Below are positions 1-64,000 of a stretch of 64,000 nt of DNA, one piece after another. Position numbers and translations under genes: made by a program. This stretch comes from Arthrobacter sp. B3I9 (lineage in GTDB: Bacteria; Actinomycetota; Actinomycetes; Actinomycetales; Micrococcaceae), in NCBI RefSeq assembly GCF_030816935.1, contig NZ_JAUSYO010000001.1:620001-684000 (forward strand). The letters run 5' to 3'. Positions within the stretch are counted from its first letter, which is position 1. The number at the start of each line of letters is the position of its first letter. Below the pieces are notes generated by a model. The model saw only the letters and a program-made list of their open reading frames with translations, searched no databases and was not told the origin of the DNA.

Positions 1-2
1 AT

Positions 3-1601
3 GCCCGGTGGCTCAAGGCCCTTGCGGAGCGTGGGCTGGACGTCGAAAAGGTACGCGTTGCCCCGCTTTCGGCCGGTGTATTTGAGTATCCGGAGGAAAG
101 TGGCCGTCGCATCCTCCGCGGGCTGGCTTTCGTGCAGGAGTTTCCAGAGGACAGCGCCTGGGCGCATCCTGTGGACGGTCTTGTGGCCTACGTCGACGTC
201 GTCAGCAAGGAAGTCACGCAGGTCATCGACCTCGGGGCTGTGCCGGTTCCCTCGGAGCACGGCAACTACACCGATCCGAAGCTCACCGGCCCGTTGCGCG
301 ACACGCAAAAACCCATCAGCATCACCCAGCCGGAAGGCCCCAGCTTCACGGTGACCGGCGGAAACCACGTCGAGTGGGAAAAGTGGAGCCTGGACGTCGG
401 CTTCGACGTCCGCGAGGGCGTGGTGCTGCACAACCTTGCCTTCCAGGACGGCTCGAAAAAGCGCCCCATCATCAAGCGCGCATCCATCGCTGAGATGGTG
501 GTTCCCTACGGTGACCCTTCGCCCGTCCGTTCGTGGCAGAACTACTTCGACACGGGCGAGTACCTCGTGGGCCAGTATGCCAATTCCCTGGAACTGGGCT
601 GTGACTGCCTCGGTGACATCACCTACCTCAGCCCCGTCATCAGCGACGCCTTCGGCAATCCCCGTGAGATCCGCAACGGCATCTGCATGCACGAGGAGGA
701 CTGGGGCATCCTGGCCAAGCACTCCGATCTGTGGTCCGGCATCAATTACACGCGCCGCAACCGGCGCATGGTGATTTCCTTTTTCACCACCATCGGCAAT
801 TACGATTACGGCTTCTACTGGTACCTCTACCTGGACGGCACCATCGAGTTCGAGGCCAAGGCCACCGGAGTCGTGTTTACCAGCGCTTTCCCCGACGGCG
901 GTTCGGACAACATCTCCCAACTCGCCCCGGGGCTGGGTGCACCGTTCCACCAGCACCTCTTCAGCGCACGGCTGGACATGGCGATTGACGGCTTCACGAA
1001 CCGGGTCGAGGAAGAAGACGTGGTCCGGCAGCCCATGGGCCCGGGCAATGAACGCGGTAACGCCTTCTCCCGGAAGCGGACCGTGCTGGCCCGCGAATCG
1101 GAGGCGGTCCGCCAAAGTGACGCCAAGGCTGGCCGGACGTGGATCATTTCCAACCCGGAATCCCTCAACCGGCTGGGTGAACCCGTGGGCTACAAGCTCC
1201 ATGGCCAGGGCATGCCCACGCTGCTCGCGGACCCGGATTCCTCCATTGCCCGGCGCGCGGCCTTCGCTGCCAAGGACCTCTGGGTCACCCGGTTCGCCGA
1301 GGACGAGCGCTACCCCACCGGCGACTTCGTCAACCAACATGGCGGGGGAGCGGGCCTGCCGGGCTACATTTCGCAGGACCGCGACATTGACGGCCACGAC
1401 ATCGTCGTCTGGCACACTTTCGGCCTGACGCACTTCCCGCGAGTGGAGGACTGGCCCATCATGCCGGTGGACACCGTTGGCTTCAAGCTGCGGCCGGAAG
1501 GGTTCTTCGACCGCAGCCCGGTGCTGGACGTGCCGCCGAACTCCAGAGAGGCCTCCGGTTGCCACAGCGGGCCCGCCGCCGGCGAGCATTGCCACGGCTA
1601 G
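3..1601 (+). CDS. Copper-containing primary amine oxidase (5' truncated by window edge)
   Basis: Oxidises primary amines to aldehydes with release of ammonia and hydrogen peroxide, using copper and a topaquinone (TPQ) cofactor made from its own tyrosine. The reading frame is open from base 3, so the N-terminal part lies outside the window; family members are about 640 residues and 532 are present. Visible landmarks are YFDTGEY carrying the catalytic-base Asp, NYDY (798-809) whose first Tyr (801-803) becomes TPQ, the HQH copper-ligand pair (948-956), and GLTHFPR near the C-terminus with the third copper ligand. All catalytic residues visible here are intact. Similar to the Arthrobacter phenylethylamine/histamine oxidases; the exact substrate cannot be read from sequence. 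A small membrane protein gene follows 9 bases after the stop. Confidence 0.95.
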
Positions 1602-1610
1602 GCGCACGAC

Positions 1611-2054
1611 GTGACAGCCCTGCAGGGATGGGGCCGCGCCTCCGGCCCCATCCTTCATACCCGGACGTGCGCCGCAGTGACCGCCGCTTCGTGCGTCCTC
1701 CACGTGTGGTTTGTGATCGCCAACCAGCACGGCCCCTGGCTCAACATCCTCATGCTGGCCATGGTGGCCCTCTGCCTTCCGTGCGCCCTGCACATCTGGC
1801 GTTACAGCCGTGCCAACGCCCTTCGCCAGGTAATGGCTTCCGCGCTGGCCATGGCCCTGGTGCACACGCTGTTGCTGGTCGGCAGCCGTTCCTCGGCTCA
1901 CGGTCACCATGGAACAGCCGCCGGCGCAATCCACTCCCGGACCGAAGTGTCCCTGGCTGTCATTGCACTGGAGATGGCCACGGCCCTGCTAGCTTCAACC
2001 CTGCTGGCCCGGTTGCGGATGCGTACTTCCGGACGTAGCGCCGAGCCTGCCTGA
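1611..2054 (+). CDS. Small four-helix membrane protein, unknown function
   Basis: Product of 147 residues starting at GTG. It shows about four hydrophobic segments (roughly residues 15-36, 41-58, 70-90 and 105-130), with a short His-rich loop (SSAHGHHG) before the last helix and a basic C-terminal tail. I do not recognise the family. It starts 9 bases after the amine oxidase stop on the same strand, so the two are probably co-transcribed. A role linked to amine oxidation, or metal contact through the His-rich loop, would be speculation. Confidence 0.7.
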   Translation: MTALQGWGRASGPILHTRTCAAVTAASCVLHVWFVIANQHGPWLNILMLAMVALCLPCALHIWRYSRANALRQVMASALAMALVHTLLLVGSRSSAHGHHGTAAGAIHSRTEVSLAVIALEMATALLASTLLARLRMRTSGRSAEPA

Positions 2055-2265
2055 CGTTCCTGAAGTAGCCGGGCGCGGCCTGACCCCGGGGCGGCACGCC
2101 ACAAGTAGTGGCCTGCCGGAAAAGACAGGTAGCGCCTGCCGGTGACTTTCGTACTTCCCGGCCGTTGGATTGCCTTCTAAACAGTTCCATTGGGGGGCAA
2201 GGGATGTTCGACTCGGCCGCTATGTACTCTGGCGGAACCTGTCCGCGGCTGCCGGCGGACCGGCC

Positions 2266-2697
2266 ATGAGTTCCGGGCTGCAGGCAGCCGTGGTCTTCGC
2301 AGGATCCGTGCCAGGCTCGCTCCTCATATCGCTGGGGCAGGCCCTCGTGGTGGTTTGTGCCTGCTCCGACATGGTGCGTGCGGTCTCGGTGCCGCGGTCC
2401 CACCGCCGGTACATGGCGAACAGCCTCTTCCTGGCTCTCGCCTGGCCCTCGATTCTGATCAGCGGGGCCGTCGTGCTGCTCGATGCAGCCCGGGGTGACT
2501 GGCAAAAAGTCGCGGCCGGGGTTTTCGTCCTGGTTTTCGTGATCTTCCGGTGGCACTCCGCCGGCGATGAGGACAGCTGGTGGAAAGGCAAGGGGAAGGC
2601 ACTGGGCCGCTGGCTCAGGAGGCAGACCGCCGCGCGTTCCTTGCGTCTCCCTGTTGCTACGGGCACGGTGTCGGCGTTTCTAGGCGCCCGGTCCTGA
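2266..2697 (+). CDS. Hypothetical membrane protein
   Basis: Product of 143 residues with about three hydrophobic stretches (about residues 5-30, 48-68 and 75-95) and a basic, Trp-rich C-terminal tail. The chosen ATG at 2266 begins just ahead of the first hydrophobic segment; an in-frame TTG at 2170 would add 32 residues of unconvincing sequence. No strong ribosome binding site marks either start. The stop lies 6 bases from the stop of the convergent SNF2 helicase gene. Family not recognised. Confidence 0.5.
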   Translation: MSSGLQAAVVFAGSVPGSLLISLGQALVVVCACSDMVRAVSVPRSHRRYMANSLFLALAWPSILISGAVVLLDAARGDWQKVAAGVFVLVFVIFRWHSAGDEDSWWKGKGKALGRWLRRQTAARSLRLPVATGTVSAFLGARS

Positions 2698-2703
2698 ACA
2701 CCG

Positions 2704-5700
2704 TCAGTCGTTGAACAGCCCGGCCAGGTCCTCCGTCGTCAACGCGCCCCCGGAAAGCGCATCGCCCTGCAGAACATCCGCGAACAGCTGGGACTTTCTG
2801 GCCTTGAGCGCCATGACCTTTTCCTCGATCGTGTCCTTGGCCACCAGCCGGTAGACCATCACGTTCCGGGCCTGGCCGATGCGGTGCGTGCGGTCAACCG
2901 CCTGCGCCTCCGAGGCGGGGTTCCACCAGGGATCGAGCAGGAACACGTAGTCCGCCTCGGTGAGGTTCAGGCCGAAGCCGCCGGCCTTGAGGCTGATCAG
3001 GAACACGGGAGCCGCGCCGTTTTTGAATTCATTGACGACGTCGGTACGGTTCCGGGTGCTCCCGTCGAGGTAGCAGAACTCGATGTTCTCCTCGACGAGC
3101 CGGTCGCGCACCTTGCCCAGGAACCCCGTGAACTGGCTGAAGATCAGCGCCCGGTGTCCCTCCGCCACAAGGTCCCCGAGCTGTTCGAAGAGCACGTCGA
3201 GCTTGCTGGACCGCACTCCCGAGAGGGACGGATCAACCAGCGAAGGATCCAGGCTGAGCTGGCGCAGCAGGGTCAGCGACTGGAAGATGGTGAAGCGGTT
3301 CTTGTTGACGTCATCGATCAGGCCGAGGATCTTCTGGCGCTCCCGCTGCAGGTGCGTCTGGTAGACCTTCTGGTGTCGAGGATTGAGCACCACCTCCAGG
3401 ACCTGTTCCTGCTTGGGCGGGAGGTCCTGGATGACCTGTTCCTTGGTGCGGCGGATCATCAACGGCCGTACCCGGCGCCGCAGCTTTTCCAGCTGCGCCT
3501 TGTCGCCGTTCTTTTCCACCGGCTTCTGGTAGTTCTCGGCGAACCGGCTGGGGCTGGAAAAGAGGCCCGGGGCCACGATCGACGTCAGTGCCCAGAACTC
3601 CATCAGGTTGTTCTCCAGCGGGGTGCCGGTGATGGCGAGTTTGAAACCTGCCGGAAGTTTCCGGGCGCACTGGTAGGCCTTGGACTGGTGGTTCTTCACA
3701 AACTGCGCCTCGTCCAGCACAAAGCCGGACCACTGCCTGGAGGCGTACGAGTCGTAGTCGATGCGGAACAACGCGTAGGAAGTGATCACGATGTCCGCCC
3801 CGGCCATCGCTTCCGCCGGATCCTGGCCGCTTTTCGCGAACGTTTCACTGATGGCGCGCACGGTCAGGCCCGGCGCGAAGCGCGCGCTTTCCGCCGCCCA
3901 GTTCCCGACGACGCTGGTGGGGGCGACCACCAGGAACGGCGCCTCCCCGGCCGGTGCCGCGGCGGCCTCCCCGGCGGCCTCTGCCGCCTCCTTGGCCGCG
4001 CAGATCAGTGCCAGCGCCTGGACGGTTTTGCCCAGGCCCATGTCATCGGCCAGCACCCCGCCCAGCCCGTGCCGGTACAGGAAGCTGAGCCAGTTGTACC
4101 CCTCAAGCTGGTAGGGGCGCAGTTCGGCGTTGAGGGTCGGCGGCAGGGGCAGGCCCTGCGCCCCGCCTTCCAGGAGGCCGCCCACGGCCTGGCGCCACGC
4201 GGCGGCCTGCTCCTCGACGATCCCGAGCTGGGCCAGTTCATCCCAGAGGCCCGCCTGGAAGCGGCTGATCTGCAGCGGCGCGTCCTTGTTGTCCTGCAGC
4301 GAGCGGGCTTCGTCGATGAGCGCCCGGAGCTGGTGGAGTTCGGGCAGGTCGAGGGAGAAGTACGCCCCGCTGGGCAGCAGCATGCGGGTCTGACCGGCGG
4401 CCAGGGCGGAGAACAGGGCCGCGAAGGAGACCGGCTGGCCCTCCAACGTGATGACAATGCCGAGGTCGAACCAGTCCCGGTTGTCGGTGGCTTTGGTCGA
4501 AATCGCCACCACGGGCGCTTCCTCCGCCTCGCGGTAGTCGGCGATCTCGCCGGCCGTGTCCACCGTGACGCCAGGCAGCTCGCGGAGCCGGGGCAGGACC
4601 TCCTCGGTGAAGGCCAGCGTGTCCAGGCCGCTGAGCTCGGCGGAGGCGGCCAGGCGCGGCGTCCCCCATCCGCCGGTGGCAGATTCGCCGAGGGCGGGAA
4701 CCACGTCCCAGGGCTGGCCCACAGTTTCCAGGATGGCCGCTTCCGCGGGGTCATCGCGGTACCCGTGGTCGCCGGGGTGGCGCCACAGCGGCTGGGCCGT
4801 GACGAGCGTTCCGGACGTGTAGTGCCATTCCCAGTGCAGCCTTACCCGGTGGTCCGCGCCGTAGTTGGCCAACAACGACAGGGTGGGGACCGCCAGGGCC
4901 GGCAGCTCCACGGATTCGTCGGAGGCCGTGACCCGGGCGGTCTGCTTCAGCTTGGGATAGAAGCCCGTGAGGAAGCGGGTTTCATCCCGGGCGGGGATGT
5001 GCAGGGTGGTCCCGGCGGTCACGAAGGTCAGCAGTTCCTCGCTGAGCCCGCCTTCAAGGGGGGCAAGGGTGATGGTGGGGTCCGACGGCGCGACGCCGGG
5101 CAGGGCGTCTCCGTCCGAGGTCAGGAAGATCCCGTGCGCCGGACGTCCGATGGTGCCGACCTGGGCGGGGTCGACCACGGCGCCTTCTACCGTGATGGTG
5201 GGCGCGAGCGACAACCCTCCGCCGTGCTCGCCGGCGGCATCAGCGGCTGCGGCTCCGCGGGCACCGGAGGTGTCCCCGCTCGGCGCATCGCCGAAGCGGG
5301 TGAGGTTGAGCCCGGCGGCGGCGGGGGCGTCCACCACGCGGACCGGCTCCTGGCCGCGGCCGTGGACCAGGGCGACGCCGATCTTGGAGGCCTGGGCCAG
5401 GAGGCTCCAGAGGTTCTTGCCGGCGTAGGTGTTCAGGCCCAGCCAGGGCGCGGTGCCCGAGTGCTGGCGGTTGGCAAGGGCGGTATGCGAGGCGAGGAAC
5501 TCCTGCATCCACTCGACATGGGCCTCGTTGCACTCCCGGCGGTAGTTCAGGTAGCTCAGCGTGTTCCACGAAACGTCGCCCCGGATCCACTTGCCTTTGG
5601 CGCCCATGATCACAGGCCGGGCCTTCAGCTGCCGGACGCTGCGCAGCGGGTCCCGGCGGCCGGTGTAGGAGAAATGCGGGGCCGGTTCCTCAATTTCGAA

Positions 5701-6159
5701 CTGGAGCGCGAGCGGAATCCCGTTGGAGGACTGCGTAATGCCCGGGCGGGCGATCAGCGGGCTGAGGGCCTGTTCCCAGTCCGGCAGTTCCAGGGCCGGC
5801 GCCTGGCGGGACAGCCTGGACGCCTCGGCGGGGGCCAGCAGCTGCACCCGCGTTGCGGGGTTGTCTTCGGCTGCAAAAAGCAGGGCCGCCACGTGCTTGC
5901 AATCCTTCCGGACCGGGCAGGTGCAGACCCCGACGGTGCAGCTCCAGCCGCCCGCTTTCCGGACCAGCTTCGCCGTCGTCGAATAGGGCGCATCCGAGCC
6001 GCCCCGCACTTTGCCGAGCATCAACCCGGTAGCGGCGTCGAAGGAGATACCGGAAACCCGGCTGCCCATAGCGTAGGCAAGCCCGGCCGCGAGGGAGCGG
6101 TCGTTGATCGCAGGTGTCTGTATAGCCAGCGCCGCACTCTCGTCCGGATGGGATGGCAT
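2704..6159 (-). CDS. SWIM zinc-finger SNF2-family DEAD/DEAH-box helicase
   Basis: A 1151-residue DNA-dependent ATPase/translocase of the HepA/SNF2 type, probably acting on DNA-protein complexes. The N-terminal region has a SWIM zinc finger (C79, C81, C87, H89; VCTCPVRKDCKH). The motor occupies the C-terminal 480 residues: Walker A DDMGLGKT near residue 705, Walker B DEAQ near 815, ITGTPLEN, then the second RecA lobe with LISLKAGGFGLNLT and DRTHRIGQ. The long middle region is typical of actinobacterial SWIM-SNF2 proteins and has no motif I recognise. Monocistronic by layout: convergent with the upstream gene and separated by 184 bases from the following lipoprotein gene. Cellular role is inferred from the family only. 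Confidence 0.93.
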   Translation of the reverse strand: MPSHPDESAALAIQTPAINDRSLAAGLAYAMGSRVSGISFDAATGLMLGKVRGGSDAPYSTTAKLVRKAGGWSCTVGVCTCPVRKDCKHVAALLFAAEDNPATRVQLLAPAEASRLSRQAPALELPDWEQALSPLIARPGITQSSNGIPLALQFEIEEPAPHFSYTGRRDPLRSVRQLKARPVIMGAKGKWIRGDVSWNTLSYLNYRRECNEAHVEWMQEFLASHTALANRQHSGTAPWLGLNTYAGKNLWSLLAQASKIGVALVHGRGQEPVRVVDAPAAAGLNLTRFGDAPSGDTSGARGAAAADAAGEHGGGLSLAPTITVEGAVVDPAQVGTIGRPAHGIFLTSDGDALPGVAPSDPTITLAPLEGGLSEELLTFVTAGTTLHIPARDETRFLTGFYPKLKQTARVTASDESVELPALAVPTLSLLANYGADHRVRLHWEWHYTSGTLVTAQPLWRHPGDHGYRDDPAEAAILETVGQPWDVVPALGESATGGWGTPRLAASAELSGLDTLAFTEEVLPRLRELPGVTVDTAGEIADYREAEEAPVVAISTKATDNRDWFDLGIVITLEGQPVSFAALFSALAAGQTRMLLPSGAYFSLDLPELHQLRALIDEARSLQDNKDAPLQISRFQAGLWDELAQLGIVEEQAAAWRQAVGGLLEGGAQGLPLPPTLNAELRPYQLEGYNWLSFLYRHGLGGVLADDMGLGKTVQALALICAAKEAAEAAGEAAAAPAGEAPFLVVAPTSVVGNWAAESARFAPGLTVRAISETFAKSGQDPAEAMAGADIVITSYALFRIDYDSYASRQWSGFVLDEAQFVKNHQSKAYQCARKLPAGFKLAITGTPLENNLMEFWALTSIVAPGLFSSPSRFAENYQKPVEKNGDKAQLEKLRRRVRPLMIRRTKEQVIQDLPPKQEQVLEVVLNPRHQKVYQTHLQRERQKILGLIDDVNKNRFTIFQSLTLLRQLSLDPSLVDPSLSGVRSSKLDVLFEQLGDLVAEGHRALIFSQFTGFLGKVRDRLVEENIEFCYLDGSTRNRTDVVNEFKNGAAPVFLISLKAGGFGLNLTEADYVFLLDPWWNPASEAQAVDRTHRIGQARNVMVYRLVAKDTIEEKVMALKARKSQLFADVLQGDALSGGALTTEDLAGLFND

Positions 6160-6343
6160 GTGCGTACAACTTTCAGCAGGTGGTCATCTGATCCATCTTA
6201 GCGAGCCTTGGGGACCTGCTGATCCTGCCTGCATTTACAGCGTCCGCCTGCCGGTGCTGGCTGTTTCGTTGCCGGATCCGCCGCCCCCCAGCGGCGGCAG
6301 GAACCCGGCGGGCCCGGCACCTTTACAACACAACACAGGACCT

Positions 6344-6874
6344 TTACGATCCGGCGGCGGTGGTGATCATTTCGCCCGACGGCGCCACGAGGTACCAGAC
6401 GCTGTTAACGCCCTGGCCCGTGATGTCCCCTGCGGCCTTGTCCTTGGCGTAGTAGTAGATGGGCATGCCGTTGATGGTCACCTGCTTCTTGCCGTCGGGG
6501 GTTGTGATGGTGCCGAGGGCGCCCATGACGCCTTGGACGGACGGTGTGGCGGAGGTGGTGGTGACGGGCGGCCAGGCGGTGAGGCATCCACCGGTGCACG
6601 CGCTTGTCCCGGAGTCCTTGGTGTCCTTGGTGTAGTAGTACACGCTCATGCCTTTGCCGTCGACCACAATCTGACCGACCTTGGACTCCGCGACCTTCAG
6701 CTCTGACGCGGCGGCCGGGGCGGACATCGAACTGGCCGGTGCGGATGAGGTAGGAGCCGAAGTTGCCGCCGCGCTGGAGGGCGCCGTGGTTGTGCCGCCG
6801 CCTCCGCCCGCGCAACCGGAAAGTAGTGCGGCAACTGCGAAAGCGGACAGGCCAATGCTGAGGTGCTTTTTCAT
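6344..6874 (-). CDS. Secreted-repeat lipoprotein (COG4315 / Lipoprotein_15 type)
   Basis: Exported lipoprotein of 176 residues. The N-terminus is a lipoprotein signal peptide with lipobox LLSGC (Cys about 21), followed by an Ala/Ser/Thr-rich linker to about residue 65. The body holds two copies of the family repeat, recognisable by YYYTKDTKDS...ACTGGCLTAWPPV and YYYAKDKAAGD...NSVWYLV. The family function is unknown. The gene is divergent from an ECF sigma factor gene, and its promoter has the same GTGAAC-N17-CGTC signature as the sigma gene promoter, so it is probably a direct target of that sigma factor. Confidence 0.9.
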   Translation of the reverse strand: MKKHLSIGLSAFAVAALLSGCAGGGGGTTTAPSSAAATSAPTSSAPASSMSAPAAASELKVAESKVGQIVVDGKGMSVYYYTKDTKDSGTSACTGGCLTAWPPVTTTSATPSVQGVMGALGTITTPDGKKQVTINGMPIYYYAKDKAAGDITGQGVNSVWYLVAPSGEMITTAAGS

Positions 6875-6928
6875 CTGTTGCTCCTAGACTCATACCGGCC
6901 AACTCGTCAGGCCAGGCCTAACCGTTAA

Positions 6929-6955
6929 GACGCCTCCCGGGAAAGAATGGTTCAC
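6929..6955 (-). promoter_or_regulatory. ECF-type promoter of the lipoprotein gene
   Basis: Read on the minus strand, GTGAAC (6955-6950) is followed by a 17-base spacer and CGTCTT (starting at 6932), the layout of an ECF sigma -35/-10 pair. The lipoprotein start codon lies 55 bases downstream. The same signature occurs in the opposite direction 10 bases away. Confidence 0.6.
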
Positions 6956-6964
6956 GCCGGGGAA

Positions 6965-6993
6965 GTGAACGTTTGGCCGATTCTGTACGTCGT
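6965..6993 (+). promoter_or_regulatory. ECF-type promoter of the sigma/anti-sigma operon
   Basis: GTGAAC (6965-6970), a 17-base spacer and CGTCGT (6988-6993) lie 65 bases ahead of the sigma factor ATG. The match in motif and spacing to the divergent lipoprotein promoter suggests that the sigma factor drives both, including its own gene. Confidence 0.6.
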
Positions 6994-7058
6994 AGGGGGC
7001 ACGAGGCCAGAGGGGCGGAGGGTACAAAGGCGCAGGGTACAAAACGGGGAGGCATCGC

Positions 7059-7559
7059 ATGTCGCTGGACGAAGACGTGGTGGCCGCGATCTACCGCGAC
7101 CACGGCACGGCCCTCAAACGCTTTGTCCTCAGCGCCTGCCGGGACCCGCAGCTGACGGAGGACGTGGTCCAGGAGACTGTCCTGCGCGTCTGGCAGCAGG
7201 CGCCGGAGATTACCGGCAGCCTGCGCAGCTACCTGTTCAGGACAGCCCGCAACATCATGATCGACAACTACCGCAAAGCCCAACGCCGGCCACTCGAGGC
7301 CGCGGCGCACGATGCGGCGGAGTTCGCCGACCCGACCGAACGCGTCGACGAACTCCTCAACCGGGTTCTCATCGAGGAGGCGCTGCTGCGGCTGAGCTCC
7401 GAGCACCGGGACGTCCTGGTCGCCCTCCACTACCGCCGCTACACCGTCCAGGAGGCATCGCAACAGTTGAACATTCCGAGTGGAACAGTGAAATCCAGGG
7501 CGTTCTACGCGGTCCGTGCTCTTCGGACCATCCTTGACGAAATGGGGGTGCAGCGGTGA
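7059..7559 (+). CDS. ECF RNA polymerase sigma factor (SigK/SigL-like)
   Basis: A 166-residue group 4 sigma factor that would direct RNA polymerase to a small regulon. Region 2 spans about residues 8-75 (VYRDHGTALKRFVL, DVVQETVLRVWQQ, FRTARNIMIDNYRK) and region 4 about 105-155 (LSSEHRDVLVALHYRRYTVQEASQQLNIPSGTVKSR, a helix-turn-helix). The stop overlaps the anti-sigma GTG by 4 bases (GTGA), which implies translational coupling. The arrangement sigma / anti-sigma / divergent lipoprotein recalls the mycobacterial sigK-rskA and sigL-rslA loci. The inducing signal cannot be read from the sequence. Confidence 0.93.
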   Translation: MSLDEDVVAAIYRDHGTALKRFVLSACRDPQLTEDVVQETVLRVWQQAPEITGSLRSYLFRTARNIMIDNYRKAQRRPLEAAAHDAAEFADPTERVDELLNRVLIEEALLRLSSEHRDVLVALHYRRYTVQEASQQLNIPSGTVKSRAFYAVRALRTILDEMGVQR

Positions 7560-8251
7560 ACAGCATGGAGCTACACCAGCTGCTCGGCGCCTATCTGCTG
7601 GGCGGACTCGACGCTGCAGACGGTGCGGCCTTCGAACGGCATCTGGAGTCCTGCGCGGAGTGCCGGAAGGAACTGGACGAACTGGCCAGCCTCCCTGCGC
7701 TGCTGGATGCGGTGCCGGTAGGGGACGCGGTCGCGCTCACCGGCGCCGCCGCTGCCGGTCCGGCGCAGGCGCGGCAGGAAGCCATTGCCGTTCCCGTCCC
7801 CAAACGGCTGCTGGATGAGCTGGCTGTCCGGCGCCGCAGGGTGCGCCGCCGCTGGTCGGTGGCGGTGGCGGCTGTAGCCGTGGCCTGCCTCGGCGCCGGC
7901 GTGCTGGCCGGCCCGCTGCTCAACCCGCTGCTCAACCCGCCGGCCAAGCCGGACGCGAGCTACTCGGTGCAGACCGGCGAGGGGCTGCAGTTCACGGTGG
8001 GGCTGGTCAAGAAGACCTGGGGCACGGAGCTCGCCGTGGACGGCCGGAGCCTGCCGGTCGACGGCAGGTTCTCGCTCTGGGTCAAGGACCGCGACGGCGG
8101 CGAAGACCGCGCGTGCGCGTGGACGGCCACACCGAGCGGCCGGGTCAGGATCACCGGCGCCACGCCGGTTCAGCTCACCAGTATCGCCAGCGTCGAAATG
8201 CGGGACGCCAAGCAGCAGACGGTGGCCGTCGTCGCGGTTCCCCGGGGGTAA
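7556..8251 (+). CDS. Membrane anti-sigma factor, zinc-binding (RskA-type)
   Basis: A 231-residue partner that should hold the ECF sigma factor at the membrane until a signal releases it. The cytoplasmic N-terminus has the zinc anti-sigma motif H-x3-C-x2-C (HLESCAEC, about residues 27-34). One transmembrane helix follows a basic RRRRVRRRW stretch (about residues 101-120). The extracytoplasmic C-terminal domain (about 135-231) resembles the anti-sigma-K C-terminal domain. It starts at GTG, overlapping the sigma stop by 4 bases. Controlled proteolysis is the usual release mechanism in the family; that is inferred here. Confidence 0.9.
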   Translation: MNSMELHQLLGAYLLGGLDAADGAAFERHLESCAECRKELDELASLPALLDAVPVGDAVALTGAAAAGPAQARQEAIAVPVPKRLLDELAVRRRRVRRRWSVAVAAVAVACLGAGVLAGPLLNPLLNPPAKPDASYSVQTGEGLQFTVGLVKKTWGTELAVDGRSLPVDGRFSLWVKDRDGGEDRACAWTATPSGRVRITGATPVQLTSIASVEMRDAKQQTVAVVAVPRG

Positions 8252-8253
8252 AG

Positions 8254-8273
8254 GGGGCCGTTCCGGCGGCCCC
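8254..8273. terminator. Possible hairpin between convergent anti-sigma and DUF1206 genes
   Basis: A 6-bp GC stem (GGGGCC/GGCCCC) with an 8-base loop lies directly after the anti-sigma stop. There is no T-run, so this is a weak candidate. Confidence 0.3.
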
Positions 8274-8289
8274 GGGCCGCGCATGCACG

Positions 8290-9102
8290 CTACATCTTCC
8301 CGAGTTTGGAGCGCACCATCATGTAAATGCCGTAGCAAATCAGCCCGACGCCGACGGCGGCCAGCATGTACATCCCGAACGGCTGCTCGCGCAGGCCCTT
8401 CAGGCCGCCGTCGATTCCGGTTGACTGCTCGGGGTGCGCCGTCACGGTGGCGATGAGAATCAGCAGGCCTGCCAGGAGCAGGGCGATGCCTTTTGCGGCA
8501 TAGCCGGCAACACCAAGGACCGTCACCGCCGTACGGGCCCTGGGCGAGGGCGGAAGCCGAAGGTACTTAACAAAGGACTGACGGATGCCGCGGACAACGT
8601 AGATGATCCCGGTGATTGCGACGGCGGCGCCGATGGCGAGCAGAAGCCCAAAGCCTCCGGGTGCTTCCATCATGGAAACCGTGAGGTCACTCGTGGAGGT
8701 GGAGTGGTCCTTGCCCGCGCCGTTGGCAAACGACAGCAGTGTCACGGCGAGACCGGCGTACACCGCGGCCTGAAGCGCGGCCTTGGATTTCTTTCCCAGC
8801 TTTTTCTTGCCCGGGAGGTGCTCGTAATCGAAGACGGCATCGCTGGCCTGCCATAGCGCCAGGGCGATGCAGGCCGCGAAGGAAACCCAGAGGAGCGCCG
8901 GGCCGGCGGGCTGGTTGGCGAGCTGCGCCACCGCCCCGCTCACATCCGCCTCGCCCTCGCCCCCCATGGCGAGCCGGATGGCGACCACACCGATCAGGAA
9001 ATGCAGGATCCCGCTTACTGCGAAGCCGGCCCGCGCCACCAGTTCGAGGGGACGGGCGTTGGTCACGTCCTCCGTCGCCTCCACGACGTTCTTCAGTTCC
9101 AT
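8290..9102 (-). CDS. DUF1206 family integral membrane protein
   Basis: A 270-residue protein with six predicted transmembrane helices arranged as three two-helix repeats, each with the family pattern of a basic or aromatic entry (GFAVSGILHFLIGVVAIRLA; KSKAALQAAVYAGLAVTLLSF; GVAGYAAKGIALLLAGLLIL). The biochemical role of the family is unknown. It starts at ATG 9102 and is convergent with the anti-sigma gene. The 127 bases upstream, up to the end of trmB, hold nothing I recognise. Confidence 0.88.
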   Translation of the reverse strand: MELKNVVEATEDVTNARPLELVARAGFAVSGILHFLIGVVAIRLAMGGEGEADVSGAVAQLANQPAGPALLWVSFAACIALALWQASDAVFDYEHLPGKKKLGKKSKAALQAAVYAGLAVTLLSFANGAGKDHSTSTSDLTVSMMEAPGGFGLLLAIGAAVAITGIIYVVRGIRQSFVKYLRLPPSPRARTAVTVLGVAGYAAKGIALLLAGLLILIATVTAHPEQSTGIDGGLKGLREQPFGMYMLAAVGVGLICYGIYMMVRSKLGKM

Positions 9103-9229
9103 GTGATCCCGGACCCCCAGCTGACTCGATTCCGCTCCGGACGCAACCCGGCCCGGTGTATGCCGTCGAGTAATCGTGCCATGGCGGGAATTCCGGGAAC
9201 AGCATGGTGGAGCCCGGTTCGGACCCCGT

Positions 9230-10153
9230 CTAGCGGCGCCGGTACCTGAGATCGAAGATCAGCCGCCCCGCCTCGTGCGCCTTGTTCTCGAAACTGGTCA
9301 GGATTCTGCCTTCGAACCTCGGTGCCCAGCCACCGGTCTCATCGGTGCCTTCGTTGGGGCCCGTATGTTCGGTGCTCACCGGTGGCCGGCCTTCTTTGAC
9401 GGGCGCCCCGCCAACCAGGGCTTCGACGCCGGATTCCCAGACCTGGGTCAGTGGGCTGTCCGCGCCGCTGCGCTCGCCCTCGTGCAGGTTCTCGAAGTCG
9501 GGGGAGCCGGCCAGCACGTCACGCACGTGGACCGCATAGTTGGACCAGTCCGTCGCGATCCGCCAGATACCGCCCGGCTTCAGGGCGCGGGCGACGAGAT
9601 CGGCGAACTCCGGCTGGATGAGCCGGCGTTTGTGGTGCCGGGACTTGTGCCACGGGTCCGGGAAGAACACCCACACCTCTGTGACCGAGCCTGCCGGGAG
9701 CATCGTGGCCAGCACTTCGGGGGCGTTCGCCTCCACCACCCGGACGTTCGTGAGTCCCCGGCTGTTGATCTTGATCAGGGTGTTGGCCAGGCCCGGGGTG
9801 TACACCTCGACAGCGAGGAAGTCCTTGTCCGGATTCTCCTCGGCGGCATGGCAGACCGCGTCGCCGAGGCCTGAACCGATTTCCACGATCAACGGGGCCT
9901 TGCGCCCGAATTCGGCTTCCGCATCAAACTCGTACTCCGGGTGCACGGAAGTGTTGGCGACGTGGCGGGGCACCTCCACGGCCCAGCGGTCAGCGTGCTC
10001 TTCCCACGCGGCCTGGCGCCGGCCCTGCAGCCGGGTGCCGCGTCGCACGAAGCTCACCGGCCGGCCGCCGTAGGTGCCGAACGAGGCCTGGCTGCCGGGG
10101 GTCACCGGGCGGGAGGGCTGCGGCGCCTCGGGTATTTCTGGGGTTTCACTCAT
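9230..10153 (-). CDS. trmB: tRNA (guanine-N7-)-methyltransferase
   Basis: Transfers a methyl group from S-adenosylmethionine to N7 of G46 in the variable loop of tRNA. The 307-residue product has the SAM site VEIGSGLGD, EVYTPGL, a NVRVVEANA segment, and the family signature VFFPDPWHKSRHHKRRL, which carries the catalytic and RNA-contact residues. The first about 80 residues are a low-complexity Pro/basic extension common in actinobacterial members. The ATG at 10153 directly abuts a GGAAGGG stretch, so translation may begin slightly further in. Divergent from the MFS gene at 10232. Confidence 0.95.
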   Translation of the reverse strand: MSETPEIPEAPQPSRPVTPGSQASFGTYGGRPVSFVRRGTRLQGRRQAAWEEHADRWAVEVPRHVANTSVHPEYEFDAEAEFGRKAPLIVEIGSGLGDAVCHAAEENPDKDFLAVEVYTPGLANTLIKINSRGLTNVRVVEANAPEVLATMLPAGSVTEVWVFFPDPWHKSRHHKRRLIQPEFADLVARALKPGGIWRIATDWSNYAVHVRDVLAGSPDFENLHEGERSGADSPLTQVWESGVEALVGGAPVKEGRPPVSTEHTGPNEGTDETGGWAPRFEGRILTSFENKAHEAGRLIFDLRYRRR

Positions 10154-10231
10154 CCCTTCCAGAATAGTGGAGTCGCGCCGGATGCCGGATCCCTTGGCGG
10201 GGGCGCGGAGAAGCCTGCCAGAATAGGTCGG

Positions 10232-11533
10232 GTGACGTCACCGCAGAACGCCCAGGACTCCGCGCTCCAGCGCATCCCCGCCGGCGGGGACCGGCGCAGC
10301 ACGCTCGTGGACGCGGAGATCGACGAAGTTCCTGCGGCCGCGCCCACCCACGTCGGCAGCCGGCGCGGGCTCGTCTATCTGGGACTCTGCCTGGTCCTGA
10401 TCGCGCTGAACCTCCGCTCCGTTTTCTCCAGTTTTCCCGCGGTGCTTCCCGAGGTGACGGCCGACGCCGGACTGCCGGGCTGGGCGGTCACGGTGCTCAC
10501 CACGGTGCCCGTCACACTGCTCGGGCTGTTTGCCCCGCTGGCACCCGTGCTTGCCCGCCGCTTCGGCGCCGAACGCGTGCTGCTCGGCGCCATGGCGGTA
10601 CTGACGGCCGGGCTGCTGCTGCGTCCTGTGCACGTCGGGGGCGCCGGGCACCTTCCCGCCCTGCTCGCCGGCACGGCCGCCTGCGGGGCCGCCATCTCGC
10701 TCTGCAACGTCCTGCTGCCCGGCCTGGTCAAGCGTGACTTCCCGCACCGGCTGGGCCTGATGGGCGGTCTCTACACGACGGCGATCTGCGCCTCCGCGGC
10801 GCTCGGCGCCGGCTTCACCTACCCCATTTTCACCGTGACGGGGGAATGGACGGCGGCGCTTTGGTTCTGGGCGCTGCCTGCCGGCGTCGTCCTTGTGCTG
10901 TTCCTTCCGCTCGCCGTCCGGCAGCACCCTGGCCGGCACCAGCTGGCGGCCGACGGCGTGAACGTATGGCGCTCGGCCATCGCCTGGCAGCTCACTATCT
11001 TCATGGTCCTGCAGGCCATGATGTCCTTCAGCGTCTTTGCCTGGCTGGCACCCATCCTGCGCGAGCGCGGCATGGACGGAGGCACGGCCGGGCTGATTGT
11101 TTCCGCCTCGATCGTGCTGCAGATGCTTGGGTCCCTCTTCGCTCCTGCCCTGGCTGCCCGCTTGCGTGACCAGCGCGTCATCAGCGCGGTCGTGGCCCTG
11201 ATGACGGGGAGCGGATTTGCCCTCAGCATCTTCGGGCCGCTGGAACTGACCTGGCTGTGGACCGGTCTCCTCGGCCTGGGCCAGGGCAGCATGACCGCCG
11301 TCGCGCTGACCATGATCATGCTCCGCACCCGCGACGGCCACACCGCGGCCCGCCTGTCCGGGATGATGCAGGGCGTGGGTTACGGCGTCGGCTCCACCGG
11401 GACACTCCTGGCCGGCCAGCTGCACCAGTCCACAGGGTCCTTCGCGGCGGCAGGTTTGTTCTTCCTTGCGGTCGGTGCGCTGGCCGCGGTGTTCGGCTAC
11501 TGCGCCGGGCGGAACCGCTTCGTCGGCGGCTGA
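10232..11533 (+). CDS. MFS transporter of the CynX/NimT (cyanate/nitroimidazole-type) family
   Basis: A 433-residue, 12-helix major facilitator. A cytoplasmic N-terminal extension of about 45 residues precedes the first helix (GLVYLGLCLVLIALNLRS). The NLR motif in helix 1 and the VLLPGLVKRDFP and RTRDGHTAARLSGM segments are typical of the CynX/NimT group. The start is set at GTG 10232 because upstream in-frame sequence runs back through the trmB gene. The stop is 9 bases before the next MFS gene, so the two are probably co-transcribed. Substrate unknown. Confidence 0.85.
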   Translation: MTSPQNAQDSALQRIPAGGDRRSTLVDAEIDEVPAAAPTHVGSRRGLVYLGLCLVLIALNLRSVFSSFPAVLPEVTADAGLPGWAVTVLTTVPVTLLGLFAPLAPVLARRFGAERVLLGAMAVLTAGLLLRPVHVGGAGHLPALLAGTAACGAAISLCNVLLPGLVKRDFPHRLGLMGGLYTTAICASAALGAGFTYPIFTVTGEWTAALWFWALPAGVVLVLFLPLAVRQHPGRHQLAADGVNVWRSAIAWQLTIFMVLQAMMSFSVFAWLAPILRERGMDGGTAGLIVSASIVLQMLGSLFAPALAARLRDQRVISAVVALMTGSGFALSIFGPLELTWLWTGLLGLGQGSMTAVALTMIMLRTRDGHTAARLSGMMQGVGYGVGSTGTLLAGQLHQSTGSFAAAGLFFLAVGALAAVFGYCAGRNRFVGG

Positions 11534-11542
11534 CCGTAGCCC

Positions 11543-12961
11543 GTGTCCCGCACTGTTCCAGCCCCGGTCCCGGAATCAGCCGGCCTCTTCCACCGCAGCT
11601 ACCTGCTGGTGACGCTCGGCGCCTGTGCCTTGGTGTTCCTCGCCGCCTTCGAGTCCATGGCGGTGACGACGATCATGCCGCTGGTCAGCCGTGAGCTGGG
11701 CGGAGCAGCGTTGTATGCGCTGGCTTTTGCCGGCCCTCTCGCCACCGGCGTCATCGGCATGGTGGCGGCGGGCAACTGGTCCGACCGGCACGGTCCGGCG
11801 GGTCCGCTGTTCGCGTCGGTGGCCCTGTTCGTGCTGGGCCTGGTGATCGCGGGAACGGCCGGAAGCATGGCCGCCCTGGTGGCCGGCCGGCTGGTGCAGG
11901 GCCTCGGCGGGGGTGCCATGACGGTTTCCCTCTACGTGGTTGTGGCCCGGGTATATCCGCAGGTGCTGCATCCGAAGATTTTCGCCGCATTTTCCGCTGC
12001 CTGGGTGATTCCCTCGCTTGTTGGCCCCTTCGCAGCCGGCCTGGTGGCTCAACTGGCGAGCTGGCATTGGGTTTTCCTGGGCGTGGTGGGGCTGGTGGTG
12101 CCGGCGCTGCTCATGATCGTGCCGGCAGTGCGCGGGCTGCGCGGCAGTCCGGAGCGGAAATCCCCGGAGCGGAAATCGCCGGAGCGGAAATCGCCGGAGC
12201 GGACCCGAAACGGGGAAGGGTACGTCCGGTTGGCTTGGGCTGCGCTGGCCGCGCTCGCCGTGCTGGGGCTGAATCTGTCCGTTGAATTGCCGGCCGGCGG
12301 TGGTGTGCTGGCGGCGGGTTCCGTGGCCGTGGCGCTCGTAGCCGTCCGCCCGCTCGTGCCCCGCGGAACCCTCATGGCCCGCCGCGGGCTTCCCAGCGTG
12401 ATCCTCACGCGCGGGCTGGCCTCGGCGGCGTTCTTCGGTACCGAGGTCTACCTGCCGTACCTGCTGGTGGAACGCTACATGTTCTCACCGACCTTCGCCG
12501 GCCTGACCCTTACGGCGGGAGCCCTCGCGTGGGCCGCCGCCTCCGGCGTCCAGGGCAGGCTGGGACCCCGCCTGATGGACCGCCGCGCCGTGCGGACCGG
12601 GGCAGGGATGGTGCTCGGCGCCGTCGTTCTTGCTCTGGTGACTACCGTGCTCGGCTGGCCTGCAGCCGTGCCGATCGCCGGCTGGGTGTTTGCCGGCGGG
12701 GGAATGGGGCTGATGTATCCGCGCCTGAGCGTGATGACCCTGGCCCTGTCCACCAAGGACACGGAGGGCTTCAACAGCTCGGCGATGTCCATTTCCGATT
12801 CCCTCGGGGGCGCACTGGCCCTGGCCGCCACGGCCATCGTCTTTGCCGCTTACCCGGGGACTGCAGGGTCCTTCGCCGGTGTTTTCACGCTCACCGCGGC
12901 CCTCGGGGTTGCCGCCCTCGTGGTCGCGCCGCGCGTGGCCAGGGCGCCGCGCGAAGGCTGA
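11543..12961 (+). CDS. MFS multidrug/drug-resistance-type transporter
   Basis: A 472-residue multi-helix exporter. AFESMAVTTIMPLVSREL in helix 1, the NWSDRHGPAG loop and GRLVQGLGGGAM are signatures of drug:proton antiporters. The central cytoplasmic loop contains SPERK repeated three times plus a partial fourth, encoded by a 15-bp tandem repeat at 12151-12203. The start is GTG 11543, 9 bases after the previous MFS stop. Substrate unknown; a role in export is inferred from the family. Confidence 0.85.
   Translation: MSRTVPAPVPESAGLFHRSYLLVTLGACALVFLAAFESMAVTTIMPLVSRELGGAALYALAFAGPLATGVIGMVAAGNWSDRHGPAGPLFASVALFVLGLVIAGTAGSMAALVAGRLVQGLGGGAMTVSLYVVVARVYPQVLHPKIFAAFSAAWVIPSLVGPFAAGLVAQLASWHWVFLGVVGLVVPALLMIVPAVRGLRGSPERKSPERKSPERKSPERTRNGEGYVRLAWAALAALAVLGLNLSVELPAGGGVLAAGSVAVALVAVRPLVPRGTLMARRGLPSVILTRGLASAAFFGTEVYLPYLLVERYMFSPTFAGLTLTAGALAWAAASGVQGRLGPRLMDRRAVRTGAGMVLGAVVLALVTTVLGWPAAVPIAGWVFAGGGMGLMYPRLSVMTLALSTKDTEGFNSSAMSISDSLGGALALAATAIVFAAYPGTAGSFAGVFTLTAALGVAALVVAPRVARAPREG
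12151..12203 (+). repeat. In-frame 15-bp tandem repeat (3.5 copies)
   Basis: Unit ggagcggaaatcgcc occurs at 12151 (one mismatch), 12166 and 12181, with a partial copy at 12196. It encodes charged SPERK units in the central loop of the MFS transporter. Because the unit is a multiple of three, slippage would change loop length without a frameshift. Confidence 0.95.
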
Positions 12962-12982
12962 CGGACGGCCGCAGCGCCTGTT

Positions 12983-13642
12983 TCAGCGGGCGATGCGGGT
13001 GGCGCGCAGCACGGCATCCGTGAGCTCGGCCGCCTCGCCGTCGGGTCCGGTCGCACTCCGGACGCGGATGTCCAGGACGTCGCGGCGCCACTCGGGTGCC
13101 TCGATCCGAAGTTCCTGCGCCACCTCCTCGGCAGTAAAGTACTGCTCGTGCGAGTGGTGGTTTCCCCAGGACGGCAGTCCGTCCGGGTGGTGCCCGACAA
13201 TGAGCAGAGTGCCGCCGGTGCGCACCGCTGCCGCGGCCAGCCGCAGGCCCTGCTGCCACGGCAACAGGGTCGAGTGCAGGAACTGGGCGCTGACCAGGTC
13301 GTACTGCCGGTCCGGCACCCAGGTGGCCAGATCCTGCTGCACCCACTCAATGTTGCCGTCCTGCCCCACCTCGCGGGCATGCGCAGCCGCCCTTTCGAGC
13401 GCGACGGCGGAGACGTCCAGGGCCGTCACGGTCCAGCCCTGGGTGGCCAGCCACAGGGCGTCAGCGCCCTCGCCGCAGCCCAGGTCGAGTGCGGATCCCG
13501 GCTGCAGCCCGGACGCTTCGGCCACCAGCTGAGGATTGGGCCGCCCGCTCCAGACCCTGGGCCGGCTGCGGTACCGTTCATCCCACAACTGCGCCGCCGT
13601 GCCCGCGTCCGTTCCGCCGGCGTCGTGATGGTGCTCCGTCAT
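12983..13642 (-). CDS. Class I SAM-dependent methyltransferase (thiopurine/TehB-like)
   Basis: A 219-residue Rossmann methyltransferase. Motif I is LDLGCGEGADALWLA (about residues 50-64), followed by TALDVSAVALERA, IEWVQQDLATW, and YDLVSAQFLHS. The order WDERYRS...PNPQLV at the N-terminus is shared with many small-molecule or chalcogen methyltransferases. ATG 13642 was chosen over an upstream in-frame start at 13708 because GGAGGAG lies 5 bases before it. The gene converges on the MFS gene with a 21-base gap. Substrate unknown. Confidence 0.85.
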   Translation of the reverse strand: MTEHHHDAGGTDAGTAAQLWDERYRSRPRVWSGRPNPQLVAEASGLQPGSALDLGCGEGADALWLATQGWTVTALDVSAVALERAAAHAREVGQDGNIEWVQQDLATWVPDRQYDLVSAQFLHSTLLPWQQGLRLAAAAVRTGGTLLIVGHHPDGLPSWGNHHSHEQYFTAEEVAQELRIEAPEWRRDVLDIRVRSATGPDGEAAELTDAVLRATRIAR

Positions 13643-13791
13643 GAGTCTCCTCCAGTTGGTTCCCCTCATTTTGGCAGGCCAACCGCTGGATGGACACAAA
13701 GAAATCACCCGGCCGAAACGCCGTCGAAACGTTTCATCGGCAAGCTGAAGGCGTAATCGAAAGCGCTGGAACTTTAGGGGAGGAGCAGGCG

Positions 13792-14226
13792 ATGGCTGCA
13801 GAGGAGGTCGGCAGGGTCCGAACAGGTGCGGAGTTGTCGGTCGGGGACGAAATCGAGGCCTGGCACAACGGCAAGCTGTTCCACCGGGGCTGCGTCAGCC
13901 AGACGGTTGCGTCGATGGACCTGGTGTGGATCCGGGACGCCCGGACCGGGGCCCGAAGGCTGATCGACGTCGAGGCGCTGGTCATTCTCCGCGCCCCCAC
14001 GCCCGCAGACACTGCCCGGCCCGCAACGGCGACGGACTCGGCAAAAGCGGCCGCAACGCTTGGCACCGCCGGAACGGCAACGCTCCGCACCGCCGGACCG
14101 GCAACCGCGACGGCGGGAACGGCATCACCGGCAACTGTGGCGGCGGCGAAGGGCGGCGCCAGGGGAGTTCCTGCCCGGCCGGCGTCGCACGTCCCGCTGT
14201 TCCACGCACCCGGCCTCGCGACCTGA
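13792..14226 (+). CDS. Hypothetical protein with Ala/Thr-rich tail
   Basis: A 144-residue product with a folded-looking first half (about residues 1-65, with VGDEIEAWHNGKLFHRGCV...LVWIRDARTGARRLIDVEAL, reminiscent of small beta-barrel domains) and a low-complexity tail rich in Ala, Thr and Pro (about 68-125). ATG 13792 is preceded by an excellent ribosome binding site (GGGGAGGAG). I do not recognise the family; the tail is probably disordered. It stands alone between a divergent methyltransferase gene and the helicase leader region. Confidence 0.65.
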   Translation: MAAEEVGRVRTGAELSVGDEIEAWHNGKLFHRGCVSQTVASMDLVWIRDARTGARRLIDVEALVILRAPTPADTARPATATDSAKAAATLGTAGTATLRTAGPATATAGTASPATVAAAKGGARGVPARPASHVPLFHAPGLAT

Positions 14227-14288
14227 CCCGGCCGGGTCAACGCCCGCCGGGCGCCCGCGGCACCTAGGACGCCGTCCCCACCCAGCTA

Positions 14289-14337
14289 GCTCGCACTTGA
14301 TGCCGTTTCGAGCCCTCAAACGGCATCAAGTGCGAGC
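14289..14337. repeat. Perfect 20-bp inverted repeat (palindrome C)
   Basis: The left arm gctcgcacttgatgccgttt (14289-14308) and an exactly complementary right arm (14318-14337) enclose a 9-base loop. The inner part (GCCGTTT-C-GAGCCCTCAAACGGC) closely matches the central hairpin of the interspersed element at 47613-47726. It may act as a terminator for the gene ending at 14226, or be a relict of the same repeat family. Confidence 0.9.
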
Positions 14338-14404
14338 GGGTTGGGGGGAGGCTGGAAACGAGAGGGCCGCCGCAGATGGTAGACTGGTGGAACTTGATGT
14401 GCAG

Positions 14405-14498
14405 TGATGCCCACTTTGGTCTTGAATGATCGGTCCGGTTCATCAACCGGTTCCCCTGCTGGATTCCTCCGGAATCAGCTGGCGGAGTGGGCTTTTTT
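14405..14498 (+). ncRNA. Putative structured leader or small RNA ending in an intrinsic terminator
   Basis: In the 446-base space before the DEAD-box helicase gene, GCCCACT (14409-14415) pairs with AGTGGGC (14486-14492) and is followed by six T residues (14493-14498). Two hairpins lie inside this closing stem: CCGGTT-catc-AACCGG (14435-14450) and GATTCC-tcc-GGAATC (14462-14476). The result is a three-way junction ending in a terminator, 175 bases before the helicase ATG. A TAGACT box at 14380-14385 is a candidate -10. It could be an attenuator controlling the helicase gene or a free small RNA. No family assignment is possible by eye. Confidence 0.5.
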
Positions 14499-14672
14499 CA
14501 TGTGAGAGGCACATCCTGCGTCGATGAACGCGTTCTATTTGGTCCCGACCGCCGCTGCCGCAAGGCTGGTGGAGGCCCGGTTGATCACCTGACTTTTCTT
14601 CGGCGAACCCCCTTGCCAACCGGCATCGGGGCCGATATCCGCACGGATACCGCCTGAAAGACCTTTGACTAT

Positions 14673-16565
14673 ATGACTACTTTTGCTGCCCTCGGCACGC
14701 CCAAGGCCCTCGCCGACACCCTCACCGCCCAGGGGATCGAAACCCCGTTCCCCATCCAGGTCAAGACCCTTCCGGACACACTGGCAGGACGCGACGTCCT
14801 GGGCCGTGGCCGCACCGGCTCGGGCAAGACGATCGCTTTCGCCATCCCGCTTGTGGCACGACTCGCCGAGCGGGAAGCCAAGCACTTCCGCAAGCCCGGC
14901 CGCCCCATGGGCCTGGTCCTCGCCCCCACCCGCGAACTCGCCACGCAGATCAACGCCACCATTGAGCCGATGGCCAAGGCCATGGGGCTGAACACCACCG
15001 TGATTTACGGCGGCATCTCGCAGGCGCGCCAGGAAAAGGCCCTGCGCGCCGGCGTCGACATCGTCATCGCCTGCCCGGGCCGCCTGGAGGACCTGATCCG
15101 CCAGCGCATCCTGACCCTCGAAGCCGTCGAGATCACCGTCCTGGATGAGGCCGACCACATGGCCGACCTCGGCTTCCTGCCTGTGGTCAAGAAGCTCATG
15201 GACATGACCCCCAGCCAGGGCCAGCGCCTGCTGTTCTCCGCCACCCTGGACAACGGCGTGGACAAGATCGTCCAGCGCTACCTGTCCAACCCGCTGACGC
15301 ACTCCGTTGATGATCCGCAGGCCGCGGTGACCACCATGGAGCACCACGTGCTCGTGGTCAACGACCAGACCGTCAAGAAGCAGCTGATCGTCGAGCTTGC
15401 ATCCGGTGCCGGCCGCCGCGTGCTCTTCATGCGCACCAAGCACCACGCCCGCAAGCTGGCAAAGACCCTCACCGATGCGGGGATTCCCGCCGTCGACCTG
15501 CACGGCAACCTCTCGCAGAACGCCCGTGACCGCAACCTGGCCGAGTTCTCCTCCGGTGACGTCCGCGTCCTGGTGGCCACCGACGTCGCGGCCCGCGGCG
15601 TCCACGTCGACGACGTCGAACTGGTCATCCACGTGGATCCGCCCACGGAGCACAAGGCATACCTGCACCGCTCGGGCCGTACCGCCCGTGCCGGCTCCGA
15701 CGGCACCGTGGTCACGCTGACCCTGCCGGAGCAGCAGTCCGACGTCAAGAAGCTGATGAAGGCTGCCGGCGTCGAGGTCAACTTCGAGCGTGTCACCGCG
15801 AACTCCCCGCTGGTAGCCGAACTGGTCGGTGAAATGGCCGACAAGATCGATCCGCGCACCCGCGCCGCGCTGCTGGCGGCCAAGTCCAACCAGGGCGGCG
15901 GCACTTCCACCGGAGCCAACGCCGAGCGCAAGCGCGCCCGTCGCCAGGCCTCTCCCACCGCGGGTGGCCGTGGCGGCCGAGGCGGACGCGGACGTGTTGG
16001 AGCCGAGGCTCCCCGCACGGACCTGCCCCGTTCCGAGCGCCGCGCCGTGGCCTACGAAGGCCAGGCCGCAGCCCGCAACGCGGCAGACCGCGTCGCGGAG
16101 CAGAACCAGGACCGTGCCGACGCCGAGCGCGCTGCACGCCGCAACGCCCGCGGACGGACCACGGCCTACGCGCACCACAACGATGTTCCGGCCGCAGGCG
16201 GCCGCGCATCGGCCGGCCGCGGCTCGGATGGACGCACAGACTCACGCATTACCCGCAGCGACGCTCCCCGCGGAGGCACCGGACGCCCGGCTTCCTCCGG
16301 CGGACAGCGCGGCGGACGCCCGGCAACCGGCCAGCGCGCCGCCGCGGGCGCGGGTGCAGGCTCGCGTTCAGGCGGCGGACAGCGCTCCGCCGGCGCCGGT
16401 GCGGCCAGCGGCGGCAACAAGGCTGTCTGGTCCTCCAACACCGGCGGCACCTCGGGCGGATCGTACTCCGGCGGCGGCAACGGCCGCTCCGGCGAGGGCC
16501 GTCCGGCACGCAGCGGCCCCCGCCGCGCATCCGCTCCGGCGTCGAACGAACGCCGCAGCCGCTAA
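14673..16565 (+). CDS. DEAD-box ATP-dependent RNA helicase with long RG/Ala-rich tail
   Basis: Unwinds RNA duplexes with ATP; family members act in ribosome assembly, RNA decay and cold adaptation. Product of 630 residues. The Q motif (FPIQVKTLP), Walker A (GRTGSGKT), PTRELA, GG, TPGR-like CPGR, DEAD, SAT, RVLVATDVAARGVHVDD and HRSGRTARAG are all present within residues 1-370. The last about 230 residues are a basic, Gly/Arg/Ala-rich and probably disordered RNA-binding tail. ATG 14673 has only a weak GAAAG ahead of it. The long structured 5' leader with a terminator suggests regulation in cis. Confidence 0.95.
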   Translation: MTTFAALGTPKALADTLTAQGIETPFPIQVKTLPDTLAGRDVLGRGRTGSGKTIAFAIPLVARLAEREAKHFRKPGRPMGLVLAPTRELATQINATIEPMAKAMGLNTTVIYGGISQARQEKALRAGVDIVIACPGRLEDLIRQRILTLEAVEITVLDEADHMADLGFLPVVKKLMDMTPSQGQRLLFSATLDNGVDKIVQRYLSNPLTHSVDDPQAAVTTMEHHVLVVNDQTVKKQLIVELASGAGRRVLFMRTKHHARKLAKTLTDAGIPAVDLHGNLSQNARDRNLAEFSSGDVRVLVATDVAARGVHVDDVELVIHVDPPTEHKAYLHRSGRTARAGSDGTVVTLTLPEQQSDVKKLMKAAGVEVNFERVTANSPLVAELVGEMADKIDPRTRAALLAAKSNQGGGTSTGANAERKRARRQASPTAGGRGGRGGRGRVGAEAPRTDLPRSERRAVAYEGQAAARNAADRVAEQNQDRADAERAARRNARGRTTAYAHHNDVPAAGGRASAGRGSDGRTDSRITRSDAPRGGTGRPASSGGQRGGRPATGQRAAAGAGAGSRSGGGQRSAGAGAASGGNKAVWSSNTGGTSGGSYSGGGNGRSGEGRPARSGPRRASAPASNERRSR

Positions 16566-16582
16566 TCCCCAACCGCTCCCTA

Positions 16583-16622
16583 ACCTCGCAAGCTCGGTCA
16601 GGGAACCCGGCCGTCGTGGCCC
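16583..16622 (-). repeat. Inverted partial copy of the interspersed element arm
   Basis: This 40-base segment is an imperfect inverted copy of 16683-16722 inside element A (CCTCGCAAGCTCGG... against ...CCGAGCTTGCGAGG). With that copy it can form a long hairpin spanning 16583-16722. It is not found beside the second element at 47613-47726. Confidence 0.8.
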
Positions 16623-16634
16623 CAGCTTAACCAG

Positions 16635-16750
16635 CATCGATTGCTCCGTAACCGCCGTTTAGAAGGTTCATAACGGCGGTTTGGGCCCACGCCGGCAGGG
16701 TTCCCTGGCCGAGCTTGCGAGGCGAGGGGGCCGGTGGGGAGCAATCGATG
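16635..16750 (+). repeat. Interspersed palindromic element, copy A
   Basis: A 116-bp element bounded by a perfect 13-bp terminal inverted repeat (CATCGATTGCTCC, 16635-16647; complement at 16738-16750), with an inner inverted repeat AACCGCCGTTT / AACGGCGGTTT (about 16650-16682). It is nearly identical to the reverse complement of 47613-47726. With the partial inverted copy it fills the space between two convergent genes (stops at 16565 and 16757). No reading frame of note. It could serve as a bidirectional terminator. Confidence 0.9.
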
Positions 16751-16756
16751 GGGTTT

Positions 16757-17407
16757 TTACCAGCCGCGGGCGCGCCACTCTTCCAGGTGCGGGCGCTCGG
16801 CTCCGAGGGTGGTTGGCTTGCCGTGGCCCGGGTGCACCACCGTGTCGTCCGGATAGATCTCGAACAGCCGCTCGCTTACATCGGCGAGCAGCTGGGCGAA
16901 CCGTTCCGGATCCTTCTGGGTGTTGCCGACGCCGCCGGGGAACAGCGAGTCGCCGGAGAAGATGTGCGCCGGGCCGTCCGGGTCGCGGTACACGAGGGCA
17001 ATCGAACCCGGCGTGTGGCCGCGCAGGTGAACGGCCGTCAGGTCGAAGCCGTCGAAGTGGACGGCGTCGCCGTCGTTGACCAGCACATCCGCCGGCACCG
17101 GTAGCTCCGGGGCATCGTCCGTCCCGGCCGCCGTCTTCACGCCGGTGGCCTCCACAAGGCCCGGCAGCGCGCGGACGTGGTCCCAGTGCTGGTGGGTGGT
17201 GGCAACCAGCTCCAGCTTCGACGTCCCGGATGTATCGGCGGCGGCGTCCCCAAGCAGCCGCTGGATGGCGGCCAGGTCATCGGCCGCGTCGATCAGCAGC
17301 TGGGCGCCGGAGGCCTTGCCCGTGAGCAGATAAACGTTGTTGTCCATCTCGCTGACCGAGATCCGGCGGATGGTGATGTCACGTAGGTCGTAAATGAGCG
17401 AGTCCAT
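16757..17407 (-). CDS. MBL-fold metallo-hydrolase
   Basis: A 216-residue metallo-beta-lactamase-fold hydrolase. The metal site is visible as THQHWDH (about residues 91-97), LRGHTPGS, FSGDSLFPGG and VHPGHGKPT. This is the glyoxalase II-like branch, whose members hydrolyse thioesters or lactones; the substrate is not evident here. It starts at ATG 17407 and follows the aldo/keto reductase gene 21 bases downstream on the same strand, so it may share that transcript. The 3' side abuts palindromic element A. Confidence 0.9.
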   Translation of the reverse strand: MDSLIYDLRDITIRRISVSEMDNNVYLLTGKASGAQLLIDAADDLAAIQRLLGDAAADTSGTSKLELVATTHQHWDHVRALPGLVEATGVKTAAGTDDAPELPVPADVLVNDGDAVHFDGFDLTAVHLRGHTPGSIALVYRDPDGPAHIFSGDSLFPGGVGNTQKDPERFAQLLADVSERLFEIYPDDTVVHPGHGKPTTLGAERPHLEEWRARGW

Positions 17408-17428
17408 GGGCTCCAGTCTACGGAGGCG

Positions 17429-18445
17429 CTATTCCCGGCCCTCAGACACCCAGTTGGGATCCGCCGAGCGGGACCCCACGACGGCGTCCGCGGCGGCGTC
17501 GAGCTGCTCAAGTTGCGCTGCGGTGAAGTCGAGCGTGAGGGCCAGTGCTCCCCAGTTCTCGTCGATCCGGGCCGTCCTGCGCGTGCCGGGAATCGGAACC
17601 ACGGGCAGTCCCAGCTTCCGGCCCTGGGCGAGCAGCCAGGCCAGCGCCACCTGGGCCGGGGTTGCTGCCTGCCCGTCCACGCTCAGCTCGGCAGCGATGG
17701 CCTGCACCGCTGCCACCACACCCTGGTTGGCGCTGGCGGCGTCGTCGGAAAAGCGCGGGATCTTGCGGCGGAAGTCGCCGCTGCCCAGCGCCGAGGTGTC
17801 CACGGTGCCGGTGAGGAATCCGCGCCCCAGCGGCGCGTAGGGTACGAAGCCGACGCCGAGTTCGGCCGCAGCCGGAACGACGTTGCGTTCCACGTCGCGG
17901 CTCCAGATGGACCATTCGCTCTGGACGGCGGCGATCGGGTGGATGCTGCTGGCCTCGCGCAGCTCCTCGGCGGTCACTTCGGACAGGCCCAGATGCCGGA
18001 CCTTACCGGCCTGCACCAGCCCCGCCATGGCTTCCACGGTTTCCACAATCGGAACGCGGAGGTCACGGCGGTGCATGTAGTACAGGTCGATGGTGTCGGT
18101 GCCCAGCCGTTGCAGGCTGCGGTCCACGGCCTGGCGCACGTAGGCGGCATCACCCCGGATATCGGTATAGCCGGCCGACGGTGAGCCTACGAGGCCGAAC
18201 TTGGTGGCCAGCTGCACTTCGCCGCGGCGCTCCTTGAGCAGCCGGGCAATCAGCTCCTCGTTGCTGCCGCTGCCATAGATGTCCGCCGTGTCGATGAAGC
18301 TGACGCCGGCATCCACCGCGTGGTGCAGTGTCCGGAGGGCTTCGGCCGGATCCACGTCGCCGTACACGGGCGTCAGGGCCATGCCCCCGAAACCCAGGGG
18401 ACTGACCGTAAGGCCGTCGCCGAGCTGGACTGTTGCTGCCGTCAT
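17429..18445 (-). CDS. Aldo/keto reductase
   Basis: NADPH-dependent TIM-barrel oxidoreductase of 338 residues. The catalytic tetrad can be placed in FIDTADIYGSG (Asp, Tyr), LATKFGL (Lys) and LYYMHRRD (His); the C-terminal PIPGTRRTARIDEN is the cofactor-phosphate loop. ATG 18445 was chosen because GGAG stands 6 bases ahead; in-frame starts at 18457 (ATG) and 18472 (TTG) are possible. This is the YhdN/AKR11-like branch by pattern. Substrate unknown. Confidence 0.92.
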   Translation of the reverse strand: MTAATVQLGDGLTVSPLGFGGMALTPVYGDVDPAEALRTLHHAVDAGVSFIDTADIYGSGSNEELIARLLKERRGEVQLATKFGLVGSPSAGYTDIRGDAAYVRQAVDRSLQRLGTDTIDLYYMHRRDLRVPIVETVEAMAGLVQAGKVRHLGLSEVTAEELREASSIHPIAAVQSEWSIWSRDVERNVVPAAAELGVGFVPYAPLGRGFLTGTVDTSALGSGDFRRKIPRFSDDAASANQGVVAAVQAIAAELSVDGQAATPAQVALAWLLAQGRKLGLPVVPIPGTRRTARIDENWGALALTLDFTAAQLEQLDAAADAVVGSRSADPNWVSEGRE

Positions 18446-18584
18446 CTGGGGCTCCATTCGCGCGTTGAACAACTCCGGGTAGTTCCGTCCCTGCCAAGAA
18501 CCCCGGGACGCGCGAGGCTATTCCGGCTCCGGTTGTGGCCCCTGCTGGCAGCGGTTTCCCCACCTATGGTTTGTTGGGCTGCGG

Positions 18585-18619
18585 GTACGACGGCGTGTCC
18601 CGGGCACACGCCGTCGTAC
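18585..18619 (-). terminator. Strong hairpin after the SMR gene pair
   Basis: A perfect 14-bp stem (gtacgacggcgtgt, 18585-18598, and complement 18606-18619) with a 7-base loop starts 4 bases after the SMR stop on the minus strand. There is no T-run, so it may act as a transcript-end stabiliser or a Rho-independent-like terminator. Confidence 0.6.
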
Positions 18620-18623
18620 TGCC

Positions 18624-19019
18624 TTAAAGGTGGGGAGGTTCCGGGGAGGCGGGCGGCTTCTGCGCCACCGGGTCCGTCTGCTCCGCCACCGGCAGGAGCT
18701 TGAGGCCTGCCGCGCAGCCAACGATTCCGGCGATGAACAGCAGCTTCAGCGGACTGGCGGGTTCGGCACCGGTGGCCATGGCCCAGCAGACCGTCAGTGC
18801 CGCGCCGATCCCCACCCACACGGCATACGCCGTGCCGAGCGGGATGCGTTTCACGGCCACCCCCAGACCCACCATGCTGAGGGTGGCGGTGGCGGCGAAG
18901 ACGACGGTGGGCAGCGGCCGGGTGAACCCGTCGGAGAGCCCCAGCGCGGTGGCCCAGACTGCCTCCAGCACGGCAGAGCAGAGCAGGATGGTCCAGGAAA
19001 GCGCCGACGGACGGGACAT
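18624..19019 (-). CDS. SMR-family transporter, second subunit of a pair
   Basis: Small multidrug resistance-type protein of 131 residues with four hydrophobic helices. The active-site Glu is in helix 1 (CSAVLEAVWATAL) and the family motif GTAYAVWVGIGA in helix 3. A hydrophilic C-terminal tail of about 25 residues (ending PPASPEPPHL) is longer than usual. It starts 2 bases before the stop of its upstream partner's gene region ends, so the two are almost certainly co-translated. Paired SMRs often act as heterodimers exporting cations, polyamines or guanidine-type compounds; the substrate is not known here. Confidence 0.9.
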   Translation of the reverse strand: MSRPSALSWTILLCSAVLEAVWATALGLSDGFTRPLPTVVFAATATLSMVGLGVAVKRIPLGTAYAVWVGIGAALTVCWAMATGAEPASPLKLLFIAGIVGCAAGLKLLPVAEQTDPVAQKPPASPEPPHL

Positions 19020-19021
19020 GC

Positions 19022-19345
19022 TCAGGCCACCACTTTCAGGCCGGCCACGCAGGCAGTGATCCCGCACAGCAGGACTATGCGGGCGGCCGTCGGCCGTTCC
19101 ACCTTGGCCGCGATTGCGTAACCGGAGGTCAGCACGACGCCGACCCCCACCCACACGGCGTATGCCGTTCCGGTCGGGATTGACTGCATCGCGACAGCCA
19201 GGCCGGCTGTGCTGGCGGCGGCGGCGATCAGGAAGACGAAGGCCGGGACCAGCCGGCGCGAGCCCCTCGCCTGTGCTGCGCGGTGCAGGGCGGCGGCCCA
19301 GACGGCTTCCAGTGCCCCCGAAAGAACGAGGATCAACCATGACAT
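19022..19345 (-). CDS. SMR-family transporter, first subunit of a pair
   Basis: A 107-residue four-helix SMR protein with the conserved helix-1 Glu (LSGALEAVWAAAL) and GTAYAVWVGVGVV. Its stop is 2 bases ahead of the start of the second SMR gene. Two unequal SMR proteins side by side is the layout of EbrAB, YkkCD and similar heterodimers. The 96 bases upstream were searched for a guanidine riboswitch and nothing convincing was found. Confidence 0.9.
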   Translation of the reverse strand: MSWLILVLSGALEAVWAAALHRAAQARGSRRLVPAFVFLIAAAASTAGLAVAMQSIPTGTAYAVWVGVGVVLTSGYAIAAKVERPTAARIVLLCGITACVAGLKVVA

Positions 19346-19441
19346 GACGGCTCCTGTGGCCAGTCTTGTCGCGTGCCGGGTACTGAACCGTCGTCCGGAG
19401 GCCGGGGGAGGAGGCCTTGGTCCTATGTTAACCCAGAAGGG

Positions 19442-20128
19442 TCACAACCCGCCCGCCACCTGGTCAATGGACACCACGGCCAGGAACCCCCGGCCCAGGA
19501 TCTCCGGCGTGGCCGTGTCTGAGCCGACGACGGCGTCGTAGCGCTCGAGTGTCTCCGGCCCGGCAGGCAGGTCCGTACCGCTGGCCGATGCAGGGTCGGG
19601 TTCCGCCCCGGACCCCGCGACAGCAATGCCCGGGCTGACTGTGGCCTGGCCCTGGAGCAGGATGCCGAGCTGGCCTTCGAACACGGGATGGGCCCTTTTC
19701 TTGGAAAGCTCGACGATTGACGTGTATCCCTTGAAGGCGCCGCTGCGGGTGATCACGTTGAGGTTGCGGACATCACCGGTGGGCAGGGTACCGGAGGAGG
19801 CGGCGTCGCCGGAAAACCGGAACGGGCGGTACTTCTCGAGCGGATGCTCGACGCCGTCCACGCTCAGGAGCAGCAGGTCCCCCTCGATGACGGTCAGAAC
19901 GCGGTCCATACCGGGAAAGGGGGAGAACGGGCCAGCCTTGGAAACGTCGGCGATACTGACCCGCCACTGCCAGCCGGCGTCCTGGCCCCGGACGGCGGGC
20001 GCGGCGCCGATGTCCGCCGGAGCCGCTGTGTCCGCTTCAGGGGAGCGGAACGCGGCCACTTCCCTGGTCACCCCGCCGCCGTTGCGCCACGGTTGGGGTT
20101 TCAGGCCGGCGTAGCGGATGATTTCCAT
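19442..20128 (-). CDS. HutD/Ves-family cupin protein
   Basis: A 228-residue protein of the HutD/Ves family, bicupin proteins linked to histidine use or cold response in other bacteria; enzymatic role is unsettled. Diagnostic segments are PQPWRNGGGVTREVA near the N-terminus, WQWRVSIADVSKAGPFSPFPGMDRVLTVIEGD, FRFSGD and NVITRSG. No hut genes are adjacent, so a link to histidine breakdown is not supported by context. It starts at ATG 20128 and is divergent from trpF. Confidence 0.85.
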   Translation of the reverse strand: MEIIRYAGLKPQPWRNGGGVTREVAAFRSPEADTAAPADIGAAPAVRGQDAGWQWRVSIADVSKAGPFSPFPGMDRVLTVIEGDLLLLSVDGVEHPLEKYRPFRFSGDAASSGTLPTGDVRNLNVITRSGAFKGYTSIVELSKKRAHPVFEGQLGILLQGQATVSPGIAVAGSGAEPDPASASGTDLPAGPETLERYDAVVGSDTATPEILGRGFLAVVSIDQVAGGL

Positions 20129-20238
20129 CGCTCCAGCCTAGCCGGACCGCGGAGAACGGCCCGATCGCCGGGGGTATGGTCGGCAGGCCCTGCTACAACT
20201 TGCTAACGTCGAGGGAGGAACCCTTTAAAAGGAGTCGA

Positions 20239-20838
20239 ATGTTCGTCAAGGTGTGCGGCCTCAGCACCCCCGAGTCCGTCCTGGCCGCTGTCGGAGCCGG
20301 CGCGGACGCCGTCGGTTTTGTCCTCACCCCCAGCCCGCGTCAGGTGACCCCGGACCGCGCCAGGGAACTCCTGGTACACGTTCCCGCGGGTGTCGCCGCG
20401 GTGGGTGTCTTTCGGCACGAGCCGGCCTCGGATGCTGTCGCACTGGCCCGCTCTGCCGGTCTGGCGTGGGTCCAGCTGCACGGCAAACGCACTCCGGACG
20501 ATGTTCGGGCCGTGCATGAGGCCGGCCTGAAGGTCATCCGGGCCGTGACCATGGAGTCAGGCCCGGAGGCGTTCAGCAGCTGGGGCGAGGAGCTGCTTTT
20601 GATCGACGCTGCGGTGCCGGGGTCCGGGGCCGCGTGGGATTATTCGTCGGTCCAGGCGCTGGGTCTGGCTGGACGCGAGTGGCTTCTGGCCGGTGGGCTT
20701 GCCCCCACCAACGTTGCCGACGCCGCGGTGCAGGCGGGAGCGTGGGGTGTGGACGTATCCTCCGGCGTTGAAGCGGCCCGAGGCGTCAAAGATCTGGACA
20801 AGGTCCGCGCCTTCGTCAACGCGGCGAAATCGGTCTAG
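20239..20838 (+). CDS. trpF: Phosphoribosylanthranilate isomerase
   Basis: Third step of tryptophan synthesis: Amadori rearrangement of phosphoribosylanthranilate to CdRP. A 199-residue TIM barrel with VKVCGLS (catalytic Cys), GFVLTPSPRQV, VQLHGKR, LLIDAAVPGSGAAWDYS (catalytic Asp and phosphate loop) and LAGGLAPTNV. The ribosome binding site AAAAGGAG lies 6 bases before ATG 20239. It stands alone, away from any other trp gene. Many actinobacteria lack trpF and use PriA for both His and Trp pathways, so this orphan copy is notable. Confidence 0.93.
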   Translation: MFVKVCGLSTPESVLAAVGAGADAVGFVLTPSPRQVTPDRARELLVHVPAGVAAVGVFRHEPASDAVALARSAGLAWVQLHGKRTPDDVRAVHEAGLKVIRAVTMESGPEAFSSWGEELLLIDAAVPGSGAAWDYSSVQALGLAGREWLLAGGLAPTNVADAAVQAGAWGVDVSSGVEAARGVKDLDKVRAFVNAAKSV

Positions 20839-20855
20839 GCTCCGGCCAGCATCCT

Positions 20856-21578
20856 CTAACGCTTGATGGTGACGTCATCGATGAACTCGTCGCCCTTTTG
20901 CCGGTTGTGCTCGGCCCCGAGTTGGACTTTGCTCAGGCTGGTGGCGTTGATGTTGACGGCGCTGCTGGAGTACTTCAGGGCGCCGTCCAGCCACACTTGA
21001 ACCGTTGACTTGGAGCCGTTAGTCGTGACTCGCATGGCCACGCGGTGCCAGGCCCCCATAGAGACGCTTCCGCTTGTCAGCTTCGTGTACACGAAGCCGC
21101 TGGGGGACGTTACGCGCAGCCACATCTGCCCGTTGCTGTTGTACCGGTAAGTGTCGGCAATCCGGGTGGTGCCTGAGAAGAAGCGCAAGTACGGCACGTT
21201 GTTGCCGCTGACGCCCGCGGTGGTGATGTTGAACCAGCCGTCGGCGTAGACGGTCTTGGTTCCCGAGGGGAACGCGGGCGTCGAGAGGTTTGCGATGGAG
21301 CCGGACGTGTCAGTCACATGCAGCTTGGCGGAGCGGGTCCCGGAGTTTCTCTGGGAGGTTGACATGGTGGCGGTGCCGTCTCCTCCTACCGAAGGCTTGA
21401 AGTCGCAAAAGCCGTTGGTTTCAAAGCTCGTGGCCGTCGAAACGGTTCCCGGAAAGGAGTTCGCGGCCACGGTACCGCAAGTGGTGGCGGAGGCCGACTG
21501 GGCGGAACCGAAAACGAGTGAACCGGCAACGAGCAGCCCGAGGGAGCCTGCGGAGCCGAGGGTCTTTATTGTTCTCAT
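20856..21578 (-). CDS. Secreted LamG-like jelly-roll protein
   Basis: A 240-residue exported protein with a signal peptide (MRTIKTLGSAGSLGLLVAGSLVFGSAQSASA, cleavage after about residue 31). The mature part is a single beta-rich domain: SFETNGFCDF, SAKLHVTD, VYADGWFNI, LRFFSG, MGAWHRVAMRVTTNGSKSTVQVWLDGALKYSS, a pattern of LamG/concanavalin-like or polysaccharide-lyase-like folds. No catalytic residues can be named. ATG 21578 has GAGGTAG ahead. It lies 88 bases after the exopolysaccharide gene run on the same strand, so it may bind or process the polymer. Confidence 0.8.
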   Translation of the reverse strand: MRTIKTLGSAGSLGLLVAGSLVFGSAQSASATTCGTVAANSFPGTVSTATSFETNGFCDFKPSVGGDGTATMSTSQRNSGTRSAKLHVTDTSGSIANLSTPAFPSGTKTVYADGWFNITTAGVSGNNVPYLRFFSGTTRIADTYRYNSNGQMWLRVTSPSGFVYTKLTSGSVSMGAWHRVAMRVTTNGSKSTVQVWLDGALKYSSSAVNINATSLSKVQLGAEHNRQKGDEFIDDVTIKR

Positions 21579-21666
21579 TTGATCTACCTCAGAATCTGTT
21601 GGGGATTGTTTTGAGTAGTCCCGGAATATCTGGGGACGGGTTCAGCGGCACGCAAGCTGCGTTCCG

Positions 21667-21837
21667 CTAGAGAAGGCGCACCAGCTGCGCCACAACAGAG
21701 ATGACCACTACCGAAAGGAGGGCGGCGGTCGCATAGGCCGCAGCCCGGGGGAGCGGCTTTTCCGGGTGGAGTACCCGGAACACGTCACAGGTAACGAGCG
21801 AGGTTATGGCGGCCAGGCCGGTGAGGATAACTATCAT
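21667..21837 (-). CDS. Small membrane protein (56 aa), end of exopolysaccharide operon
   Basis: A short gene encoding 56 residues (MIVILTGLAAITSLVTCDVF at the start) with two hydrophobic helices separated by a short HPEKPLPRA loop. Its ATG overlaps the TGA stop of the preceding gene by 4 bases (ATGA), which is good evidence that it is translated through coupling. Family not recognised. Confidence 0.7.
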   Translation of the reverse strand: MIVILTGLAAITSLVTCDVFRVLHPEKPLPRAAAYATAALLSVVVISVVAQLVRLL

Positions 21838-22211
21838 TTGGCACCTGCCAGGGAGGCCCCGGCCCGCTTGGCCTCAAGCGCCAGCAGGCCGAGCGTGAGG
21901 AGGGACAGGATGCACACGCCCACGGGTGGTGACCAGAGGCGCGCGTAGATCATCGCCGTCGAGACGAGCGTTGACATCGCAAGGCTGAAGGCGATGGCGA
22001 CGGCGATGGCAAGCGGCACCGCTCCGCCGCTCTCCGCAGTGGGCGGGGGGCCAAACCTCAGCAGCAGAACCAAGGCTGTTCCCGGACCGGCGAGCATTAA
22101 CAGCCCGATGACGGCCAGCCGGAGGCCATCCGGACCGAAGAATGACAGCGGTATTGCGGCTATCGCTATCGCGGCCGTGGCGTAGCTTAGGTAGCGGTGT
22201 TCAATGGCCAT
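21834..22211 (-). CDS. Small integral membrane protein in exopolysaccharide operon
   Basis: A 125-residue protein with about four hydrophobic helices (about residues 10-26, 31-52, 64-86 and 92-112). Its ATG at 22211 lies within the last 11 bases of the polymerase-like gene, and its stop overlaps the next small gene (ATGA). This close packing suggests that its product is made together with the polymerase-like protein. Family not recognised; an accessory role in polymer assembly is inferred from position only. Confidence 0.7.
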   Translation of the reverse strand: MAIEHRYLSYATAAIAIAAIPLSFFGPDGLRLAVIGLLMLAGPGTALVLLLRFGPPPTAESGGAVPLAIAVAIAFSLAMSTLVSTAMIYARLWSPPVGVCILSLLTLGLLALEAKRAGASLAGAK

Positions 22212-24078
22212 TTCCTGCTCCTTGGATGTGGAAAACTACGCCGTCGTCATTCTCGGCAATCCTCGTCCAGCCCGGGTTCGCGCTGCAAGTAGAGACAAAA
22301 TTCCGAAGGTCCCCGGCGGGTGTCGACCCGCGGAGTTCTGCGGCGTGAAGCTGGCTGACTGTGACGATCAGGTAGGCGCCGGTCCGGCCGGCGATCTGGT
22401 TGGCAGCATCACAGGTCAGCGGGCTCGCGCCGGGCCGGAATTCAGCGGGGACCAACGCCCGGTAGTCGTAGCCGGCGTAATGCTCGAACTTCCAGGGGGT
22501 GTTGTGGACCGCTTCGATCAGTTTGGAACCGGGTGGTGCCAGATCGTACAGACGGTTTACCAGTGCGACTTCGTCGGTGGTGAAACTCTCCATGATGTCG
22601 TTGCCGTACCTGGTCACGATGGTGGTGGTGGAGAGAACGGCACCGAGCACGAAGAGTGCGACTGTCCGCGGCAGACCCAGGCTGCCTGGTTTGTCCGACA
22701 TCAGCGGCAGCACGGCCAGGCACACAGTGAAGGGCAGACTGAAGAGGTAGATGCGCAGCAGCAGCTCGCCTCCGTAGGGCTGGACCGGGATGAGGACCAC
22801 CACCGCCACTGCGCCCGCGGCCGCCGTGAGCCATGGTGCCCCGCGCCGGCGGCCCAGAACAGCCCCGGCGGCAGCGAGCAGCCACAACACCCCTACTTCG
22901 GCCAAGCGGGTGTAGACGACAAACTGGTGGGAGTCGCTCCCGGACACTCTGGAACCCAGGCTGCCGAAGGCGTTGGCTCCGATGTTGCCGAAGGATCCGA
23001 ACAGCTGTTCGTAGTGGCCCTGCAGGTAGGTCGAGGCAGCAAATACCAGCCACCCCACCGGCAGCATCACCGCCAGCACGGGCAGAAAGCGCAGTCGCAG
23101 CCGGCCTGTCAGCAGGAAGGCGGCCAGGATCGGGATTGCCGCAAACGGTGTGAGCTGGTGGGAAGCGGTCATGGCCAGAAGAAGGACCGCGCACACCACC
23201 ACCAGGACGGCGCTTTCTGCCCTGGGCGGTCCGGGCAGGCCGTGGGGAGGCATGCTGGGGTCAAGTTTCCGCACGATCCGCGCCAATGCGGTGGTTAACC
23301 GGTTCTGGTCGGTCCGCCAGGCCCACCCGGTAAAGCTACTCAGGATGCACGCGAGGAGGGTGACCAGCAGGATGAAGGCGTAGGCCTGGGGGGCGAGGTA
23401 GTCCTGGCCGACCCAGCTCGTCAGGTAGAAAAGCCAGACGGCGGTCCAGGCGTGGCGCCGGTGGGCGGTCAGCCGGGCTGCCAGTGCCAGGAGCGGGGCC
23501 AGAAGGAGGACGTTGATTCCGACGGGAGCCCACGTCGCCAGACCAGCCAGATCCTTGGCGCCGGTCGAACCGGAAAGCATGCCCAGCAGGTCGAAAAACC
23601 CTGGCCAGTTAAAGTACGCGTCCAAGGCGGGGTTCAGCTGGCCCGACTGGGATATGGTGTCCGCGATCCCGAGATGCCGGTAGCTCGCCTCGAGCCGCGG
23701 GAGTCCGTGAATGAGGGGGTCGGCGCCATGCAGGATAAATACCGTCACCAAAATCTGCCACGTCTGTAGGGCTGGATAGATCCGGGGCAGGCTTAGTGAG
23801 GCGAGGAATCCGCCCAGACTCAGGGCGAGCGCAAAGAAATAGATGGGCGGCAGCACCCCGATCAGCCCGGCCCCTCCGATGCGCCGGGGATCCACGCTAA
23901 GCAGGCCCCAGGTTCCGAGGGTGAGGGCTACGGCGGCCAGGGCGGCGAGTAATACTGCCTGCCACCCTGGCGCCACGCGGGGTTTGTGGCCTGCCGGGGG
24001 TTCCGTACCGGATCGGAGAGTGTCCTTCGGGCTGCGCCCCGTCATGACGGCTACTGTACTGGTCGGATCGTGTGTCAT
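22201..24078 (-). CDS. Polysaccharide polymerase-like (Wzy/O-antigen type) membrane protein
   Basis: A 625-residue protein with a long cytoplasmic N-terminus (about 55 residues), about 11-13 transmembrane helices and a soluble C-terminal part (about 490-620). A large extracytoplasmic stretch follows helix 3 (LHGADPLIHGLPRLEASYRHLGIAD...QLNPALDAYFNWPGFF), as in membrane GT-C or Wzy-type proteins. ATG 24078 overlaps the stop of the GT-flippase gene by 4 bases (ATGA). Assignment rests on topology and neighbourhood; a GT-C glycosyltransferase is the main alternative. Confidence 0.7.
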   Translation of the reverse strand: MTHDPTSTVAVMTGRSPKDTLRSGTEPPAGHKPRVAPGWQAVLLAALAAVALTLGTWGLLSVDPRRIGGAGLIGVLPPIYFFALALSLGGFLASLSLPRIYPALQTWQILVTVFILHGADPLIHGLPRLEASYRHLGIADTISQSGQLNPALDAYFNWPGFFDLLGMLSGSTGAKDLAGLATWAPVGINVLLLAPLLALAARLTAHRRHAWTAVWLFYLTSWVGQDYLAPQAYAFILLVTLLACILSSFTGWAWRTDQNRLTTALARIVRKLDPSMPPHGLPGPPRAESAVLVVVCAVLLLAMTASHQLTPFAAIPILAAFLLTGRLRLRFLPVLAVMLPVGWLVFAASTYLQGHYEQLFGSFGNIGANAFGSLGSRVSGSDSHQFVVYTRLAEVGVLWLLAAAGAVLGRRRGAPWLTAAAGAVAVVVLIPVQPYGGELLLRIYLFSLPFTVCLAVLPLMSDKPGSLGLPRTVALFVLGAVLSTTTIVTRYGNDIMESFTTDEVALVNRLYDLAPPGSKLIEAVHNTPWKFEHYAGYDYRALVPAEFRPGASPLTCDAANQIAGRTGAYLIVTVSQLHAAELRGSTPAGDLRNFVSTCSANPGWTRIAENDDGVVFHIQGAGNGH

Positions 24079-26183
24079 GGTGTCTCCATCTGGGTCGGCT
24101 CTTGGCCTGCGGACGAAGGAACTTGGGCGGCCCGAGGGGACGCCTTGGTGCGGGTCAGTACGAACAGGCGCCAGCTGGCGATCAAGGCAACCGCGGATTG
24201 CGCCAGGGACCACAGCGTGGAGACACCCGCGAGGCCAAATGTATGTGCCACTGGCGGAGCGGGTGCCAGAACTAGGGCCGCGGCGCACACGGCGAGAGCT
24301 GTGGATTCAAAGAGTCGGCCCTGTGCCCGGCACAGCCCGTAGTAGACCTGCGTGATGCAGCTCAGGAGGAGCGCGGGAACGAGGATGGGAATCAGCACCC
24401 ATGCTGAGGCGTAATCCCGGCCGAGGAAACGGAGCAGGAAGGGGCCGACAAACACCAGCATCCCACCGGCCACCAGCGTGAGCAGAAGACTGGCTCGGAT
24501 GGCCGAGGTGACAAGCCCGGGCCGGGAACGCGTACCCGCCAGCGCGGTCTGGAGCGAAAACCCGGCCGACTGCGGCACGAAGAACACAGCCGAGGCCATC
24601 ATCCACACGATGTACCAAGCTGCTGTCGCTGCGGGTCCCAGGGTGGCTGCGACGATCAGGGGAAGAAGGTATCCGGGCGCACGGTCAGCAAGCATCAGGG
24701 CATGGTTGGGCAGCCCGGGCTTCAGGATTTTGAGGGCGTGCCGTGACCGTAGCCCATGCCGCCAGTCGGGGGAGACGTGGGCCCGGCGGAGCTGGCGCAG
24801 CCCGACGACCACGCTGGCCAGCGCGCCGGCAGAGACCGCGGCGATCACGACCGACAGTTGATGGATTCCAAGGATAAAAGCAGCCGCCACCACGGCGAGC
24901 TGGACCACGCTTTGAACCACGCTGCGGATGAGCGCCCGGTCAGCGCGTTCCTGGGCAAGGCCGACGTGGTCCAGCTGGTAGGCGACGGCGGCAAGGACTG
25001 CTGTGGCGAGAAACAACACCGTCACCGCGGGGTCCTCCCACGCCTCCCCGACGCCCGAACCGAATGCATTTGTGCCGGCCGCGAGCCCGAGAGCCGCAGC
25101 GAGGGAAAAGGTCGCCACGGTGAGCAGACTCGTGGCGATGAGGCGACGGCCGCCGTCGGTTTCGCCAGGCAACAGCGTCAACGTGGCCGGACCCACTCCG
25201 AACATGCCCAGCTGCACGGTGAGGAGGGCCGCCGAGATCACCACGGACCCCAGGCCGGTCTGCGCGGGAGGCAGCACGAGGGCCACCAGGGCCCAGAACA
25301 GGAAGCCGGCCACCATCGGGGCCACCCTCGCCGCGGCCAGCCACGCCGCGTTCCCGCCCACAGATAGCGGCTGTCCGGCAGGGCGCAGGATTTCGCTGGC
25401 CATGGAGCGGTAGTTGAAGAGGAAGAAGCCCGGCCAGTACGGCAGGAAGCGGGGTGCCCTTACCAGCGACATTCCTACGCCGCGGACGGTAGCGAGCAGG
25501 GGGAGTACCACCATCCAGCCAGCGCGTGCGGGATGTTTGCGGATGGTTCGGGCGATTCCCGAACCGTCCTGTTCCCACTGGTCGCGTGCCCCGGCGAAGG
25601 TGTCGGCAAACCGGTGCCGCACTACGGTCGACGACGACACGCCGATCCGGTAGCTGTCCTTCTCGAGACGAATCCGCAGCTCAACGTCTTCCCCGGAGAT
25701 GAAGGAGTCATCGAATCCCATTGACAGCAGCAAGTCACGGCGGATGAGCGTGGCGCAGACTCCGAACCAGGAGCGTACCCGGCTGTGGTTGTGGTGCCAG
25801 GCCAGGGCCGACCCCCAGTAGCCGGGCCCGTCGGCCTCGCTGGCAAGCCCGAACTGGAGGCCGTCAAAACCGCCGGCCTCAAATTCGCGAATGAGCCGCT
25901 CCAGGCTGCCGGGCGGCAGGACGACGTCAGCGTCTATCAGCGCGACCAGGTCGCACTGAGCGCTCCGGACGCCCAGCATCCGCGCCGTGGGCAGCCCCCG
26001 GCCCTCGTCGGAGAGGACCCGGGCCCCCAAGGAACGGGCGATGGCCACCGTGTCATCGGTCGAACAACCGTCAACCACGATCACCTCACGGGGCCCCTGC
26101 CCGGTAATGGACTCCAGGCATTCGCGCAGCCAGGCAGCAGCGTTTCGGGCCGGAACAATAACCGAGACGTCGAGTTGGACCAC
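24075..26183 (-). CDS. Fusion of GT2 glycosyltransferase and Wzx-like flippase
   Basis: A 702-residue two-part protein. Residues 1 to about 250 are a family 2 glycosyltransferase: VSVIVPARNAAAWLRECLESI, VIVVDGCSTDDT, ALIDADVVLPP (DxD-type metal site) and SGEDVELRIRL. From about residue 285 to 690 follow 12 or more hydrophobic helices like those of the polysaccharide exporter (MOP/Wzx) superfamily, with the repeated helix-pair texture and GLPNHALMLADRAPGYLLPL. Such a fusion would tie sugar addition on the lipid carrier to its flipping. Starts at GTG 26183, 11 bases after the preceding gene. Confidence 0.8.
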   Translation of the reverse strand: MVQLDVSVIVPARNAAAWLRECLESITGQGPREVIVVDGCSTDDTVAIARSLGARVLSDEGRGLPTARMLGVRSAQCDLVALIDADVVLPPGSLERLIREFEAGGFDGLQFGLASEADGPGYWGSALAWHHNHSRVRSWFGVCATLIRRDLLLSMGFDDSFISGEDVELRIRLEKDSYRIGVSSSTVVRHRFADTFAGARDQWEQDGSGIARTIRKHPARAGWMVVLPLLATVRGVGMSLVRAPRFLPYWPGFFLFNYRSMASEILRPAGQPLSVGGNAAWLAAARVAPMVAGFLFWALVALVLPPAQTGLGSVVISAALLTVQLGMFGVGPATLTLLPGETDGGRRLIATSLLTVATFSLAAALGLAAGTNAFGSGVGEAWEDPAVTVLFLATAVLAAVAYQLDHVGLAQERADRALIRSVVQSVVQLAVVAAAFILGIHQLSVVIAAVSAGALASVVVGLRQLRRAHVSPDWRHGLRSRHALKILKPGLPNHALMLADRAPGYLLPLIVAATLGPAATAAWYIVWMMASAVFFVPQSAGFSLQTALAGTRSRPGLVTSAIRASLLLTLVAGGMLVFVGPFLLRFLGRDYASAWVLIPILVPALLLSCITQVYYGLCRAQGRLFESTALAVCAAALVLAPAPPVAHTFGLAGVSTLWSLAQSAVALIASWRLFVLTRTKASPRAAQVPSSAGQEPTQMETP

Positions 26184-26194
26184 GTGCGCTCACC

Positions 26195-27295
26195 TCACCC
26201 GTCAAGCTTTGAGCGCACCATGTTTGCGACGAAGTCTGAGGCCTGGTCCGCGGACCAGGAGGCGGGCAGACGGAGCAGCGAGCACGGCACGTCGTCGAGG
26301 GCACGGCGTACGACGGCGGCTTTCTCCCCGAAGTGTTCCGCCAACGGAACCAGGCCGGACGCACCCAAGGCTTCGACGAGGCGACGGGAAACCATAGGCA
26401 GTTCGGAATGGAAGTTGCCCACAATCCGGGACGTCATCCAGTCGGCGCTGCGGGGTTCGAGGCGTGCCTTTGCCCCGTCGTAGCGCTCCAAGAAGACGGC
26501 AAGCCGGGCCGGTGCCGCTGATGAGATCCGCTCGGGCCCGAAGACCTGTTCAGGGTGCACCATCCGGTGCTCCGGGGACCAGCGCCTGGTGAAGGCGGCC
26601 GTCTTCGGATAACGCACAATCACCGGGTGGACAGCTGTGGCGAGGTGGGCCACCGGAGTCGTGAGCCAGCCCGGAGCCAGGGGTTTGCGGGCTCCCTGGA
26701 ACAACTGCGGGTAGATAACCCGGTGGTGGGGTTTGATGAACATCGGCTTCGCGTAGCCCTTGAGCATGCCGTTTGCGCCCAGGAAGGCCCAGTCATCTGC
26801 CATGAAACCGACACCGGGCGTGGCAACGAGTTTGGCCACCGTGCTGGTCTTGCCCACGCCCCCCCAGGCCGGAAGCAGGACTCCGGAGCCGCGGAAATCG
26901 ACGACGGCGGCATGGACCATCGCGGTCTCTTCAAGGACGCAGAGCCTGTCCAGCAGGGGAATAACCGCGGTCAGCAGCTCGCCACTGCCCTGGATCCGGT
27001 AACCCTCGGCCGTTTCAATGATCTGGACGCGGTCCGCGGGGAGATAGAGCGAGTTCTCGGTGAAGCGGTAGGCGTCCTCCGCGTAGGACTGACCGGTAAC
27101 GGGAGATATCGTTCCGCTGATGGAAAGCCACCGGGCAGCGGCGGATTTTCCGAGAAAGGGGGCAAGCATGTCCCGCAGCTGCGACTCCCCGGGCGTGCCC
27201 GCAGCAACCTCGATTCCGACCACACCATGGATGTCGAATCCGGCGCCGCCAGCGGCGCCCGACTGCTGGACGACGCCTTTTTCGGACTGGCTCAT
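26195..27295 (-). CDS. HprK-like P-loop kinase in exopolysaccharide locus
   Basis: A 366-residue protein with a Walker A loop GGVGKTS near residue 145 and the HPr kinase-type segment FMADDWAF about 18 residues later, spaced as in HprK (P-loop, then ADD). The N-terminal about 120 residues form a separate domain with no motif I know. HprK-like proteins outside sugar-PTS control phosphorylate other small proteins or peptides, and some sit in polysaccharide or peptide loci. ATG 27295 has AGGAAG ahead. It is placed between glycosyltransferase genes; the substrate is unknown. Confidence 0.7.
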   Translation of the reverse strand: MSQSEKGVVQQSGAAGGAGFDIHGVVGIEVAAGTPGESQLRDMLAPFLGKSAAARWLSISGTISPVTGQSYAEDAYRFTENSLYLPADRVQIIETAEGYRIQGSGELLTAVIPLLDRLCVLEETAMVHAAVVDFRGSGVLLPAWGGVGKTSTVAKLVATPGVGFMADDWAFLGANGMLKGYAKPMFIKPHHRVIYPQLFQGARKPLAPGWLTTPVAHLATAVHPVIVRYPKTAAFTRRWSPEHRMVHPEQVFGPERISSAAPARLAVFLERYDGAKARLEPRSADWMTSRIVGNFHSELPMVSRRLVEALGASGLVPLAEHFGEKAAVVRRALDDVPCSLLRLPASWSADQASDFVANMVRSKLDG

Positions 27296-27353
27296 GATGG
27301 GAACTTCCTGACGTCGTATCGGCTGCGGCAGCACATTATGGGGGCCCGGTGCT

Positions 27354-28349
27354 TCACTGGACTTCCCGCCACAACTCGTCCGTCGGCGTCGGGGCTGTTT
27401 TCGCCACCGGAACTGCACGCAGGCGGCGGCCCCGCAGGTAACCGGTTGCGGTTGCGGCAAATACGGCCACGATCGCCCCTGCACGCTCCAGGCCTGCGGG
27501 GTCATCGCCCCGGAACCAGCCGCGGATACCGGCAAAGACCGCCCGCGGCAGCACCTGCCTGATGTAGCGGCGTTCAGGTCCCAGAGCGCGCTTGTGGCCC
27601 ACGATCCGGCTGACCTGAGCCTTGGAGATCCCCTCCGACCAGGAGCGCGACAGCATATAGCGGAACGTACCGCGCACGGCCGGAACGTGGTGCTGCACGA
27701 CCGCTGCGGGTTCGTAGACAACCCGCGAGCCGGGGGCACCAAGGACGGCCCGGATGCAGAGCTCCGTCTCTTCACAGCCGAGGGGCAGGGTGTTTTGGCG
27801 TCCCAGCGAGGGGTTGAACCCGCCGACGCGGTCCACGACGTCAGCCCGGAAAGACATGTTCGCACCAATGACATTGCGGACTTCAGCCGCGACCTTGGGC
27901 ATGCCCCGGTAGGTGCAGCCGACAATCCAGTCCAGCTCTTCCGCGAAGTACCCCGGCCGGCCGGCCTCCCAGCGCGGCTCAACCCGTCCGCCAACTGCCA
28001 GCACATCCGGATCGTCATACATGGCGGCGAGGCGTTCGATCCAGTCCGGGGCTGCTTCCGCGTCGTCGTCGAGGAAGGCCACCACCGTAGCCTTAGCGAC
28101 GGCGGCTCCAGTGTTGCGGGCACCGGAGAGACCCTTCGGCCCGTTGTTCTCGACGATCACCACGTCGGGGACGGTGAAGATCAGCCGCTTGTAGAGGTCC
28201 ATGTTGTAGTCGACGACGACGATCGTCTGCTGCGGGGGGCGGGTCTGGGCCCGGACGGAGTCCAGCGCCCCCATCAACCTGTCCCAACGGTCCTCAGTGT
28301 AGGAGCAAATGACCACGGAAATCGTGGGAAAGGCTGCGGCGTGGGACAT
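27354..28349 (-). CDS. Family 2 glycosyltransferase
   Basis: A 331-residue GT-A enzyme expected to add a sugar from a nucleotide donor during exopolysaccharide repeat-unit assembly. Visible are ISVVICSYTEDRWDRLMGAL, IVVVDYN, GARNTGAAVAKATVVAFLDDDAEAAPDW (DxD), NMSFRADVVDRVGGFNPSLGRQ and CEETELCIRA (ED catalytic region). A short hydrophobic stretch near residues 290-305 may be a membrane anchor. ATG 28349 was chosen because the in-frame upstream extension to 28565 overlaps the next gene and has no homologous character. Sugar specificity is unknown. Confidence 0.9.
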   Translation of the reverse strand: MSHAAAFPTISVVICSYTEDRWDRLMGALDSVRAQTRPPQQTIVVVDYNMDLYKRLIFTVPDVVIVENNGPKGLSGARNTGAAVAKATVVAFLDDDAEAAPDWIERLAAMYDDPDVLAVGGRVEPRWEAGRPGYFAEELDWIVGCTYRGMPKVAAEVRNVIGANMSFRADVVDRVGGFNPSLGRQNTLPLGCEETELCIRAVLGAPGSRVVYEPAAVVQHHVPAVRGTFRYMLSRSWSEGISKAQVSRIVGHKRALGPERRYIRQVLPRAVFAGIRGWFRGDDPAGLERAGAIVAVFAATATGYLRGRRLRAVPVAKTAPTPTDELWREVQ

Positions 28350-28387
28350 CTTAGGCCCCCGGCCGCAGGCCCAGGACACTCTGGGGA

Positions 28388-29203
28388 TCAGTTGGGATGT
28401 GCGGGAACATCTCGCTGGGGTACTTGTATTTGACCCGACGCAGGGCTTCGGGGCGGGCGCCGGCGGTGGGCGCCTCCCAGAGAACGCGTTCCCATGGCGA
28501 GGGTGCGCAATACCCGCCACCCGTCGCGGAAGGTGTGCAGGTTGGACTTTCCGGAGATCCTGCACAACTCGTGGCTGGGGACCTCGGCTATCCGCAGCCC
28601 TGCTCTTGAGGCCCGGACAATCAGCTCGGTCTCGATTTCAAAGCCGTCGGACTGCAGTTCCAGGATCTCCACGCATTCCCGGCGCAGGGCAATGTATCCG
28701 TAGCAAAGGTCCGAGAAGCCGCTGTGCAGGACGGCGTTGGCCAACTTGGTCAGCACCCGATTGCCGGAGCTCCGCAGCCTGGTCAGGTCATCCGAGCCGC
28801 CGCCGGTGACGTATCGGGAGGCCTTGACGAAATCGTATTCGTGCTGGAGCGGCGTGACGAGCCAGCCGATTTCCTGCGGATCCATGCTGCCGTCGCCGTC
28901 GAGCATGACAATGATGTCGCCGGAAGCAGCGGCAAATCCCGCCCGCACGGCGTTGCCCTTGCCCGAGCGAGGTTCGGCTACAACCACGACGTCCATCCGC
29001 AGGGCACGCGCAACATCGACGGTGCAGTCCAGGGAACGCCCGTCGACTATGACCACTTCATCCACGTATGCCGGCATCCGGCGGAGCACCCACGGCAGGT
29101 TCATTGCCTCATTGAGGGTAGGAATGACCACGCTTACTGAAGGACCAGTCGGCGGAGGCGTTGTCTGGGGGCGCAACTGTGGTTTGAGATTCGGGATGGA
29201 CAT
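28388..29203 (-). CDS. Family 2 glycosyltransferase (DPM1/dolichol-phosphate-like)
   Basis: A 271-residue GT2 of the dolichyl-phosphate mannose/glucose synthase type: VSVVIPTLNEAMNLPWVLRRMP, VVIVDGRSLDCT, GKGNAVRAGFAAASGDIIVMLDGDGSMDP (DxD), GFSDLCYGYIALRR and SGKSNLHTFRDGWRVL. It may make a polyprenyl-linked sugar or start the repeat unit. First gene of the minus-strand exopolysaccharide run. ATG 29203 is used; GTG 29215, four codons upstream, is equally possible. Divergent from the GH16 gene across 261 bases. Confidence 0.9.
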   Translation of the reverse strand: MSIPNLKPQLRPQTTPPPTGPSVSVVIPTLNEAMNLPWVLRRMPAYVDEVVIVDGRSLDCTVDVARALRMDVVVVAEPRSGKGNAVRAGFAAASGDIIVMLDGDGSMDPQEIGWLVTPLQHEYDFVKASRYVTGGGSDDLTRLRSSGNRVLTKLANAVLHSGFSDLCYGYIALRRECVEILELQSDGFEIETELIVRASRAGLRIAEVPSHELCRISGKSNLHTFRDGWRVLRTLAMGTRSLGGAHRRRPPRSPASGQIQVPQRDVPAHPN

Positions 29204-29464
29204 CGGCCTCACCACTCAACGACGTAGTCTGCTGCCCCAGCCACAGCTTGCCCGAGCGCGAACCGGCAAGCACAGCCGTAAGGCTGGTTGATTGTGGGCA
29301 TTTAGGTACATTTCCCCCGGCTAAATACTGCTTCCGTCACCTTCCGGAAACCTTGGGTTAAGTTGAACCTTTGAGTGCCTGAATCCAGGAGTTGCGCTGA
29401 AAACTGGCGCCGGGGCCGGGAAAGCCTGTTGATTGCCCGGCTTTGGACGTGCGAGACTGACCCG

Positions 29465-30469
29465 ATGCGGACATCCGTACGACGCGCTGCTGGACGAACG
29501 AGGCTCCGAAGCTCCCGGTTGGCGCTTGTTCCTGCCGTCGTACTGGTTCTCGCGGGATGCGGGGAAGGGTCCGCTCCCCGGCCCGAGCGTCCCTTCGGCG
29601 CGGAGTCCGCGTCGCCCCCGGGCACTGCATCGGCCACGCTCCCGCCCCCGGGCACTGCATCGGCCACGCTCCCGCCGCAGAAGCCTGCGGCGCCCCGTGC
29701 GCGCACTCCGTCCCCCAACTCCGACCGCACTGCCGACGTGAGCCCGGTGGGCGACCTGCCCGGGTGGAAGCAAGTCTTCATGGAGGATTTCACCGCGGGC
29801 GACGTCCCGCTCGGCGCCTTCCCGGGGCCGTTGTACGAAGAGCGTTGGACTGAGGGTTACAAAGACGGCACGCCGGACACTGCACGGCAACTTTACGGCA
29901 CCAAAACGGGCTACTACCCAACCAAAGTGCTCAGCGTCCAAAACGGAATGTTGGACTGGTTCCTGCACTCCGAAAACGGGATCATTATGGGGGCAGCGCC
30001 CGCCCCCAAGTTTCCCAACGCCAGCATTAACCCGCCGCGCGCCAACAGCCTCCTTTACGGGCGATACTCCGTTCGCTACCGTGCTGACCCGATGCCCGGG
30101 TACAAGACGGCATGGCTCCTATGGCCTGACAGCGGCGTCTGGCCTCGGGACGGTGAAATCGACTTTCCCGAGGGTGATCTCTCCAGGATAATTTACGGCG
30201 CGTTTCACTTTGCTAGACCCGTTGATGCCTTCGCAAAATTTGACTCTGACCAGTCAGCAAGTTCGTGGCACGTCGCCACAACGGAGTGGAGCCCAGGGCG
30301 GGTTGAGTTTTTCCTTGACGGTCGGTCCCTCGGCGCAAGTACCACCGACGTGCCGTCGGCGCCTATGCACCTCGTCCTGCAGACCGAATCCTGCCTTACG
30401 GGATGCCCCGCCCCGGAAACCCAGGGCCACGTCTATCTGGACTGGATCAGTATCTGGGTGCCGGCCTAG
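29465..30469 (+). CDS. Glycoside hydrolase family 16 lipoprotein
   Basis: A 334-residue secreted beta-glucanase-like lipoprotein. The signal peptide ends in lipobox LAGC (Cys about 33). A Pro/Ala/Thr-rich linker follows, carrying a perfectly duplicated 10-residue unit (PPGTASATLP). The catalytic jelly roll has the family 16 motif EIDFPE, with nucleophile E231, D233 and acid/base E236. Divergent from the exopolysaccharide genes, so it may trim, release or remodel that polymer. Codon use in the C-terminal half looks less GC-rich than neighbours. ATG 29465 was chosen to begin the signal peptide; an upstream frame to 29375 exists. Confidence 0.88.
   Translation: MRTSVRRAAGRTRLRSSRLALVPAVVLVLAGCGEGSAPRPERPFGAESASPPGTASATLPPPGTASATLPPQKPAAPRARTPSPNSDRTADVSPVGDLPGWKQVFMEDFTAGDVPLGAFPGPLYEERWTEGYKDGTPDTARQLYGTKTGYYPTKVLSVQNGMLDWFLHSENGIIMGAAPAPKFPNASINPPRANSLLYGRYSVRYRADPMPGYKTAWLLWPDSGVWPRDGEIDFPEGDLSRIIYGAFHFARPVDAFAKFDSDQSASSWHVATTEWSPGRVEFFLDGRSLGASTTDVPSAPMHLVLQTESCLTGCPAPETQGHVYLDWISIWVPA
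29614..29673 (+). repeat. Perfect 30-bp tandem duplication in GH16 linker
   Basis: Two identical 30-base copies (29614-29643 and 29644-29673) encode the linker unit PPGTASATLP twice. The unit length keeps frame. Confidence 0.95.
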
Positions 30470-30527
30470 CCGCCGGCACCGGCCAAGCGGGCGCAGCCGA
30501 TCCGATGCCGGATCCGCAGCCTCAGCC

Positions 30528-31619
30528 CTATCCGCGCTGGATCGCGAATGAATCCTTGAGGCTGTAACCCTTCGCGGGAACGAACCTGGCAGTGAGCTCC
30601 TCCGCCGTCGCCTTCACGTCCAGCGTGCCGAACGTGGGGTTGCGGTTCTTGCCGGATGTCATCGCGAAGTAGCCCATTTCGGGGTCCTTGCTGTTGATGT
30701 CGTACAGTCCGATGCCGCCCGTTCCGACGGTTGCAAAGACCGTCCCCTGGCCCTGCCGCATCGTGCCGTCTGAATCGGCCAGGCAACCCCGCGAGAAGGC
30801 GGCTGGCTTGAGCCCCGGGCAACTGGCGCCCGTGCTCAGCTGGTGGGTCCGCTGATAGACGTGGTCGTGGCCGGAAAGCACCAGATCAACCTTTTTCTCG
30901 ATCAGCATGTTGGTGAATTCCTCGCCGGCCTGGCAGCCGTATCTGCCCACGCTGAAGCAGGGGACGTGCATGCCGACGACGGTCCACGGTATACCTTGTG
31001 ACTTGGCCGAATCGATGGCGTCGGTGGTCCAGCGCCACCGCTCGCTGCCCTTCGAATAGTCGAGCGGGCCGTTCCGGAAGTCGATGCCAGGGGACACCAG
31101 AACGAAACGGACAACGGGATCTTTTTCGGGGACATCGGCGTACCACTGCGTTCCGTATTCGCCCTGCAGCCCGGGAAGTTTGTTGGGCAGGCAGCGGATG
31201 TAGTTCTCGATGTCCCCTTCGTGGCCGTCGCTCTCGTGGTTGCCGGTCACTAGCTGGTACGGCAGGTCGGTGCCCAGTTTGCCCGTGACCATGTCGCAGA
31301 ATTGCTCCTCGATGCCGGACTCGTAACCCAGGTCCCCCAGGGCCAGGTTCAGCTGAGGTTTTAGTTCCGCGATGGCGTCGAGCACTTTCTTTGCTCCTGA
31401 CCCGATCCCGACGTCTCCTTGCGCGGTGAAATGGACCGTGCCGCTCGGGCCCGGCTGGGACGGGCTGGGCGGCGAGCTGGACGTGGAAGGCGACGGCTGC
31501 GATGAATCCGACGGGGACGGCCGGGGAGGCTCGGGCTGGCAGGCCGTCACGAGCAGTCCCGCCGCCAGCAGGCCTGCCGCGAGATTGAATTTCGTGCGTC
31601 GTCGCAGCGTTCCGGCCAT
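30528..31619 (-). CDS. Metallophosphoesterase lipoprotein
   Basis: A 363-residue exported calcineurin-like phosphoesterase. The signal peptide ends in lipobox LVTAC (Cys about 27), followed by a Ser/Pro-rich linker to about residue 58. Metal-binding motifs are GDVGIG, LGDLGYE, TGNHESD, VVGMHVPCF and SGHDHVYQR, as in purple-acid-phosphatase-like enzymes. ATG 31619. It converges on the GH16 gene (58 bases between stops). The substrate is unknown; a role in extracytoplasmic phosphate release is a family-based inference. Confidence 0.92.
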   Translation of the reverse strand: MAGTLRRRTKFNLAAGLLAAGLLVTACQPEPPRPSPSDSSQPSPSTSSSPPSPSQPGPSGTVHFTAQGDVGIGSGAKKVLDAIAELKPQLNLALGDLGYESGIEEQFCDMVTGKLGTDLPYQLVTGNHESDGHEGDIENYIRCLPNKLPGLQGEYGTQWYADVPEKDPVVRFVLVSPGIDFRNGPLDYSKGSERWRWTTDAIDSAKSQGIPWTVVGMHVPCFSVGRYGCQAGEEFTNMLIEKKVDLVLSGHDHVYQRTHQLSTGASCPGLKPAAFSRGCLADSDGTMRQGQGTVFATVGTGGIGLYDINSKDPEMGYFAMTSGKNRNPTFGTLDVKATAEELTARFVPAKGYSLKDSFAIQRG

Positions 31620-31877
31620 GATGCCTCACAAGAGTTGATGGATCAGGCTTCTACCAATACGGGGTCATTTTTACAGGCCAGACTAACGGTGCACCCCGCA
31701 GGGCACCAGATACCAAATGCCTTGGCGTCGGGGCACCGCAACCGTAGGTTCCGCAGCCCCTCGTTCCGCGGCCGCGCTCCCTAGCCGGGGACCAGCCGCC
31801 CCGTTAGCATGCTCATTAGGGGAGTACCCCGACGACCGGCGGGTATGGTCCGCCACCCTGAGCCGAAGGAGACCGTT

Positions 31878-32423
31878 GTGACTCTGCCCGAAGGTTTGAT
31901 CCCCGGCGTCTGGACGCTGGACATGTCCCACAGCGAAATCGGATTCAGTGTCCGCCATGCAGGCATCAGCAAGGTCCGCGGCCGCTTCAAGGCGGCGTCC
32001 GCCGAAGCCCGCGTGGGCGACTCCCTGGCCAACTCCAGCCTGCACGCGAGCGTTGAGACTGCCAGCTTCGATTCCGGCGACGCCAACCGGGACGCCCATG
32101 TCCGCGGCCCTGACTTTTTCGACGTCGAGAACCACCCGGAGATGACCTTTCACGCCACGTCCATCCGGGGCGACGGCGAGGACTACGTCCTGACGGGTGA
32201 CCTCACCATCCGCGGCACCACCAAACCGGTGGACCTCGAGGTCGAGTTCAGCGGCGTTGCCGTGGATCCTTTCGGCGCCACCCGCGCAGGGTTCAGCGCC
32301 GAGGCGGAAATCAGCCGCAAGGAGTTCGGGCTGACCTGGAACGCCGCCCTCGAAGCCGGTGGGCTGCTGGTCAGCGACAAGGTGAAGATCAACGTCGAAG
32401 CGGCCATGGTGAAACAGGCCTAA
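31878..32423 (+). CDS. YceI-family lipid-binding protein
   Basis: A 181-residue YceI-family beta barrel that binds polyisoprenoid-like molecules in characterised members. Signatures are GVWTLDMSHSEIGFSVRHAGISKVRGRF, HVRGPDFFDVENHPEMTFHATSI and GDLTIRGTTKPVDLEVEF. There is no signal peptide, so it should be cytoplasmic. It starts at GTG 31878 with AAGGAGA 5 bases ahead, which is a better start than in-frame codons further upstream. Monocistronic by layout. Confidence 0.93.
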   Translation: MTLPEGLIPGVWTLDMSHSEIGFSVRHAGISKVRGRFKAASAEARVGDSLANSSLHASVETASFDSGDANRDAHVRGPDFFDVENHPEMTFHATSIRGDGEDYVLTGDLTIRGTTKPVDLEVEFSGVAVDPFGATRAGFSAEAEISRKEFGLTWNAALEAGGLLVSDKVKINVEAAMVKQA

Positions 32424-32441
32424 CCGGCGGCCAGTCGGTGC

Positions 32442-32903
32442 TCAGAACAGCAGCACGACAAAGCCGCCGACCGTCGCCACGGCACCGGTACCGGTCAGGA
32501 TCCAGCCGACGATCCAGGCGGCGTGGTCCCGTTTGGGCGGCGCCAGCCCCCAGCGGGACGGATGGCACACGTCATAGAAGAGGACGACGTCGGCCCCGTC
32601 CACCAGGCCTTGCGCCTCCGCGGCGGGCAGAAGGGAGCGGTGGTCCGCGTCGTCCTGGTCCGTCCAGCGGTAACCCTTGAACCCTCCGGCGCTGATCACG
32701 GTGCCCGTTGTTTCGGCCCACACGCACCGGCGCCGCAACGATATCCAGCCCCAGGCCAGAAGCGGCAGCCCCAGGACGAACCCGACCCAGGTCATGACCT
32801 CGAGAATAGGCCCGACGATGCCCGCAATAGCCGTCACCGGATCACCCCAAGTTCCCGCGGCGGCAAGGTCAGGGAAAGCAACAGGTACGCTGGCATGCTC
32901 CAA
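32442..32903 (-). CDS. Hypothetical two-helix membrane protein (DUF3592-like)
   Basis: A 153-residue protein with hydrophobic helices near residues 25-50 and 130-152 enclosing a soluble part with WAETTGTVISAGG and a conserved-looking GADVVLFYDVCHPSRW. The layout (TM, small soluble domain, TM) resembles DUF3592 proteins, but the match is by texture only. The start is TTG 32903, with a weak site upstream, and is uncertain. It converges on the YceI gene and is divergent from the YccF gene. Confidence 0.6.
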   Translation of the reverse strand: MEHASVPVAFPDLAAAGTWGDPVTAIAGIVGPILEVMTWVGFVLGLPLLAWGWISLRRRCVWAETTGTVISAGGFKGYRWTDQDDADHRSLLPAAEAQGLVDGADVVLFYDVCHPSRWGLAPPKRDHAAWIVGWILTGTGAVATVGGFVVLLF

Positions 32904-33028
32904 GTATCATTTCCGATCCGGCGCAGACCAAGTCCGCCCAATGCGTGACCGTCCGTCGGGCGGGGATTCGGGGACTGCCGGGCGCAAACCCTAGGCGGAA
33001 TGAGGCAAGTACAGGAGAGAATGGGGCC

Positions 33029-33442
33029 ATGAAGACATTGCTGAACATCATCTGGCTGGTTTTTGGCGGGCTGTGGCTCGCGATCGGGTATTTCCTTGCC
33101 GGGGTCGTCTGCTGCCTGCTCATCGTCACCATCCCCTGGGGGCTCGCCTCCTTCCGGATCGCCTCCTATGCGCTTTGGCCGTTCGGCCGCACGGTGGTGG
33201 ACCGGCCCGGCGGCACGGGTGTGTTCTCGCTGCTCGGCAATGTTGTCTGGCTGCTCGTGGCCGGCATCTGGATTGCGATCGGCCACGTGGTCACGGCCTT
33301 CGCGATGGCCGTCACCATCATCGGTATTCCGCTGGCGATCGCCAACCTCAAGCTCATCCCGGTATCCCTGATGCCATTGGGCAAACAGATTGTCCCGAGT
33401 GACAGGCCTTTCGTGACGGCGTACAGCAAGGCCTACCGCTAA
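33029..33442 (+). CDS. YccF-domain inner membrane protein
   Basis: A 137-residue membrane protein with two copies of the YccF domain: the first begins LLNIIWLVFGGLWLAIGYFLAG with TIPWGLASFRIASYALWPFGR, the second SLLGNVVWLLVAGIWIAIGHV with IGIPLAIANLKLIPVSLMPLGKQI. Function is unknown across the family. The ribosome binding site AGGAGAG precedes ATG 33029. The SRPBCC gene follows 19 bases after its stop with its own strong site, suggesting one transcript. Confidence 0.92.
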   Translation: MKTLLNIIWLVFGGLWLAIGYFLAGVVCCLLIVTIPWGLASFRIASYALWPFGRTVVDRPGGTGVFSLLGNVVWLLVAGIWIAIGHVVTAFAMAVTIIGIPLAIANLKLIPVSLMPLGKQIVPSDRPFVTAYSKAYR

Positions 33443-33461
33443 CCGACAAGGAGGAACCGCA

Positions 33462-33980
33462 ATGTCCGAACACGTCAGCCCTGATGCCGCAAGTCCTGCT
33501 GGCCAGGGCGCCGGCCCTGAGGCGCTCCCCGATGACCTCATGCTCGTCATCACCCGCGAGTTCCAGGTTCCTATCGCCACAGTGTGGTCGGCCCTGACGG
33601 ACCTCGATCAGGCTCCGGCCTGGTGGGGGCCGCGCGGCTTCCACACGCCGCGTGAAAGCATCGACGCCGACCTGGAGGTGGGCGGCTTCTACCGCGCCTG
33701 CATGATCCAGGGCAACACAGGCCAAGAGCACTGGTGGAGCGGAGTCCATACGGACGTGGAACCGCCGAATTTGTTGGTTTTCACCCACGCCTGGGACAAA
33801 CCGGACGGCACCCGCGGCTATGAAACCGAGGTCACCTTCGAGCTGGAGGAGATCGACGGCGGCACCCGGATGACGTTTACGCAGGGCCCCTTCGACACTC
33901 TGGACAACCGGGACGGTCACGGCGTCGGCTGGCGTGAGTCGTTCGACCGCCTGGCCGAGCACCTCCGCTCGAAGGCGTGA
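33462..33980 (+). CDS. SRPBCC (AHSA1-type) domain protein
   Basis: A 172-residue START-like ligand-binding protein of the activator-of-Hsp90 homologue type found in many actinobacteria. Typical segments are REFQVPIATVWSALTDLDQAPAWWGPRGF, DLEVGGFYRACMI, GVHTDVEPPNLLVFTHAW and GGTRMTFTQGPF. No enzymatic residues are known for this branch. Starts at ATG 33462 behind a strong AAGGAGGAA site, 19 bases after the YccF stop. Confidence 0.92.
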   Translation: MSEHVSPDAASPAGQGAGPEALPDDLMLVITREFQVPIATVWSALTDLDQAPAWWGPRGFHTPRESIDADLEVGGFYRACMIQGNTGQEHWWSGVHTDVEPPNLLVFTHAWDKPDGTRGYETEVTFELEEIDGGTRMTFTQGPFDTLDNRDGHGVGWRESFDRLAEHLRSKA

Positions 33981-33995
33981 CGGGCGGCCTTCCGC

Positions 33996-34865
33996 TCAGG
34001 CGAGCTCGCCGCGTAGATTCCAGTGCGCCGCTGCCAGCCAAAGCTCCCTTGCCCGGCTGGTGTGGAAGAGCGGGTCGAGTTCCAGCAGGTTGCGGACGAC
34101 GGCGGCGCGGCCGGCCGCGAAGTCTTCGTCGCCAATGTGCGCAAAATCCTGCCGGACGGCTGCCACATAACGGGCGTAGGAGGCCGGGTCCCCGCCGAGG
34201 ACGGACAGGTCAGCATCGCTGAGGAGGGCGCCGTCGTCGTCTCCGGGCTCCGGGCGGTGGTCGGCGGTCATCCGCACCAGCCGGGCAACCTCATCCACGT
34301 CGGCCCCGGGCAGCCCCGTCTTCGGGAGCAGGTCCTCCGCCAGGCGGGCGGACTCCTCTTCATCCTGGCCGGCGATGCCGCGGTAGACGGCGTCATGGAA
34401 CCAGGCCGCCAGCAGCACGGTGCGGGGCGGTGCGGCCGGTTCGGTCAACAGGTCGAGCGCCTCGAGCACCGCGAGGAGGTGGGTGCGGCCGTGATACCGG
34501 CGGTGCTCCTCACCCCACCGGTCCAGGAGGTCCAGGAATAGCGCGTCGTGACCCGGAAGCACCTCGTTCCAGCGGGTCAGCAGGGGAAGCTTGAGTGAGG
34601 CGCTGCGGCGCCGGGCCGGGATCCGAAGGCCGCTTCCGATCAGCTTGCGTACCAGGATCCGTGCCTCGACGGGCACGGCACCGGCGGCCACGAGGGCTCC
34701 ATACCGGGCCTCGGCGACGTCATAATGGTCGCCGTCGAAGGCCCGCTCCGGAATGCCGGCAGCCGCTGCGAAGGCGTGCAGCTCCTCGAGGGAGGTGTCC
34801 GAGACCAGGTGCGAGAAGTGGGTGCCGTGGGCAGGCCAGAGCGGCGGATCAAGGTAGACGGCCAT
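33996..34865 (-). CDS. DUF4031-HD phosphohydrolase-like fusion protein
   Basis: A 289-residue two-domain protein. Residues 1 to about 85 match the DUF4031 pattern (MAVYLDPPLWPAHGTHFSHLVSDTSLEELHAFA, DHYDVAEARY). The rest is an HD-like metal-dependent phosphohydrolase with HRRYHGRTHLLAVLEAL, LLAAWFHDAVYRG and LSDADLSVLG. Members of the HD part act on nucleotides or signal nucleotides, but no substrate is known for this group. ATG 34865. Converges on the SRPBCC gene with a 15-base gap. Confidence 0.88.
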   Translation of the reverse strand: MAVYLDPPLWPAHGTHFSHLVSDTSLEELHAFAAAAGIPERAFDGDHYDVAEARYGALVAAGAVPVEARILVRKLIGSGLRIPARRRSASLKLPLLTRWNEVLPGHDALFLDLLDRWGEEHRRYHGRTHLLAVLEALDLLTEPAAPPRTVLLAAWFHDAVYRGIAGQDEEESARLAEDLLPKTGLPGADVDEVARLVRMTADHRPEPGDDDGALLSDADLSVLGGDPASYARYVAAVRQDFAHIGDEDFAAGRAAVVRNLLELDPLFHTSRARELWLAAAHWNLRGELA

Positions 34866-34901
34866 GGGTGCAGTCTATTCCGAGTGGCAAGCTCCCGATG
34901 C

Positions 34902-35387
34902 TTAGCCGCGGGCCTTCCGGACGGGGTGCTGGCTGACGATCGAGACCCGGTTGAACGCGTTCATTGCGATGGCGAGCCAGCTTACGGCCGAGAACTCCGC
35001 GGCGGAAAGGTGCTTCCGGGCAGCGGATCCTTCCCGCTCGCGTGCTTCGGCGTCGGAGATGGCGGTGATCGCCTCAGCCAGTGTCAGCGCTGCACTTTCC
35101 TTTTCAGTGAAGAGGTCCGTGTCCCGCCACGCGGGGAGTACCGCGAGCCGCTGCGTGGATTCGCCGTTCTTCAACGCGTCTCCCACGTGGAGATCCAGGC
35201 AGTAGGCGCAGCCGTTGATCTGGGAGATGCGGACGTTCAGCAGTTCAATGAGCGTCCGGTCCAGGCCTGCTTCCTCGGCAGCTTCCTTGGCTTTCAGGCC
35301 CAGCCCGTTCAGGGCCCGCCAGGCGGCAGGGTGCTCCTTGTCGAGGAAAACGCTGCGCGTGTGCTGGTGTGCCGTGATCTCGTCCAT
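34902..35387 (-). CDS. Carboxymuconolactone decarboxylase / AhpD-family protein
   Basis: A 161-residue AhpD-like protein with the redox motif NGCAYCLDLHVGDA (CxxC plus downstream His), which gives alkylhydroperoxidase-type disulfide activity in characterised members. LDRTLIELLNVRISQ ahead of it and FNRVSI near the C-terminus fit the family. ATG 35387 is used because the in-frame sequence upstream (to 35588) runs through a hairpin and an operator-like repeat. The operator-like site at 35425-35450 lies 38 bases upstream. Confidence 0.92.
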   Translation of the reverse strand: MDEITAHQHTRSVFLDKEHPAAWRALNGLGLKAKEAAEEAGLDRTLIELLNVRISQINGCAYCLDLHVGDALKNGESTQRLAVLPAWRDTDLFTEKESAALTLAEAITAISDAEAREREGSAARKHLSAAEFSAVSWLAIAMNAFNRVSIVSQHPVRKARG

Positions 35388-35424
35388 GCTCAAAGAGTAC
35401 CCACGGAAAACTCCAAAAAATAAC

Positions 35425-35450
35425 GTGACAGATTTGTCATACCTGTGACA
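35425..35450 (-). promoter_or_regulatory. Operator-like overlapping inverted repeats upstream of AhpD-like gene
   Basis: tgtcatacctgtgaca (35435-35450) is an inverted repeat TGTCA-N6-TGACA. It overlaps a second one, GTGACAGATTTGTCAT (35425-35440). The TGACA half-site occurs in alternating orientation three to four times in 26 bases, followed by an A-rich run towards the gene. It is likely to be a transcription factor site; the regulator is unknown. Confidence 0.45.
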
Positions 35451-35535
35451 AGATGCAAGAACAGCGGCATCCTGCTGGAGCGGTTCCCCGGCCGCGATGG
35501 TGCTGGTCCGCCGACATCGGACCAGTCCCATCAAT

Positions 35536-35568
35536 CGACGGTCGGCTCCTTGGGGGAGCCGACCGTCG
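35536..35568 (-). terminator. Hairpin after polysaccharide deacetylase gene
   Basis: A perfect 14-bp stem (cgacggtcggctcc, 35536-35549; complement 35555-35568) with a 5-base loop, extended by CCATC/GATGG on the outside, lies about 75 bases after the deacetylase stop. No T-run. Probably the end of that transcript and the boundary to the AhpD-like gene. The rest of this 257-base space holds only the operator-like site. Confidence 0.55.
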
Positions 35569-35644
35569 GATGGCTTAAAAGGGTCCATTGCTCCCGGCGG
35601 GCCGCGGCAGTACGCCCGTCCGGGCGGGTCACGCCGGGCGGAAG

Positions 35645-36382
35645 TTACCGGGGCGCGACTACGACGCCGCGCGAGCCCTCGTTCACAGGGTTGGCCGTGG
35701 CGGAGGGGGCGACCACCCCGAACTCGTAGCCCTTGGCCCGCAGTGCGTCAATGGTGGATGCGAGGTAGGTCCACTGTGTCGAGCGGCAGGACAAGACGTC
35801 CTCAGCGTCGTGGAGCAGGATGATCGCGCCGGGTGCCGCCTCCGCCATCACGTACTTCTGGACGCCGGCCGCACCGGGGCACTCGAAGTCGCCGGGGTTG
35901 CCGACGTGCCAGCGCCAGAGAACCCCGCCGCTCATACCGAGGGTCTTAAGGTAGCCGTTCGCGTAAGAGGTGCTGTTGCCGAACGGGAACCGCATGAGGC
36001 TGGGCGCCTCGCCGGTGATGGCCTTGATGGCAGCGTTGGTGCGGTCTATCTGCTGCTTCTGCTGCGCCTGGCTGATGTCCTGGAAGTTGGCGTGGTCCCA
36101 CGAGTGGTTGCCGATCACGTGGCCCTCAGCCTTGATCCGGCGGACAAGGTCGGGGTACTGCTGCGCGTGGGTGCCCTCGAGGAAGAATGTCGCCTTGACG
36201 CCCTTCTGCTTGAGGACGTCGAGGACGAACGCGGTGCGCTGGGGCGAGGGCCCGTCGTCGAACGTCAGGCCGATCAGCGGCTTGTCGGCGGCCGGGGCTG
36301 CCATGGTGGGGCCGCCGGCGAGCAGGGCCACGACCAGTGTCACTGCGGCCAGGGCCGCGACGGAAAACTTGCTCTTCCTCAT
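35645..36382 (-). CDS. Secreted polysaccharide deacetylase (NodB domain)
   Basis: A 245-residue exported carbohydrate esterase family 4 protein that removes acetyl groups from amino sugars in peptidoglycan or other polymers. A signal peptide (about residues 1-29) is followed by the NodB domain: LTFDDGPS (catalytic Asp and metal Asp), HVIGNHSWDHANF (two metal His), MRFPFG, WHVGNPGDFEC and IILLHDAED. ATG 36382 was chosen over TTG 36391 because the signal peptide starts MRKSKF. Divergent from clpB. Confidence 0.92.
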   Translation of the reverse strand: MRKSKFSVAALAAVTLVVALLAGGPTMAAPAADKPLIGLTFDDGPSPQRTAFVLDVLKQKGVKATFFLEGTHAQQYPDLVRRIKAEGHVIGNHSWDHANFQDISQAQQKQQIDRTNAAIKAITGEAPSLMRFPFGNSTSYANGYLKTLGMSGGVLWRWHVGNPGDFECPGAAGVQKYVMAEAAPGAIILLHDAEDVLSCRSTQWTYLASTIDALRAKGYEFGVVAPSATANPVNEGSRGVVVAPR

Positions 36383-36535
36383 GGCGCTCAACTTCCCTTC
36401 ACCAGGCTGTCTGCAACCTTGGGTTAGGAGAGCACCTTACGGCGCCGCTGAGGCGGTGTAAACAACTATTTGCTTGCGGCCGGAAATGTGGTTTCGCCGT
36501 GGGCAAACATGGACCGCAGGGGTGTTCCGAACAGA

Positions 36536-36556
36536 CTTGAGCGCGTTAGACTCAAG
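36536..36556 (+). promoter_or_regulatory. HAIR element (HspR operator) of clpB
   Basis: CTTGAGC-N7-ACTCAAG (36536-36556) matches the actinobacterial HspR-associated inverted repeat CTTGAGT-N7-ACTCAAG with one mismatch. It lies 34 bases before the clpB start codon. HspR normally represses clpB and dnaK operons through this site until heat stress. Confidence 0.85.
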
Positions 36557-36590
36557 TTTGATATCAGCACGATTCCGGAAGGAGCTCTCT

Positions 36591-39263
<2,673 letters not shown>

Positions 39264-39333
39264 TCCGGATCGTCGGCCGGCGCCGGCGCGAGCGGCAGGC
39301 GCCGGCGTAGGGCGCCGAGCAACACAACATAAA

Positions 39334-39371
39334 AAGGAGGCCGCCCGGGTTTGTTCCCGGGTGGCCTCCTT
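39334..39371. terminator. Bidirectional intrinsic terminator between clpB and septum-formation gene
   Basis: AAGGAGGCCGCCCGGG (39334-39349) pairs with CCCGGGTGGCCTCCTT (39356-39371) around a TTTGTT loop, with an A-run before and a T-rich stretch after. It suits both converging transcripts. Confidence 0.9.
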
Positions 39372-39399
39372 CGTGTTTGTCCGATTGCGTCTGCAGGGG

Positions 39400-40239
39400 C
39401 TACGGCAGCAGGGATTCCTGGATCACGTTGCCCGTACCCACCACGGCATAGCAGTCCACCCGGCGGTCGCCCTTTTCCCAGCTGGGGGAGCTCGGATAAG
39501 CGAGCTTGTAACTGAGGTCGTAGTCGCCGGCCTTGGCCACCAGGGGAGCGGCCTTGCAGGCATCGCGGGCCCGCTGCTTCAGTGCGTCCCGGCCCGGGTA
39601 GGCGTCCGCGGCGGCGTACTGCTCGACGGCGACAAGCTGGGCTGAGTGGCCTGTGCCGCAGTCCACCACGGTCGACTGCGGCGCGTCGGGGTCAAAGTCC
39701 TCAAGGCAATCGCCCAACCGGAAATCCAGCGGGGCGACGTCTTTGAGCGGAAGCGGTCCCCGGCCGGCGGGAGCCGACGGTGAGGTTGCCGCCGCGCGCG
39801 AGCTGTCCGCTTCTGACGATTTGGGGCCGCCCAGCGTGGAGGCAAGCAACCAGACGAGAAGCCCGACGACGACGAGCACGACTGCCGCCGCTCCCATCCG
39901 TGGGAGCCGCTGCTGCCGGACCCACCGGCCCAGCCTGGCGGCGTTCGCCGACACCTGCTTCGTTGCGCGGGCCACTGCGGTGCTCGCGGCGGCCGGGGCG
40001 GCCGGAGTCGCGGGCGGGACGGTCGGCTCAACGGGCGGTGCAGCCGGAGTCGCGGGCGGGACGGTCGGCTCAACGGGCGGTGCAGCCGGAGTCGCGGGCG
40101 GGACGATCGGCGTCGCTGAGGTGGGCGGCGTCGACGGCTTGGGCGGAACGGCCACGGGCGTGGACAGCCCTCCGGCACCTCCGGCAGGGGGAACTCCAGG
40201 CGTGCCGGCAGTGCCGGGCCTTGCGTTCTCTTCGGTCAC
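39400..40239 (-). CDS. Septum-formation-domain membrane protein with Pro-rich repeats
   Basis: A 279-residue protein with a cytoplasmic Pro/Ala/Thr/Val-rich N-terminus (about residues 1-110), one transmembrane helix (MGAAAVVLVVVGLLVWLLAS, about 131-150) and an extracytoplasmic domain of the actinobacterial septum-formation family: FRLGDCLEDFDPD, VVDCGTGHSAQLVAVEQY, YPGRDALKQRARDAC and DRRVDCYAVV, with four Cys likely forming disulfides. The N-terminus includes a 14-residue unit (PTVPPATPAAPPVE) encoded by a 42-bp tandem repeat. GTG 40239 is the likely start. Role in division is a family-based inference. Confidence 0.75.
   Translation of the reverse strand: MTEENARPGTAGTPGVPPAGGAGGLSTPVAVPPKPSTPPTSATPIVPPATPAAPPVEPTVPPATPAAPPVEPTVPPATPAAPAAASTAVARATKQVSANAARLGRWVRQQRLPRMGAAAVVLVVVGLLVWLLASTLGGPKSSEADSSRAAATSPSAPAGRGPLPLKDVAPLDFRLGDCLEDFDPDAPQSTVVDCGTGHSAQLVAVEQYAAADAYPGRDALKQRARDACKAAPLVAKAGDYDLSYKLAYPSSPSWEKGDRRVDCYAVVGTGNVIQESLLP
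40001..40110 (-). repeat. 42-bp tandem repeat (about 2.6 copies)
   Basis: Copies begin at 40001, 40043 and 40085 (partial, one difference near the end). They encode the Pro-rich units of the septum-formation-domain protein. The unit preserves frame. Confidence 0.95.
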
Positions 40240-40441
40240 TGAGAATTCACCGCTTTCCTGCGTCTTTTGCCGCGGCGAAGGCCCGGCGTTGTGGTGCTTC
40301 CTGAAAGTCCACCCCGAAACTCTATCCAAGAAACCTGCCGGGACTGTATTCCGCCGATCCTTGACGAGTACCGGCACGCGGAAGTGCGCCGCGGGCCCCG
40401 CAAGGGCCGGCACCGGGAAGCAGGCAGGCTGCGGTACGTTC

Positions 40442-41668
40442 CTACCGTGGCCTGCCCGCTAACGCAGCCCGCAGGGCGTCAGCCGATGATCCGCTGCTGT
40501 TGATCCGCCAGTCTGTTTCCTTGTTGAAGTTGAACCACGTGACTGCGCTGACGTCGCCCTGGGCCGCGAGGTAGCTGATCAGGGAAGCGTTCCACTCGGC
40601 CTTGGATCCGCCCTGCTCTGCCGAAGACGTTTCAGCGATGAGGATCTGCTTTCCGGGAGCCAGGCTGCGGAGCTGTGCCAGTCCTTCCCCGAAGAGCTGG
40701 GGAGGGGACACCCAGGCGCTGGTGGCGGAAGCTCCCCAGTTATAACCGTCCAGCGCCACCGCATCCACGTAGGACGGTCCGGGATACAGGGCGCCGAGCT
40801 CGGTGGACCCCCAGTAGGGGACATTGGGGTTCCAGACCCAGGTGATATTAGACGCACCGGTGGACCCGATCACATCATGCACGTGGCGCCAGGCGGCCAC
40901 GAAGTCGCCCGGTCCGTTGGAGTTGAGCTGCTCCGACCACGGATACCAGTTGCCGTTCATCTCGTGGCCGAACCGCAGCATCACGGGATGGCCCCAGCCC
41001 CTCAGTGCTTGTCCCCATTGCTGCAGGTAGGGATCGTAGTCTCCGGCGGTGATCCGGTCCAGGGAGTAGGCAGGCTGGGAGGCGCCGCCGCCCCAGGTCC
41101 ATGGCTCCCAGGTCAGCAGGACCACGGCTCCGCGGGCCCGGGCTGCGTCCAGCTCAGCCAGCGGAGGAGGCTGCTGAAAGTCCTTGTACGAGAGGATGAT
41201 CGAAGGCGCCTCGTTGACCAGGGCCGTGACTTCGTCGAGTTCGGCCGCCGCCAAGGGACCCCCAGGAGTACCGACGCCAAAGCGCAGTGGGGCGGTGTCC
41301 GGTCCTGCGGGGGCGGGTGCTGGCTGGGCGGGGGAGCTGGTGGTGTACGTGAACTGGGCTGCAGCTTTGGACGTGGCCGCGACCGCCTGCACGGACAGCG
41401 TGGGACCCGCAGCGGCTGGAATTACGACGTCGACGGCGAAGAATCCGGAGGCACTGGCCGTGAATGCCGCACTCGCGGTTCCCGCTTTGACAGTGCCGGC
41501 ACTTTTCTTGGGGAATCCGGTCCCCGTCACTTTGACCGTCGTGCCCGCCGGTCCGGAGTTGGGGCTGAGGCTGATGGAAGCGGCCGCGCCTTCCGATGCG
41601 GCAGTGCCCGTCGTCAGACAACCGGCCAGCAAGGCCAGAACACACAGTGACAACCTCAACAGCTTCAT
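40442..41668 (-). CDS. Secreted glycoside hydrolase family 26-like lipoprotein with IPT/TIG-like domain
   Basis: A 408-residue lipoprotein with lipobox LLAGC (Cys about 17). Residues about 30-110 form an IPT/TIG-like Ig domain (SISLSPNSGPAGTTVKVTGTGFP). The C-terminal (about 125-400) TIM-barrel resembles GH26 beta-mannanases: MLRFGHEMNGNWYPW with acid/base E236, VWNPN, and nucleophile E346 in ILIAETSS. GGAGG precedes ATG 41668. It lies 178 bases after the SpoIIE phosphatase gene on the same strand and next to a polysaccharide synthase gene, so it may act on that polymer. Substrate not proven. Confidence 0.85.
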   Translation of the reverse strand: MKLLRLSLCVLALLAGCLTTGTAASEGAAASISLSPNSGPAGTTVKVTGTGFPKKSAGTVKAGTASAAFTASASGFFAVDVVIPAAAGPTLSVQAVAATSKAAAQFTYTTSSPAQPAPAPAGPDTAPLRFGVGTPGGPLAAAELDEVTALVNEAPSIILSYKDFQQPPPLAELDAARARGAVVLLTWEPWTWGGGASQPAYSLDRITAGDYDPYLQQWGQALRGWGHPVMLRFGHEMNGNWYPWSEQLNSNGPGDFVAAWRHVHDVIGSTGASNITWVWNPNVPYWGSTELGALYPGPSYVDAVALDGYNWGASATSAWVSPPQLFGEGLAQLRSLAPGKQILIAETSSAEQGGSKAEWNASLISYLAAQGDVSAVTWFNFNKETDWRINSSGSSADALRAALAGRPR

Positions 41669-41846
41669 GAAACCTCCGCGGGGGATAGCCGGCGGCCTTG
41701 GCCCCGAGGGCCCCGGACTGCACGGCAACCAGCAAGGTGGCTTGTTCCACCTCCTTCAAGTGTCCGGCAAGAGCAGATTCCGCGAAGCCGATAGGGCCGA
41801 GGTCGGGCGCAGGATCAGCGCAGGATTGTTGCAGGGCGCGTGACAG

Positions 41847-43166
41847 CTACCCGGCCGGGGCCATCACGGGGGACTCTCGGGCGGAATTCTTCACGCTTCC
41901 GAGTACGCCCTGCTGGGCGTCCCGGCGAACGGCGAGGATGGTTACGTCGTCCGGGTTTGCCCGTCGGGAGGCGCGTTTGCGCACTGCGTTTACGAGTTCC
42001 TTGGCCGAGCCGGCGGCCGTGGCGAGCCGGGCAATCTCGTCGATCGCGCGCAGGGTGCCGTCGTAAAGGTCCAGCACGCCGTCGCTAAAACTGACGATCA
42101 TGTCGCCCGGGCCAAGGTGGACTTCGAAAGAGCTCCACGTCGCTTCCGGGAGGAGGCCGACGGGTAGTTCCCGGGAGGCAAGCCGCTCCCAGGAGCCGTC
42201 CGCCCGGACGAGGAGTGTAAGGCCGTGGCCCGCGTCCGAAAACAATACGCGTCCGTCGGAGGCGCGAAGCCTCGCGTGGAAAAGGGTGGCGAAGGCTGCC
42301 GCTTGACTGAGTTCTGTGGCAAGGCAGTCCGAGGTCAGTGCCAGGGCCGTGACGGGGTCTTCGCTCTTCCTAGCACTGCGGATAACTGCTCGCGTCGTCG
42401 CGGCGATCATGCCCGCACCGGCGCCCTTGCCCATCACATCACCGAGGGTGAAGCCCAGGCCGCCCTCGATGGGGTACCAGTCAAAAAAGTCGCCGCCCAC
42501 AGCTTTCGAAGGCCTGCACGCACCGGCCGTTTCGTAACCGGGAAGCGGCGCTGCCTCTTTTGGCAGAAGGAAACGCTGGATTTGAGCGGCACGGCTCAGT
42601 TCCTCACCGGCCGCCGCGGCCTGCTCACGGGCTGCTCCCAAACGCCGTCGTGCCCGCGAAGCAAGATTGTTAACAACCCAGCCTGTAACTGCAAAAATGA
42701 TTGTGCTGTAGAGGCCGCGCAGCAGTTCATTGGGATTGTCCTGCGTCTGTGCGCCGAGGGCGAAGGGCACCAGGATAGCAACGGCGGCCCCCAGGGCGCC
42801 GTAAAGGACGTAACGGCGTCCCTCCAGTGCGGCAAACCAAAGGACGGGCAGGAGCACGAGGGAAGCATAGATCGAATGGCTCTCGCCGGTGACGTGGCGC
42901 AGGCAGCCGGCGGCGAGGAAATCCAAGGCCGGGACAATGGTGGCGAATTTCAGCAGGGAGGCCCGGCTGAGGACCGCAGCCAGCAGGGTCGCCGCGACGA
43001 TCAGGGCGCAGCCAAGGACCAGCGCCGGCCCGAAACTGACCGTCAGGGTTGAAATGGAACTGCTCATGACCAGCGCTGCGGCGAAGAGAGCGAAGATTGG
43101 CACTTGCTTCAGCAGTGGCGAGACTTCGTCGACTCCCGCCAGCCCTTCACCCGGGTTGAACGTCAT
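41847..43166 (-). CDS. SpoIIE-type PP2C phosphatase with membrane domain (RsbU-like)
   Basis: A 439-residue protein with about five to six transmembrane helices (residues about 20-175), a short coiled linker (AREQAAAAGEELSRAAQIQRFLLPKEA) and a PPM/SpoIIE phosphatase domain (about 205-415): GGDFFDWYP, FTLGDVMGKGAGAGMIAA, LFSDAGHG, VSFSDGVLDL and DDVTILAVRR, which supply the metal-binding Asp residues. It should dephosphorylate the STAS protein encoded upstream. The membrane part is a plausible sensor. It follows the RsbW-like gene after 87 bases. ATG 43166. Confidence 0.9.
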   Translation of the reverse strand: MTFNPGEGLAGVDEVSPLLKQVPIFALFAAALVMSSSISTLTVSFGPALVLGCALIVAATLLAAVLSRASLLKFATIVPALDFLAAGCLRHVTGESHSIYASLVLLPVLWFAALEGRRYVLYGALGAAVAILVPFALGAQTQDNPNELLRGLYSTIIFAVTGWVVNNLASRARRRLGAAREQAAAAGEELSRAAQIQRFLLPKEAAPLPGYETAGACRPSKAVGGDFFDWYPIEGGLGFTLGDVMGKGAGAGMIAATTRAVIRSARKSEDPVTALALTSDCLATELSQAAAFATLFHARLRASDGRVLFSDAGHGLTLLVRADGSWERLASRELPVGLLPEATWSSFEVHLGPGDMIVSFSDGVLDLYDGTLRAIDEIARLATAAGSAKELVNAVRKRASRRANPDDVTILAVRRDAQQGVLGSVKNSARESPVMAPAG

Positions 43167-43253
43167 TGCCCTGAGGACCTTTCATAGCTGTTCATTTCGT
43201 CATCGGTCCCCACGGAAGTCCTGCAGCGGCCGTCGCCGCTCTTCCTCCCGGGG

Positions 43254-43682
43254 TCACTCAGGGTGGGAATCCCGCGACAGAACCCACGTGTTGGTCCCGT
43301 CCTGGCGGAGAAAGGTCACCGTGGTGACGAGGGCCCGGATGAGCGCCAGCCCCCGCCCGGACTCAGCGTCTTCGTCCGGCATCTCGGGTTCCGGGTTCCC
43401 GAGGTGCGGGTCGGTAGCGCCGAAGGCACTGACTTTGGCCCGCAGGCTCTCCTCCCGGACGCAGATGTCAACGCCCAGGTCAACGGGATCAGCAGTTTCC
43501 GGGACGGCGTGCTGGACGACGTTGCACGCTGCTTCAACGACCGCCGTGGCAAAGGTCATGCGGTCAATCTCCGGAACGAAGGACGCGTCCTCCCACAGGG
43601 AGTCCAGGTGGACGTGCACCGATTCGATAGCTTCCGGCGTAGCCCTCTCCCGGAAGCGGCGGCTGGCTAAAACGTCACCCAT
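43254..43682 (-). CDS. Anti-sigma regulatory kinase, RsbW-like (GHKL ATPase)
   Basis: A 142-residue GHKL-fold protein: MTFATAVVEAACNVVQHAVP (N-box), ATDPHLGNPEPEMPDEDAESGRGLALIRALVTTVTF (G1/G2 boxes). RsbW-type kinases bind a partner sigma factor or effector and phosphorylate the STAS antagonist. Its ATG overlaps the STAS gene stop by 8 bases. No sigma factor gene is adjacent, so its target lies elsewhere or is not a sigma factor. Confidence 0.88.
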   Translation of the reverse strand: MGDVLASRRFRERATPEAIESVHVHLDSLWEDASFVPEIDRMTFATAVVEAACNVVQHAVPETADPVDLGVDICVREESLRAKVSAFGATDPHLGNPEPEMPDEDAESGRGLALIRALVTTVTFLRQDGTNTWVLSRDSHPE

Positions 43683-44007
43683 TAGTAAAGGCCTCTGCGG
43701 CAGAAGCGTAAGACGTGAGCACCCGGTCCATGCTGGTCAATTCAAGGACCATCTTCACCTGGGGCTGCACACCCGCAATCCGCAGGTCGCCGCCGGCCTG
43801 CCGGGCAGCCTTGAGGCACCCGATCAGGGCGCCGAGCCCTGAGGAGTCCATGAAAGCCGTATCACTGAGGTTCACCACGATCCTGTTGGACCCGGCGGCT
43901 ACCACCTCGGCCACAAATTCTCGTAGTTTTGGTGCGGAGACCATGTTGAGGCGCCCTGCTGCCGAAATTTCGGCGTATGAATCCTTGATCTCGTAACTAA
44001 GCTCCAC
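43675..44007 (-). CDS. STAS-domain anti-sigma factor antagonist (RsbV-like)
   Basis: A 110-residue STAS protein. The phosphorylation site lies in TAFMDSSGLGALIG, the standard RsbV/SpoIIAA motif; the flanking VELSYEIKDSYAEISAAGRLNMVSAPKLREFV and DLRIAGVQPQVKMVLELTSMDRVL complete the fold. The start is GTG 44007 with GAGAGGAAA ahead. It begins 11 bases inside the 3' end of the polysaccharide synthase gene, so translation of the two is linked. Confidence 0.92.
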   Translation of the reverse strand: MELSYEIKDSYAEISAAGRLNMVSAPKLREFVAEVVAAGSNRIVVNLSDTAFMDSSGLGALIGCLKAARQAGGDLRIAGVQPQVKMVLELTSMDRVLTSYASAAEAFTNG

Positions 44008-45997
44008 TGTGTTTCCTCTCTTCGGCATAACGGTCGTCGGTCAGCAGGGGGCCGGCTTCGGAGGCTGGTCCAGAGGGCTGGAACCCTTGGTACAGGACGG
44101 CCCGGACGAGGATGCTCATGACCACGATGTCGAACACCACCCAGATGACGTTGACCAGCGTACCGATCGGTTCGGACAAACCGGTGGCAAGGCGCGCGAT
44201 TCCCACGACAGCGGCGACCACGAGGAGAACAGTCACGATGAGCTGGGGCCGGATCAGGCTCCAACGGGGGCCGCCCGCCTGGCGGTCCTTTGGCGTGACT
44301 GCGAAGCCCAGGGGGCGCCCGAACCAGACGTTGCTGGCCGCCGTCGTACAGGCTTTGATCCAGGTCGGAAACAGGGCAAGGCTGTATTGCTGGCCACGCC
44401 AGGTGGGTATGCCCCGGCCGGCGACAGCGAACAGCAGCTGGTTGACGATCATGAAGGGGATGAAACGGATGAAGAAATCCGAACTTAAGCTGCTGACCGG
44501 AAGGATGCCCAGCAGGAGGTAGACGATCGGCGCCGCAAAGTAGATCACGGCGGCGAAGCCGCTCAAGTACGTCCACATCGTGCCGAAGTACATCAACCGC
44601 TGGCCAAGCTTGAGACCGCGCTGCACCAGCGGGTTCTCCCGCAACAGGACCTGCATGGTTCCCTGTGCCCATCGAAGGCGTTGTGTCAGCATGGTCGCAA
44701 TGTCTTCGGGGGCCAGCCCGTAGGCGAGGATCTCATGGTGGTAGACGCTCTGCCAGCCGAGAGCGTGCAGCCGCATGGAGGTCGCCATGTCTTCCGTCAC
44801 CGAGATCGTGGCCAGCGGCATCACTGGCTGCGCTTCATCCGCCCGCTCCACCGAGAGGGCATCAAGCACCGCCTGCACCGATTCCATTGCCCCCAAGGGG
44901 GACCAGTCCCGGGCGGACATCCGGTGCACGGCGTCATCGGCGACCACGGGGACGCCTGCGTCGCCGAGGTGGGCGAGTTCCATGGCAGCGATCTCCTCGA
45001 GATCGGCCTGCAGGGCCGAAACGTCAGCCTGGACCAGGGTCTGGACAGCCTGGTCCACCTTCCGGCGGACCCGGTAGGTGATTTCGCTTATCGCTTGCCC
45101 ATCGTCCAGCTGTTGCCGGGCGTCCTCGATTGCTGCCTCCACTTCGGCAAGCATCTGAAGTACCAGCGGCGAGTCGGCGTCAGCAGACTTGCGGGCCCGC
45201 CGCAGGGCCGAGCGGGACGCGGCCAACGCCCGCCGGACACCTTTTTCGGTTTCCCTGACGTAGCCAACGAGGCCCAGTTGCATGAGAGCTTCGCGCCGGA
45301 GCAGGGCATTCGAGCCGCAGAAGAAGGCAGCGTTCCAGCCGTCCTTGCCCTGCTGGATCGGGCCGTAGAACAGCGGTGCCTGGCTGCCGAGGAGATCTGC
45401 CGCGGGCACGTTGCTGAAATACTGCGGCGTCTGCACCAGCGCGACGCGCCTGTTGTTGAAGTACCCCAGCGTCTTTTCCAGGATGTCCGGTTCGGGTATC
45501 TGATCGGCGTCGAGAATCAGCAGGAATTCGCCGTGCGTGACCATCAGGGCATTGTTAAGGTTGCCGGCCTTGGCGTGCCGGGGCATGTCCGTCCAGTCCT
45601 CGCCGCGGGTCACATAGCCCAGCCCATGCTCGGCGGCGAGGTCGCGCAGTTCGCTCCGTGCGCCGTCGTCGAGGATCCAGGTGCTGTGCGGGTGCCGGAT
45701 CGCCTTGGCAGCCAGGGCGGTTTTCATCACCAGGTCCAGCGGCTCGTTGTAGGTCGCTATGAAGACGTCCACGGTCGCGTCGGCGGGCGCCGCGGGAGGC
45801 GGCGTCCGGATCTTCTGCCGCCACACCGTCAGGCCAAACAACAGCACGTCGACCAGGCTGTACGTTTCCGCCGCCACCAGCGGCACGGCGATCCACCAGG
45901 CGTCCCAGTTCAACGACGCCAGCCAGCGCCACCCCACGTAGTTCACGCCTAGGATCGCCGTGAGCACGACCGCCAGCCGTGTGCAAAACATTTTCAT
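43997..45997 (-). CDS. Cellulose-synthase-like family 2 glycosyltransferase with large insert
   Basis: A 666-residue membrane processive glycosyltransferase of the BcsA type. Two helices (about 8-55) precede a GT-A domain with VDVFIATYNEP, WILDDGARSE, LILDADQIPEP, TED (D403) and QRLRWAQG; at least four helices follow, about 480-640. Between GSNALLRREALMQLGLVG and TISVTED lies an insert of about 140 residues (about 250-395), mostly charged and helical, not found in BcsA. No PilZ domain is visible. Its 3' end overlaps the STAS gene, so its expression is coupled to a partner-switching set. Polymer identity is unknown. Confidence 0.88.
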   Translation of the reverse strand: MKMFCTRLAVVLTAILGVNYVGWRWLASLNWDAWWIAVPLVAAETYSLVDVLLFGLTVWRQKIRTPPPAAPADATVDVFIATYNEPLDLVMKTALAAKAIRHPHSTWILDDGARSELRDLAAEHGLGYVTRGEDWTDMPRHAKAGNLNNALMVTHGEFLLILDADQIPEPDILEKTLGYFNNRRVALVQTPQYFSNVPAADLLGSQAPLFYGPIQQGKDGWNAAFFCGSNALLRREALMQLGLVGYVRETEKGVRRALAASRSALRRARKSADADSPLVLQMLAEVEAAIEDARQQLDDGQAISEITYRVRRKVDQAVQTLVQADVSALQADLEEIAAMELAHLGDAGVPVVADDAVHRMSARDWSPLGAMESVQAVLDALSVERADEAQPVMPLATISVTEDMATSMRLHALGWQSVYHHEILAYGLAPEDIATMLTQRLRWAQGTMQVLLRENPLVQRGLKLGQRLMYFGTMWTYLSGFAAVIYFAAPIVYLLLGILPVSSLSSDFFIRFIPFMIVNQLLFAVAGRGIPTWRGQQYSLALFPTWIKACTTAASNVWFGRPLGFAVTPKDRQAGGPRWSLIRPQLIVTVLLVVAAVVGIARLATGLSEPIGTLVNVIWVVFDIVVMSILVRAVLYQGFQPSGPASEAGPLLTDDRYAEERKHSGA

Positions 45998-46262
45998 ACC
46001 GTCACCTTAAAGTGCGGGAGTGCGGACCTATGAATTTGTCCATTTGTTGGCAGTCCGAGGCCTTCCGTGGCGGGTGATTCCGCGGGCGGCGTCCAGCGGC
46101 CTGTGCCAGGGCGGCGCCGTACTGTCCACAGCAGCGGTGCCGGCGAGCAGTCGGGGCCGAAAGCATGTAATCTAGGTGTACGACAAATTGACCAAACATT
46201 CCGGGGCCTCACTAACGCCAATGGTGACCACCTCCGGTCCGAGTACAAAAGGGGGTCACGCC

Positions 46263-46496
46263 ATGGGGCGCGGCCGTCAAAAGGCAAAAGCTACCAAGCA
46301 GGCTCGGGACATTAAGTACTATTCCCCGAACACTGATTACTCTGCGCTTCAGCGTGAGCTCAAGAGCTCGGAGGTCCGTGCACCGAGTCGCTTCTCGAGC
46401 GAGCCGGTGGAGCCGGATTATTCGGCCTACGTGGATAAGTACGCGGACGATGTGGAAGATGACGACGACGAGGTTAACTCCCGTCGCATAGGTTAG
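46263..46496 (+). CDS. DUF3073 family protein
   Basis: A 77-residue actinobacterial protein beginning MGRGRQKAKATKQARDIKYYSPNTDY, the hallmark of DUF3073, with a strongly acidic stretch (YADDVEDDDDEVNSR) near the end. Function is unknown in the family. ATG 46263 follows GGGGGTCACGCC. An intrinsic terminator lies downstream. The 265 bases upstream, to the polysaccharide synthase start, hold a possible -10 (TAATCT near 46168) and nothing else I recognise. Confidence 0.92.
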   Translation: MGRGRQKAKATKQARDIKYYSPNTDYSALQRELKSSEVRAPSRFSSEPVEPDYSAYVDKYADDVEDDDDEVNSRRIG

Positions 46497-46552
46497 TCGA
46501 CGCTTCTTTCCGGCACCCTGACCCGTTTCAGGTTGCCGACCAACTGATTTCC

Positions 46553-46600
46553 AGGCCCGCGGGCCGCGCCCTCCTGAGGCGTGGCCGGCGGGCCTTTCCT
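46553..46600 (+). terminator. Intrinsic terminator after DUF3073 gene
   Basis: An 18-bp GC-rich stem with two mismatches (46553-46570 with 46578-46595) is followed by TTCCT. It lies 57 bases after the stop. The remaining part of the 313-base space up to 46810 shows only a weak inverted GACGGTTCC/GGAACCGTC pair. Confidence 0.8.
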
Positions 46601-46809
46601 GTGCCCCGGTGCACCTCGCAGTCCACGTCACACGGCCGCTAAGACGGTTCCGGACCCACTCGACACACAGGGCACGAACGTCTACTAGCGCGCAGGGAAC
46701 CGTCGAAGCGGCGGAGGAGTTGGGCCGCATGTTGTCCCCGTCCCCGTAGCCGGACTAGGTTGATTCTGCCGGCCTGTCCGGCGTCGAACGTCTTCCCGGA
46801 AGGAACACC

Positions 46810-47607
46810 ATGACCAAGCGCACGGGCTTTTCTGAGGGCGAGGTCTGCTGGACGGACCTGCAGACCGGCGACGTAGAGGCAGCCAAGGCCTTCTATGCCG
46901 AAGTCTTCGGCTGGCGGTACGAGGACCTGCCGACGCCGGACGGCCGCAGCTACGCCCAGGCTTTCCTCGGTGACGACCTGGTGAGCGTCATCGCGCCGCA
47001 GAACCCGCAGCAGCAAGCCGCCGGAGCCCCCGGCCAATGGAACGTGTACTTCGCAACCGACGACGCGCGTGACCTTGCCGACAGCCTCACCCACTCGAAC
47101 GGCACACTGGAGTTCGGTCCCGAGGCCGTGGGCGACACGGGCGTGATGGTCTTCTTCGCCCCGCCCGGCGGTGGCACCACCGGTTCCTGGGAGGCGGGGA
47201 CCCACTTCGGGACCGCCCGGACCGAGGAGCCCGGGGCCCTGACCTGGGCGGAGCTGCTCACCCCGGAACCGCAGGCCGCCGTCGGATTCTTCCAGCAGCT
47301 GTTCCGCCATGAGGTCACCGAATACCCGCAGGACGACGGCGGGAGCTACACCACGCTGATGGTGGACGGCGCCGAGGTGGCCGGCATCGCCACGGTGCCC
47401 TCCGACGCCGAAGGAACCCTTACGCCCGGCTGGCAGGTGTACTTCGGCGTCGCCAGCGTCGCGGGCGCGGTGGCGGCGGCGGTGGCCGCGGGCGGCGTCG
47501 TGCTGATCGAACCCGACGAGGCCGAGGGAGGCGAGGCCGAGGAAGCCGGCACCATCGCCACGCTCCAAGACCCGCAGGGCGGCGTGTTCAGCGTGCTCGA
47601 GGTCTAA
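46810..47607 (+). CDS. VOC (glyoxalase/bleomycin-resistance fold) protein, two domains
   Basis: A 265-residue protein with two vicinal-oxygen-chelate domains: GEVCWTDLQTGDVEAAKAFYAEVFGWRYEDL (about 8-38) and ALTWAELLTPEPQAAVGFFQQLFRHEV (about 143-169). Metal ligands cannot be fixed with confidence. Members of this group are often annotated as glyoxalase-like hydrolases of unknown role in Streptomyces and Arthrobacter. The GGAAGGAA site precedes ATG 46810. The 3' side abuts palindromic element B. Confidence 0.9.
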   Translation: MTKRTGFSEGEVCWTDLQTGDVEAAKAFYAEVFGWRYEDLPTPDGRSYAQAFLGDDLVSVIAPQNPQQQAAGAPGQWNVYFATDDARDLADSLTHSNGTLEFGPEAVGDTGVMVFFAPPGGGTTGSWEAGTHFGTARTEEPGALTWAELLTPEPQAAVGFFQQLFRHEVTEYPQDDGGSYTTLMVDGAEVAGIATVPSDAEGTLTPGWQVYFGVASVAGAVAAAVAAGGVVLIEPDEAEGGEAEEAGTIATLQDPQGGVFSVLEV

Positions 47608-47612
47608 ACCAA

Positions 47613-47726
47613 ATCGAGTGCTCCCCGCCGGCCCCCTCGCCTCGCAAGCTCGGCCAGGGAACCCTGCCGGCGTGGGCCCAAACTGCCGTTATGAGGGCTC
47701 AAAACGGCCGTTACGGAGCACTCGAT
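47613..47726 (-). repeat. Interspersed palindromic element, copy B
   Basis: A 114-bp element with a perfect 12-bp terminal inverted repeat (ATCGAGTGCTCC, 47613-47624; complement 47715-47726) and a central hairpin AACTGCCGTT/AACGGCCGTT (9 of 10 paired). Its reverse complement is nearly identical to copy A at 16635-16750. It fills almost the whole 124-base space between convergent genes (stops at 47607 and 47732). Confidence 0.9.
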
Positions 47727-47731
47727 GGGGG

Positions 47732-48895
47732 TTAGGCGTAGGCGTTGACCAGGCGGACGGCGCCGCCGTCGACGCCCTTGGCGCCCTGTACGTAGTCCGG
47801 GCCGGTCTTGAGGATCGCGTCGGAGTTTTCCTCCACCGTTCCCATGATCCAGGCGGGCAGGCCGCGGTCGTTCAGGCGGTTCACCGCGGCGTCGGCGACG
47901 TCGGCGGAGACGATCGCCACCATGCCCACGCCCAGGTTCAGCGTGCGCTCGAGGTCGGCCAGGGGTACGTTGCCGAGCTCGGCGACGAGCTTGAAGATGG
48001 CCGGCAGTTCCCAGGTGGCGCGGTCGACCGTGGCGACCAGGCCCTGGGGCAGGACGCGCGCCAGGTTGGCGGCAAGCCCGCCGCCGGTGACGTGGCTGAA
48101 GCCGTGGACGCCGTGGGCCGAGTTCACCGGGAAGGTGCGGGCCAGGTCCAGGCAGTCGGCGGCGTAGACGCGGGTCGGTTCCAGGAGTTCCTCGCCGAGG
48201 GTACGGCCGAGTTCGGAGACCTGGCGGTCGAGGGCCCAGCCGGCGTGGTTAATCACGCGGCGGACCAGGGAGTAGCCGTTGGAGTGCAGGCCGGAGGATG
48301 CCATGCCGATCACCACGTCGCCGGCGCGGACGCGGTCCGGGCCCAGCAGTTGGTCCGCCTCGATCACGCCGGTGGCGGCGCCCGCGACGTCGTACTCGTG
48401 CTCGCCCAGCAGGCCCGGGTGTTCGGCCGTTTCGCCGCCCACGAGGGCGGTTCCGGCGACCGAGCAGGCGGCCGCGATGCCGCGGACAATGTCCGCAATG
48501 CGCTCGGGCACCACCTTGCCGCAGGCGATGTAGTCGGTCATGTAGAGCGGTTCGGCGCCAACCACGACGATGTCGTCCACCACCATGCCGACGAGGTCGA
48601 ACCCGATGGTGTCGTGGATGTCCATGGCCTGCGCGATGGCCACCTTGGTGCCGACGCCGTCGGTGCTGGTGGCCAGCAGCGGGCGCTTGTAGGTGAGCAG
48701 CTTCGAGACATCGTAGAGGCCCGCGAAGCCGCCGACGCCGCCGATCACCGAGGCGTTGTGCGTCGCCTTGACCGCGCCCTTCATGAGTTCGACGGCGCGG
48801 TCGCCGGCTTCGACGTCGACGCCCGCGGAGGCATACGTGATCCCGGCGGAGTTCTGGGCAGCGTTCATGTCAGCGGCCGGTGAGGCGGAAGTCAT
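47732..48895 (-). CDS. purM: Phosphoribosylformylglycinamidine cyclo-ligase (AIR synthetase)
   Basis: Fifth step of de novo purine synthesis: ATP-dependent ring closure of FGAM to AIR. Full-length at 387 residues; YASAGVDVEAGDRAVELMK, VIGGVGGFAGLYD, ATSTDGVGTKVAIAQ, GMVVDDIVVVGAEPLYMTDYIACGK, GGETAEHPG and FSHVTGGGLAANL match PurM throughout. ATG 48895 overlaps the purF stop by 4 bases (ATGA). The first about 20 residues are extra; translation may start at the second Met (MNAAQNSAG). Confidence 0.97.
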   Translation of the reverse strand: MTSASPAADMNAAQNSAGITYASAGVDVEAGDRAVELMKGAVKATHNASVIGGVGGFAGLYDVSKLLTYKRPLLATSTDGVGTKVAIAQAMDIHDTIGFDLVGMVVDDIVVVGAEPLYMTDYIACGKVVPERIADIVRGIAAACSVAGTALVGGETAEHPGLLGEHEYDVAGAATGVIEADQLLGPDRVRAGDVVIGMASSGLHSNGYSLVRRVINHAGWALDRQVSELGRTLGEELLEPTRVYAADCLDLARTFPVNSAHGVHGFSHVTGGGLAANLARVLPQGLVATVDRATWELPAIFKLVAELGNVPLADLERTLNLGVGMVAIVSADVADAAVNRLNDRGLPAWIMGTVEENSDAILKTGPDYVQGAKGVDGGAVRLVNAYA

Positions 48896-50586
48896 ACGGG
48901 CTCTTTCTTTTCGGCGCCGGGGTTGGTGGCTTCGTGGTGAATCTCGGGCACAAGGTCAGCTTCGGTGAGCAGCTCTTCGAACTCGGAGTCCGGTCCTGGG
49001 TCGCAGCCCGTGGCGCCGGCCTTCTCGGCCGGATCGACCTGGGGCGAGATGGCGGTGTCGCGAGCGGCATCGACGGCTACGGGGGCGCCCAGAGGGGCAG
49101 GAGTTCCGGGAAGGCCGCCGAGGTCCGTGCGCTCCAGCAGGTTCTTGCCCAGCTTGTCCGCGGCCGGCAGTTCGATCGGGTACTTGCCGGTGAAGCAGGC
49201 GGTGCAGAGCCGTGCGCGCGGCTGCCGGGTGGCCTCGATCATCCCGTCTTCGGAGATATAGGCGAGCGAATCGGCGCCGATGGCCTGGGTGATTTCATCA
49301 ATGGTGGCGCCGTTGGCGATCAGCTCCGCACGGGAAGCAAAGTCGATGCCGTAGAAGCAGGGCCACTTGACCGGCGGAGAGGAAATCTTGATGTGCACAC
49401 TCGCCGCGCCCGCTTCCCGCAGCATCCGCACGATGGCGCGCTGGGTGTTGCCGCGGACGATCGAGTCGTCCACAACGACAACACGCTTGCCGCGGATTAC
49501 CGATTCCAGCGCGTTGAGCTTTAGCCGGATGCCCAGCTGCCGCAGCGTCTGGGAGGGCTGGATGAACGTACGTCCCACGTAGGAGTTCTTGACGAAACCG
49601 TGCGCGAAGGGGATGCCGGATTCCTCGGCGTAGCCCACGGCCGCGGGGGTGCCGGATTCCGGCACCGGGATCACGATGTCTGCTTCCTGGGTGTTCTCGC
49701 GGGCCAGCTGGCGGCCCATTTCGACGCGGGATTCGTACACGGAGCGGCCGGCGATGGAGGCGTCCGGGCGGGCGAGGTAGACGTATTCGAAAACGCAGCC
49801 CGCGGGCGTCGCTTCCGCGAAGCGCTGCGAACGGACGCCGTCCTCGTCGATCGCGATGAACTCGCCCGGTTCGATCTCACGGATGAAGCTGGCGCCGACG
49901 GTGGCCAGGGCGGACTGCTCGGACGCGACCACCCAGCCGCGTTCCAGCCGGCCCAGGCAGAGCGGGCGGATGCCGTAGGTGTCGCGGGCAGCGTAGAGGG
50001 TGCCTTCATCCATGAAGACGAAGCAGAAGCCGCCCTTGATCTTGGGCAGCAGCTCCATGGCGGTCTCTTCGAGGGACTTGCCCTCCTCGCCTTCCAGCAG
50101 GGCGGTGACCAGGGCGGTGTCCGAGGTGTTGCCCTGCTTCATTTCGCCGCTGAGCTGGCCGCCGCTGCGTTCCTCGATCATGGCTTTGAGTTCGGCGGTG
50201 TTGGTCAGGTTGCCGTTGTGGGCGAGGGCCACCGTGCCGGTCGCCGTCGCGCCCAGAGTGGGCTGGGCGTTCGCCCAATGGCTGGCGCCGGTGGTGGAAT
50301 AGCGGCAATGGCCGACGGCCAGGTGCCCGGTCAGGGTGTTCAGCGTGGTCTCGTCGAAAACCTGGGACACGAGTCCCATGTCCTTGTAGACGTTGATCCG
50401 CTTGCCGTCGCTGGTCGCTATGCCAGCGGACTCCTGACCGCGGTGCTGCAGTGCATACAGCCCGTAATAGGTGAGTTTTGCTACCTCTTCGCCGGGAGCC
50501 CAGACCCCGAAGACGCCGCAAGCGTCCTGGGGGCCCTTTTCGCCGGGAAGAAGGTCATGAGAAAGTTTTCCATCGCCGCGTGCCAC
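48892..50586 (-). CDS. purF: Amidophosphoribosyltransferase
   Basis: First committed step of purine synthesis: PRPP plus glutamine to phosphoribosylamine. 564 residues. A propeptide of about 22 residues precedes the N-terminal catalytic Cys in ACGVFGVWAPGEEV, typical of the Bacillus-type self-processed enzyme. LQHRGQESAGIA and the glutaminase domain follow, then the PRPP loop VVVVDDSIVRGNT and CFTGKYP. The C-terminal about 80 residues are an acidic tail beyond the core enzyme. The start is GTG 50586. Its stop overlaps purM by 4 bases. Confidence 0.97.
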   Translation of the reverse strand: MARGDGKLSHDLLPGEKGPQDACGVFGVWAPGEEVAKLTYYGLYALQHRGQESAGIATSDGKRINVYKDMGLVSQVFDETTLNTLTGHLAVGHCRYSTTGASHWANAQPTLGATATGTVALAHNGNLTNTAELKAMIEERSGGQLSGEMKQGNTSDTALVTALLEGEEGKSLEETAMELLPKIKGGFCFVFMDEGTLYAARDTYGIRPLCLGRLERGWVVASEQSALATVGASFIREIEPGEFIAIDEDGVRSQRFAEATPAGCVFEYVYLARPDASIAGRSVYESRVEMGRQLARENTQEADIVIPVPESGTPAAVGYAEESGIPFAHGFVKNSYVGRTFIQPSQTLRQLGIRLKLNALESVIRGKRVVVVDDSIVRGNTQRAIVRMLREAGAASVHIKISSPPVKWPCFYGIDFASRAELIANGATIDEITQAIGADSLAYISEDGMIEATRQPRARLCTACFTGKYPIELPAADKLGKNLLERTDLGGLPGTPAPLGAPVAVDAARDTAISPQVDPAEKAGATGCDPGPDSEFEELLTEADLVPEIHHEATNPGAEKKEPV

Positions 50587-50653
50587 TGGTCGATTATCTC
50601 ACGTTGAACGCCAGGACTTCTCCGGGCCCCGGTTTGTGACCTGTAGGGCGGGA

Positions 50654-51013
50654 TCAGGACCGGGGTCCGCTGCCCGTTCCGCCGTCGAACGCGCCGCCGT
50701 TTTCCGTCCCCGTTTCGGGCACGCTGTCCTCAACGGGCTCGACGACGGCGTGCTCCGCTCGGCGGATGCTGAGGCGGTCCAGCACCAGGGCGACGACGGC
50801 GCCCAGGACTGCGCCGCCGGCGGCGCAGGGGACCAGGAAGAAGCCGAAAACCGTGGCGGCGTCGTAGCTCTCATTGCCCGGGACCGCGTAGGCGAGGATG
50901 GCCGCGACGGCGAAGCCCAGCAGTGCGCCCAGGATCAGGAACGGCACATATTTCGGCGCCCGCCGGACGGTGACTTTGCGCCGCCCGGACGCGGGAGATT
51001 CTGGGGAAGACAT
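50654..51013 (-). CDS. Hypothetical two-helix membrane protein
   Basis: A 119-residue protein with two transmembrane helices (KYVPFLILGALLGFAVAAILAYAV, about 21-44; VFGFFLVPCAAGGAVLGAVVALVLD, about 55-80), a basic N-terminus and an acidic Gly/Glu-rich tail. It resembles small actinobacterial membrane proteins found upstream of purF. Function unknown. ATG 51013. The gap to purF is 67 bases on the same strand, so they may share a promoter. Confidence 0.75.
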   Translation of the reverse strand: MSSPESPASGRRKVTVRRAPKYVPFLILGALLGFAVAAILAYAVPGNESYDAATVFGFFLVPCAAGGAVLGAVVALVLDRLSIRRAEHAVVEPVEDSVPETGTENGGAFDGGTGSGPRS

Positions 51014-51137
51014 GGCATTAACCCTACTGCCCCGGCTGCCTGCCCCGTGCCGCTGTGCGAAGTCATTGATCAGCCCACGGGAGGGGCGCACACTAAGGTC
51101 TGGGGGCCGACAGGTAGGGACAAGCTTAGGAATTGAC

Positions 51138-51986
51138 ATGTCAGCCTCCGCCGACGCGATCCGTGACCAGCAGCGCATCATCTGGGACGAGTTCTCCGCC
51201 GGATGGAGGAAATGGGACGCCGAACTTCTCGGCTGGCAGGGGCCGTTCGGCGACGCCTTGATTCAGGAAGCGGAGCTGCGGCCGGATGCTGCTGTGCTGG
51301 ATGTCGCGGCCGGTTCGGGTGAGCCGGGACTGACCGCGGCCCGTCGGGTACCGGGCGGCACCGTGGTGATGACGGACATCTCCGAAGGAATGCTGCGGGT
51401 TGCCCACGAGAAGGCATCGGCCGCCGGCCTGGACAATGTGCGCTTCGTCGTTTGCGACGCGGCCGCCCTGCCGTTCGAGGACCGCACCTTCGACGCTGAG
51501 TTCTGCCGGTTCGGCTTCATGTTGTTTCCGGAGATCTCGGCGGCGGTGCGCGAGATGGTGCGCACGGCCAAGCCCGGGGCCCGGATCAGCGCCGCCGTCT
51601 GGAGCAGGGCGGCCGAGAATCCCTGGGCCAGCCTCATTCTGGGAACACTCGCCCGGCACACCGAGCTGCCGCTGCCGCCGGCCAACACGCCAGGGTTGTT
51701 TCGCTGCGCCGCTCCCGGCTCCATGGCCCAGCGGTTCAAGGACGCGGGCCTCACCGAAGTCACGGAGCGGAAGGTCAGCGCCGAGCTGGTGCACGGGACG
51801 CCCGAGGAGTACTGGGAATTCATGACGGAAATCGCCACCACGGTTTCCATGCGGCTGGCCCGGGCTGACAGGACATCGCGGGAGCTGATCCGCGCCGACG
51901 TGTTCGAGCTGCTGGGGCGCTATGAGCACGACGGCGCCATCCGGCTGCGGTCCACGGCGACAGTCGTGGCGGGGACACGCGTATAG
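51138..51986 (+). CDS. SAM-dependent methyltransferase (UbiE/Menaquinone-type class I)
   Basis: A 282-residue class I methyltransferase: AVLDVAAGSGEPGLTAA (motif I, about residues 51-67), VVMTDISEGMLRVAHEKA, VRFVVCDAAALPFEDRTFDAEFCRFGFMLFPE and a MVRTAKPGARISAAVW motif. The C-terminal half (about 155-282) gives the substrate pocket and is not assignable. It starts at ATG 51138. Isolated on its strand; divergent from the small membrane protein gene and convergent with the peroxiredoxin gene. Confidence 0.88.
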   Translation: MSASADAIRDQQRIIWDEFSAGWRKWDAELLGWQGPFGDALIQEAELRPDAAVLDVAAGSGEPGLTAARRVPGGTVVMTDISEGMLRVAHEKASAAGLDNVRFVVCDAAALPFEDRTFDAEFCRFGFMLFPEISAAVREMVRTAKPGARISAAVWSRAAENPWASLILGTLARHTELPLPPANTPGLFRCAAPGSMAQRFKDAGLTEVTERKVSAELVHGTPEEYWEFMTEIATTVSMRLARADRTSRELIRADVFELLGRYEHDGAIRLRSTATVVAGTRV

Positions 51987-52070
51987 CCCCTGCGCGGGCC
52001 GGAACGTACCCCGCGTCCTCACGCCGGAGTCATCGGACCCGCGCCGTCAGCGATGACGGGGCGGAAACGG

Positions 52071-52550
52071 CTAGACGCCGAGTTCTTCCTTGAGCGCGGC
52101 GACATGGCCCTGGGCCTTGACCTGGTACTGCGCGAGCTTCACCTTGCCTTCGGGGTCGAGGACAACAGTGGAGCGGACGATGCCCTCGGTAATCTCGCCC
52201 TTGACCAGCTTCTCGCCCCAGGCGCCGTAGGCGAGGGCCACCGCGTGGTCCTCATCGGCGAGCAGCGGGAAGGTGAGGTCGAAGTCGCCGGTGAACTCGG
52301 CGAGGGCCGACGGCGCATCCGGGGAGATCCCCAGGACCTCATACCCGGACCCCTGCAGGGAAGAGAGGCTGTCGCGGAAGTCGCAGGCTTCGGTGGTGCA
52401 ACCCGGCGTCGCGGCCTGCGGGTAGAAGTACACAATGACGTTCTTGCCCCGGTAGTCGGCGAGCGATACCGACCGGCCCTCGGCGTCAGGCAGGGTGAAG
52501 TCCGGCGCGGGGGTGCCGGGCTGGAGCTTGACGGTGACATTCTGGCTCAT
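52071..52550 (-). CDS. bcp: Thioredoxin-dependent thiol peroxidase (Bcp/PrxQ)
   Basis: Reduces peroxides with a cysteine pair. 159 residues. The catalytic motif is TPGCTTEACDFRD: the peroxidatic Cys is followed five residues later by the resolving Cys, the alpha-2 PrxQ arrangement. PAPDFTLPDAEGRSVSLADYRGKNVIVYFYPQAATPG and VRSTVVLDPEGKV fit the family. ATG 52550 has AAGGAA upstream. Note AA in YPQAATPG where KAMTPG or KDDTPG is more usual. Confidence 0.95.
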   Translation of the reverse strand: MSQNVTVKLQPGTPAPDFTLPDAEGRSVSLADYRGKNVIVYFYPQAATPGCTTEACDFRDSLSSLQGSGYEVLGISPDAPSALAEFTGDFDLTFPLLADEDHAVALAYGAWGEKLVKGEITEGIVRSTVVLDPEGKVKLAQYQVKAQGHVAALKEELGV

Positions 52551-52700
52551 GGAGTTCCTTCGGCAGATGGGTTGCGGTCTGAGGTGGACAACGCCACGGG
52601 CCATCAGTGTATTCCGCCGTGGGTGCGCGGCCCGGGGCGCACCCGGCCGGTTCAGGCTACTGTGGAAAGTGGTCCCGTTCCCTCCGCGAAAGGAAGTCCC

Positions 52701-52940
52701 ATGAGTGATCCGCAGGCAAGCAGCAACGATCCGGCTGAGCTGCGCGGGCCGGGCGACCCGGACGCCGTCGAAACCCCGCACCCCGAAGGCGAGACGGCCC
52801 AGGCCGGGAACATCCGGGAGGAGCAGCTGACCCACGCTGCGGGGACCGTTCCCGCCGCTTATGTCGGATCAGGGGATCCAGAGGCGAAGGACAAACCGGA
52901 AGAGGCGGCCGGGGCCGGCATGTGGGACGAAGACGCCTGA
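52701..52940 (+). CDS. Small acidic, probably disordered protein
   Basis: A 79-residue protein rich in Pro, Glu, Asp, Ala and Gly with no hydrophobic core and a terminal MWDEDA. ATG 52701 stands 6 bases after AAAGGAAG, a strong site, so it is probably translated. Family not recognised. It is divergent from the peroxiredoxin gene across 150 bases. Confidence 0.6.
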   Translation: MSDPQASSNDPAELRGPGDPDAVETPHPEGETAQAGNIREEQLTHAAGTVPAAYVGSGDPEAKDKPEEAAGAGMWDEDA

Positions 52941-53013
52941 AAACGCGTCCGGGCCGCTGGTGACAGCGTGTTCATAGCCCGGGCACAGGCTGGCTGGCTA
53001 ACGTGGAACCACC

Positions 53014-53955
53014 ATGGACGAACGCGCACCGCACCTATCAAGCCCTTATCAGGGCCGCCACTTCCGCCGCGCCCGCCGCTTTCCTGGCATCCGGGCCTCC
53101 CTGCTGGCGCTGGGCGCCGCGGTCCTGGCGGTGGCGGTCGCCGCAGGCGTCCACTCTGCCGCCGAAGCCCGCCCGGCAAGGGGCCCGGTACCGGCCGCTG
53201 CGGCCGCCGCGGCTGCGACCAAGGGAACACCCGGCCCGGCGGCGTTGAACGGAACTGCGTCCGGCGGCGTTGACGCCCAGCTGGACGCGGAGATCAAGCG
53301 CATTATCGATGACAACGGCGACTACCAAATCGGCGTCGCGCTCCTTGACCTCTCGGGTGGGCCGGTCCACGGATACGGCGTTGAGGACCCATTCGTAGCC
53401 GCCAGCACGGCGAAGGTCTTGGCGGCGGAGGCGTACTACAGTCTGGTCGAATCGGGCGAGGCCTCCCTGGACGATCCCATGGGGGACTACACGGCGGGGT
53501 TTCAGCTCAAGGAGATGATCCAGCAAAGCGACAACGACTCCTGGTCGCTGATCATGGATGCCGTGGGCCACGCGGCGTTGGCGGACTATGCGGCCTCGAT
53601 GGGCGTGGACTATGACCCCGAGTCGAACGCCCTGACCCCCGCGGGGATGGCCCGGATCCTGGCCGGCCTGTATACCGGGGAGCTGCTGGACGCGCAGGAC
53701 ACCGCCGAGCTCTTGTCCTACATGCAGGACACCAACTACGAGGCGCTCATCCCGGCCGCGGTTCCGGCCGGTGTCACCGTCTTCCAGAAGTACGGCCTGC
53801 TCGGCGGGGAACTGCACGACGCGGCGATCCTCGAGAAGGACGGGACCGCGTATGCCTTTGTCGTCTTCACCAAGGGCGACGACCTGGCCTCGGTGCCGGC
53901 ACGCACTGAAGTCATCCACCAGCTCACGGAGGCCGTGACAGACGCCTTGTTCTAG
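53014..53955 (+). CDS. Secreted serine hydrolase, class A beta-lactamase-like
   Basis: A 313-residue exported protein with a long basic N-terminus before one hydrophobic signal/anchor helix (about residues 27-50), an Ala-rich linker and a penicilloyl-serine transferase fold: the SxxK motif STAK (about residue 131), SDN in QQSDNDSW (about 170) and KYG near residue 260 in place of KTG. The Glu-x-x-x-Asn motif typical of true class A beta-lactamases is not evident, so a peptidase or esterase role in the cell wall is more likely than antibiotic resistance. Confidence 0.82.
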   Translation: MDERAPHLSSPYQGRHFRRARRFPGIRASLLALGAAVLAVAVAAGVHSAAEARPARGPVPAAAAAAAATKGTPGPAALNGTASGGVDAQLDAEIKRIIDDNGDYQIGVALLDLSGGPVHGYGVEDPFVAASTAKVLAAEAYYSLVESGEASLDDPMGDYTAGFQLKEMIQQSDNDSWSLIMDAVGHAALADYAASMGVDYDPESNALTPAGMARILAGLYTGELLDAQDTAELLSYMQDTNYEALIPAAVPAGVTVFQKYGLLGGELHDAAILEKDGTAYAFVVFTKGDDLASVPARTEVIHQLTEAVTDALF

Positions 53956-54031
53956 GCCACTCGGGACGCGTCACCGGTAAGGCTCTGCCCGTGGAGTTGC
54001 CTGCCCAGTAGCGGCGGCTGCCGGCCCATGG

Positions 54032-55156
54032 TCAGTTTCGGGATCCAAAGTAGCGGCTGGTGGCGGTCGGCATGGTGGACTTATGATGCTTCACGCGTTC
54101 CTCAAGAACACGGGTCGCCAGCCATCCCGAAGGGAGCGAAGAACAGGCGAAGCGCAGCCACCGGGCGTCCCCGTAGGCTATGAACCGGTCCGGGCTCACC
54201 TGCAACTGTTCGGCGACGGCCATCACCTCCGTGTGGGCCTTGAGGTATCGCGACGGCGTCAAGTTGTTGCGACGCAGGCGCCGCTCCAGATGGAAATCCA
54301 GGTATGCGAGGTCACGCGCCGCCTCTGCCTGGGCTGCATCGTCGAAGTCAAGCAGCCCGAAAGGGGATCCGTCGTCGGCGCTGGCGATGATCTGCCGGTC
54401 ATGCAGGTCTCCATGGGACCACACCAGCGGGTCCGGTGCCGTCCCAAGCAAGTTCGTGGTCACCTGCTCTGCCATGGCCACCAGGATGTCGCGTCGGGTG
54501 GACAGTGCCGGAACCTTTTCTGAATGCTGGAGCCAACGTTTCACCCAACGGGCCGCGGACTTGGCTTCCACCTCCGGTGAATGGACCGGCAGCGCGCTTA
54601 GAACGGTTTGTCTGCTCGGGTCAGACGTCGAGCTCAGCTGGGCGACCCACGCGCGGGACCACTTTTCCCAGACGGCGGCGAACTCTTTGTCCCCGATCGT
54701 GGTGTAGTCCTCGCCGATTTCGCCCAGCGTCCGTCCGGGGAGTGCGCTGAGAACGAGGGTGTCCGGGGAGCTCTGGATCACCTCGGGTGCCGTAAAGGCG
54801 CCGGTGTCCAGCAGGATGTCCATCTGGGCGCAGCGCGCAGCGGGGATGACGGCGCTGCCTGGCCGGAAGATCTTGATGTAACGGCCTTCGGCCCTGATGA
54901 TCGCCCGCGTGTGGGGCCAATGGGAGATGATTTCTCCGAGCTGCCTTTCCGTCCGAAGGGCCGGCAGCTCCGGGTCATCCTCGGGCAGGAGCTCAAAGTG
55001 GCCTTGGTTCAGCTGGGCTCCCCGGACGCCCGGCCATCCTGCGGTTTGGACCTCCAGCAGGTATTTTCCGGGTTGTCTGTCGCGCCACGCTTTGTGGACG
55101 CGCCACGCGGTGCCAGCGTCGTCGGTGTAATTCCAAAGCGGCAGGTGTCCGGTCAT
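54032..55156 (-). CDS. APH/maltokinase-like phosphotransferase, copy 2
   Basis: A 374-residue kinase-fold protein. The catalytic loop is HGDLHDRQI (about residue 245) and the metal motif LLDFDDA (about 264). Gln replaces the usual Asn of aminoglycoside kinases (HGDxxxxN), as in maltokinases (HGDLHxGQ), so a sugar substrate is more likely than an antibiotic. It is a tandem paralogue of the gene just upstream; the stop of that gene lies inside this gene's ribosome binding site (GGAGCTGATCGC before ATG 55156). Last gene of a six-gene operon with three glycosyltransferases and an ABC exporter. Confidence 0.85.
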   Translation of the reverse strand: MTGHLPLWNYTDDAGTAWRVHKAWRDRQPGKYLLEVQTAGWPGVRGAQLNQGHFELLPEDDPELPALRTERQLGEIISHWPHTRAIIRAEGRYIKIFRPGSAVIPAARCAQMDILLDTGAFTAPEVIQSSPDTLVLSALPGRTLGEIGEDYTTIGDKEFAAVWEKWSRAWVAQLSSTSDPSRQTVLSALPVHSPEVEAKSAARWVKRWLQHSEKVPALSTRRDILVAMAEQVTTNLLGTAPDPLVWSHGDLHDRQIIASADDGSPFGLLDFDDAAQAEAARDLAYLDFHLERRLRRNNLTPSRYLKAHTEVMAVAEQLQVSPDRFIAYGDARWLRFACSSLPSGWLATRVLEERVKHHKSTMPTATSRYFGSRN

Positions 55157-55160
55157 GCGA

Positions 55161-56291
55161 TCAGCTCCAAAAACCGGCTGGCTGGCTGCCCGTCAGATTC
55201 GAGGATCCAAAGGGCTGTGGGCGTTGTGCTCGCTCCTCGAGAACGCCGGTTGCCAGGGTTGAGCGCGCGGGGAGCGAGGAACATGCCAGTCGGATCCAGC
55301 TGGCGTCGGAATAGGCGTCGAACCGTCCCTGGCTGACCTGCAGCTGTTCTGCAGCCCGCATCACCGCGGTGTGGGCCACGGCGTAACGCTCCGGGGTCAG
55401 GGTGCTCTGCCGCAGGCGCAGTTCCAAGTGGACGTCCAAGTTGGCCAGATCACGCGCAGCCTCGCCCTGGGCCGCGTCGTCAAAGTCAAGCAGGCCAAAC
55501 GGCGGCCCTCCGTCGCGGACGATGACCTGCATGTCGTGGAGATCCCCGTGGTTCCACACCATCGGGTCCGGCGCAGCCTGGAGCAGGTTCGTTATTATGC
55601 GGTCTGCGCTGGCGCGCAAGGCCTCCCGTTGGGACGCCAGTGCCGGTACACGCTCGGCGTGGTGGAGCCAACGCTTCAGCCACCTGGCCACGACAGCGAC
55701 TTCCTCCTCCGGTGAATGGACCGGAAGGGTGCTGAGGACCTTGCGCCGGGTTGCGTCGGAGGCGGCGGTCAGTTGCGCCACCCACGCCCGGGACCATGCC
55801 GTCCACGTGGCGGCGAAGGCCTTTTCGTCGACAGTGCTGTGGTTTTCGCCAATTTCGCGCAACGTCGGTCCGGGGAGGGCCCGGAAGACCAGGGTGTCGG
55901 GGGAGTGGTGCAGGATCGCGGGCGCCGTGAAGGCGCCGGCGTCCAGCAGCAGGTCCATCTGGGCGCAGCGTTCCGCGGGGACGTCGGCGCTGCCAGGCTG
56001 GAAGACCTTGATGTAGCGGCCGTCCGCCCGGATGATGGCCCGCATATAAGGACGGTAAGCAATGACCTCCCCGTGCTCCCTTTCGGCCCGGAGGGCCGGC
56101 AGCTCCGGGTCGTCATCAGGTAGGAGCCTAAACCGACCGTGGCTGATCTGGGCTCCTCGGACCCCGGGCTGCCCGGGAGCGAGGACCTCCAGAACATAGT
56201 CCGAGGGTTTCTTGTCGTGCCAGGCACGGTGGACGTGCCACGCGATGCCGGCGTCATCGGTGTAAGTGGGAAGAGGCGGATGCCATCCCAT
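55161..56291 (-). CDS. APH/maltokinase-like phosphotransferase, copy 1
   Basis: A 376-residue paralogue of the next gene (YTDDAGIAWHVHRAWHDK, GRYIKVFQPGSADVPAERCAQMDLLLDAGAFTAP). The catalytic loop is HGDLHDMQV and the metal motif LLDFDDA, again with Gln in the usual Asn position. ATG 56291 is chosen because it has the same GGAGCTGATCGC-ATG context as the paralogue and aligns with its first residues; ATG 56324 is possible. It lies 81 bases after the ABC transporter stop. It probably phosphorylates a sugar or glycoside intermediate; the substrate is unknown. Confidence 0.85.
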   Translation of the reverse strand: MGWHPPLPTYTDDAGIAWHVHRAWHDKKPSDYVLEVLAPGQPGVRGAQISHGRFRLLPDDDPELPALRAEREHGEVIAYRPYMRAIIRADGRYIKVFQPGSADVPAERCAQMDLLLDAGAFTAPAILHHSPDTLVFRALPGPTLREIGENHSTVDEKAFAATWTAWSRAWVAQLTAASDATRRKVLSTLPVHSPEEEVAVVARWLKRWLHHAERVPALASQREALRASADRIITNLLQAAPDPMVWNHGDLHDMQVIVRDGGPPFGLLDFDDAAQGEAARDLANLDVHLELRLRQSTLTPERYAVAHTAVMRAAEQLQVSQGRFDAYSDASWIRLACSSLPARSTLATGVLEERAQRPQPFGSSNLTGSQPAGFWS

Positions 56292-56372
56292 GCGATCAGC
56301 TCCCAAGCTTGGCGGTTGTGCCATTGGGTGTCGGCCGGCCGGTCGTTAGCCGCAGGTCCCGCAGCACGCTGC

Positions 56373-58259
56373 TCATGTTGGCACCTCGAACAGCTCATCC
56401 GGTTGCTTGGCCCGCTGCCGTCGGACCCACCCGGAGAACCGCGAGCCGGGATCGGCCAGCAGTAACTGCGGCGGCCCGTCTTCGACAATCTCGCCGTCTT
56501 CGAGCCAGATCACCCGGTCGCATGACTGCGCAGAGTTGATGTCGTGGGTGATCGTTATAGAGGTGCGCCCCTCAGTGAGTTGATCGAGGGCGCTGAGCAC
56601 CGAATCGCGGGAGGCAGGGTCTAGGCCCGAGGTGGCCTCGTCCAGAATCACCACCGGTGCCTTCCGAAGCATGGCGCGGGCGACGGCCAGCCGCTGGCGC
56701 TGGCCCCCGGACAGGTCGTTGGCGGACTCGCCGAGGACTGTGTCGTAGCCTTCAGGCAGGGCACGGATGAAACTGTCGGCCTGGGCGAGGACGGCAACGG
56801 CCTCGATTTCCTCGTCGGTGGCGTCGAGACGGCCGAACCGGATGTTTTCCCGCACCGTGGTGCCGAACAGGACGGAATCCTGGAGCAGGATTGAGACGTG
56901 TGATCGGACCGAAGCGATCGTCACGTCCCGCAGGTCCTTGCCGCCGAGGCTGACGCTCCCCTTCCCTGGGTCCACCATCCGAAGGACCATGCTGGCCAAG
57001 GTCGATTTTCCGGCGCCCGAGGGCCCAAGCAAGGCGCAGTGCTGCCCCGCCGGTATGGTCAGGTTGATCCCCTTTAGCACGGTGGTTCCGTCGATGTGTC
57101 CGGCCCAGACGTCGTCAAAGACGATGTCCGGATGCGGGCAGTCCAGGGCAACGGCGTGGGGTGCTTCGGGCAGGTCGCTCTGGGCCTCTAGAAGGTCGGC
57201 TACCCGTTCTCCGGAGGCGGTCGCGCGGGCTACCCGGCTGGTGTAGCGGGCCACATCCTTCAGCGGCCTCATTCCGGTCTTGAGGTAGAAGAGGAAAACA
57301 ACGAGATCCCCAGGCGTCATTGCCTGCTGCATCACCCGCCACCCGCCGGCGGCCAGGACGGCCGCCGTCGCGATCCCTATCAGGACATCGGTTTTCCGCT
57401 GGAGGCTGGCGGCCAGCCGGAGTGCGACGACGCCGGAACCCAGGGCGGCCTGGTTGCTCTTGCGGAACCCGGAGCTGATGGTGTCTTCAAGCCCGTACGC
57501 CTGAACTTCCCGCATGGCTCCCAGGGTCTGTGCGGCGGTGGTTGCCAGGGCACTCTCTCCTTTGCGTGACTTGCGGGCCGCCGAGGTGATGGAGCCGGAG
57601 CTCTTACGGGACAGCAGGACGAAAATGCCGATGGCAAGGAGAGTCACGAGGGCGATCAAGGGATCGAGCCAGATCATAAGGAATGACATGGCAATCAGGG
57701 ACACGGTGTTGCCGATGAGAGGCAGTCCTGCGGTGACGGCTACTTCCTGCAGCCGCGATACGTCTCCCACCAGACGCTGTACCGTATCGCCCGTTGAGGC
57801 ATGGCTGTGGTGCCGCATGGACAGGCTCTGCACATGGCGGAAGGTCCGGGCGCGCAGCTCGGAGGAAATCCGGGTGCCCACGAGGGCAAACGAAATTGCC
57901 GAAAAATAGCCTGCGATGGCCCGGATAACACTGATGAGCACCACGGCGCCGGCGCAAAGAAGTAGGAGCTCGGGGCTCGCCTGCACACTGAACGGGGTCT
58001 TGCGCACGGTGGCCCCGAGTGAGTGTGAGACGGCATCGAGGACGACCTTCACGGGCCACGGCTCAAGAAGCCTGAGGAGAACTTCGGCGGCCATGGTGAT
58101 AAAGCCCCACGTGATGAGCGCCCTGTGCCCGTGCAGATGGGGACGGACACAACGCAAAGTCCGCCGCAGCGGTGATGGTGCTGCTGGCGTCTTGACCGGG
58201 GACCTTCGCCAGAAGGTCCGCCACCTCCGTCGCGGTGACTGCTGGGCTGGTGTGCTCAT
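56373..58259 (-). CDS. ABC exporter (fused permease and ATPase)
   Basis: A 628-residue half-transporter of the MsbA/lipid-multidrug exporter type. Six transmembrane helices (about 40-325) are followed by an ATPase domain: Walker A LLGPSGAGKST (about residue 420), Q-loop, signature DLSGGQRQRL (about 523), Walker B VVILDEATSGLDP and switch His in ITHDINS. It would act as a homodimer exporting a glycolipid or other glycosylated product made by the neighbouring glycosyltransferases. ATG 58259 overlaps the upstream GT4 stop by 4 bases. Confidence 0.92.
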   Translation of the reverse strand: MSTPAQQSPRRRWRTFWRRSPVKTPAAPSPLRRTLRCVRPHLHGHRALITWGFITMAAEVLLRLLEPWPVKVVLDAVSHSLGATVRKTPFSVQASPELLLLCAGAVVLISVIRAIAGYFSAISFALVGTRISSELRARTFRHVQSLSMRHHSHASTGDTVQRLVGDVSRLQEVAVTAGLPLIGNTVSLIAMSFLMIWLDPLIALVTLLAIGIFVLLSRKSSGSITSAARKSRKGESALATTAAQTLGAMREVQAYGLEDTISSGFRKSNQAALGSGVVALRLAASLQRKTDVLIGIATAAVLAAGGWRVMQQAMTPGDLVVFLFYLKTGMRPLKDVARYTSRVARATASGERVADLLEAQSDLPEAPHAVALDCPHPDIVFDDVWAGHIDGTTVLKGINLTIPAGQHCALLGPSGAGKSTLASMVLRMVDPGKGSVSLGGKDLRDVTIASVRSHVSILLQDSVLFGTTVRENIRFGRLDATDEEIEAVAVLAQADSFIRALPEGYDTVLGESANDLSGGQRQRLAVARAMLRKAPVVILDEATSGLDPASRDSVLSALDQLTEGRTSITITHDINSAQSCDRVIWLEDGEIVEDGPPQLLLADPGSRFSGWVRRQRAKQPDELFEVPT

Positions 58260-59434
58260 TGGGCGGCCAACCTCCGAACGGGTGGCAGTGAGTGGGTGAT
58301 GCGCGTGAGCACACCGTCCCAGCTGAAGCGCTGCACGGCTTCTGCCCGTGCCGCAGCCCCGAGCCGTTCCCGCAGGTCGGAATCCTGGGCGAGCCGGGCG
58401 AGGGCCTCAGCTACCGCGGCAGGCTCCCCGGGTGGCACGAGGAGGCCGGTACGCCCGTGCTCCAGGATGGAAGGGATCTGACCCACGGCGCTCGCGATGA
58501 TCGGTAGCGCTGCCGCCATGTATTCGTAGACCTTCAGCGGAGAGAAGTAATCGGCCTGTCCTTCGATCTCAGCCGGGTAGGGGGCAGCGGCGGCATCGGC
58601 GGCGTCCAGCAGCCCCGGCACGGAGTCGGGCGGCACGGCACCGGTGAATTCGGCCTCCACGCCGAGACCGACGGCGAGCAGTTCGAGGTCCTCCCGGACA
58701 GGGCCGTCACCGACCACGAGCACACGCCAGCAGCGTGCGGGGTCCGGTGTCTGGGCGTTGGCCAGAGCAACACCGTGCAGCAGCCCAGGCACACCGTGCC
58801 AGGGCTTGAGCGTGCCGACAAAGGCAACTGTAAGGCGGTCCGGGTTGCGCCTGCCGGGCCGGCGGGGCGTGATCCGGCGGACGTTGACGCCGTTGGGCAC
58901 CAACACCGTCCGGGCGGTTGGAACCCGCTCCCGCACCCAACGGACCACCGGTTCCGAGACGCAGGCGACGACGTCCGCCGTTCCGGCATTGCGCCGCAGT
59001 ACGGTTTCGGCTTTCCTTACGTCCACCAGCTGGCGGTACCGCTGCTGCTCCTCGATCAGCGGGGCGTTGACTTCGAGCACCGACGGGATATCCAGCACGG
59101 GGGCAAGAACAGACAGGGCCGGACTAAATAGCGAGTAGCGTTCGTACACTAGGCCGCAACCGCGATGGAGCACGTCGTCCACTAGGGCAAGTGCGGCGTC
59201 CTCGATGGCTTGTTCGCGGGCCGCCCCAACGGGGGTTGAGGTCGGTCGGACTTCCACGACGTCCAGATCAACCAGATCGGCAGGGATGTCGGTGCCGCGG
59301 TGGGTGCAGTAGACGGTAACGTCGGAGCCGGTGCCGCGCCACGCCCGGACGATCTCCTGGACATGGACCGAGGAGCCCTTGGTGCCGAAGACAGGCACTC
59401 CCGGGTCGGCGCAGAGATAGGCTACGCGCGTCAT
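58256..59434 (-). CDS. Family 4 glycosyltransferase (GT-B)
   Basis: A 392-residue retaining glycosyltransferase. VAYLCADPGVPVFGTKGSSVHVQEIVRAW gives the N-terminal acceptor lobe; the C-terminal donor lobe shows VLVPNGVNVRRITP, VAFVGTLKPWHGV, VVGDGPVRE and the EPFSPLKVYEYMAA-like E-x7-E segment (DYFSPLKVYEYMAAALPII). Its ATG overlaps the upstream GT4 stop by 4 bases, and its stop overlaps the ABC gene. Sugar specificity is not readable. Confidence 0.92.
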   Translation of the reverse strand: MTRVAYLCADPGVPVFGTKGSSVHVQEIVRAWRGTGSDVTVYCTHRGTDIPADLVDLDVVEVRPTSTPVGAAREQAIEDAALALVDDVLHRGCGLVYERYSLFSPALSVLAPVLDIPSVLEVNAPLIEEQQRYRQLVDVRKAETVLRRNAGTADVVACVSEPVVRWVRERVPTARTVLVPNGVNVRRITPRRPGRRNPDRLTVAFVGTLKPWHGVPGLLHGVALANAQTPDPARCWRVLVVGDGPVREDLELLAVGLGVEAEFTGAVPPDSVPGLLDAADAAAAPYPAEIEGQADYFSPLKVYEYMAAALPIIASAVGQIPSILEHGRTGLLVPPGEPAAVAEALARLAQDSDLRERLGAAARAEAVQRFSWDGVLTRITHSLPPVRRLAAQ

Positions 59435-60651
59435 GCGACTTGCCTCTCCGGGCGGGAGAGGGCGCGGAGCAGCCCGGCCTGGCGGCGGACGTCGTAGTCC
59501 TCCTCGACCAGTGCACGGGCGCTGCGGGCCAAGGCAGCCCGGTCCGTGCCGGGGGAAGCGAGCGTGTGGACAGCGCGGGCCAGCGCGTGGGGATTCCCCG
59601 GCCGGACCAGGACACCGGTGGAGCCGTTGCGGATGGCTTCTGGGATCCCGGTGACCGAGGTGCTGACGCAGGGGACTCCGGTGGCCATGGCTTCGAGCAG
59701 AACAGTGGGCATGCCGTCAGCGTTGCCGTCGGCGCCCACCACGCACGGGGCCACGAACACATCGGCCGAGTCGAGCAGTTCGTGGATCTGGTCCTGGGTC
59801 TGGGGCCCGAGCAGGCGGACGGTGTCCTGCAACCGAAGCTGCCGGATACTTGCCTCCAGCTCCTCGGCCAAAATGCCGGTGCCTGCGATGCGCAGCTCCA
59901 GCTTGATGCCCTCGTCCCGTAATTCGGCGGCAGCCGGCAGCAGATGCTGGAACCCTTTCTTTTCCACCAGCCGACCCACCGCGGCGAGGCGCAACGTCGT
60001 ATCGAGCGGTCGCGGGTCGCGGTACGGGAAGCGCTCCAGCTCCAGTCCGTTGCGGACCAAATGCAGCCGCGAGGTGGCGGCCGGGAAGCGGCGGCGAAGG
60101 TAGCGCAGGTTGAACCGGCTGATGGTCACGGCGTGGTGGGCCTGTTGGAGCTTCAGCTGGAGGTCATCGTCACGGACCGACTCGTGGAAGATATCCACGG
60201 CATGGGCAGTGAAGGAGAAGGGGATGCCTGTCATCGCCGAGGCAAGCCGTGCCACCGTAGTGGCGCCGGAGGCGAAGTGGACGTGCATGTGCCGAATGTT
60301 CCGGCCCTGAAGGACGGTGGCCAGATTAATGGCCTGGACGGCGTCGTCGGCTGTGGCGGCGGCGAGTTGGCTAAGATTCCGGCCAATGGCGGGCGTAAGT
60401 CCGGCCGCGACCGCGGTCTGCAGGCTCTCCCACAGGGCCACGGTCTTGATGGGCCGGTCGATGTAGGTCACCGGTGCCTGGACCCGGGCCAGTTCGGCGT
60501 GGAACCGGGCATCGGTGGTAGGCCGCAGGGAGAAGATCTCGATCCGGTCCCCGGCGGCTTCACGTGCCAGGATCTCGGAGACAATGAACGTCTCCGAGAA
60601 CCGCGGATACATCTTGAGGACGTACGCCGTCCCCGGTTCAGACGGCAACAC
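59431..60651 (-). CDS. Family 4 glycosyltransferase (GT-B)
   Basis: A 406-residue GT4 enzyme beginning VLPSEPGTAYVLKMYPRFSETFIVSEILARE, with HVHFASGATTVARLA, HAVDIF, TRSRLHLVRNGLELERFPYRDPRP, VGRLVEKKGFQHLLPAA, LRIAGTG and ADGMPTVLLEAMATG (E-x7-E). These resemble colanic-acid-type WcaL transferases. The start is uncertain: GTG 60651 has AAAGGAAG 8 bases ahead; TTG 60687 is the furthest in-frame option and would overlap the preceding gene by 50 bases. The stop overlaps the next GT4 by 4 bases. Confidence 0.9.
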   Translation of the reverse strand: MLPSEPGTAYVLKMYPRFSETFIVSEILAREAAGDRIEIFSLRPTTDARFHAELARVQAPVTYIDRPIKTVALWESLQTAVAAGLTPAIGRNLSQLAAATADDAVQAINLATVLQGRNIRHMHVHFASGATTVARLASAMTGIPFSFTAHAVDIFHESVRDDDLQLKLQQAHHAVTISRFNLRYLRRRFPAATSRLHLVRNGLELERFPYRDPRPLDTTLRLAAVGRLVEKKGFQHLLPAAAELRDEGIKLELRIAGTGILAEELEASIRQLRLQDTVRLLGPQTQDQIHELLDSADVFVAPCVVGADGNADGMPTVLLEAMATGVPCVSTSVTGIPEAIRNGSTGVLVRPGNPHALARAVHTLASPGTDRAALARSARALVEEDYDVRRQAGLLRALSRPERQVA

Positions 60652-61879
60652 GGGCGGCACTTCCTTTCGCAGCTGCAGGGACCTCAAGCGCGCTTACTGC
60701 CGCTTCGTCTGCGGCGATACCGGCAGCCACGGCAGGCCCAAGCAGCCCAGCTGCCAGCTGCGGTACGCGGATCAGCCCGTCCAGGACCGCCCGCCGGCGG
60801 TCCACGGTGGTGCCGCGCCGCGTGTCGAGCCACTCGGCTAGGATCTCCGGGGTCAGCGTGCTGATCTCGTGCTGTTCCAAATAGCCGGCCGTGGCGAGGG
60901 AGTTGGCCCGGATGCGCTGTTCAGCGCGCGACTCCGTGCGCGGGACTATGAGGGCGGGGACGCTGGTGCTCATGATCTCGCACACGGTGTTGTATCCCCC
61001 CATCGCCACTACGGCGGCCGCATGGCGGAGGTGGAAGACGACGTCGTCCAGTGCCGGAACTACCTTCACACCGGGGCGCGCGTGGCGAACGAGGTCCTCG
61101 TACTCCTTTGTGGGCATCTGGGGACCGGCTACGACGAGGTGGCCCAGCCCGGCCGGGAGCGGGGCCGCGACGGCGATGCGGGCCAGGGCATGGCCGTCCG
61201 AACCGCCGCCCACCGTGGTCATCACATACGGGCCGTCCATGCAGCTCGTACCGGAGACCGAAGGACGCCCGGCGGCGAGGTAGCCGGTGTAGCGGATGAG
61301 CTTGCGGAGTGAGAACGGGATCTCGCCGGACGCCACCGGGTCGTGGACGGCAGGGTCGCCGTAGACCCAGATCGCATCGAAAAGGGACTTGACCATCCGC
61401 GCTCCACCGAACCGGGCCCACTCGCTGAAGGCGGGGCCCGGGGCGTCCAAGACTTCACGCAGGCCCAGCACCACGCGCACGGGACCAGCGGCACGGGCAT
61501 GCCGCAGGGCGCCCTCCAGTTCCCGGTGGACGCCGGTGGCGTGGCGGTCCACAATCACCAGGTCGGGGCGGAAGCCAGCCAGCACTCCCTGTAACAGCCG
61601 CGAACGTAGGGACACGAGCTGGTCCATGGGCAGGCTGAGATTGCGTGGCAGGTAGCCCGCCGGGCTCTTCCCAATTCCGGGAAGCAACACCCAGTCCCAG
61701 CCTTCCGGTGCAGGGAAGCCGGGGGCGTGCGAGGTTCCGGTGATGAGGATACCGGTGACGGGGCGGCCGGTCAGCCCTGGGAGCTGGTTGGCGAGCGCGT
61801 GTGCCAGCACTAGATTCCGGCGCACGTGGCCCAGGCCCACTGAGTCGTGTGAGTAAAACACTATCCGCAGTGGCTCCAC
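60638..61879 (-). CDS. MurG-like predicted glycosyltransferase (COG4671)
   Basis: A 413-residue GT-B protein of the MurG-like, COG4671 type: IVFYSHDSVGLGHVRRNLVLAHALA at the N-terminus (GLGHxRR loop), DLVIVDRHATGVHREL, VMTTVGGGSDGHAL and the donor-site segment AAAVVAMGGYNTVCEIMSTSVPALIVPRTESRAEQRIRA. First gene of the six-gene operon. GTG 61879 has GGGAGG 7 bases ahead. The 100-base space upstream follows the histidine kinase gene and contains an AT-rich patch (ATTAATGATTCTTAAT) suited to a promoter. Confidence 0.88.
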   Translation of the reverse strand: MEPLRIVFYSHDSVGLGHVRRNLVLAHALANQLPGLTGRPVTGILITGTSHAPGFPAPEGWDWVLLPGIGKSPAGYLPRNLSLPMDQLVSLRSRLLQGVLAGFRPDLVIVDRHATGVHRELEGALRHARAAGPVRVVLGLREVLDAPGPAFSEWARFGGARMVKSLFDAIWVYGDPAVHDPVASGEIPFSLRKLIRYTGYLAAGRPSVSGTSCMDGPYVMTTVGGGSDGHALARIAVAAPLPAGLGHLVVAGPQMPTKEYEDLVRHARPGVKVVPALDDVVFHLRHAAAVVAMGGYNTVCEIMSTSVPALIVPRTESRAEQRIRANSLATAGYLEQHEISTLTPEILAEWLDTRRGTTVDRRRAVLDGLIRVPQLAAGLLGPAVAAGIAADEAAVSALEVPAAAKGSAARVAV

Positions 61880-61979
61880 GGTAATCCTCCCGGCTTTTCC
61901 TTAGCTACAGCTTGCGGCCGCAGCGTGAGGAACCGATGAGGAGAGGATTAATGATTCTTAATCAGCCGCCTGCGTGGGC

Positions 61980-63554
61980 TCAGAGCCGGGCTACGACGGA
62001 TTGCAGCGGGATCCGGATGAGGAAGCGGGATCCGTGGCCGTATTCGGATTCGACGCCGGCCGTCCCGCCGTGCGCTTCGGCGATTGCCGAGACAATCGCC
62101 AGGCCCAGTCCGGATCCTTCGTTCCCGCGGCCGGGGTGCGCGCGGCCGAACCGCTCGAAGATCCGTTGTTGGTCTTCTGCGGCGATGCCGGTCCCGGTAT
62201 CCCGCACCCACAGCACCAGCGTGTCAGCCTCCAACGGCAGGGCATCCGGCACCAACGGGTTGTCCGGACGCGCGGAGCCCCCCGGCGCCGTCGAGCATTC
62301 AAGTCGGCTGCCGAGGGCGATGGTGGAGGACGGCCCGGTGTATTTGACCGCGTTGGCAGCAAGTTGGACCAGGGCCTGGGTGAGCCGTTGGGGGTCCGCG
62401 TCCAGAACGGCATCGGCTGTCTCGTCAAGCTGCCAATGGCGGTCCGCCAGAACGTGGACTTTTTCCATCACCTGGTGCAGGAAGTCCGGGAACCGGACGG
62501 GCTGGTTCCTGAGGAAATCAGGCCGGCCGGCGTTGGCCAACAGGAGCAGGTCATCCACGAGCCGCTGCATCCGGTCCACTTCGTCGAGCAGCACCTCCCG
62601 CGTGGCCGTCACGTCGGCGGGATCGTCCACTGACACGAGTTCCAGATGCCCGCGGAGAATCGTCAGCGGGGTCCGCAGCTCATGACCGGCGTCGTCGAGG
62701 AACTTCTGCTGCTGCTGTGCGCCTTCGTCCAGCCGTTCGAGCATGGTGTTGAAGGTCTTCATGAGCAACGTTACGTCGTCGGCGCCCCGGCGGACTTCCA
62801 CCCGCTGTGTCATGTCCTCGGGACCGAAATCCTGGGTGGCTTCGCGCAGCCGCCGCAACGGGTACAGCATCCTGCCGGCCACCGCGCCGCCGAAAATGGC
62901 TGCGGCGAGCAGCGTGGTAGTCGCCACGAGGACGTAGGTCTGGACCGAGGCCGCGAGGTGCTCCTTCACATCGTGGGTGTCCCGTCCGACCAACAGATAC
63001 GTCACCGGTCCGGGCGGGCCTTTCACCGGCACCACGACCGCCCGGAAATGAAGCGTCTGGGCCGTGATCTCGCCGAAAGCTGCGTCGGGAGTGCCGGTCA
63101 GGGCCACGGCGCCACTGTACAGCTCTTCGGCGAGGAGGTTCTGGCCGGGGCTGCCATCCACGGTCCATTCGACCTTCCCTTCGGTGATGCCTGCCATGAC
63201 CTCGTTGCTGCGCGGTTCGATGTCTTCCGCGGCCTCATGCAGCCCGTGCCTGAGGGTTTCCCGGTCGGACCGTTCCTGAGTCGGCACCAGCTTGACCACG
63301 GCATGGGCCTTGTCCAGGAGGGCCTGGTCCGTCCTCGCATCTGAGTCCTGGAACTGGACAGCGAAGGTGATGAGCCCCGCAACCACCAGCCCGGCGAACA
63401 TCATGAGCAGCATGGCCGCCACCACGCGAAAGCGCACCGAATGCGCACGGGCGCTCCAGCCGGGCTGTTCCGGATTGCCGCCCGGCGGTGGAACCGGCTG
63501 TGTGGACCGCGCCGCCCTGGCGCTTTCCCGCAGCCGGGTCAAAGTTGCGGTCAC
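61980..63554 (-). CDS. Two-component sensor histidine kinase (EnvZ/OmpR-type partner)
   Basis: A 524-residue membrane kinase. Transmembrane helices lie at about residues 44-68 and 208-230, flanking an extracytoplasmic sensor of about 140 residues. HAMP (RMLYPLRRLREATQDF) is followed by the HisKA box DDAGHELRTPLTILRGH (His about 291) and ATPase boxes VKYTGPSST, LWVRDTGTGIAAEDQQRIFERFGR and GSGLGLAIVSAIAEAHGG. GTG 63554 is preceded by AAAGGAGA and follows the response regulator stop by 12 bases. Context suggests control of the downstream operon. Confidence 0.94.
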   Translation of the reverse strand: MTATLTRLRESARAARSTQPVPPPGGNPEQPGWSARAHSVRFRVVAAMLLMMFAGLVVAGLITFAVQFQDSDARTDQALLDKAHAVVKLVPTQERSDRETLRHGLHEAAEDIEPRSNEVMAGITEGKVEWTVDGSPGQNLLAEELYSGAVALTGTPDAAFGEITAQTLHFRAVVVPVKGPPGPVTYLLVGRDTHDVKEHLAASVQTYVLVATTTLLAAAIFGGAVAGRMLYPLRRLREATQDFGPEDMTQRVEVRRGADDVTLLMKTFNTMLERLDEGAQQQQKFLDDAGHELRTPLTILRGHLELVSVDDPADVTATREVLLDEVDRMQRLVDDLLLLANAGRPDFLRNQPVRFPDFLHQVMEKVHVLADRHWQLDETADAVLDADPQRLTQALVQLAANAVKYTGPSSTIALGSRLECSTAPGGSARPDNPLVPDALPLEADTLVLWVRDTGTGIAAEDQQRIFERFGRAHPGRGNEGSGLGLAIVSAIAEAHGGTAGVESEYGHGSRFLIRIPLQSVVARL

Positions 63555-63566
63555 GGTTTCTCCTTT

Positions 63567-64000
63567 CTAGGCCAGACGGTATCCGGCGCCCCGGGTGGTG
63601 AGGATCTGGTCTGCGCCCAGTTTCATCCGCAGCTGGCGCACGTACACGTCCACTACGTTGGAGGTGCCGTCAAAGTCGTAACCCCAGACGTGGCTGAGAA
63701 GTTGTTGCCGGCTCAGGACCTGCCCCGGGTGGAGCAGGAACATCTCGGCCAGAGCAAACTCGCGGGCTGAGAGCTCCACGGTCTTGTCCCCGATGCTTAT
63801 GGTGCGGGTATGGAGGTTCAGTTCCAGTCCGCCATAACGGAGGACATTGCCGGCAGGCGGGTCTCCGTTGTCGCCTGGCCGGAGCCGGGCCCTGATGCGG
63901 GCCACCAGTTCCTCGAAGCGGAACGGCTTGACCATGTAGTCGTTGGCTCCGCCCTCCAAGGCGGCCACGGTGTCCGCGGCCGAGCCGCGGGCGGTCAGGA
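63567..64000 (-). CDS. OmpR-family response regulator (5' end outside window)
   Basis: The 3' part of a winged-helix response regulator: about 144 residues are present and the frame remains open at the window edge. The end of the receiver domain shows LTARGSAADTVAALEGGANDYMVKPF, with the conserved Lys; the DNA-binding domain shows LSAREFALAEMFLLHPGQVLSRQQLLSHVWGYDFDGTSNVVDVYVRQLRMKLG. The phosphorylated Asp lies beyond the edge. It is paired with the histidine kinase gene 12 bases downstream. Confidence 0.93.
   Translation of the reverse strand, partial: LTARGSAADTVAALEGGANDYMVKPFRFEELVARIRARLRPGDNGDPPAGNVLRYGGLELNLHTRTISIGDKTVELSAREFALAEMFLLHPGQVLSRQQLLSHVWGYDFDGTSNVVDVYVRQLRMKLGADQILTTRGAGYRLA

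Follow-up and report, generated by a model that had tools for sequence, protein, structure and literature searches.

The intergenic elements studied here belong to a dispersed family of near-perfect palindromes of nearly constant length, 62 bp, which lie at gene ends and whose stems differ from one lineage to the next. We give a probability of about 0.5 to the reading in which this 62-mer is a portable, symmetric 3′-end element, acting as a putative bidirectional terminator without U-tract, or as a mark of the RNA 3′ boundary. The 62-mer would then be REP-like, spreading or being homogenised inside each lineage and coming to rest beside stop codons. Transcripts coming from either side would fold into an identical long hairpin, which may end transcription in spite of the missing U-tract, or else mark the 3′ boundary of the RNA. 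The two copies A and B described below would be palindromes of this kind with a second REP-like repeat, called II, inserted in one arm.

Composition of the window copies and of the family

The window (the whole stretch of DNA analysed, 64,000 nt) corresponds to bases 620001-684000 of a 4.12-Mb single-contig genome, called here the source genome. Its features are listed in Table 1; flanking genes, and all placement classes used below, were obtained with a home-made gene caller, whose stops are surer than its starts. Copies A and B had been described in an earlier note on this DNA as nearly identical, and they indeed share 105 of 116 bases without gaps (91% over 115 bp in the genome search), copy B spanning 47612-47727. 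As also stated there, their perfect terminal inverted repeats differ from one copy to the other, with matched arms in each (ATCGATTGCTCC/GGAGCAATCGAT in copy A, ATCGAGTGCTCC/GGAGCACTCGAT in copy B). Both fold better than shuffled sequences (z of −5.45 for A and −4.26 for B, 0 of 200 shuffles being as good). The element of about 115 bp proposed at the time is a real repeat, but its true unit is a 62-bp palindrome, which repeat II, 58 bp long, interrupts. Likewise, the copies do occupy convergent gaps, between stops 16565 and 16757 for A, and 47607 and 47732 for B, but copy A does not fill its gap alone, as an inverted II (16566-16624), 85% complementary over 59 nt to the one inside copy A, is also found there. 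Counting palindromes of 62 bp along the window, with resampled sequence as reference, was neutral for the case, because such a count is blind to these elements: interruption hides the composites, and the third member has another length, 61 bp.

Table 1. Members of the family, repeat II and flanking genes in the window
Feature	Position	Strand	Remark
Copy A, composite	16635..16750	+	62-bp-type palindrome split by repeat II
Copy A, left arm, apical core and inner right arm	16635..16682	+	
Copy A, inserted repeat II	16683..16740	+	58 bp
Copy A, outer right arm of palindrome	16741..16750	+	
Second repeat II in the gap of copy A	16566..16624	-	opposite in orientation to the II inside copy A
Copy B, composite	47612..47727	-	layout of copy A on the minus strand
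Copy B, left arm, apical core and inner right arm	47680..47727	-	
Copy B, inserted repeat II	47622..47679	-	58 bp
Copy B, outer right arm of palindrome	47612..47621	-	
Third member, 61-bp palindrome	14283..14343	.	sister subfamily; stem CAGCTAGCTCGCA..., core GCCGTTTCGA
DEAD-box helicase gene	14673..16565	+	flank of A; end 69 nt before copy A
Metallo-beta-lactamase superfamily protein gene	16757..17407	-	flank of A; stop 6 nt from copy A
Glyoxalase-domain protein gene	46810..47607	+	flank of B; stop 4 nt from copy B
AIR synthase family (purM-like) gene	47732..48895	-	flank of B; stop 4 nt from copy B

Other features of the window were recorded in passing. A Guanidine-III riboswitch (RF01763, 51 bits) is placed at 19355-19420 (-), directly upstream of two small multidrug resistance genes (PF00893; 19022-19345 and 18624-19019, (-)). 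Tandem repeats consist of three 42-bp copies (39990-40115), an exact 30-bp duplication (29613-29672) and 15-bp spaced copies (12149-12203).

The base unit of the family is a near-perfect palindrome of 62 bp, with 29 pairs around a 4-nt loop, organised as CATCGATTGCTCC-GTAACNGCCNTTNTGA-loop-TCANAANGGCNGTTAC-GGAGCAATCGATG; the consensus of its apical core is GYCNTTNTGA-N4-TCANAANGRC. The dispersed nature of the repeat, which the earlier note had made depend on further copies, was borne out both in the source genome and in its relatives: a whole-genome search of the former gave 21 solo palindromes, each of exactly 62 bp, and 7 composites, A and B included, in which one arm harbours II. Weaker matches of covariance model R1, together with a search for the apical core, revealed a sister subfamily of 26 palindromes in this genome, of which 20 measure exactly 62 bp; core and length are common, and the outer stem is different (CAACTGRCTSGCAG...). 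On average, the folds of the two subfamilies have energies of −39 and −32 kcal/mol. The consensus is paired out to both ends (CATCG...CGATG or CAAC...GTTG), with no terminal GTAG or CGTC tag. In a scan of the window against Rfam no match above gathering score was found at the elements, and the only matches seen at elements (8 loci) were sub-threshold ones to microRNA hairpin models.

Several local arrangements were noticed among these copies. The outer end of the sister subfamily, CAACT(GA/AG/AA), supplies a stop codon, and in several sister copies (e.g. 310410, 1469973, 1724077 and 1891442) the called end of the adjacent gene falls 7 nt within the element. Three 62-mers are clustered within 1.5 kb of the source genome, at 3981766, 3982823 and 3983210 (L017, L044 and L049), the first of them 4 nt past the end of a purL-like gene. 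A DnaA-box-like TTATCCACA adjoins the middle one, and flanks similar loci such as L087 as well.

Repeat II is a hairpin repeat unrelated to the palindrome, and is also found on its own in the source genome. Among 22 composites compared, the II parts are 94% identical, and the palindrome parts 74% (13 of the 22, those with comparable spacing), solo copies being 78% and 81% identical. The left segment of the composites varies from 33 to 38 nt, and the right junction is constant. At the site orthologous to that of copy B (slot B), II is found in one arm in genomes G000 and G002, and in the opposite arm in G014 and G019. At slot A, the composite of the source genome has its loop and flanking arm in common with the plain 62-mer of G015. 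II thus seems to have entered resident palindromes several times, at one stem position and in either arm. A single origin of the composite was also considered, and is disfavoured by the diverse palindrome parts, the varying left segment and the use of both arms at slot B. The 62-mer is in this respect a natural target for a second, non-coding repeat. In one composite (L268, genome G006) the opposite arm bears a mirrored end of II (CCCCACCG), which results in longer pairing. Repeat II also amplifies in tandem, as judged from relative G010, where its matches come in runs spaced by 56-58 bp (C1:3679489-3679940; 2287264-2287668).

At E ≤ 0.01, R1 found matches in all 101 same-genus genomes, some of which, with few or weak matches, may carry the sister type alone. 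At E ≤ 1e-6, 38 of 197 genomes of the family, in 14 of 32 sampled genera, matched R1. The order was scanned at the same threshold with a second model, R2, built from 58 sequences (E-values of such home-made models are rough), and 23 of 297 genomes, in 11 of 94 genera, were positive, including 12 genomes from 7 other families. Twelve loci of these other families were fetched: 10 measure 61-64 bp and 11 are convergent; the exact core GTCGTTNTGA is present in only 5, and the remaining loci may be look-alike hairpins. In two genomes of genus g46, all 16 fetched copies are 62 bp long and variants of a single stem (CATCGAGATGRCAGAAACTGCCC), keeping in mind that they were picked as good R2 hits, and that R2 itself contains three g46 sequences. 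To judge from these comparisons, lineages have their own stems on one geometry. A scan with an exact pattern, which was too strict, matched one named record, Pseudarthrobacter sulfonivorans.

A Pfam search for the RAYT transposase (PF01797) gave no hit in the source genome; a single one of the 101 same-genus genomes was positive, and so were 5 of 14 control genomes. Mobilisation by a RAYT is therefore unsupported, PF01797 being the sole transposase family searched. Genome G032 (L297, L298) has the sole Y1 transposase genes among the 101 same-genus genomes. The way in which either repeat is copied is, like termination or 3′-end formation, something that we infer. The question posed is how one length is kept, and the sequence rewritten, in a repeat with no known transposase.

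Paired changes and orthologous slots

Among 41 copies of the source genome, from both subfamilies, 21 of 29 pairs have changed on both sides and 86.2% of cells are paired. The covariation score is 0.446, compared to 0.199 for shuffles and at most 0.104 for slid controls. With the set of 58 genus and family sequences, these values rise to 26 of 29 pairs and 92.5%, but this set is biased, since it consists of the best-scoring copies of a model already holding these pairs. The changes seen at orthologous sites are stronger evidence, because there a single locus is followed by descent. In eight orthologous 62-mers that lie downstream of purL in four genera, 15 of 29 pairs have changed on both sides and 91.4% of cells are paired, the outermost pairs 1-62 and 3-60 being mostly unpaired; at slot B, nine orthologues have 10 of 29 pairs changed on both sides and 88.5% paired cells.

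The earlier note expected stem positions to covary among copies. This holds for most columns, but pairing is missing from columns 23-40 in 12 of the 41 copies and from columns 26-37 in 19, and these columns vary largely independently, which counts against a uniform selection on pairing. Its further proposal, that paired changes imply selection on folding, goes beyond what such changes alone can prove. Selection on the transcript fold would be expected to leave more G-U than A-C pairs on the transcribed strand of tandem copies. In tandem copies, G-U was counted 41 times and A-C 58 times on that strand (binomial p 0.11), and in convergent copies 44 and 51 times. The lack of G-U excess indicates that symmetry is kept at the DNA level, for two-way use, or by templated mutation. 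Moreover, because stem types are lineage-wide, part of the paired changes may reflect replacement of the whole element. Since element replacement or templated correction could produce them, paired changes alone do not prove selection on RNA folding.

One such process may be at work here. In quasi-palindrome correction, slippage between the arms during replication lets one arm serve as template for the other. A purely mutational origin of the paired changes, by arm-to-arm copying of this sort or by overwriting from sister copies, is possible though not probable. It would account for the near-perfect arms and the lineage-wide stem types, and mismatched intermediates do exist, as in slot B of G020 (ATTGC versus GCACT); it leaves the near-constant length, the placement at gene ends and the conserved core unexplained. 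It can act alongside any other reading.

For each of slots A and B, the gaps of 25 same-genus genomes were inspected by eye. At slot A, the composite is present in 1 genome (the source genome), a plain 62-mer in 5, and another strong hairpin in 13; the remaining gaps hold another repeat array (1), are convergent and hairpin-less (2), or have a different neighbour gene (3). The two hairpin-less cases, G008 and G023, where the convergent gap is 0-8 nt, were counted against a terminator role. At slot B, the composite is found in 4 genomes, a plain 62-mer in 9 and another strong hairpin in 8, two gaps being decayed or shortened and two unreadable; in two of the plain cases (G016 and G021), the neighbour is a plus-strand gene 385-428 nt away, not a convergent one. 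Among the other hairpins, at least five (G001, G007 and G016 at slot A, G008 and G023 at slot B) have A- and T-run flanks, as read by eye, and would by this feature resemble bidirectional intrinsic terminators.

The purL sample consisted of 70 of the 118 matching genomes, in which the purL stop was parsed in 55 and unparsed in 15. A strong hairpin lies within 50 nt of the stop in 42 of the 55 parsed genomes, and a recognisable member of the family was seen by eye in 11 of the 70 (doubtful cases G210, G141 and G145 uncounted). Eight of these members are 62 bp long and form the alignment used above, from which G132 and G203 (72-74 bp) and G166 (61 bp) were left out. The 62-mer therefore shares its slots with other hairpins, and this occupation of their place is the best argument for a role at 3′ ends.

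Placement at gene ends and alternative readings

Of 54 copies in the source genome, 53 were classified (row 634283, the window copy at 14283, was left out for its wrong offset): 25 are in convergent, 25 in tandem and 3 in divergent gaps. The 59 gaps of the window taken for comparison divide into 12 convergent, 36 tandem and 11 divergent ones (Fisher test, p 0.0045 for convergent, 0.047 for divergent). In relatives, the 55 best-scoring copies comprise 28 convergent, 27 tandem and no divergent ones. The nearer stop is at a median of 5 nt from convergent copies, and 20 of the 25 tandem copies of the source genome are closer to the upstream stop than to the downstream start. The family is thus found at gene ends. 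The next start codon is nevertheless no more than 25 nt away in 8 of these 25 tandem copies, and in 7 of 27 in relatives, an awkward position for a terminator, which was counted against this role.

The bidirectional terminator suggested by the earlier note is consistent with this placement, with the convergent excess, and with slots shared with ordinary-looking bidirectional terminators; the fact that about half of the copies are tandem agrees less well with it, as does the lack of T-rich tail (at least 5 T in 10 nt) in 73 of 75 outlets. Both exceptions are composites; 45 of the 75 outlets begin with GG. A canonical intrinsic terminator, made of a GC-rich hairpin and a T-run, is contradicted for most copies by this count of tails, and the terminator scan predicted none at the elements. 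Another recurrent hairpin type (ACGACGGCGG...CCGCCGTCGT), which may be the ordinary terminator of the genome, adjoins some copies (L029, L158 and L008). At L029 and L158, this strong neighbour could be the real terminator, and it was counted against a role of the 62-mer.

How do other readings compare? That these are ordinary intrinsic terminators, alike by chance, is barely credible: strong hairpins at gene ends are what it predicts, but it conflicts with the missing tails and the empty terminator scans, and with a sequence common to dozens of copies. A selfish or neutral REP-like repeat, whose copying machinery would require a set hairpin geometry and whose copies are merely tolerated at gene ends, appears rather unlikely, even though much can be said for it. 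The length is nearly constant and the apical core is kept while the stem changes lineage by lineage, the g46 copies, R2 best hits, all have a variant of the same genus-specific stem, A-C is not outnumbered by G-U, and repeat II shows that such elements insert. The near absence of PF01797 reported above weighs against it, within the limits of that search, and both the sharing of slots with strong hairpins and the persistence downstream of purL in four genera suggest that a hairpin is required at this position. Lower still in probability, we place a site acting at the DNA level, where convergent transcription piles up supercoils, and which would be bound by a dimeric protein, gyrase or a nucleoid protein, or be extruded as a cruciform. 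E. coli BIMEs, which bind gyrase, offer a parallel. Symmetry of both strands with no wobble preference, the conserved apical core and the convergent enrichment are in keeping with such a site, but its outer stem is freely replaced, which is not the case of an ordinary binding site, and the many tandem copies do not fit.

The reading as a portable 3′-end element may be extended, tentatively, to palindromes of about 62 bp beyond one bacterial family, which would be U-less bidirectional terminators in high-GC actinobacteria. Their stems would be rewritten in each lineage with geometry and core frozen, as if a factor read hairpin length and core, and II might have evolved to insert at one stem position of either arm without breaking the stem. 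Natural swaps at the same gene pair, with an A/T-flanked hairpin in one genome and a U-less 62-mer in its relative, provide matched pairs for a direct test.

Comparison with known systems

No description of a 62-bp palindrome family of this kind was found in the open-licence literature. The EFAR repeats of Enterococcus faecalis are dispersed stem-loops, proposed to be bidirectional terminators. They belong to another phylum and are longer, and by this general description they are set apart from the 62-mers, with which, to our knowledge, they have no sequence in common. The RepRanger catalogue, as far as its available text goes, scans Arthrobacter livingstonensis for palindromic elements, so that automated counts for Arthrobacter are in print; a family, consensus or function for the genus was not found in that text (PMC12306157).

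REPs of the GTAG/CGTC type are, according to the sections available of their description (PMC3733652), short multi-copy palindromes of 20-40 bp, located for the most part in gaps of convergent or unidirectional genes, in many cases closer than 20 bp to a stop codon, and carrying on one side a GTAG or CGTC tag that stays unpaired. Only the GTAG repeats are tied to RAYTs there, CGTC REPs having no dedicated transposase, and Actinobacteria are not among the hosts named in these sections. The 62-mers are similarly multi-copy palindromes placed mostly at gene 3′ ends and, like CGTC REPs, have no RAYT, as far as the PF01797 search goes. Unlike GTAG/CGTC REPs as portrayed in the same text (PMC3733652), they are longer, symmetric to both ends and tag-less.

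A further parallel is offered by the I-shaped, or U-less, terminators of mycobacteria, presented in the text available of PMC12288462 as hairpins without a U-tail, at most about 50 bp from the stop. Whether actinobacterial RNA polymerase stops without a U-tract is disputed, a title cited in that text stating that the mycobacterial polymerase requires one (PMC12288462), and the 62-mers bear on this dispute. They are strong hairpins with no U-tail, close to stop codons, in a high-GC actinobacterium, as I-shaped terminators are on that account; however, I-shaped terminators are defined there by their shape (PMC12288462), whereas the 62-mers form a repeat family that shares its sequence.
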